From NCBI GenBank assembly GCA_026981635.1, contig JALSIF010000092.1, positions 1 to 23,861 of the forward strand: a stretch of DNA of 23,861 nt, given 5' to 3'. The stretch is from a bacterium. Lineage in GTDB: Bacteria; 4484-113; JALSIF01. Shown here piece by piece: positions 1 to 23,861 of the stretch (position 1 is the stretch's first letter; each line of letters starts with the position of its first letter). Position numbers and translations under genes: made by a program. A model generated the notes under the pieces. It did not search any database, was not told the origin of the DNA, and saw only the letters and a list, made by a program, of their open reading frames with translations.

Positions 1-397
1 CCGGCGGCTGGGGGTGGAGGGGCAGGTGGACTTCCCCGGCTATGTGGAGGGAGACCGGCTGGCCATGCTCATCGCCCGGGCGGCGGCGGGGATCTCCCTT
101 TCGCGGGCGGAGGGGTTTGGCCTCATCCCCCTGGAGCTTGCCGCCTTCGGGGTCCCCTCGGTGGTAAGCGACATCCCGCCCCACCGGGAGGCCTACGGGG
201 GGCTGCTCCCCCTGGTCGCTCCCGACGACGTGGAGGGGGCAAGCCAGAGGCTGGCCGGCCTGCTGGAGGGGGAGATGGGGGCCAGCGAGATGGCCCGGGT
301 GAGGGAGGAGCTTACCTCCCGCTACAACCTGAGGCGGGCGGCCGACGCCTGCGTGGAGTGCTACCTAGCGGTGCTGGGCAAGGCTGAGGCAGGCTGA
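1..397 (+). CDS. Glycosyltransferase family 4 (GT-B), C-terminal fragment
   Basis: This is the C-terminal part of a retaining GT-B glycosyltransferase that transfers a sugar from a nucleotide-sugar donor. The reading frame is open from base 2 and starts outside the window, so about 131 residues are visible. The GT4 donor-site signature is clear: AEGFGLIPLE contains the E-x7-E motif. It is followed by A-x-G-x-P-V-V-x-S-D-I, a strand-turn that is typical just downstream. The last residues form the usual C-terminal helix. The gene runs tail to tail into a GT9 glycosyltransferase and overlaps it by 33 bases, so both may belong to a surface-polysaccharide or lipid-glycan locus extending to the left. 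The acceptor and sugar cannot be read from this fragment. Confidence 0.85.
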   Translation, partial: RRLGVEGQVDFPGYVEGDRLAMLIARAAAGISLSRAEGFGLIPLELAAFGVPSVVSDIPPHREAYGGLLPLVAPDDVEGASQRLAGLLEGEMGASEMARVREELTSRYNLRRAADACVECYLAVLGKAEAG

Positions 398-1366
398 GAA
401 GACCTCCTCCACCGAGACTTCCCGGATGCAGGTGTGCTCCCCGTGGGGGGTGAGCCGCAGGCGGCATCCCTCGCACGCCTGCGAGGGACCGCCCAGGTTG
501 ACACCGCGCACCTCCTTCGGGATGCCGCACCAGCGGGGGTCGGTGGGCCCGAAGATGCCCACCGTGGGGACGCCATAGACCCAGGCTAGGTGCATGAGGC
601 CGCTGTCCAGGGTGACGAAGAGGTCAAGCAGGGAGATGAGGGCGGCGCTCACCGGCAGGGGAAGTTCGCCGCTGGTGATGAGCACCCTATCGGGGGGAAG
701 GTGGCGGGCGATCTCCTCGGCCCGGGGCCGCTCCTCGCGGTCGCCGGTGAGGACGATGCGGGCGTCAAGCTCCCCTATGATTCTGCGGGCAAGCTCCCCG
801 AAGCGGTCAAGGGGCCAGAGCTTGCTTGCCACCTTGCAGGCAGGATTCAGTCCCACCAGGGGGCCCCGCCCCGCAAGCCCCGCCCCCTCAAGTAGCTCGC
901 GGGCCTCTGCCAGCGGCTCCGGTGGGGGAGAGACGGGGATAAGTTCCCCCAGGGGGAAGTTTCCCCCCAGCTCGTCCAGGGCAGAAAGATAGCGCCGGAT
1001 GGCATTGGTTCTGGGGTCGCGGCTCGCCCTCACCACCCGGCGGGGGAGGATCAGGGCAGAGAGGAGGCGGCTGCGGGCGTTGTTCTGGAGATCTACCACC
1101 AGCAGGTAGCGGCAAAGCAGGCGGGGGATGAGCCCCATGGTCTGGGGCAGGGAGCCGAAGAAGGTTACCGGGCCGCGCCGGCCGGCTGGGTAATCCCAGA
1201 GGTGGACCCGGCTGACCTCGGGAATGAGGGGGGCGATGGCCCGGTAGCGGCGGGCAAGGAGGAAGTCTATCCGGGCTTGGGGAAAAAACTTTCTCAGGGC
1301 GACCAGGGCGGGAAAGGAGACCGCAATGTCTCCGTAGGCGCTGAGGCGTATGGCGAGGATGCGCAC
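365..1366 (-). CDS. Glycosyltransferase family 9 (ADP-heptose:LPS heptosyltransferase-like)
   Basis: This 333-residue protein is a GT-B enzyme of the GT9 family, whose known members add heptose to lipopolysaccharide core. The N-terminus MRILAIRLSAYGDIAVSFPA is the family's first strand and glycine-rich turn. The nucleotide-sugar half has GLNPACKVASKLWP (residues 173-185), LDSGLMHLA (253-261, with D254 and H259) and GIFGPTDP. A Cys cluster at C280, C298, C301 and C313 resembles one common in GT9 proteins. The start is a GTG, because a stop lies 9 bases upstream in frame. It follows rpmB by 43 bases on the same strand and probably shares its promoter. The 3' end overlaps the GT4 gene by 33 bases. 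A heptose substrate is family knowledge only; the actual sugar is unknown. Confidence 0.87.
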   Translation of the reverse strand: MRILAIRLSAYGDIAVSFPALVALRKFFPQARIDFLLARRYRAIAPLIPEVSRVHLWDYPAGRRGPVTFFGSLPQTMGLIPRLLCRYLLVVDLQNNARSRLLSALILPRRVVRASRDPRTNAIRRYLSALDELGGNFPLGELIPVSPPPEPLAEARELLEGAGLAGRGPLVGLNPACKVASKLWPLDRFGELARRIIGELDARIVLTGDREERPRAEEIARHLPPDRVLITSGELPLPVSAALISLLDLFVTLDSGLMHLAWVYGVPTVGIFGPTDPRWCGIPKEVRGVNLGGPSQACEGCRLRLTPHGEHTCIREVSVEEVFSACLSLAQHR

Positions 1367-1409
1367 GCCGAAAGCTTAGCGAAGGGGAGAGGCTGGATGG
1401 GAGGGCTAG

Positions 1410-1634
1410 CTACTTGATGGTTGCCTTGCGCACCTTGGCCAGGTTGAAGTTGTACTTCTCCAGCGTGCGCAGGGCCTTGGCCGAGATGCGCATCTTTACC
1501 TTGCGCCCCTTCTCGTCCACCAGGCGGACGGTGACCAGGTTGGGCTTGAACTTGCGCTTGGTGTGGCGCTGGGAGTGGCTCACGTTGTGGCCACTCATGG
1601 GGCGCTTGCCGGTTATCTGGCACTTCCTAGCCAT
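1410..1634 (-). CDS. rpmB: 50S ribosomal protein L28
   Basis: This 74-residue, very basic protein is ribosomal protein L28 of the large subunit. It begins [20 protein letters not shown], which carries the L28 hallmark (C-x-I-T-G-K-x-P-x-x-G-x-N-V-S-H), followed by TKRKF-x-PNL and a C-terminal LRTLEK helix region. The length is normal for the family. The single Cys in the N-terminal motif suggests a form without a full zinc site. A GGGAG ribosome-binding site lies about 9 bases before the ATG. A near-consensus promoter lies 64-91 bases upstream. The GT9 gene follows on the same strand, while the divergent neighbour is rsmD, itself a ribosome-biogenesis gene. Confidence 0.97.
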
Positions 1635-1697
1635 AGCCTTGCTCCCTTTATACCCCCGCTTCGGCCCAGTTAGGTCAAGGGGAGCGGAGGGGCGGGT

Positions 1698-1725
1698 AGT
1701 ATACTCGCAAACCGATAGATGTCAA
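1698..1725 (-). promoter_or_regulatory. Sigma-70-type promoter for rpmB
   Basis: Read on the minus strand, a perfect -35 box TTGACA (1720-1725) is followed after 16 bases by TATACT (1698-1703), one mismatch from the -10 consensus. Transcription would begin near 1691, leaving a leader of roughly 57 bases before rpmB. It is the clearest promoter in the window and stands out against the G+C-rich background, as expected for a highly expressed ribosomal protein gene. Confidence 0.82.
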
Positions 1726-1750
1726 GGGATGGGGCCAGGATGGGCCCCGG

Positions 1751-2431
1751 ATGGCGATGAGGATCATTGCGGGAAAGCTCAGGGGCAGGCGGCTTCAGCT
1801 GCCGGCAGAGAAGCCCTACCGGCCCACCTCGGGGTTTCTGCGCAGCCGGGTGTTTGACATCATCGGGCCCTGGCGGATTGACCGGGCCAACTTCCTGGAC
1901 CTCTGCGCGGGAAGCGGCGCCATGGGCTTTGAGGCCCTGAGCCGCGGGGCCAGCCGGGCCTACTTCGTGGAGGTGGATCACCGCACCTGCAACTACCTGC
2001 GCAAGAACATCCAGCGCCTGGGGGTGGAGGATCGGGCGACGGTGCTCAATACCACCTTTGAGAAGGCCATTGAGCTGATGGGCCGGGATCGCCGGCTGAT
2101 TGAGTTTTTTGACTTCGTCTTCTTTGACCCCCCCTACGACCCGGAGGTCAGCCCCCGCTTCTGGATGAAGAAGGTGGTGGGGCTGGCCGATCTCATGCGG
2201 GACGGGGGTGAGCTTTTCCTGGAGACCCCGCGGGTGGCCCACATGGACGAGGAGTACCTCTTCCTCGGCGGGGGCAGGAAGGTATCCCATGCTGGGGTGG
2301 ACGGGCCGGAGGTCCAGATCGGTCCCTTTGAGCTCATTGACGAGCGCATCACCGGCTCCACCCAGCTTACCCGCTGGCGCAAGGTGAGCCAGGTGGAGAT
2401 GCTGGACCGGGAGCTTGAACGGCTTATCTGA
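1751..2431 (+). CDS. rsmD: 16S rRNA (guanine(966)-N(2))-methyltransferase
   Basis: This SAM-dependent enzyme methylates N2 of G966 (E. coli numbering) in 16S rRNA of the small subunit. The N-terminus MRIIAGKLRGRRL and RPTSGFLRSRVFD match the RsmD start (usually RPT-x-x-x-R-E-x-x-F). The SAM-binding motif I is FLDLCAGSGAMGFEALSRGA (48-67), and the catalytic DPPY motif is at 126-129. At 226 residues it is some 30 residues longer than typical RsmD, with a charged C-terminal extension ending in a helix. Two ATGs are possible, 1751 or 1757; no strong ribosome-binding site decides between them. It is transcribed away from rpmB. The E of the usual R-x-R-E motif is not seen in this copy. Confidence 0.9.
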   Translation: MAMRIIAGKLRGRRLQLPAEKPYRPTSGFLRSRVFDIIGPWRIDRANFLDLCAGSGAMGFEALSRGASRAYFVEVDHRTCNYLRKNIQRLGVEDRATVLNTTFEKAIELMGRDRRLIEFFDFVFFDPPYDPEVSPRFWMKKVVGLADLMRDGGELFLETPRVAHMDEEYLFLGGGRKVSHAGVDGPEVQIGPFELIDERITGSTQLTRWRKVSQVEMLDRELERLI

Positions 2432-2465
2432 GCGGGGTAGCGGGCCGGGCCGGTTGGGGAAAAGT

Positions 2466-2494
2466 TGGCGCTCCGGCTCGGGGTAGCTAGAATT
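2466..2494 (+). promoter_or_regulatory. Possible promoter for the baeRF gene
   Basis: In the 127-base gap after rsmD, TTGGCG (2466-2471) and TAGAAT (2489-2494) are separated by 17 bases, a sigma-70-like arrangement. The box matches are 4 of 6 and 5 of 6. An AGGAGG sequence ends about 13 bases before the ATG of the next gene, a longer spacing than usual. The rest of this gap shows nothing else that I can identify. Confidence 0.42.
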
Positions 2495-2558
2495 TGCCCG
2501 CTCAACTTGCCCAGGTGGCAGATGAATCCACAAGCTGGGAGGAGGATCAGCTTCTGAC

Positions 2559-3686
2559 ATGCTCACCAAGGAAGATCTGAGGGAGCTCATTGATCACCAG
2601 GCGGAGCCCGCCGTTTCCATCTACCTGCCCACCGGCCCCACCCACCCGGAGGCGGAGCAGGCGAGGATCCGCTACAAAAACCTGCTCAGGGAGGTGCGCG
2701 ACAACCTCCACAAGCTCTACACCGACCGGGAGATTGGGCCGGTCTTTGCGGAGCTTGAGCGGCTCAGCTATGAAGCCTTCTGGAACTACCAGCGCAGGGG
2801 ACTGGCGGTATTTGCCAGCCCAGGCTTTCTGCGCTACTTCAAGCTGGGCCAGAAGGTTCCCAGCCTTCATGTGGTGGCAGACAACTTCCACACCAAGCCG
2901 CTGATCAAGATCCTGCAGATGAACCGGCGCTTCCTGCTCCTCGCCCTAAGCGAGAAGCGGGCCCGCCTCTTTGAGGGGGACAGTGAGGGGCTGACCGAGA
3001 GGCGAGCAGAGGAGATCCCCTCTAGCCTCCAGCAGGCGGTGGGACTTTGGGAGCAGGAGCCCTTCCGCTGGGGTTCCTTTACTGCCACCGGCATGATGCC
3101 CCAGGCCTCTGACCTCTCCAAGCTGTGGGAGGCCTACAAGGTGGAGTACATCAAGGCGATTGACCGGGAGCTCACCAAGCGTCTGGCGGGGGACCGCATC
3201 CCCCTGGTGCTGGCCTGCGTGGAGGAGCTCTATGGGCTTTATCGCAAAAGCAGTGAGTATCCCTGGCTGGTGGAGGGGGGCTACGTCAAGGGCAACCCCG
3301 ACCACATGGGCGAGGAGGAGCTCCACCGCAAGGTGTGGCAGATCGTTGAGCCCCTCTTCCAGAAGAGAAGGGCAAGGCTGATAGAGGAATTCAGCTCCAA
3401 GCTGGGCACCGGCCTTGCTGGTCAGGGCCTCAAGGAGGTGGCCCGGGCGGCGGTGGAGGGAAGGGTCAGCGATCTGCTACTCAGGGACGGCCAGCGCATC
3501 TGGGGAGTGCTGGACCGCACCACCGGCAAGGTCTTCATCGGCGAAGAGGAGCCCAACCCGGTGGACGCCGACCTGCTGGACGAGGTGGCCGAAGTCACCC
3601 TGATCAAGGGAGGTGACGTCTGGGTGTTGCCCAAGGAGGGCTTTCCCCTAAACGAACACGCGGTGGGGGCCATCTACCGCTGGTAG
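2559..3686 (+). CDS. Bacterial archaeo-eukaryotic release factor-like protein (baeRF family)
   Basis: This 375-residue soluble protein resembles the bacterial eRF1-like (baeRF) proteins. Family-like features include PAVSIYLPTGPTHPEAEQ near the N-terminus with R-x-K-N-L-L-R, then FLLLALSEKRARLFEGD in the middle (about 126-142). A C-terminal half contains EYPWLVEGGYVKGNPDHMGE (about 231-250), EELHRKVWQIVEPLF, and a WGVLDRTTGKV strand pair. Family 3 is my best guess from memory of the consensus. The catalytic GGQ of true release factors is not present, so peptidyl-tRNA hydrolysis is not shown; the family is thought to act on ribosomes or in stress-related translation quality control. It stands alone after rsmD and ends 6 bases from the rhodanese gene on the other strand. 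Confidence 0.72.
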   Translation: MLTKEDLRELIDHQAEPAVSIYLPTGPTHPEAEQARIRYKNLLREVRDNLHKLYTDREIGPVFAELERLSYEAFWNYQRRGLAVFASPGFLRYFKLGQKVPSLHVVADNFHTKPLIKILQMNRRFLLLALSEKRARLFEGDSEGLTERRAEEIPSSLQQAVGLWEQEPFRWGSFTATGMMPQASDLSKLWEAYKVEYIKAIDRELTKRLAGDRIPLVLACVEELYGLYRKSSEYPWLVEGGYVKGNPDHMGEEELHRKVWQIVEPLFQKRRARLIEEFSSKLGTGLAGQGLKEVARAAVEGRVSDLLLRDGQRIWGVLDRTTGKVFIGEEEPNPVDADLLDEVAEVTLIKGGDVWVLPKEGFPLNEHAVGAIYRW

Positions 3687-3692
3687 GGAGGC

Positions 3693-4190
3693 TCAGTACT
3701 CCCAGGGAAGATCAGCGTTCTTCCAGCCGCCGATGGTGCGCTTGCCCTGCTTGTCCTTCTTCCCCTCAAAGCCCTCGGCCACGTTGATCACCGTTTTGTA
3801 GCCGGCCCCCTTGAGCATCATGGCCGCCCTGAGGCTGCGGCCGCCGGAGCGGCAGATGACGATCAGGGGGGTGTCCTTGGAGAAGCGGGCCTCCACCATG
3901 CTCATAAAGTCCGGGTTGGGTACCATCTGCCCCTTCATCTCGTCCCAGTAGAGCAGGGGGATGTTTACCGCCCCCTTGGGGTGACCCACAAAGACAAACT
4001 CGGCCCGGGTGCGCACGTCAAGGATCACCGCTCCGTCCAGCTCCTGATAAAGCTGCCAGGCCTCCTGGGGGCTTACCGACTTGACCTCGCTCTGGTCCTG
4101 GCCACTCAGCGCCTGCTGGGCTCCCAAGCCCGCCATGATGCCCGAAACTACCAGCACGAGGACAATTATAGGTCTAATGGTTAGTCTCAT
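3693..4190 (-). CDS. Secreted single-domain rhodanese-like sulfurtransferase
   Basis: This 165-residue protein has an N-terminal signal peptide (basic MRLTIRP, hydrophobic 7-22, a likely cut near GLGAQQA) and one rhodanese domain. LDVRTRAEF (57-65), GAVNIPLL (73-80) and the active-site loop CRSGGRS with C113 are all present, so it should form a persulfide and move sulfur or bind a thiol partner outside the cytoplasm. The C-terminal GWKNADLPW resembles the tail of periplasmic rhodaneses. A frame extends 24 codons further upstream, but the ATG at 4190 is chosen because a strong ribosome-binding site precedes it and the signal peptide then begins correctly. No sulfur-oxidation genes are nearby, so the substrate is unknown. 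Confidence 0.88.
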   Translation of the reverse strand: MRLTIRPIIVLVLVVSGIMAGLGAQQALSGQDQSEVKSVSPQEAWQLYQELDGAVILDVRTRAEFVFVGHPKGAVNIPLLYWDEMKGQMVPNPDFMSMVEARFSKDTPLIVICRSGGRSLRAAMMLKGAGYKTVINVAEGFEGKKDKQGKRTIGGWKNADLPWEY

Positions 4191-4195
4191 GCTAA

Positions 4196-4204
4196 CTTCC
4201 TCCT
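4196..4204 (-). promoter_or_regulatory. Ribosome-binding site that fixes the rhodanese start
   Basis: AGGAGGAAG on the minus strand lies 5 bases before the ATG at 4190 (9 bases from its AGGAG core). It supports the internal start over the longer frame and therefore supports export of the protein. The remaining gap up to 4303 contains TATAAA and TATATT stretches, but no convincing -35 partner. Confidence 0.75.
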
Positions 4205-4303
4205 GAGGGAATATACCCTGATGGAGTATCCTACCCCTCCCGCTCCGGTTTATATTCCCCACCGCTTCCCATTCCTGCTGCCGGCTGGGGGATAATCGGG
4301 AGT

Positions 4304-5002
4304 ATGAAGCTTCTCTTGATGACCGATCTTCACGAGCGGGAGGAGGAGCGGCGCTGGTTCTACTCCCTCTGCGAGGGGGAGAAGCCCGATGGGATCATCT
4401 GCCTGGGCGACCTGGTGAGCTTTAGGGGAATGATGCCCATGCCCCGCCGCCAGCACGCCTACCTGAAGGAGGTGCTAAGGGACCTCACTACCCTGGCCGA
4501 GCGGGTCTTCTTTGTCCCCGGCAACAACGACATGCGCGAGTCCCTCATCTATGCCGAGGAGATCGGGGTGGTCTGCCTGCACCACACCAGGGTTGACCTG
4601 ATGGGTCCGGTGGGGCTGGTGGGCAAGGGGGGAAGCGGCCCCATCCCCGGGGCGGTGACCTTTCCCTTTGAGCACACCGACCAGGGCAAGCAGGCCGAGC
4701 TTCTCCTCTCCCTCGCCCAGCCGGACGATATCTGGGTGCTGCATGAACCGGTCAGGGGCCACCGCGACCTCTCCCTCAAGGGAGCTCACCTGGGCAACCC
4801 GGAATACCTGGCGGCATGGCGGGAGCTCAGGCCCCCCCTGGTCCTCTCCGGCCATGTCCACGAGGCGACCGGGATTGAGCGGGTGGGCGACCGCTACTTC
4901 ATGAACCCCGGACCGCTGATGGCGGGGGTGGCGGGAAGGCTCACGGTGGAGCTGGGAGAGGGGGAGAGCATCCACCTGGAGATGGCCCTCATTGCCCGCT
5001 AG
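4304..5002 (+). CDS. Calcineurin-like metallophosphoesterase
   Basis: This 232-residue cytoplasmic protein has the complete two-metal phosphoesterase signature: D8-x-H10 (TDLH), G35-D36, GNND (73-76), H147 in VLHEP, and G183-H-x-H186 (SGHVHE). The late NPGPL motif is also common in small YfcE/MJ0936-type phosphodiesterases. It would hydrolyse phosphomono- or diesters, but the substrate cannot be read. The ATG is preceded by a weak GGGAG. It is divergent from the rhodanese gene and overlaps the end of the next minus-strand gene by 14 bases. Confidence 0.88.
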   Translation: MKLLLMTDLHEREEERRWFYSLCEGEKPDGIICLGDLVSFRGMMPMPRRQHAYLKEVLRDLTTLAERVFFVPGNNDMRESLIYAEEIGVVCLHHTRVDLMGPVGLVGKGGSGPIPGAVTFPFEHTDQGKQAELLLSLAQPDDIWVLHEPVRGHRDLSLKGAHLGNPEYLAAWRELRPPLVLSGHVHEATGIERVGDRYFMNPGPLMAGVAGRLTVELGEGESIHLEMALIAR

Positions 5003-6359
5003 GGGGAGTGACCCGGTAGACGATGGCCCGGTCGGGTACGCCGGGAAAGGTGACCAGGCTCTGGGGCGGCTGGTCCCAGGGGTAGGGATAGCGCAGCAGG
5101 GCGGCGTCCTTTCCCTCGCAGCTGGCAAAGACATAGAGGTCTCCCCTTTGGGGGTCAAAGTAGGCGTCAGGGCTGAGGTAGGGGATGAAGCGGGCGCAGC
5201 CCTGCTCGGGGCTGATCCGACGCCGGCGGACCACCTCCACCTTGCCCTCCCCAGTTACCTCCACTTCAACCAGTTCCCAGGTTTGGCCGGTACCCAGCTC
5301 CTCTCTCAGACTAACCAGCAGGAAGGCGCGGCCGCTTCCTCCCACCCAGGGGATTCCCCTCACCATGACCGGCTCAAGCTCGCTTCCGTAGCCTATTGAG
5401 GAACTGCTTATCAGGGGGGTGGGCTCCCTCTCACCGGAGAGCTGGAAGAGGTAGAGCTCAAGCCGGTTGGACCCCGAGTCCACCGAGGTGGCGAGCACCC
5501 TCCTTCCCTCCGGGTCCAGCGGTATTAGCCAGCCGATGCGGTCGGCCAGGGAGGAGTCCAGCATCAGGGGGAGGGGGCGACCGCTCTCCATGGAGTAGAG
5601 CTTAAGGCGGGGGGAGGCCAGGTTGCTGCGGGTGGGGGAGAAGGTGGTCTCGTGCTCGTCAACCAGGGCCAGGTCCCAGGCGGTGTAGAGCATGTCGGCC
5701 AGGCCGATCCTCCCCTTGTAGGCGATCTGACCGGTGCGGATGAGCTTTCCCTCCGCAATGGTGTAGCTGGAGGGATAGAGGTTTAGCTGGTTGGGCAGGT
5801 TAAAGAGCATGGTGGCAAAGCGGGGCCTGCCCCCCTGCGGAGCCAGGCGGACGAAGACCGTCACCAGCCCGCCGGCCGCCTCATCCGCCTCGGCCATGAG
5901 CACCGAGAGGTGGGGGTTTTCCCGGGTGGAGAGGAGGACGAGCAGGCTACTTCCCTGGGCGAGGGAGCGCTGCCACCTGCGCAGGGTGGTGCCGGTGTCG
6001 CTGAGCAGGGGGATGCTCTCCATCCACCGGCCCAGCGCTCCGAAGCCGGCGTCGGGGTCGGGCATGGTGGAGAAGATCAGGTAGTCGTCGGGGTGGTCGG
6101 GGACGTAGGTGAAGGCGTTTATCCCCCTCCCCCGGAAGGTGAACACCGCCCCACTGGCCGGGTCAATGAGATAGGTGCGGTCAACCGACCGCTTGGCGGG
6201 GGAGGGTTCGGTGAAGGCGTTTACCACGATCAGGCTGGGGTGCTGGGCGATGAACTGACTGGCCCGGCGCAGCTCCAGGGTGAAGCGCAGGTTGGCCCCC
6301 GCCACCAGCAGGGTAATGAGCAGGGAAGTGAGCAGGATGTAGAGGAGGATGATGCGCAT
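4989..6359 (-). CDS. Membrane-anchored exported protein, possibly beta-propeller, unknown function
   Basis: I do not recognise this 456-residue protein. From the chosen ATG it starts MRIILLYILLTSLLITLLVA, one hydrophobic segment (about 3-20) that would act as a signal anchor, leaving some 435 residues outside the membrane. That region alternates short hydrophobic strands with DP-x-S/D-G turns and phrases such as YLIDPASGAVFTF, YLIFS, RLELYLF and DLYVFASCEG, which suggests a WD40/TolB-like propeller, though no repeat is regular enough to prove it. A longer frame to 6458 exists, but it runs into the divergent gene; a TATAAT box at 6390-6395 lies just upstream of the shorter start. It may work with the divergent lipoprotein. 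Confidence 0.6.
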   Translation of the reverse strand: MRIILLYILLTSLLITLLVAGANLRFTLELRRASQFIAQHPSLIVVNAFTEPSPAKRSVDRTYLIDPASGAVFTFRGRGINAFTYVPDHPDDYLIFSTMPDPDAGFGALGRWMESIPLLSDTGTTLRRWQRSLAQGSSLLVLLSTRENPHLSVLMAEADEAAGGLVTVFVRLAPQGGRPRFATMLFNLPNQLNLYPSSYTIAEGKLIRTGQIAYKGRIGLADMLYTAWDLALVDEHETTFSPTRSNLASPRLKLYSMESGRPLPLMLDSSLADRIGWLIPLDPEGRRVLATSVDSGSNRLELYLFQLSGEREPTPLISSSSIGYGSELEPVMVRGIPWVGGSGRAFLLVSLREELGTGQTWELVEVEVTGEGKVEVVRRRRISPEQGCARFIPYLSPDAYFDPQRGDLYVFASCEGKDAALLRYPYPWDQPPQSLVTFPGVPDRAIVYRVTPPSGQ

Positions 6360-6389
6360 GCGCGAGGTGAGGGGGAGTTGCACAGGGCG

Positions 6390-6430
6390 ATTATATGTTG
6401 CCTCCCGCCGTTCCCGGCCGGCCCTATACT
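6390..6430. promoter_or_regulatory. Divergent promoter region with two facing -10 boxes
   Basis: The 85-base gap between two divergent envelope genes contains TATAAT on the minus strand (6390-6395) and TATACT on the plus strand (6425-6430), the AT-rich islands of an otherwise G+C-rich gap. Each sits close upstream of the preferred start of its gene. Neither has a good -35 box at 16-18 bases (a TTGCCT lies 21 bases before the plus box), so an activator or another sigma factor would be needed if they are real. Confidence 0.3.
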
Positions 6431-6444
6431 TAGCGGTGCTCGCT

Positions 6445-8712
6445 ATGGTGGGAGGCAAGTGGAAGAGCAGGGCCAGGGCTGTGCCCGCTCTGGTGGTGTT
6501 GGCACTTCTTTCGGCGGGAGTGGTGTTTAGCTCCTGCCCCCAGAGGGCTGGCCGGGTCCCCGGGGAGCGGCGGGTGGTGAAGCTTTCCCAAAGTGAGGAG
6601 CTCCGCCTGCCGGGCTATGAGATCCTGAGCTTCCAGCCCGAGCGACTGCCGGTGCTGATGGGGCTAACCCCGAAAAGGATCAGCCTGATTGCTAAGCCGG
6701 CTGTAAAGCTGTTTGAGATCTATACCGCCGTAATAGGGGAGGAGCCGGCCAGGCCAACCCTGGGAGAGCGGGACATCAAGGTCGCACCCACCAACGGGGG
6801 CGACCAGTACGCCAAAAACGGCTATGCCCTGGACTATGCCCTCTTCATGGAGCGCGGGGGTAAGCAGGGTTCCTACGAGCTTATCCTCCTGCCCATGACC
6901 GGCTTCGGCGAGCCGAGCATCTCCCTTAGGGAGTTCATGGTTCCCGACTACACCATGGGCCAGCACTACCTCATCTCCTACGGGGGGGAATACCTCTTTG
7001 CCCTCTCCTCCATCCCCCTGGATGGTCCGCCCAGTTCAGGTGAGCAGGCCGGTGAGGAAGTGTCGGCAGAGGAAGGGGAAGAAAAAAGTGGCAGGGTGAG
7101 TCCACCAGACACGGACCAGGACCCGCCTGCCCAGTCATCCAGCCAGGGGGAAAATGGGGAGACCCCCCCAGCCCAGCCCGAAGGGGCACCGGAGAAGGGC
7201 GGCCAGACGGTGGGCACATACATACCCGACCGTTTCAGGTTGCTCTACAAGGTGGTCAGGATCAACCGTGATCAGGAGGGCGGGCTGAGCCTTGAGGAGC
7301 TTCGCTCGGTTGAGATAGACCTTCCTCCCGAGGCGGGACTGGGGCTTTTGGCCCAGGCCAGTGCGGCTAAGGACGGGGTGGTGTTGGCCTTCTACCGGGA
7401 GGAGGCCCAGAACTACCAGGTCAAGGGGACGGTGCTTGCCCGGCTGGACCTGGAGGGAAACCTGGAGATCCTTGCCGAAAGCGAGGAGAGCCCCGCTCTG
7501 CTGCTTGCGGGGGAGACCACCGAGAGTGCCCTGCTGATCACTTCGGGAGAGGAAGCAATATCCACTCATCAGAGCCTAGGAGGAAGGGGGGAAGAAAGAG
7601 AGTCAATCTCCAGTCCCAAGGTGAGGATCATGCGTTATGACGATGGAGAGGGGTTGCGGGAGATGGCTGAGCTTCCCTCTCCTAGCGTATCTACCTTGGC
7701 ATATCAGAAGGACCTGTCGCGCATCTTCTATCCCTCGGCTGAGCGGGGGTTGATAGAGCTTGTCTGGCGGGGAGGAAGCTACCGGGAGAGGGACTTTCCC
7801 CACCTCATCACCTATGCCCCCATCTACTGGCATCCCGACTACCGCGCCCTGATCATGGAGCTGGGCAATGCCTATGTGATGTTTCCCGAGCGGGAGCTGG
7901 AGCGCTATGACCGCTTCCTAGCCGAGCGGGCCGAGGTGCGCTGGAACCAGCTCCAGGATCAGCTGAGGGAGATGGGGCTGGCCGAGCTTGAGCGGGACAG
8001 CTATACGGTCAGGGTGGAGGAATGGCGGGTACCGCCGGCCCGCGACTGGGAGAACCTGCTGGTGACGCCCAAGCATCCCCAGGACCCGGGCCAGCTTTTC
8101 AGCCCCGCACGCTTCAGCTTCTATCGGGATGAGGACCGCTTTTTCCGCTTCACAGCCGGCCAGCTGATGGGAGAGCTGCTGGGTGACTTTGTAGGCGGGT
8201 TTGGCGATGGTAGCGAGACCCGCCATGCGGCTGAGCGGCTGATTGGAAGCCTGGCCAAAAGCTTTGGCTTTGAGGGAAAGGATCTAAAGCTGGTCTACTC
8301 TCGGGGCCTGGGTAAGGAGAAGGACCAGCAGCGGCTCTGGTTCTGTCGCATGAGAGAGGTGCAGGGGTTTGAGGTATGTGACCTCAAGGTCTTCATGCTC
8401 TTTGCTCCCCTCTCGGCCAAGCTCTACGAGGTCAAGGTGGAGCCCCTGCCCATCCCCGAGGGGTTCAGAATCCTGCTTGATGAGAAGACCGCCCGGCGCT
8501 ACATGATCCGCTTTGGGGAAAGCTACTTCCACCGGCCCACCAACGTGGAGCTTGAGTGGGTGATGCTGATGGGCCACTACCCCGACTATGACCCGGTGCT
8601 CAAGGTGCCCACTCATCCTGACCTGGATAGGCCCAACATAAGCTGGCACTTTAGGATGGTGGGGGTGGACCGGGACTTCTACATAGACGCCCGCACCGGG
8701 CTGGTCAACTGA
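6445..8712 (+). CDS. Large lipoprotein-like exported protein with possible C-terminal PepSY-like repeats
   Basis: This 755-residue protein is not recognised as a whole. The N-terminus has a basic stretch, a hydrophobic core (about 13-28) and an imperfect lipobox FSSC with Cys31, so it is probably lipid-anchored outside the cytoplasm. Residues 195-257 are a low-complexity E/S/P/Q/G linker. The middle resembles propeller-like beta repeats. Near the C-terminus, a helix (AERLIGSLAKSFGF) followed by strands, and the ending FYIDARTGLVN, resemble PepSY/YcdB-type units, which often act as inhibitors or chaperones of secreted proteins; this is inference. A longer frame starts at 6349, but the ATG at 6445 gives a proper signal. 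The PriA-like gene begins 1 base after its stop, suggesting co-transcription. Confidence 0.6.
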   Translation: MVGGKWKSRARAVPALVVLALLSAGVVFSSCPQRAGRVPGERRVVKLSQSEELRLPGYEILSFQPERLPVLMGLTPKRISLIAKPAVKLFEIYTAVIGEEPARPTLGERDIKVAPTNGGDQYAKNGYALDYALFMERGGKQGSYELILLPMTGFGEPSISLREFMVPDYTMGQHYLISYGGEYLFALSSIPLDGPPSSGEQAGEEVSAEEGEEKSGRVSPPDTDQDPPAQSSSQGENGETPPAQPEGAPEKGGQTVGTYIPDRFRLLYKVVRINRDQEGGLSLEELRSVEIDLPPEAGLGLLAQASAAKDGVVLAFYREEAQNYQVKGTVLARLDLEGNLEILAESEESPALLLAGETTESALLITSGEEAISTHQSLGGRGEERESISSPKVRIMRYDDGEGLREMAELPSPSVSTLAYQKDLSRIFYPSAERGLIELVWRGGSYRERDFPHLITYAPIYWHPDYRALIMELGNAYVMFPERELERYDRFLAERAEVRWNQLQDQLREMGLAELERDSYTVRVEEWRVPPARDWENLLVTPKHPQDPGQLFSPARFSFYRDEDRFFRFTAGQLMGELLGDFVGGFGDGSETRHAAERLIGSLAKSFGFEGKDLKLVYSRGLGKEKDQQRLWFCRMREVQGFEVCDLKVFMLFAPLSAKLYEVKVEPLPIPEGFRILLDEKTARRYMIRFGESYFHRPTNVELEWVMLMGHYPDYDPVLKVPTHPDLDRPNISWHFRMVGVDRDFYIDARTGLVN

Positions 8713-8713
8713 G

Positions 8714-9112
8714 ATGGAGGGGTGGGTGGCAAGCTGCGCCCCCCTCAGCCGCCGCTGCGGTCGGGGGATTTGGGACTACCTCTATCCCCCCTTCCTGGGC
8801 GAGCCCCGGTCGGGCGAGCTGGTGGTGGTGCCCTTCCGTGAACTGGGGCTGTTTCCTGCCCTGGTGGTGGCGGAAAGGCAGGCTCCCTCGCCGGGAAAGG
8901 GCAGGGAGCGCATCCCTCGCCGGCTGGAGCGGGTGGTGGCAAGGCTTGAGCTTAGGTCGGGCCTTGCCAGCCTGGGCAGAAGGCTTCACCTGCTCTTTGA
9001 GCGGCTGGGGCTTCACCCCCTGGAGGGTGCCCAGGTGGTGGGACTGGGGGGAGGAAGGCCCATCATCAGGGAGTTTTTTTTTGCCCCAAGCCCGAGTGGG
9101 CGCTGGGACTGA
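8714..9112 (+). CDS. priA: PriA-like primosomal protein, N-terminal part (before frameshift)
   Basis: This frame encodes the start of a PriA homologue, the protein that reloads the replisome at stalled forks. DYLYPPFLGEPRSGELVVVP matches the N-terminal 3'-DNA-binding domain (usually LDYLVPE...G-x-R-V-x-V-PFG). Continuous reading ends at TGA 9110-9112, giving only 132 residues. Removing one base of phase at the run of nine T's (9074-9082) joins it smoothly to the following frame, as join(8714..9082, 9082..10839), 708 residues in all. The ATG at 8714 has no clear ribosome-binding site; GTG at 8726, with GGAGG five bases upstream, is an alternative and gives a more usual N-terminus. It directly follows the lipoprotein gene. 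Confidence 0.72.
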   Translation: MEGWVASCAPLSRRCGRGIWDYLYPPFLGEPRSGELVVVPFRELGLFPALVVAERQAPSPGKGRERIPRRLERVVARLELRSGLASLGRRLHLLFERLGLHPLEGAQVVGLGGGRPIIREFFFAPSPSGRWD

Positions 9113-9137
9113 TTGACCGGGAGGGGAGGCTCAGTCC
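9045..9137 (+). other. Frameshift site: T9 run with SD-like and hairpin context
   Basis: Nine consecutive T's (9074-9082) contain the -1 slippery pattern T-TTT-TTT in the reading frame of the upstream part. Purine-rich GGGGGGAGGAAGG (about 9046-9058) and AGGGAG (9068-9073) precede it, like the SD-like stimulators known in bacterial -1 frameshifting. Seven bases after the run, GCCC-GAGT-GGGC (9090-9101) can form a small hairpin, and GGACTGA (9106-9112) pairs perfectly with TCAGTCC (9131-9137). The region would allow ribosomal -1 slippage, or RNA polymerase adding one U. A lost T in the assembly would look identical. Confidence 0.5.
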
Positions 9138-10839
9138 GGATGAGCTGGTGTGGCTAAGGAGTTTCCTCGCCCGCCCCCGCCGCCTATCCCTGGCCCAGCT
9201 AATAAAACTCCACGAGCGCGCCTTCCCCGGCGAGGATTTCCGCTTCTCCCGGCTGGTGGAGCTTATGCTTGGCCTTTCCGAGGCGGGGGCGGTGGTCTTC
9301 TACCTTGACCTTGCAGGGAGGGAGGAGCCGCCAGATACTTCTGGTGGGAAAACGGTTTACCTATCCAATGCAACTGTCTCGGGGGGTGCTTTATCTTCCG
9401 CCCTGGAGCGGGTGTGGGCGGAGAGGGAGGTGGAGCTCCTTTCTCCCCATCTTCCCCGGGCGGTGGAGGAGGCGGTGGAGCGGGCCCCAAACGGGATATT
9501 TCTTGTCCCCACCCTGAGCCTCAGGGAGGAGCTTGCCCGGCGGGTAGGTGGTCTTCTGTCATGGGATGAGGTTCTGCCCGCCGGCGAGCGTCGCCGCCTG
9601 GCGGAGGAGCTTGCCCGGCCGGACGGTGCGCCGCTGGCGATTACTCCCCAGGGGCTGGAGATGGTGGCCCTGGCCCACCCTGAGCGAGACCTGGTGGTGC
9701 TGGACGGGGGGCTGGACACCTTCTACATTGAGCAGGAGGCCCACCTGTGGGCAGATCTTGCCGCCCCCTTGCTCTCCCCCGCCAGGCAGGTCTGGGTGGG
9801 CCACCCGGGGCTAAGTGAGGCGCTCTGCTTCCTCGGCGAGGAGCGGGGCGAGGCCATCCCCCGCGCCAGGCTGGTTGACCCGCGGGGAGTTGAGCTTCCC
9901 CCCGGCCAGCTCACCGAGGCAGAGATGCTGGCCGAGGCGGTGGCCCGGGAGGTGGCCTCGGAGGGGGTGACGGTGGTCTTCCACCACCGCTCCATCCGGG
10001 GCAGGTGGCTCGTCTGCATGAGGTGTCTTGCCTACCAGCGCTGTCCGGTCTGTTCCACTCCCCTCAGGCTGCTGGAGGGGGGGCGGGCCTGGTGCCCGGA
10101 GGGGCACGGCACCCACCCCGAGCTGGTCCAGTGCCAGCAGTGTGGTAGCGAGGAGCTGGCCCGGGCGGGCTTTACCCTCACCGACCTGGAGCGGGAGCTG
10201 AGCAGGCGGCTTAGCCTGCCCATCATCAGGGTGGACGCGGGGCACCAGCCGGATCTCTCCTTCCCGCCGGAAAGTTGTCTGGTGCTGGCTGGCCAGGCTC
10301 TCATCTACCAGCCCTGCTGGCGAATGCCGGTCCCCGAGCGGCTTATCATCACCAGCTTTGACGGGGCGCTGCTTTCACCCGAGCAGAGCCTTGCCCACCG
10401 GCTGGACCCCCTCATCAGGCTCACCCGCCGCTTCGCCGCTCCCCTGGAGGAGGTGGTCATCGTCACCCAGTCGGGCGGGCACCCGGCCGCCCTGGCCTGG
10501 GCGGAGGGAGGAGGGCGGCTGGTGGAGTTTATCCGCGGAGAGGCCGAGGTTTCTGCTGAGCTTGGCGGGCCACCCTGGGCGCTCAGGGTTAGGGTTGCGG
10601 CCATCGGGGAGCGTGGCAGGCTTAAGGCCTCCCGCAAGCTTATCCGCCGGGTGGTGAAGGAGCTGGGGGGGATGCCAGCCGGCCGCTCCCGCATCACCAC
10701 CCGCTTCAAGAGCCCCCACCTCTTCCTGAACATCTTTCTGCCCCCTGACCTTGTGGCGGGACGGCTGCTGATGGAGCTGGAGGAGGCTACCCGCGATATG
10801 GGGGTGGTGGTGAGGCTTGCGGCCGACCCCTCCTGGTAG
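9082..10839 (+). CDS. priA: PriA-like primosomal protein, central and C-terminal part, ATPase motifs degenerate
   Basis: Read in the -1 frame from the T run, this gives 586 residues of PriA. GIFLVPTLSL (261-270 of the joined protein) equals the usual VLVPEISL, and the PriA zinc-ribbon pattern is kept: C435-x2-C438, C444-x2-C447, C461-x3-H465, C474-x2-C477, followed by a GTERVEEEL-like FTLTDLERELSRR. The helicase is degenerate: no Walker A lies before VPTLSL, the DEEH box is D331-G-G-L, and the VAGRAGR motif VI is RLTRRFA. This resembles actinobacterial PriA, which lacks ATPase motifs, so a DNA-binding scaffold role is likely. A separate start at GTG 9148 is possible but has no ribosome-binding site. 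It ends 3 bases from the opposing gene. Confidence 0.75.
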   Translation, partial: CPKPEWALGLIDREGRLSPDELVWLRSFLARPRRLSLAQLIKLHERAFPGEDFRFSRLVELMLGLSEAGAVVFYLDLAGREEPPDTSGGKTVYLSNATVSGGALSSALERVWAEREVELLSPHLPRAVEEAVERAPNGIFLVPTLSLREELARRVGGLLSWDEVLPAGERRRLAEELARPDGAPLAITPQGLEMVALAHPERDLVVLDGGLDTFYIEQEAHLWADLAAPLLSPARQVWVGHPGLSEALCFLGEERGEAIPRARLVDPRGVELPPGQLTEAEMLAEAVAREVASEGVTVVFHHRSIRGRWLVCMRCLAYQRCPVCSTPLRLLEGGRAWCPEGHGTHPELVQCQQCGSEELARAGFTLTDLERELSRRLSLPIIRVDAGHQPDLSFPPESCLVLAGQALIYQPCWRMPVPERLIITSFDGALLSPEQSLAHRLDPLIRLTRRFAAPLEEVVIVTQSGGHPAALAWAEGGGRLVEFIRGEAEVSAELGGPPWALRVRVAAIGERGRLKASRKLIRRVVKELGGMPAGRSRITTRFKSPHLFLNIFLPPDLVAGRLLMELEEATRDMGVVVRLAADPSW

Positions 10840-10842
10840 GGC

Positions 10843-11694
10843 TCAGCGGAGGGAGGCGCGGTAGGAGCTGGCAAACAGGGCGCGCTCGTTGTGGCGCACA
10901 AAGTAGAGGGTGTAGAAGAAGAGAGAGACGAGGAAGGCGGTCATCCCCTGCCAGTCAACCTTGCCCAGGGCAAAGGCGGTCGCCTCAAGCACCACCCCGA
11001 TGCCCACCAGGGCAAGGGCCAACTTCCAGATAAGGTCCTGGGGACCGGCGTGGGGCTCACCCAGGCAGTGGACTGGCAGGAGGGAGCTGGCCAGGGCGAG
11101 AATGGTAATCACCCCGAGGGGGAAGAGGTCGCTTTCCGATCCACGAAAGAGCACCGCCATCAGCCCCACCCCCAAGGGGATGCCCAGCACCACCCCCAGG
11201 GGGAGCCAAAGGCGACTTCCCCAGCCGGTGTTGCGGGTGAAGGCGGCCAGGAAGCAGAGGCCAAAGCCGGCCAGCAGGTAGCTGCCCAGTAGGGAGTAGG
11301 GGACGCCGAAGAACTGGGCGTCGTGGGGGGTCCAGTAGAGGATGAGCTCCATCCCCCGAAGCCCGGCAAGCAGGATCATCGCCATGAGCAGGCTAAACAG
11401 TCCCCCCCAAAAGCCCTTGCCCATGGGGTTTAGCCGGGTGTCCTGGGAGATGGCCAGGGTGAGGGAGAAGACCAGTCCCCAGAGGAGCAGGATGGCCAGG
11501 GGAGTCCCCCAGAGGGGCAAGGGGAGGCTGGGGCTGTAGGAGATGCCGCCGGGGGGGCCGGGAGAGTAGAGGGCAAGTCCCAGGTGGAAGAGGAGGCTTG
11601 CCGCAATGCCTGCCACCAGGTAGCCCAGGTAGCGGCGGACAAAGAGCAGGGGAAGAGAGAGGCCCGCCACAACGAGAGTCAGTGCTGTTTCCAT
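10843..11694 (-). CDS. Polytopic membrane protein, unknown function
   Basis: This 283-residue protein has about nine hydrophobic segments (near 3-19, 23-43, 63-83, 96-112, 130-152, 162-183, 190-208, 222-243 and 250-266), so it lies in the cytoplasmic membrane. The region MELILYWTPHDAQFFGVPYS (115-134) is the most polar and motif-like; it reminds me weakly of carotenoid-hydratase (CruF/DUF422-like) proteins, but not enough for a call. It is the last gene of the minus-strand operon, 42 bases after the GspF-like gene, which suggests a shared role in the envelope. A G-rich stretch touches the ATG, so the ribosome-binding site is unclear. Confidence 0.65.
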   Translation of the reverse strand: METALTLVVAGLSLPLLFVRRYLGYLVAGIAASLLFHLGLALYSPGPPGGISYSPSLPLPLWGTPLAILLLWGLVFSLTLAISQDTRLNPMGKGFWGGLFSLLMAMILLAGLRGMELILYWTPHDAQFFGVPYSLLGSYLLAGFGLCFLAAFTRNTGWGSRLWLPLGVVLGIPLGVGLMAVLFRGSESDLFPLGVITILALASSLLPVHCLGEPHAGPQDLIWKLALALVGIGVVLEATAFALGKVDWQGMTAFLVSLFFYTLYFVRHNERALFASSYRASLR

Positions 11695-11736
11695 GCTCCC
11701 CCCTGGGTCTATTTTTACCAGAGTTGGCCCCAGCTC

Positions 11737-12945
11737 TCAGGGGAGGTTTAGGAGCTGGGTGAAGTAGCTCTGCCAGAAGGCGATGAGGAAGAAGAGCACC
11801 AGAATCCCCATCAGCACAGTAAGCACCGGCCCCACCAGCTTGGCCAGGGTGGCGGCCTTGAGGTCGGCATCGGCCTTTATGTAGCCGGCCACTCTCCTGA
11901 GCCCCTCGCCCACCGAGGCGCTGGTCTCGGATACGGCGGTAACCGAGATGAGGTCGCGGGGAAAGCCGCCGGCGCGCTCCATTCCCACGTGGAGGGGAAG
12001 GCCTTCAAGCACCGCCTCCCTGACCCTATGCCAGGCGCGGGAGAGGCGCATGAGCCAGCTGGTCCTGGCGGTCACCTCCAGCGCCTCGGGCAGGGGGAGG
12101 CCCGCCTCCCACAGGTAGGAAAGGACCATCACCGATCGGGCTAGGGCGTAGCGGTGGATGAGCGATCCTACCAAGGGAAGAGAGCCCAGAAGCTCCCGCA
12201 GGGGGTAGGCCACCGTCTTTGAGCGGGCAAGGAGATTAAGCAGCAGGGCGCCGGCAAAGAGCAGCGGGATCCCCACCACGAAGATGCGAAACACCGCCAA
12301 CCCTAAGAGATAGGTGAAGATGAAGGCGGCCACCCAGGCCACCACCAGCACCAGAGCGGGGTAGATGAGCTGGCGGGAAAGCTGGCGCTTGAGCTCCACC
12401 TCCTCCTCCAGCATGCCGGCAAGCTGCCTCAGCACCCGAGGGAGGAAGCCGCCCCGCTCCCCCGCCTCCACCAGGGAGATGTAGAGGGGGGAGAAGTAAC
12501 CCTGGAAGCTCCGCAGGGCCGAGGAGAGGGGCTCGCCCATCGCCACCCGGCTGCCAAGCTGGCTGAAGATCCGCGCCAATCGGGCAGAGGGGGCCTGCTC
12601 GGCCAGGGTGAAGAGAGCAGAGGAGAGCTCCACTCCTGCCTCCAGCAGGAAGGCCAGCTCTCGGCTCATGGCAGCAAGCTGGATGATAGGAGTGGGGGGA
12701 GAGAGGAAAGCGGCCAGGGGGCCGGGGCGACGGATGACCGGCCGCTCAGGGGGCGGGTAGCCGCTGCCCTGGTAGGGAGGGCCGCCGTATCCGGCCGGCA
12801 AGATCTCCTCCGCCACCACCAGCTGGGTGGGGAAGATGCCCTGTTCGGCGAGGATCCTTACCGCCTCCTGCTCGCTAGCAGCCACCACCTCGCCACGCCG
12901 CCGCTGGCCGGAAAGGTCCTTGCCCCGGTAGCGGTAGCGGTACAT
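11737..12945 (-). CDS. GspF/PilC-like type II secretion / type IV pilus platform protein
   Basis: This 402-residue inner-membrane protein belongs to the GspF/PilC family that forms the platform for pilus or pseudopilus assembly. The N-terminus MYRYRYRGKDLSG...G-x-V-x-A-x-S-x-x-E-A-x-x-x-L-x-x-x-G-I-F-P matches the family's small leading domain. After a Pro/Gly-rich linker (about 51-85) come two T2SSF repeats: ELAFLLEAGVELSSALFTLA (from about 95) with Y-x-x-L-V-E-A-G-E-x-G-G, and LSYLWEAGLPLPEALEVTAR (from about 255) with A-V-S-E-T-S. Hydrophobic segments lie in the first repeat's end (about 190-235) and near the C-terminus. No GspE/PilB ATPase, prepilin or secretin is in the window. Its operon partners are a membrane propeller and two coiled-coil membrane proteins. 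Confidence 0.88.
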   Translation of the reverse strand: MYRYRYRGKDLSGQRRRGEVVAASEQEAVRILAEQGIFPTQLVVAEEILPAGYGGPPYQGSGYPPPERPVIRRPGPLAAFLSPPTPIIQLAAMSRELAFLLEAGVELSSALFTLAEQAPSARLARIFSQLGSRVAMGEPLSSALRSFQGYFSPLYISLVEAGERGGFLPRVLRQLAGMLEEEVELKRQLSRQLIYPALVLVVAWVAAFIFTYLLGLAVFRIFVVGIPLLFAGALLLNLLARSKTVAYPLRELLGSLPLVGSLIHRYALARSVMVLSYLWEAGLPLPEALEVTARTSWLMRLSRAWHRVREAVLEGLPLHVGMERAGGFPRDLISVTAVSETSASVGEGLRRVAGYIKADADLKAATLAKLVGPVLTVLMGILVLFFLIAFWQSYFTQLLNLP

Positions 12946-12973
12946 GGGGGCTAATCATAGGCGGGGCCGGTGG

Positions 12974-13507
12974 CTAGGGCTTTCCCCGCTGGACGAAGCG
13001 CTCCACCCTCCCCTCGGGGAAGTAGACCAGGGTCATCCCCTTGCCCACCGGGGTCATCCGCTTCAGCTCCTCCACCGCCGGATAGGCGTAGGCCTGGTCC
13101 TCCTCCACCCAGACCACGATGCGGTCCTCCTCGGTTAGCTCCACCCCGGTGATGGGGCAGAGGTGGCCGTAGAACTTCTCCAGGTTGATGGAGGCGATGA
13201 TGCGCTCGTCCTCCTCCCGTCGCTTGCGCTCCTCCTCCGCCTGCTTCTCCCTAAGCTCCCGCTCCTTCTTCTTCAGTTCGGCAAGCCTAAGAAGCTCGTC
13301 CTTCTGGCGCTCCACCAGCTCCTGGATCTCCACCGACACACTCTTGGTGCGAAGTTTTCTCAGGTAGGCGAGGACGAAGTAGAGGCCCACGATGATCACC
13401 GAGGTCATCAGGGCAAGCACCAGAAGCATAAAGAGCATGCGGGGAGTGGAGAGGGCGGAGCCGGTGGTGGGGGGAAGTCCCTGGAGGAAGGCGACAACCA
13501 GCATCAT
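12974..13507 (-). CDS. Single-pass membrane protein with long charged coiled coil
   Basis: This 177-residue protein is not recognised. It has one hydrophobic segment (about 24-48), then a highly charged Glu/Lys/Arg coiled coil (about 56-105), and a compact C-terminal domain starting LEKFYGHLCPITGVELTEED (109-128) with V-V-W-V-E-E-D-Q-A-Y-A-Y after it. The domain looks folded, but has a single Cys and no obvious catalytic set. Its ATG overlaps the stop of the upstream gene as ATGA, so the two are translationally coupled. The GspF-like gene follows 28 bases later. The topology, with the coiled coil probably in the cytoplasm, would suit an adaptor to the platform protein; that is inference. Confidence 0.72.
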   Translation of the reverse strand: MMLVVAFLQGLPPTTGSALSTPRMLFMLLVLALMTSVIIVGLYFVLAYLRKLRTKSVSVEIQELVERQKDELLRLAELKKKERELREKQAEEERKRREEDERIIASINLEKFYGHLCPITGVELTEEDRIVVWVEEDQAYAYPAVEELKRMTPVGKGMTLVYFPEGRVERFVQRGKP

Positions 13508-13914
13508 CCATCCCTCCCCATTCTTTCTTCGTCAGCACCGGAGGATTCGCCTCGCTCCCGCTCAAGGTCGGCAAGCAGGCGCTTCCTCAGCTCCTCCAGC
13601 TCCTCCCGCTCTTGGCTGAACAGCCTAGCCATGAAGTTCAGGCGGTAGATCAGGTTTGCCGAAAGTACCACCAGCCAGACGAGAAATGCTCCCACCATGA
13701 GGGTCAGGGCCTGGGGGCTCTGCTCGTGGAGGCGAATGAAGGCCATGAAGAGCAGGGCGGCAGGTATCATGATGAGAAAGAAGTTGATGACGATCTGGGC
13801 GGTGCGCTCACCGGCAGTGAGCTGGCTCAGAAACCTTCGCTCCTGGGGGACCAGGATGGCCACCACCACCAGCTCCAGCGCAAGCATAATCAGGGCGGGC
13901 CAGAGGGGCTCCAC
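13504..13914 (-). CDS. Small three-helix membrane protein with C-terminal coiled coil
   Basis: This 136-residue protein is not recognised. Three hydrophobic segments are visible (about 5-22, 40-62 and 70-92), followed by a charged helix rich in Glu, Arg and Leu (98-122) and a polar tail. It starts with GTG, which overlaps the upstream stop (TAGTG), preceded by GAGCGGGAG as a ribosome-binding site inside the upstream gene, and its stop overlaps the next ATG (ATGA). It is thus locked between the propeller gene and the coiled-coil gene, implying fixed stoichiometry and probably one complex. The general shape, several helices plus a cytoplasmic coiled coil, resembles its downstream neighbour. Confidence 0.72.
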   Translation of the reverse strand: MEPLWPALIMLALELVVVAILVPQERRFLSQLTAGERTAQIVINFFLIMIPAALLFMAFIRLHEQSPQALTLMVGAFLVWLVVLSANLIYRLNFMARLFSQEREELEELRKRLLADLERERGESSGADEERMGRDG

Positions 13915-15206
13915 TACTCCCGCTCCCTCACCAGCCTGAGCTGGCCCTCGGTGAGCATGCGAGAGGGGGGAATGGGCTGGACGGCGATGTCACGGAACTC
14001 TCCCCTCGTTTTTAGGGGCTTACTAACTTTGAAGCCATCAAGTTTGATTCGGAAGAAGTGCCCATTATCAACTGATACTACGTACAACTCATCGTAGTAG
14101 GGGCTTATTTCAATCAGGTCAATTCGCTCAGGCAAGAGGACACTGTTAAGTACTTCACCAGTATTGGCATCAATCACCAGGAGCTCCTTTCGCTCAAGAA
14201 CGGTTGCGTAAATAATGGTTCCGCTCCTGTCGGTGACAAGGTTGCGGAAGCGGCCGAAGAAGTCGTCCGGGTGGCGCAGGTAGCGGACGATCTGGTTGGT
14301 CTCACGGTCAATCACGTAGATCATCTTGCTCTTGATGGCGGCGGCGTAGTAGTAGGGGCCGTTTGGGGGGATGTAGAGGCCCATGATGGCCTGTCCTATG
14401 TCCACCACCGCAGGCTCCTGGGGGAGGCGGAGGAGGCACTTCCAGAAGTCCCAGACGAAGATCTTGGAGCTTTTCGCTGCCACCGTATAGATGTAGCGCC
14501 CGTCGGGGCTGGCCTGGATGTCGTCCAGGAGGTCAATGCGGTTGTCCCGGATGCGGCAGGCCACCCGGAAGCGGTCGGGGTCGGTGGGGTTTCGCTTGTA
14601 GAGGTCAAGCACGTCAAACCCTACCGCCTCAAACTTGGTCCGGCTGCCGGGGATGTAGGCCAGGTAGCGGTCGGCCGGATAGGGGGGGACGGAAAGGGTG
14701 AGCTCCCGCCCCGGGTTCTGGGGGTCGGGGACCACCAGCTCCCGGCGCCGGGGGTTGGCCGGCATCACCGCCACCCCCTGGGGGACGCCGGTGGTGACGA
14801 TGTCGTCAATCTTTACAAAGGTCTGGGTGTCAACGATGGAGATGCGGTTGGTCACGTCCACCACCGAGGCGATGTAGGCCCGCCTTCCGTCGGCCGAGAA
14901 GGCGATCTTGCGCAAGCCGTCGGCCACCCCGAACTTGGCCACCTGGGCCCACACCTGGGGGTCAATCACCTGGACCTGGTCGGGGGTGTGGTTGAGCAGC
15001 CAGACCCTCACCCCCTTGTCGGGCAGGGGCTTGAGTCCGATGGAGGCAGACCCTACCAGCAGGGCCATCACCACGATGAGGGTGAGCGCCCGCGGCCAGA
15101 GGTAGGGCCGGTTGTCCGGCTGCTCCTCGCCTGCCGGTGCTGGAGCCGGGGCAGCGGCGTCGGCGGGCGGGGAGGATGCCGGGCTGTTTTCGGGCTCCTT
15201 CATCAT
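13914..15206 (-). CDS. Membrane-anchored beta-propeller (YVTN-like) protein
   Basis: This 430-residue protein has a Pro/Ala-rich cytoplasmic N-terminus (1-37), one membrane helix (about 40-57) and an extracytoplasmic propeller. Propeller blades show the YVTN-like pattern: AFSADGRRAYIASVVD, DIQASPDGRYIYTVA, VIDRETNQIVRYL, and LLVIDANTGEVLNSVL. The family often binds other proteins or cell-wall components, and I see no catalytic residues. Residues about 329-388 are encoded by a patch of only 43% G+C, unlike the rest of the gene. It follows rsmI by 15 bases and is coupled to the next gene by a TAGTG overlap. Two ATGs (15206, 15203) are equally possible. A TATAAT in the end of rsmI could give extra transcription. 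Confidence 0.78.
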   Translation of the reverse strand: MMKEPENSPASSPPADAAAPAPAPAGEEQPDNRPYLWPRALTLIVVMALLVGSASIGLKPLPDKGVRVWLLNHTPDQVQVIDPQVWAQVAKFGVADGLRKIAFSADGRRAYIASVVDVTNRISIVDTQTFVKIDDIVTTGVPQGVAVMPANPRRRELVVPDPQNPGRELTLSVPPYPADRYLAYIPGSRTKFEAVGFDVLDLYKRNPTDPDRFRVACRIRDNRIDLLDDIQASPDGRYIYTVAAKSSKIFVWDFWKCLLRLPQEPAVVDIGQAIMGLYIPPNGPYYYAAAIKSKMIYVIDRETNQIVRYLRHPDDFFGRFRNLVTDRSGTIIYATVLERKELLVIDANTGEVLNSVLLPERIDLIEISPYYDELYVVSVDNGHFFRIKLDGFKVSKPLKTRGEFRDIAVQPIPPSRMLTEGQLRLVRERE

Positions 15207-15221
15207 CCAGAGAGAGACTAC

Positions 15222-16046
15222 CTAGCGATTATAAAGTTCTCGTCTCACCTCTCCCCTAAGCTCCGGAAAGAGCTTGCCCACCAGCTCAACGGCGCTTCTT
15301 TGGCTGAGCCCCTCCTCCACCAGTCGCCGGGCAAGCTCCATCACCTGCTCGCGGCCCAGGCGATATTCCTGCTCGGGCTCCTGCTCTCCCTCCAGCACGA
15401 GGACAAACTCACCCCGGTCGGGCACGCCCAGACCCTTCTCCTTTGCTTCGGCCAGGCTTATAAGCCGTATCTCCTCGTGGAGCTTGGTCAGCTCCCGGCA
15501 GACTAGCAGGCGGCGACGGGGGGATAGGTTTTCGGTAAGGAGCGCCACCAGCTTCTCCACATCGTGGGGGGCGGCGAAGATCACCGCCGGGTGGGGCAGG
15601 CTGGCGAGCTCCCTGATGAAGGCTTCCCGCTCACCCTTCCCCTCCGGGGGGTAGCCCATGAAGGTGAAGCGCCGGGAGGGGAAGGGGGAGAGGGAGAGGG
15701 CGGCGGTGAGGGCGCTGGGGCCGGGGATGGGCACCAGGCTCACCCCCCTAATAAGGGCCAGCTCCACCAGCCTGGCGCCGGGGTCGCTTATGCCCGGGGT
15801 GCCGGCGTCGGTGAGGTAGGCCACTTCAGAGCTCAAGGCAAGCTCGGCCACCTCCAGGTAGCGGGAAGGGGGGGAGTGCTCGTGGAGGGAGATGAGGCGG
15901 GGGCCTATCCCCAGGTGGGAGAGGAGCTTCTGGCTTACCCGGGTGTCCTCGCAGGCCACCACCTCCACCCGGCAGAGGACCTCTTCGGCCCGCCTGGTGA
16001 GGTCGGCCAGGTTGCCGATGGGGGTGGCGACCAGGTAGAGAGTCAT
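15222..16046 (-). CDS. rsmI: 16S rRNA (cytidine(1402)-2'-O)-methyltransferase
   Basis: This 274-residue enzyme methylates the 2'-O of C1402 (E. coli numbering) in the decoding centre of 16S rRNA. It begins MTLYLVATPIGNLADLT, the classical RsmI/tetrapyrrole-methylase start, followed by ACEDTRVSQKLL, SLHEHSPPSR, YLTDAGTPGISDPGARLV and the PIPGPSALTAALSLSPFP segment. The C-terminus contains ELTKLHEE and a helical tail. The length is normal. A longer frame runs upstream to 16376, but the ATG at 16046 matches the family and overlaps the stop of the upstream gene as ATGA. It is a housekeeping gene inside an operon of envelope proteins. Confidence 0.95.
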   Translation of the reverse strand: MTLYLVATPIGNLADLTRRAEEVLCRVEVVACEDTRVSQKLLSHLGIGPRLISLHEHSPPSRYLEVAELALSSEVAYLTDAGTPGISDPGARLVELALIRGVSLVPIPGPSALTAALSLSPFPSRRFTFMGYPPEGKGEREAFIRELASLPHPAVIFAAPHDVEKLVALLTENLSPRRRLLVCRELTKLHEEIRLISLAEAKEKGLGVPDRGEFVLVLEGEQEPEQEYRLGREQVMELARRLVEEGLSQRSAVELVGKLFPELRGEVRRELYNR

Positions 16047-16474
16047 GGGTTGGGACTGGTCAGCCCGCTGAGGGTGAGGGCCAGGGCCAGGATGAAGAGG
16101 TAGAGCATAAAGATTCCGGCGATCATCCCCCAGTAGACCAGTCCGATGATGGTCCAGGCCCGCTGGACGTCCCAGAACTCCCTCACCGAGCGGAAGGAGC
16201 GGGCCTTCCAGGCCTCGGGGATGCCGATGAAGAAGAGGATCAGGTTGCCGATCAGGGGGAGGAAGAAGGTGATCACGCCCAGGGCCCAGAGGTTGTGGGC
16301 GAAGGCCCACTTCCACCCCATGAGCAGGCCGCCCCAGGAGAGGCCGCGGATCTCGGGTGGGATCTGGGCCTGCCAACCAAGTCCGGAGGTGTTGTTAAAG
16401 TCGGTCACCTGCTGGGCCATGGTGAGGTTTCCTGAGTAGGGACCACTCTGAGATGAACCCATTCCAGCTTCCAT
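16043..16474 (-). CDS. Small two-helix membrane protein of a widespread uncharacterised family
   Basis: This 143-residue protein has a polar N-terminus (1-35), then PPEIRGLSWGGLLMGWKWAF (39-58), a helix pair at about 62-86, and REFWDVQRAWTIIGLVYWGM (98-117) before a second membrane helix. This layout, PPE-I-x-G-x-x-W-G-x-x-x-x-x-W-x-W followed by F-x-x-V-Q-R-x-W, is one I know from small proteins often misnamed ribonuclease G; the true role is unknown. A strong AGGAGGT ribosome-binding site lies 8 bases before the ATG. It is the first gene of the minus-strand operon, and its stop overlaps the start of rsmI. There is no sign of a nuclease active site. Confidence 0.72.
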   Translation of the reverse strand: MEAGMGSSQSGPYSGNLTMAQQVTDFNNTSGLGWQAQIPPEIRGLSWGGLLMGWKWAFAHNLWALGVITFFLPLIGNLILFFIGIPEAWKARSFRSVREFWDVQRAWTIIGLVYWGMIAGIFMLYLFILALALTLSGLTSPNP

Positions 16475-16482
16475 CTCACCTA

Positions 16483-16488
16483 CCTCCT
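16483..16488 (-). promoter_or_regulatory. Strong ribosome-binding site of the operon's first gene
   Basis: AGGAGG read on the minus strand lies 8 bases before the ATG at 16474, the best Shine-Dalgarno sequence in this part of the window. It confirms the start of the first operon gene. Confidence 0.8.
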
Positions 16489-16503
16489 CGGTAAGAACTC
16501 GGT

Positions 16504-16532
16504 GCTATATTAGCCCTGCGAGGGGGTTTCAG
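16504..16532 (-). promoter_or_regulatory. Possible promoter for the minus-strand envelope operon
   Basis: Minus-strand CTGAAA (16527-16532) and TATAGC (16504-16509) are 17 bases apart, each matching 4 of 6 consensus bases. Transcription would start near 16497 and leave about 22 bases before the operon's first gene. On the plus strand, a TATATT in the same place has no -35 partner, so the pdxS promoter is not identified. Confidence 0.33.
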
Positions 16533-16560
16533 CTGACCCATCCGCTCGGTGGTGGTTGCC

Positions 16561-17484
16561 ATGGGTAAGGAGATGAGCAAGGCAAACGGCTCCGACGACC
16601 AGCCCCGCAAGGCCACCTGGCTGGCCAAGGTGGGCTTGGCCGAGATGCTCAAGGGCGGGGTGATCATGGACGTCACCACCCCCGAGCAGGCCAAGATCGC
16701 CGAGGCAGCGGGGGCGGTGAGCGTGATGGCGCTGGAGCGAGTGCCGGCCGACATCCGCGCCCAGGGCGGGGTGGCCCGCATGGCCGACCCGGAGGTGATT
16801 CTTTCCATCATGGAGGCGGTCTCCATCCCGGTGATGGCCAAGTGCCGCATCGGCCACTTTGTGGAGGCGGAGATCCTGGACGCCCTGGGGGTGGACTTCA
16901 TTGACGAGAGCGAGGTCCTCACCCCGGCCGACGAGGAGAACCACATTGACAAGCACCCCTTCCGCGCCCCCTTCGTCTGTGGCTGCCGCAATCTGGGTGA
17001 GGCCCTGCGCAGGATCGCCGAGGGGGCAGCCATGATCAGGAGCAAGGGGGAGGCGGGGACGGGAAACATCGTGGAGGCGGTAAGGCACCTTCGGGCGGTG
17101 TGGAAGGAGATCCGCCGCCTAACCACCCTCAGGGAGGACGAGCTGATGGCGGCGGCCAAGGAGATGCGCGCCCCCTATGAGCTGGTGCGCTGGGTGGCGG
17201 AGCACGGCCGGCTGCCGGTTCCCCTTTTTGCCGCCGGTGGGGTGGCCACCCCGGCGGACGCCGCCCTGATGATGCGGCTGGGGGCAGAGAGCGTCTTTGT
17301 GGGCTCGGGCATCTTCAAGTCGGAGGACCCGGAGAGGATGGCCCGGGCCATCGTTGATGCGGTGCTCCACTACGACGACCCGAAGAAGCTGGCCGAGATC
17401 AGCCGGGGGGTGGGGAACCCCATGAGCGGCCTGGCGCTGGAGGAGATTCCCGAAGTTGAGCGGCTGGCCAAGCGGGGGTGGTAG
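16561..17484 (+). CDS. pdxS: Pyridoxal 5'-phosphate synthase, synthase subunit PdxS
   Basis: This 307-residue protein makes pyridoxal 5'-phosphate from ribose 5-phosphate, glyceraldehyde 3-phosphate and ammonia, the DXP-independent vitamin B6 route. The catalytic residues are present: D37 (GGVIMDV), K94 (VMAKCRIGH) and K162 ([10 protein letters not shown]), each 13 later than in the usual ~294-residue protein, which shows an extended N-terminus. [19 protein letters not shown] and [17 protein letters not shown] are exact family motifs. The ATG at 16561 is preferred over GTG 16549; no strong ribosome-binding site is visible. The partner glutaminase pdxT is not in the window. It ends 6 bases from a PLP-dependent enzyme gene on the other strand. 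Confidence 0.97.
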
Positions 17485-17490
17485 CTTCAC

Positions 17491-18639
17491 TCAGTCTAGG
17501 CGGCTCAGGGCCTGGTCCAGGTCGCTTATGAGCTCCCCGGCCGGTTCCACCCCCACCGAGAGCCTAAGCAGCCCCTCGCTGATGCCCAGGGCCTGGCGCT
17601 CCTCGGGGCTCAGGGCGTAGTGGCTGGTTGAGGCGGGGTGGAGGATGGAGCTTTCCGCATCGCCCAGGGTGAGCCGGTGGCGGATAAGCCGAAGCCCCTC
17701 CACCACCTGCTCGGCCGCCTCTTTGCCACCCTTTACCTCAAAGGCAATCAGCGCCCCGCCCCACCTCATCTGCCGGCGGGCCAGCTCGTGCTGGGGGTGG
17801 TCGGGGAGGAAGGGGTAGTTAACTTTGTTCACCCTGGGGTGGCCGGCAAGGAAGCTCGCCACCTCCTTAGCCGTCCCGCAGGCCCGCTCCATCCGCAGGG
17901 GCAGGGTGATCAGCCCGGACAGGGTGAGCCAGGCGGCGAAGGGGTCCAGGGTGGCGCCAAAGACCTCCACGAAGCGGCGGCGGATGGGGTCAGTGAGCCG
18001 GCGGCGGGCCACGATGGCGCCGCCTCCCACCTGGCCGTGGCCGGAGATGAACTTGGTCAGGGAGTGGACCACATAGTCTGCCCCCAGCCCCAGGGGCTGC
18101 TGGAGGACGGGGGTGGCGAAGGTGGAGTCCACCGCCAGGGTGGCGCCGCGCTGGTGACAGAGGTTGGCCAGGGCGGCGATGTCGGCCAGCTCCAGGGTGG
18201 GGTTGGCCGGGCTCTCCACCAAAACCAGGGCCGGCCTGCTCTCCTTGGCAAGCAGACCCGCCAGGCTGTCGGGTGAGGTGGGGTCAAAGGTGTGGACAGT
18301 GGCTCCCAGTGGAACGATGAGCTCCCTTACTAGGGAGGTGGTGCCGCCGTAGAGGCGGGAGGCCAGGATGAGCCGGCTTCCTTCCAGGTGGGCGGAGATG
18401 AGCAGGGCGCCGATGGCCGCCATGCCGGAGCTAAGGCAGACCGCATCCTCGCCCCCTTCAAGCTGGGCGAGCTTCTCCTCCAGCCGGCGGACGGTGGGGT
18501 TGCCGTAGCGGAAGTAGGTGTAGCCGGCCCCCGTGTCGGCGATGGCCCGGCGGGCGTACTCGGCCGAGGGCATCTCAAAGCTTGCCGCCTGGACCAGCTC
18601 GGGGAAGGAGGGCTCAGGGTAGTCGCCTTTGGGGCTCAT
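17491..18639 (-). CDS. PLP-dependent Cys/Met metabolism enzyme (cystathionine gamma-synthase / lyase family)
   Basis: This 382-residue enzyme belongs to the trans-sulfuration family, which does gamma-replacement or elimination on homoserine esters, cystathionine or methionine. The Schiff-base lysine is K196 in SLTKFISGHG; Y42-x-R44-x-GNPT and SSGMAAIGALL are the phosphate-binding elements, and DSTFATPVLQQPLGLGADYV precedes the lysine. SILHPASTSHYALSPEERQ near the end is typical of the family and places the substrate-binding Arg later (LRLSVGVE). I cannot separate cystathionine gamma-synthase, gamma-lyase, O-acetylhomoserine sulfhydrylase and methionine gamma-lyase by eye. The start is ATG 18639 rather than GTG 18648, because AGAGGTG lies correctly upstream. 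It converges with pdxS, which makes its cofactor. Confidence 0.9.
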   Translation of the reverse strand: MSPKGDYPEPSFPELVQAASFEMPSAEYARRAIADTGAGYTYFRYGNPTVRRLEEKLAQLEGGEDAVCLSSGMAAIGALLISAHLEGSRLILASRLYGGTTSLVRELIVPLGATVHTFDPTSPDSLAGLLAKESRPALVLVESPANPTLELADIAALANLCHQRGATLAVDSTFATPVLQQPLGLGADYVVHSLTKFISGHGQVGGGAIVARRRLTDPIRRRFVEVFGATLDPFAAWLTLSGLITLPLRMERACGTAKEVASFLAGHPRVNKVNYPFLPDHPQHELARRQMRWGGALIAFEVKGGKEAAEQVVEGLRLIRHRLTLGDAESSILHPASTSHYALSPEERQALGISEGLLRLSVGVEPAGELISDLDQALSRLD

Positions 18640-18661
18640 CGATTTCACCTCTGGTGGGCCC

Positions 18662-18690
18662 TTGGGGTGGCCTTAGCTGGATAGTAGAAT
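18662..18690 (+). promoter_or_regulatory. Possible promoter for the NfeD-slipin operon
   Basis: TTGGGG (18662-18667) and TAGAAT (18685-18690) are 17 bases apart on the plus strand. Transcription would start near 18697, about 16 bases before the NfeD start. The same spacing and the same TAGAAT box occur before the baeRF gene, which supports a common housekeeping-type promoter. Confidence 0.42.
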
Positions 18691-18712
18691 AGCCCCACAG
18701 AAAGCGGGGGTG

Positions 18713-19204
18713 ATGGAAGTGGAGCTCCTTACCTACTGGCAGTTCTGGGTGGTGATCGGGATGGTTGCCTTCGTGATTGAGATCTTCACCCTGGACTTCA
18801 CCTTCTTCTCGGTGGGGGTGGGAGCTCTGCTTACCGGCCTCGTCTCGGTCTTCTCCTCCCAGGTCTATGTGAACCTGCTGGCCTTTGCCCTGCTTACGGT
18901 GGTGAGCCTCTTTCTCCTCCGGCCGAGGATGCAGAAGGTGCTCTTTCGCGGGCGCCGTCCCCAGGGCACCAACGTGGAGGCGATGATCGGCAAGCGGGCT
19001 AGGGTGTGGGAGCGCATTGAACGCGACCGAGGAGCGGTAAAGCTATATGGAGACATCTGGCCGGCAAGAAGCCTCAGCGGGGAGAGCTTTGAGCCGGGCG
19101 GCGAGGTGGTGATTGAGCGGATTGAGGGGATCACCCTCTATGTGCGGGCGGCGGGGGAGACCAAGGACACCCCTGCTCGGGGCAGTGAGGAGGTGGGAGG
19201 ATGA
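18713..19204 (+). CDS. NfeD family membrane protein (short type)
   Basis: This 163-residue protein is a short NfeD, the partner of SPFH/slipin proteins in membrane microdomains. Three hydrophobic segments (about 10-26, 29-48 and 52-70) include the VIEIFTLDFTFFSVGVGALL pattern typical of NfeD. After RPRMQKVLFRG, an OB-fold domain (about 85-150) has IGKRARVWERI and FEPGGEVVIERIEGITLYV, the usual signature. The serine-protease domain of long NfeD is absent. GTG 18710 or ATG 18713 may start it. Its stop overlaps the ATG of the slipin gene by four bases (ATGA), so the two are made together. Confidence 0.92.
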   Translation: MEVELLTYWQFWVVIGMVAFVIEIFTLDFTFFSVGVGALLTGLVSVFSSQVYVNLLAFALLTVVSLFLLRPRMQKVLFRGRRPQGTNVEAMIGKRARVWERIERDRGAVKLYGDIWPARSLSGESFEPGGEVVIERIEGITLYVRAAGETKDTPARGSEEVGG

Positions 19205-20223
19205 ACTTCACCCTGATCGTTCTTCTGGTGCTCATCTTTCTGGCCATCAGCCTGGTGGTGCGCTCCATCATCCTGGTGCGCCAGGCAGAGAACATGGTGA
19301 TTGAGCGGCTGGGCCGCTTTGACCGGGTGCTGGGGCCGGGGCTCCACCTCATCGTCCCCTTCATTGACCGCCCGCGGGAGATCAGCTGGCGTTACGTGCG
19401 CATTGACCCGACGGGGGCGGTGCGCACCGAGACCCAGCGGGTAAGCCGCATTGACCTGAGGGAGACGGTCTACGACTTCCCCAAGCAGCGGGTGATCACC
19501 AAGGACAACGTGGTGGTGGAGATAAACGCCCTGATCTATTTTCAGGTCACTGACCCGGTCAAGGTGGCCTACGAGATAGCCAACCTGCCCGATGCCATTG
19601 AGAAGCTAACCCAGACCACCCTGCGCAATGTGGTGGGGGAGATGGACCTGGACGAAGTGCTCTCCGGGCGGGAGGTGATCAACACCAAGCTCCGCCAGAT
19701 CCTGGACGATGCCACCAACAAGTGGGGGGTGAAGGTGAACCGGGTGGAGCTGCAGGACATCATCCCGCCCGCCGACGTGCAGGAGGCGATGGAGAAGCAG
19801 ATGCGGGCGGAGCGTGACCGGCGGGCGATGATCCTGGAGGCGGAGGGCCTCAAGCAGAGTGAGATTCTCAAGGCGGAGGGGGTGCGCCAGGCCCAGATCG
19901 CCACCGCTGAGGGCAAGCGGCAGGCCCTCATCCTGGAGGCGGAGGGCAAGGCCGAGGCCCGCCGCATGGTGGCCAAGGCGGAGGCCGATGCCATCCGCTA
20001 TGTGACCGAGGCGATAAAACTCAGCGGTGGCGATCCGGTGGGCTATCTGCTGGGGGTGAAGTACCTGGAGATGATGACCAACTTTGCCCAGGGGGACGGC
20101 AAGCAGACCATCTTCCTCCCCTACGAGGCCACCGGCATCCTGGGCTCCCTGGGCACCATCCGCGAGCTGTTCAAGGCGGTGGGGCAGGAGGGAGGGGGAG
20201 ACGGCACCTCCAGCCAGAGTTAG
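19201..20223 (+). CDS. SPFH/Band 7 (slipin/QmcA-type) membrane protein
   Basis: This 340-residue protein is a stomatin/slipin-type SPFH protein that forms membrane microdomains and oligomeric cages. It has an N-terminal membrane segment (3-24), then QAENMVIERLGRFDRVLGPG and GLHLIVPFIDR, the classical SPFH start, and ITKDNVVVEINALIYFQVTDP in the middle. LRNVVGEMDLDEVLSGRE and WGVKVNRVELQDIIPPADVQ follow. Residues 211-254 are four near-perfect 11-residue repeats built on A-E-G, forming the long helix typical of the family, then AKAEADAIRYVTEA. The C-terminus is hydrophobic, then Gly/Ser-rich. It is coupled to NfeD; together they resemble the YbbK-YbbJ (QmcA-NfeD) pair. Confidence 0.94.
   Translation: MNFTLIVLLVLIFLAISLVVRSIILVRQAENMVIERLGRFDRVLGPGLHLIVPFIDRPREISWRYVRIDPTGAVRTETQRVSRIDLRETVYDFPKQRVITKDNVVVEINALIYFQVTDPVKVAYEIANLPDAIEKLTQTTLRNVVGEMDLDEVLSGREVINTKLRQILDDATNKWGVKVNRVELQDIIPPADVQEAMEKQMRAERDRRAMILEAEGLKQSEILKAEGVRQAQIATAEGKRQALILEAEGKAEARRMVAKAEADAIRYVTEAIKLSGGDPVGYLLGVKYLEMMTNFAQGDGKQTIFLPYEATGILGSLGTIRELFKAVGQEGGGDGTSSQS
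19831..19962 (+). repeat. Four 33-base, 11-residue repeats in the SPFH gene
   Basis: Four consecutive 33-base units encode ILEAEGLKQSE, ILKAEGVRQAQ, IATAEGKRQAL and ILEAEGKAEAR. Conservation is stronger at protein than at DNA level. The 11-residue period suits a long right-handed helical coil, as in flotillin and slipin rods. Confidence 0.8.
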
Positions 20224-20260
20224 AGCAAGCGGGGCCGGAGACTAAACTCTCCCCTTCTCC

Positions 20261-21100
20261 ATGCGCGACGAGGAGCTGCTCAGCCACGGCTTTACCTTCT
20301 GCCTGGACCAGCCCGGCCGGGGGAGGAAGTTTCGCAAGAACCTCTTCTTTCCCGCCCGGGGGGTGGAGGGCTCTGCCCCTCTGCTGGTCTTCTGCCACGG
20401 CTTCATCACCAAGACGGAGCTCTACCGGGCCTACGGCAGGATCAGCCTGGAGGGGGTCCACGTCTTCCTGCTGGACTATCCGGACAACTTCGCCCAGCCG
20501 GTCCCCGTGGCCACGGTGGCGGAAGACATCCTCTCAAGCGTCGCCCAGCTCAGGGACCTGCCCCCGGAGGAGTTTGGGGAGAGGATGGAGGGGGAGGCGG
20601 AGGTGGAGTTTGACCGCCTGGTCCTGGCCGGCCACTCCAAGGGGTCGGCCGCCTCCCTGGAGGCCTGCCGCCTCGCCGCCCGCTACGAGCTTGAGCCGGC
20701 CGGGGTGGTGGGGCTCTCCCCACCCGCCCTCTTCGGCCACCGGCCCGACTACCGGGACTACCTGATTGAGCGCTTCGGCAGGATAAAGCCGCCCGTCCTG
20801 CTCATTACCGGCGACCGCGACCCCATCACCCCCCTGGACGGGGTGAGGCGGCTCATGGAGGTGCTGCCGCCGCCCAAGGCGCTGGCGGTGGTAAGGGGGG
20901 CCAACCACACCTTCTTCAGCGGCTGGGAGAACCCCATGCTTAGGGACGGGCCGGCCGAGCTCGCCCCGGCTGAGCAGCTTCACATCGGGGTTAGCCTGAC
21001 CGGCCGGTTTGCCTGTCTGGTTCTGGAAGGCAGGCTGGGAGAGGGAATCGGCGAGCTGGCGCGGGGTTTTGCCGAGGTTGAGCTAGCCTACGAGCTCTGA
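20261..21100 (+). CDS. Alpha/beta hydrolase (dienelactone-hydrolase/PETase-like fold)
   Basis: This 279-residue cytoplasmic enzyme has a complete hydrolase triad: the nucleophile elbow GHSKGS with S126, the acid in TGDRDPI (D187), and H216 in GANHTFF. The oxyanion loop is LLVFCHGF (41-48). The family cleaves ester bonds, and overall this looks like the chlorophyllase/PET-hydrolase-like branch, though without a signal peptide. The substrate is unknown. After the triad, about 60 residues form a helical tail. The ATG lies 37 bases after the SPFH stop; no good ribosome-binding site is seen, and a weak TAAACT at 20243 could be a promoter element. It could be the third gene of the NfeD operon or independent. 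Confidence 0.85.
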   Translation: MRDEELLSHGFTFCLDQPGRGRKFRKNLFFPARGVEGSAPLLVFCHGFITKTELYRAYGRISLEGVHVFLLDYPDNFAQPVPVATVAEDILSSVAQLRDLPPEEFGERMEGEAEVEFDRLVLAGHSKGSAASLEACRLAARYELEPAGVVGLSPPALFGHRPDYRDYLIERFGRIKPPVLLITGDRDPITPLDGVRRLMEVLPPPKALAVVRGANHTFFSGWENPMLRDGPAELAPAEQLHIGVSLTGRFACLVLEGRLGEGIGELARGFAEVELAYEL

Positions 21101-21106
21101 AGTGGG

Positions 21107-21652
21107 CTAGTCCTTGGAGTAGCCCCGAGCGGCGGCGGCCTGGTGGTGGAGGAAGGTGAGGGCGATGGCCACCGCATCCGCCTCGTCGTCAATCTTCATC
21201 TCCAGCTGGTCGCTCTGTTCAATGAGCGTGGGGGAGAGGCTGACCAGCTTTTTCACCATGTAGGTAACCTGCTCCTTGCTGGCCCGGCCGTTGCCGGTGA
21301 GGGCAAGCTTTACCGCGGTGGGGGAAAACTGCTCCACCCGAAGGCCCGCCTCGGCGGCGGCGAAGAAGACCACTCCCCTGGCCATGGCCACCTGCATGGC
21401 TGTCTTGGCGTTCTTGGCCAGGAAGACCTCCTCCACCGCCACAGCGTCCACCCCGTAGTCCTGGATGGTCCGGCGCAGGAACTGGCCCACCTCAAGCAGG
21501 CGCTCAGCCAGGGGGAGCTTGCCCGAGGTCTCCAGCGTGCCGCTGGCCAGGAGTTTGGGGGAGCCAGCTCTGTCCTCCTCCAGCACCGCCCAGCCCAGCC
21601 GCCCGAAGCCGGGGTCAATCCCCAGCACCCTGAGCCTACCTGCCCCGCTCAT
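21107..21652 (-). CDS. ruvC: Crossover junction endodeoxyribonuclease RuvC
   Basis: This 181-residue nuclease resolves Holliday junctions with RuvAB in homologous recombination. The four acidic catalytic residues are visible: D13 (LGIDPG), E74 (VEEVF), D156 and D159 (KIDDEADAVAIA). NAKTAMQVAMARGV and KLALTGNGRASKEQV are family motifs, the latter binding DNA. A short extra loop (about 140-153) precedes the last acidic motif. The ATG lies 33 bases after dnaJ on the same strand, with only a weak GGGG before it, so it is probably co-transcribed with the heat-shock genes. ruvA and ruvB are not in the window. Its end is 6 bases from the opposing hydrolase gene. Confidence 0.95.
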   Translation of the reverse strand: MSGAGRLRVLGIDPGFGRLGWAVLEEDRAGSPKLLASGTLETSGKLPLAERLLEVGQFLRRTIQDYGVDAVAVEEVFLAKNAKTAMQVAMARGVVFFAAAEAGLRVEQFSPTAVKLALTGNGRASKEQVTYMVKKLVSLSPTLIEQSDQLEMKIDDEADAVAIALTFLHHQAAAARGYSKD

Positions 21653-21685
21653 CTGGCCCCATTGTAGAGCTGGCGGAGGGTGGGG

Positions 21686-22867
21686 CTAGCTCTTCTTTCC
21701 CTTGCCCCTGTTCCGCTCCCTCCGCCACCACTCAAGGAGCCTGCGCCAGCCCATGGAGGCAGGCTCCTCGGATTCCGTCTCCAGCCGCTCGGTCTCCTCC
21801 TCAAGCTGGCTGAGCAGGCGCTTAAGCTTGGCTGTGGTCCACTTTGGCACCTTCACCTTGACCCTCACCCTGAGGTCGCCGCGTCCCCCCCCGCGAAGAT
21901 GGGGGAGGCCCTGGCCCCGCAGGGTGAACTCGGTGTGGGAGTCGGTGCCGGGGGGGATCTTTATCTTCTTCTCCCCCTCCAGGGTGGGGACGGTGAGGGT
22001 GGCGCCCCTCACCAGCTCGGCAAAGTCAACGTAGAGGTCAAGGAGGAGATCTGCCCCCTCACGATGAAAGAGGGGATGGGGCAAGACCTCCACCTCCACC
22101 AGAAGATCGCCCGCCGCCCCGCCCCGGATGCCGGCGTTGCCGTGGCCGCGAAGGCGGAGCACGTCGCCGCTCTCCACCCCGGGGGGTACGCGGATCTCCA
22201 CCTCCTCCACCCGCTCCACCCTGCCCTGGCCGGAGCACTCAGGGCAGGGGTCCTCAATCACCTGGCCGGTCCCCCGGCAGCGGGGGCAGGTGGTGATGGT
22301 CTGGATCGTGCCCAGGATGGTGTGGCGGACGCTGGCCACCTGGCCCCGACCGCCGCACTGGGAGCAGCTTACTGGCGCCGCCCCGGGACGGATGCCGCTG
22401 CCCCCGCAGTGGTCGCACACCGAAAGCCTTCTTACCTCAACCTTACGGGTGGTTCCCCTAAGCACCTCCTCCAGGGTGAGGGAGATGGAGGCGTGGAGGT
22501 CCTCACCCGGCTCGGCCCGAGCCTCCCGGCGGCGGGTGCGGGTGCTAGCTTGCTCAAAGGGGTCGGAGCCGAAGAAGAACTCAAAGATGGAGTCAAGGGT
22601 GGAGAAGGGGTCGGCGGGACCGAAGCCCGCCCCACTGGGGACCCTGCCGTCCTCCACCCCGAACTGGTCGTAGAGGGCGCGCTTCTGGGGGTCGGAGAGG
22701 ATCTCGTAGGCCTTGGTGATGCGCTTGAAGCGCTCCTCCGCTTCCGGGTCGCCCGGGTTCACATCGGGGTGACACTCGCGGGCCTTGCGCCGGTAGGCCC
22801 GCTTGATCTCCTCCTGGGTGGCATCGGGGGAGACGCCGAGGAGGTCGTAGAGCTCGGTGTTACGCAT
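21686..22867 (-). CDS. dnaJ: Chaperone protein DnaJ
   Basis: This 393-residue co-chaperone stimulates DnaK ATPase and delivers unfolded proteins. The J domain (1-68) begins NTELYDLLGVSPDAT and holds the HPD motif at 33-35. A rather short Gly/Phe region follows (FGVEDGRVPSGAGFGPADPF), with FFFGSDPFE. The zinc domain has all four repeats: CDHCGGSG, CSQCGGRG, CPRCRGTG and CPECSGQG. Substrate-binding C-terminal domains follow (VPPGVESGDVLRLRGHGN, TVPTLEGEKKIKIPPGT). The tail is unusually basic and Trp-rich (WRRLLEWWRRERNRGKGKKS). The ATG lies 14 bases after hrcA with GAGGGAG as its ribosome-binding site, so HrcA likely controls it. Confidence 0.97.
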   Translation of the reverse strand: MRNTELYDLLGVSPDATQEEIKRAYRRKARECHPDVNPGDPEAEERFKRITKAYEILSDPQKRALYDQFGVEDGRVPSGAGFGPADPFSTLDSIFEFFFGSDPFEQASTRTRRREARAEPGEDLHASISLTLEEVLRGTTRKVEVRRLSVCDHCGGSGIRPGAAPVSCSQCGGRGQVASVRHTILGTIQTITTCPRCRGTGQVIEDPCPECSGQGRVERVEEVEIRVPPGVESGDVLRLRGHGNAGIRGGAAGDLLVEVEVLPHPLFHREGADLLLDLYVDFAELVRGATLTVPTLEGEKKIKIPPGTDSHTEFTLRGQGLPHLRGGGRGDLRVRVKVKVPKWTTAKLKRLLSQLEEETERLETESEEPASMGWRRLLEWWRRERNRGKGKKS

Positions 22868-22881
22868 AGCTCTCCCTCAGG

Positions 22882-23861
22882 CTAGGCCTGGGTGGGATGC
22901 TCGGTGAGGATCTTGCTCAGCGCCCGGCCAATGGTCTCTACCAGGGGGATGGTCTCCCTATAGCTTAGGCGGGTGGGGCCGAGCACCCCGACCACTCCGC
23001 TGGGCTTGCCCCGGATCTGGTAGGGGACGTGGATCAGGCTGCAGGGGCGAAGCTCCGGCTTTTGGTTCTCACTGCCGATGGTCACGGTGAGGGAGGTCTG
23101 CCCCTCCTCCAGGTCAATCACCTCGTCCAGGCTGTGGACCGCATCCAGCACCTCGGCCACCTTGGCCGCCTGCTGGAACTCGGGCAGGCGGAGCAGCTGC
23201 TCCTCCCCCTTCACCTCCAGCCGGTTGGCGATCTTGGTGAGGTCGGTCAGGGCCACAAACAGCTCGGTCATCAGCTTCTGGGGGAAGCTCACCACATCGG
23301 TGAAGATCTGGCGGAGCTGGCGGTAGTCAATGCTCTGCAGGCTGCGGTTGGAGAGATAGTTGTTGAGCCGCTCCCGGAGAAGGTCCAGGTCAAGCTCGCT
23401 GGGCTCCAGGGGAAGCTGGATGAGACGGCTCTTGATCACCCCCCGGCGGGTGACCAGGATGAGCATCAGGCTGCGCTCCGCCACCGGGGCCAGCTCCAGG
23501 CGAGAGATGACAAACTCGCCAATATCGGGGTGGACCGCCCAGGCGAGGTAGCCCGACATGGAGGAGAGGATCTCCAGGGTCTGGTTGATGAGCTCGCCCA
23601 GCTCATGTTCCACCCGCCGGTAGGCCCGTTCAATCTCCTGCTGGCGCCGCCGATCTGCCCGGAGGTTTCTCAGGATCCGGTCCACCAGCCAGCGGTAGGC
23701 CCGGTCGGTGGGCACCCGGCCGGCCGAGGAGTGGGGCTGGTGGAGGTAGCCCAGCTCTTCCAGGTGGCGCAGCTCGTTTCTGATGGTGGCGCTGGAGAAG
23801 TCAAAGAACCTGGCCAGCTCGCCGCTGGATACCGGCTCCGCCTTGCGGATGTAGATGCGGA
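22882..23861 (-). CDS. hrcA: Heat-inducible transcription repressor HrcA (N-terminus cut by window end)
   Basis: HrcA represses heat-shock genes by binding CIRCE operators. About 326 residues are seen; the frame is open to the window end, so only the first residues are missing. The winged-helix DNA-binding region is visible: PVSSGELARFFDFSSATIRN, then ELRHLEELGYLHQPHSSAGR and VPTDRAYRWLVD, all hallmark motifs. The dimer and GAF-like part follows, with GVIKSRLIQL, LNNYLSNRSL and VVGVLGPTRLSYRETIPLVE near the end. A GTG at 23715 could be mistaken for a start, but the HTH upstream is in the same frame. No CIRCE element is in the window; any would lie outside. dnaJ follows after 14 bases, with no grpE or dnaK between. 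Confidence 0.96.
   Translation of the reverse strand, partial: RIYIRKAEPVSSGELARFFDFSSATIRNELRHLEELGYLHQPHSSAGRVPTDRAYRWLVDRILRNLRADRRRQQEIERAYRRVEHELGELINQTLEILSSMSGYLAWAVHPDIGEFVISRLELAPVAERSLMLILVTRRGVIKSRLIQLPLEPSELDLDLLRERLNNYLSNRSLQSIDYRQLRQIFTDVVSFPQKLMTELFVALTDLTKIANRLEVKGEEQLLRLPEFQQAAKVAEVLDAVHSLDEVIDLEEGQTSLTVTIGSENQKPELRPCSLIHVPYQIRGKPSGVVGVLGPTRLSYRETIPLVETIGRALSKILTEHPTQA

What the first reader, a model, noticed from the sequence alone, without database searches (positions are those of the whole stretch)
9045..9137. Possible programmed -1 frameshift (or polymerase slippage) at T9 in a priA-like gene
The PriA-like coding region is split by a -1 phase change exactly at nine T's, the longest A/T homopolymer I saw here. 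Both halves match consecutive PriA domains. The run includes a T-TTT-TTT slippery pattern, follows SD-like purines, and precedes two potential hairpins (9090-9101, and 9106-9112 with 9131-9137), like known bacterial recoding sites such as dnaX, where an A-run slips in Thermus. Unshifted translation would stop after 9 more codons, giving a 132-residue DNA-binding domain alone. A missing T in the assembly is the main alternative.
Basis: partly seen in the sequence, partly recalled or inferred. Interest (0 to 1): 0.75.

Follow-up and report, generated by a model that had tools for sequence, protein, structure and literature searches.

The report
Conserved T9 frameshift in primosome gene
In three distantly related members of an uncultured group of bacteria, the gene for the DNA-replication-restart protein PriA is broken into two reading frames at exactly the same place by exactly nine T's, so these cells probably make the full protein by letting RNA polymerase stutter on the T's, and make a short DNA-binding fragment otherwise.

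Summary
In detail: nine T's at 9074-9082 sit at a 0 to -1 frame change inside a divergent, Walker-A-less priA gene. An assembly error is very unlikely. The two held genomes of a neighbouring family (G002, G004) have exactly T9 followed by GC at the homologous codon of priA and the same split, although the proteins share only about 16-31% identity. Seven other class members have uninterrupted priA without such a run, as do most priA genes of other phyla. The genome holds only two A/T runs of nine; the assemblies keep other runs of eight or nine in frame inside long ORFs. The split separates the 3' DNA-binding domain from the rest of PriA. The best explanation is programmed transcriptional slippage: RNA polymerase adds a U, which restores full-length PriA, and other transcripts give a 132-residue fragment. 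This is a known kind of recoding in a gene for which I found no earlier report. No RNA or protein evidence was available.

The parts
8714..9112 (+). priA frame 0: ATG to TGA, 132 aa; residues 1 to about 120 are the PriA 3' DNA-binding domain (3'BD), followed by FFF and a 9-residue tail
   Evidence: Foldseek best hits are PriA, probability 1.00
9074..9082 (+). slip site: nine T's, three in-frame Phe codons TTT TTT TTT, followed by GC
   Evidence: exact T9-GC at the homologous place in G002 and G004
9082..10839 (+). priA -1 frame: 585 aa to TAG; winged-helix-like region, Walker-less helicase lobes, cysteine-rich zinc region, C-terminal domain
9110..9112 (+). TGA stop that ends unshifted translation nine codons after the run

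Best explanation
The T9 run is a conserved, programmed recoding site in priA. RNA polymerase slips on T9 and puts mostly one extra U into a share of the transcripts (10 U's; 7 or 13 would serve as well). In those the reading frame runs ...FFF-C... through the whole gene and gives full-length PriA of about 708 residues. Unslipped transcripts give a 132-residue protein that is the 3' DNA-binding domain alone. Shown: the run, the split, their exact conservation in three genera of two families, the PriA identity of both halves, and the place of the split at a domain boundary. Inferred: that slippage occurs, that it is by RNA polymerase rather than the ribosome, and that full-length PriA is needed (the only PriA-type gene found in the genome). 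Not known: the ratio of products and whether the short one has a role.
For: (1) G002 (AUK090, contig JAGGVC010000126.1, T9 at L080:6376-6384) and G004 (L021:1786-1794) have exactly T9 preceded by G and followed by GC at the homologous codon, with the same 0 to -1 transition, while the proteins are 16-31% identical. (2) G004's two pieces lie on contigs that overlap by 27 identical bases just after the run. (3) Among 345 genomes with a match to the three-row profile, only these three give two pieces (a weak control, since distant N-domains fall below threshold). Seven class members and most PriA loci read from other phyla have intact frames. (4) Base quality: A8 in 459- and 648-aa ORFs of G000, A9 in 724- and 723-aa ORFs of G002 and in an 829-aa ORF of G004 are in frame, and G004 keeps runs of 10 and more. 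(5) Given FFF, TTT-TTT-TTT in all three has probability about 0.001 under their Phe codon use. (6) Downstream of T9 the conserved residues are in the -1 frame, and in G002 that frame has no ATG/GTG/TTG for 150 nt, so a separately initiated second protein would lose conserved sequence. (7) E. coli RNA polymerase slips from T7 upward with a preference for poly(T) (PMC6260861); Tn with n>8 is listed as a slippage signal (PMC3711429); insertions rise exponentially with run length (PMC5574713). (8) No conserved SD-like element or hairpin, the argument also used for slippage in C. rodentium tssM1 (PMC4256274).
Against: No RNA or protein data. The run also contains T_TTT_TTT in register, which a ribosome could use. 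The zero-frame tail after the run differs in length (9, 7 and about 42 codons), so the short product's end is not conserved. Only three genomes carry the site.
Confidence: 0.75

Rival explanations
1. Programmed -1 ribosomal frameshifting on T_TTT_TTT: tRNA-Phe in the P and A sites slips back one base, giving the same full-length protein from an unedited mRNA.
For: The heptamer is in the right register in all three genomes; dnaX-type frameshifting in a replication gene is a precedent.
Against: No conserved SD-like element 10-14 nt upstream, no downstream structure beyond shuffled expectation; conservation of nine T's exceeds the seven a ribosome needs.
Confidence: 0.17
2. Assembly or sequencing undercall: the true genes have T10 and are intact, the consensus lost one T.
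For: Both T9/A9 runs of G000 lie at frame transitions of the same direction.
Against: The same loss would be needed in three separate assemblies at one site; runs of 8 and 9 elsewhere are in frame in long ORFs and G004 keeps runs of 10 and more. Even a T10 would need explaining: a conserved ten-T run in a 65% GC genome.
Confidence: 0.03
3. DNA-level phase variation: the tract gains and loses T's, switching priA on and off.
For: A/T tracts of this length can mutate by strand slippage (discussed in PMC3711429).
Against: All three consensus genomes are in the same T9 state; priA is a housekeeping gene and the only PriA found, not a surface gene.
Confidence: 0.03
4. A decaying or split gene: two separate polypeptides, or a pseudogene in an early stage.
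For: The protein has lost its Walker A motif and is very divergent.
Against: Loss of Walker A is shared by intact relatives in the class; both halves remain open over deep divergence; no usable start near the junction in G002; exact T9 is kept.
Confidence: 0.02

Closest known systems
Shigella flexneri mxiE (slippage; cited in PMC5009743 and PMC4256274; that its run is T9 is from my own knowledge)
   Same: Two overlapping ORFs fused by RNA polymerase slippage at a homopolymer; the slipped product is the long one; 20-30% efficiency reported
   Different: Transcription activator on a plasmid, not a replication gene; slippage was measured there, not here
Thermus thermophilus dnaX (A-run slippage) and E. 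coli dnaX (-1 ribosomal frameshift)
   Same: A DNA-replication gene whose homopolymer yields a long and a short product that differ by whole domains
   Different: In dnaX the unshifted product is the long one; here the unshifted product is the short one; A run versus T run
Citrobacter rodentium tssM1 (A11; PMC4256274)
   Same: Gene seemingly interrupted by an early stop after a homopolymer; slippage restores the full protein; no SD or structure
   Different: A run of 11 with a narrow distribution; here T9, conserved in two families; there both products are shown to be needed
Actinobacterial PriA (smaller and very divergent; PMC1193525)
   Same: Divergent PriA; that it lacks helicase motifs is from my own knowledge
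   Different: No split gene reported

Membership tests
Programmed transcriptional realignment (slippage) site | Homopolymer of at least 8-9 A or T at a frame transition | tested here: met
   T9 in three genomes; threshold from PMC3711429 and PMC6260861
[quoted passage not shown]
   Three homologues, 16-31% identical
Programmed transcriptional realignment (slippage) site | Transcripts heterogeneous in run length | not testable with these tools
   No RNA data
-1 programmed ribosomal frameshift site (dnaX type) | X_XXY_YYZ heptamer in register | tested here: met
   T_TTT_TTT in frame 0 in all three
-1 programmed ribosomal frameshift site (dnaX type) | Conserved SD-like stimulator about 10-14 nt upstream | tested here: not met
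-1 programmed ribosomal frameshift site (dnaX type) | Stable structure downstream | tested here: not met
   Folding z-scores from -0.7 to +1.0
PriA (primosomal protein N') | 3'BD at the N terminus | tested here: met
   Foldseek best hits PriA, probability 1.00; Pfam PF17764 only E 0.13
PriA (primosomal protein N') | Cysteine-rich zinc region and helicase-lobe part matching PriA | tested here: met
   Invariant Cys columns; profile E 5e-34 to 4nl4
PriA (primosomal protein N') | Walker A and DEEH helicase motifs (active helicase) | tested here: not met
   Absent in the three split genes and not seen in the other class proteins printed; present in most PriA of other phyla. So a PriA homologue, probably not an active helicase

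The most novel reading that the evidence does not exclude
The site is a dnaX-like two-product switch kept across families: the stand-alone 3' DNA-binding domain is a functional partner or competitor of full-length, helicase-dead PriA at fork structures, with the ratio set by RNA polymerase slippage.
Probability: 0.3. Interest if true: 0.78.

Novelty: new member of a known kind. Interest (0 to 1): 0.63.

Why it matters
Conserved slippage sites in ordinary chromosomal genes are rare. The 2005 survey of bacterial genomes found conserved nine-base runs with conserved split ORFs in six IS-element cases and one other gene, all with A runs (PMC1088944). Here a T9 site is kept over deep divergence in a replication-restart gene, in an uncultured group, in a gene that annotation pipelines would call a pseudogene or an assembly error. 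It gives a compact, testable site (T9, no evident accessory signals) and suggests that frame-disrupted housekeeping genes in draft genomes should be checked for conserved runs before they are dismissed.

Tried and rejected
A scan of genome contigs with the window's C-part alone found nothing; with the three-row alignment it found AUK090, which is G002 itself, plus weaker matches in Cupriavidus/Ralstonia that were not followed. The class holds only ten genomes, so no further carriers could be found. A Mfd+UvrB tree could not place G000 (one clade of G000+G002+G004 not rejected, AU p 0.44); the PriA tree separates them from the other two families at 96/94, so one origin or two cannot be decided. 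Downstream hairpins and SD were tested and dropped. The C-part model is of low confidence (mean pLDDT 61) and was used only for the fold match. Literature searches for PriA with slippage or programmed frameshifting gave no report. Sharma et al. 2011 is not held.

Full report
What was claimed.

The sequence. The run is 9074-9082. Frame 0, from ATG 8714, reads through TTT TTT TTT GCC ... to TGA 9110-9112 (132 aa). From T 9082 the -1 frame reads TGC CCC AAG ... to TAG at 10837-10839 (585 aa). A transcript with 10 (or 7, or 13) U's would be in frame throughout. The genome bin (1.745 Mb, 317 contigs, 85% complete) has ten runs of exactly eight A/T, two of nine, and none longer. Window GC is 65%, and 36% of Phe codons in the window are TTT.

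What gene it is. Family models recognise it only weakly (TIGR00595 E 3.6e-6; PF17764 E 0.13), because the PriA proteins of this whole class are divergent. A profile of seven class proteins matches solved PriA structures at E 5e-34 over the helicase and zinc parts. The predicted 132-residue product matches PriA N-terminal structures best (Foldseek probability 1.00, E 1.8e-3). The C-part model, though of low confidence, matches PriA best (E 2.2e-18). The invariant cysteines are kept. Walker A and the DEEH box are missing, so this is a PriA homologue that is probably not an active helicase. Other PriA-model hits in the genome lie in longer ORFs whose sequences I read as Mfd and UvrB.

The relatives decide it. 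The class has ten held genomes in four families. In G002 (AUK090, JAGGVC010000126.1) the site reads GAATTCAAGCTG-TTTTTTTTT-GCCCGGGTGGGC, in G004 GAAATCTCGGTG-TTTTTTTTT-GCGCGTCCGG, and in the window ATCATCAGGGAG-TTTTTTTTT-GCCCCAAGCC. All three are exactly T9, preceded by G and followed by GC, with the 3'BD in frame 0 before and the rest in -1 after. Overall the proteins share 16-31% identity, so the run has outlasted most of the sequence around it. G004's gene lies across two contigs that overlap by 27 identical bases, starting 13 nt after the run. The other seven members have one open frame and no A/T run longer than six in it. Across 385 genomes searched with the three-row profile, 345 had a match and only the three gave two pieces; this control is weak for distant phyla, where the N-domain falls below threshold. 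PriA loci read directly from other phyla are mostly long intact ORFs, commonly 617-865 aa.

Error excluded as far as possible without reads. Runs of eight or nine inside long ORFs are in frame in the same assemblies: A8 in 459- and 648-aa ORFs of G000, A9 in 724- and 723-aa ORFs of G002, A9 in an 829-aa ORF of G004. G004's assembly keeps runs of ten and more. An identical error at one homologous codon in three assemblies is hard to credit.

Two separate proteins? In G002 the -1 frame has no ATG/GTG/TTG in the first 150 nt after the run, and alignable residues begin at once (FFFC and the helix that follows). Separate initiation would therefore drop conserved sequence. The conserved part after the run is in the -1 frame.

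Which mechanism. Both an RNA polymerase and a ribosome could slip here. For ribosomal -1 frameshifting the usual helpers are missing: downstream RNA folds no better than shuffles (z between -0.7 and +1.0), and SD-like sequence is absent in G002 and G004 and misplaced in G000. For slippage, the run length is what published work asks for: Tn, n>8 (PMC3711429); E. coli RNA polymerase slips from seven T's with a bias to poly(T) (PMC6260861); insertions rise exponentially with length (PMC5574713). The conservation of nine rather than seven T's also fits. The criterion of Baranov et al. [quoted passage not shown] I put slippage at about 0.75 and ribosomal frameshifting at 0.17.

What it would do. 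The break lies at the border between the 3' DNA-binding domain and the winged-helix-like part, so the short product is a complete domain. Whether it has a function is unknown; its tail is not conserved in length (9, 7 and about 42 codons after the run). The simplest view is that full-length PriA is made at a reduced level set by slippage; a dnaX-like two-product role is possible.

Evolution. Mfd+UvrB trees cannot place G000; the PriA tree puts the three carriers on one side (96/94). One gain, an old site with losses, or convergence remain open.

A second site. The only other run of nine in the genome, in contig C40, also lies at a -1 type transition between two ORFs. Its halves resemble different known proteins (an ethanolamine-utilisation-type end and an ACT domain), and no fused homologue was found, so it is left undecided.

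Noticed in passing
L001:1501-1509 (G000 contig C40:4151-4159, coding strand minus): The only other run of nine in the genome (A9 on the coding strand) also sits at a -1 type transition: a 201-aa ORF (TIGR02536-like start) stops just after it and an ORF ending in an ACT domain goes on in the other frame. No fused homologue found.
   Followed up: partly
L052:1501 and L061:1501 (G009 contigs C5 and C24): Identical flanks around an A9 run on two contigs, with overlapping ORFs in two frames; looks like an insertion sequence using A9 slippage.
   Followed up: no
window 9082-10839 and priA of the other class members: PriA of the whole class appears to lack Walker A and DEEH motifs, as if helicase activity was lost early, recalling the divergent actinobacterial PriA.
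   Followed up: partly
L021:1808-1834 and L034:1-27 (G004): G004's assembly breaks just after the T9 run; the contigs overlap by 27 identical bases. Could reflect read disagreement at the run.
   Followed up: no
window 8710-8714: priA ATG (8714) follows the TGA of the upstream 787-aa gene (8710-8712) by one base, suggesting translational coupling.
   Followed up: no
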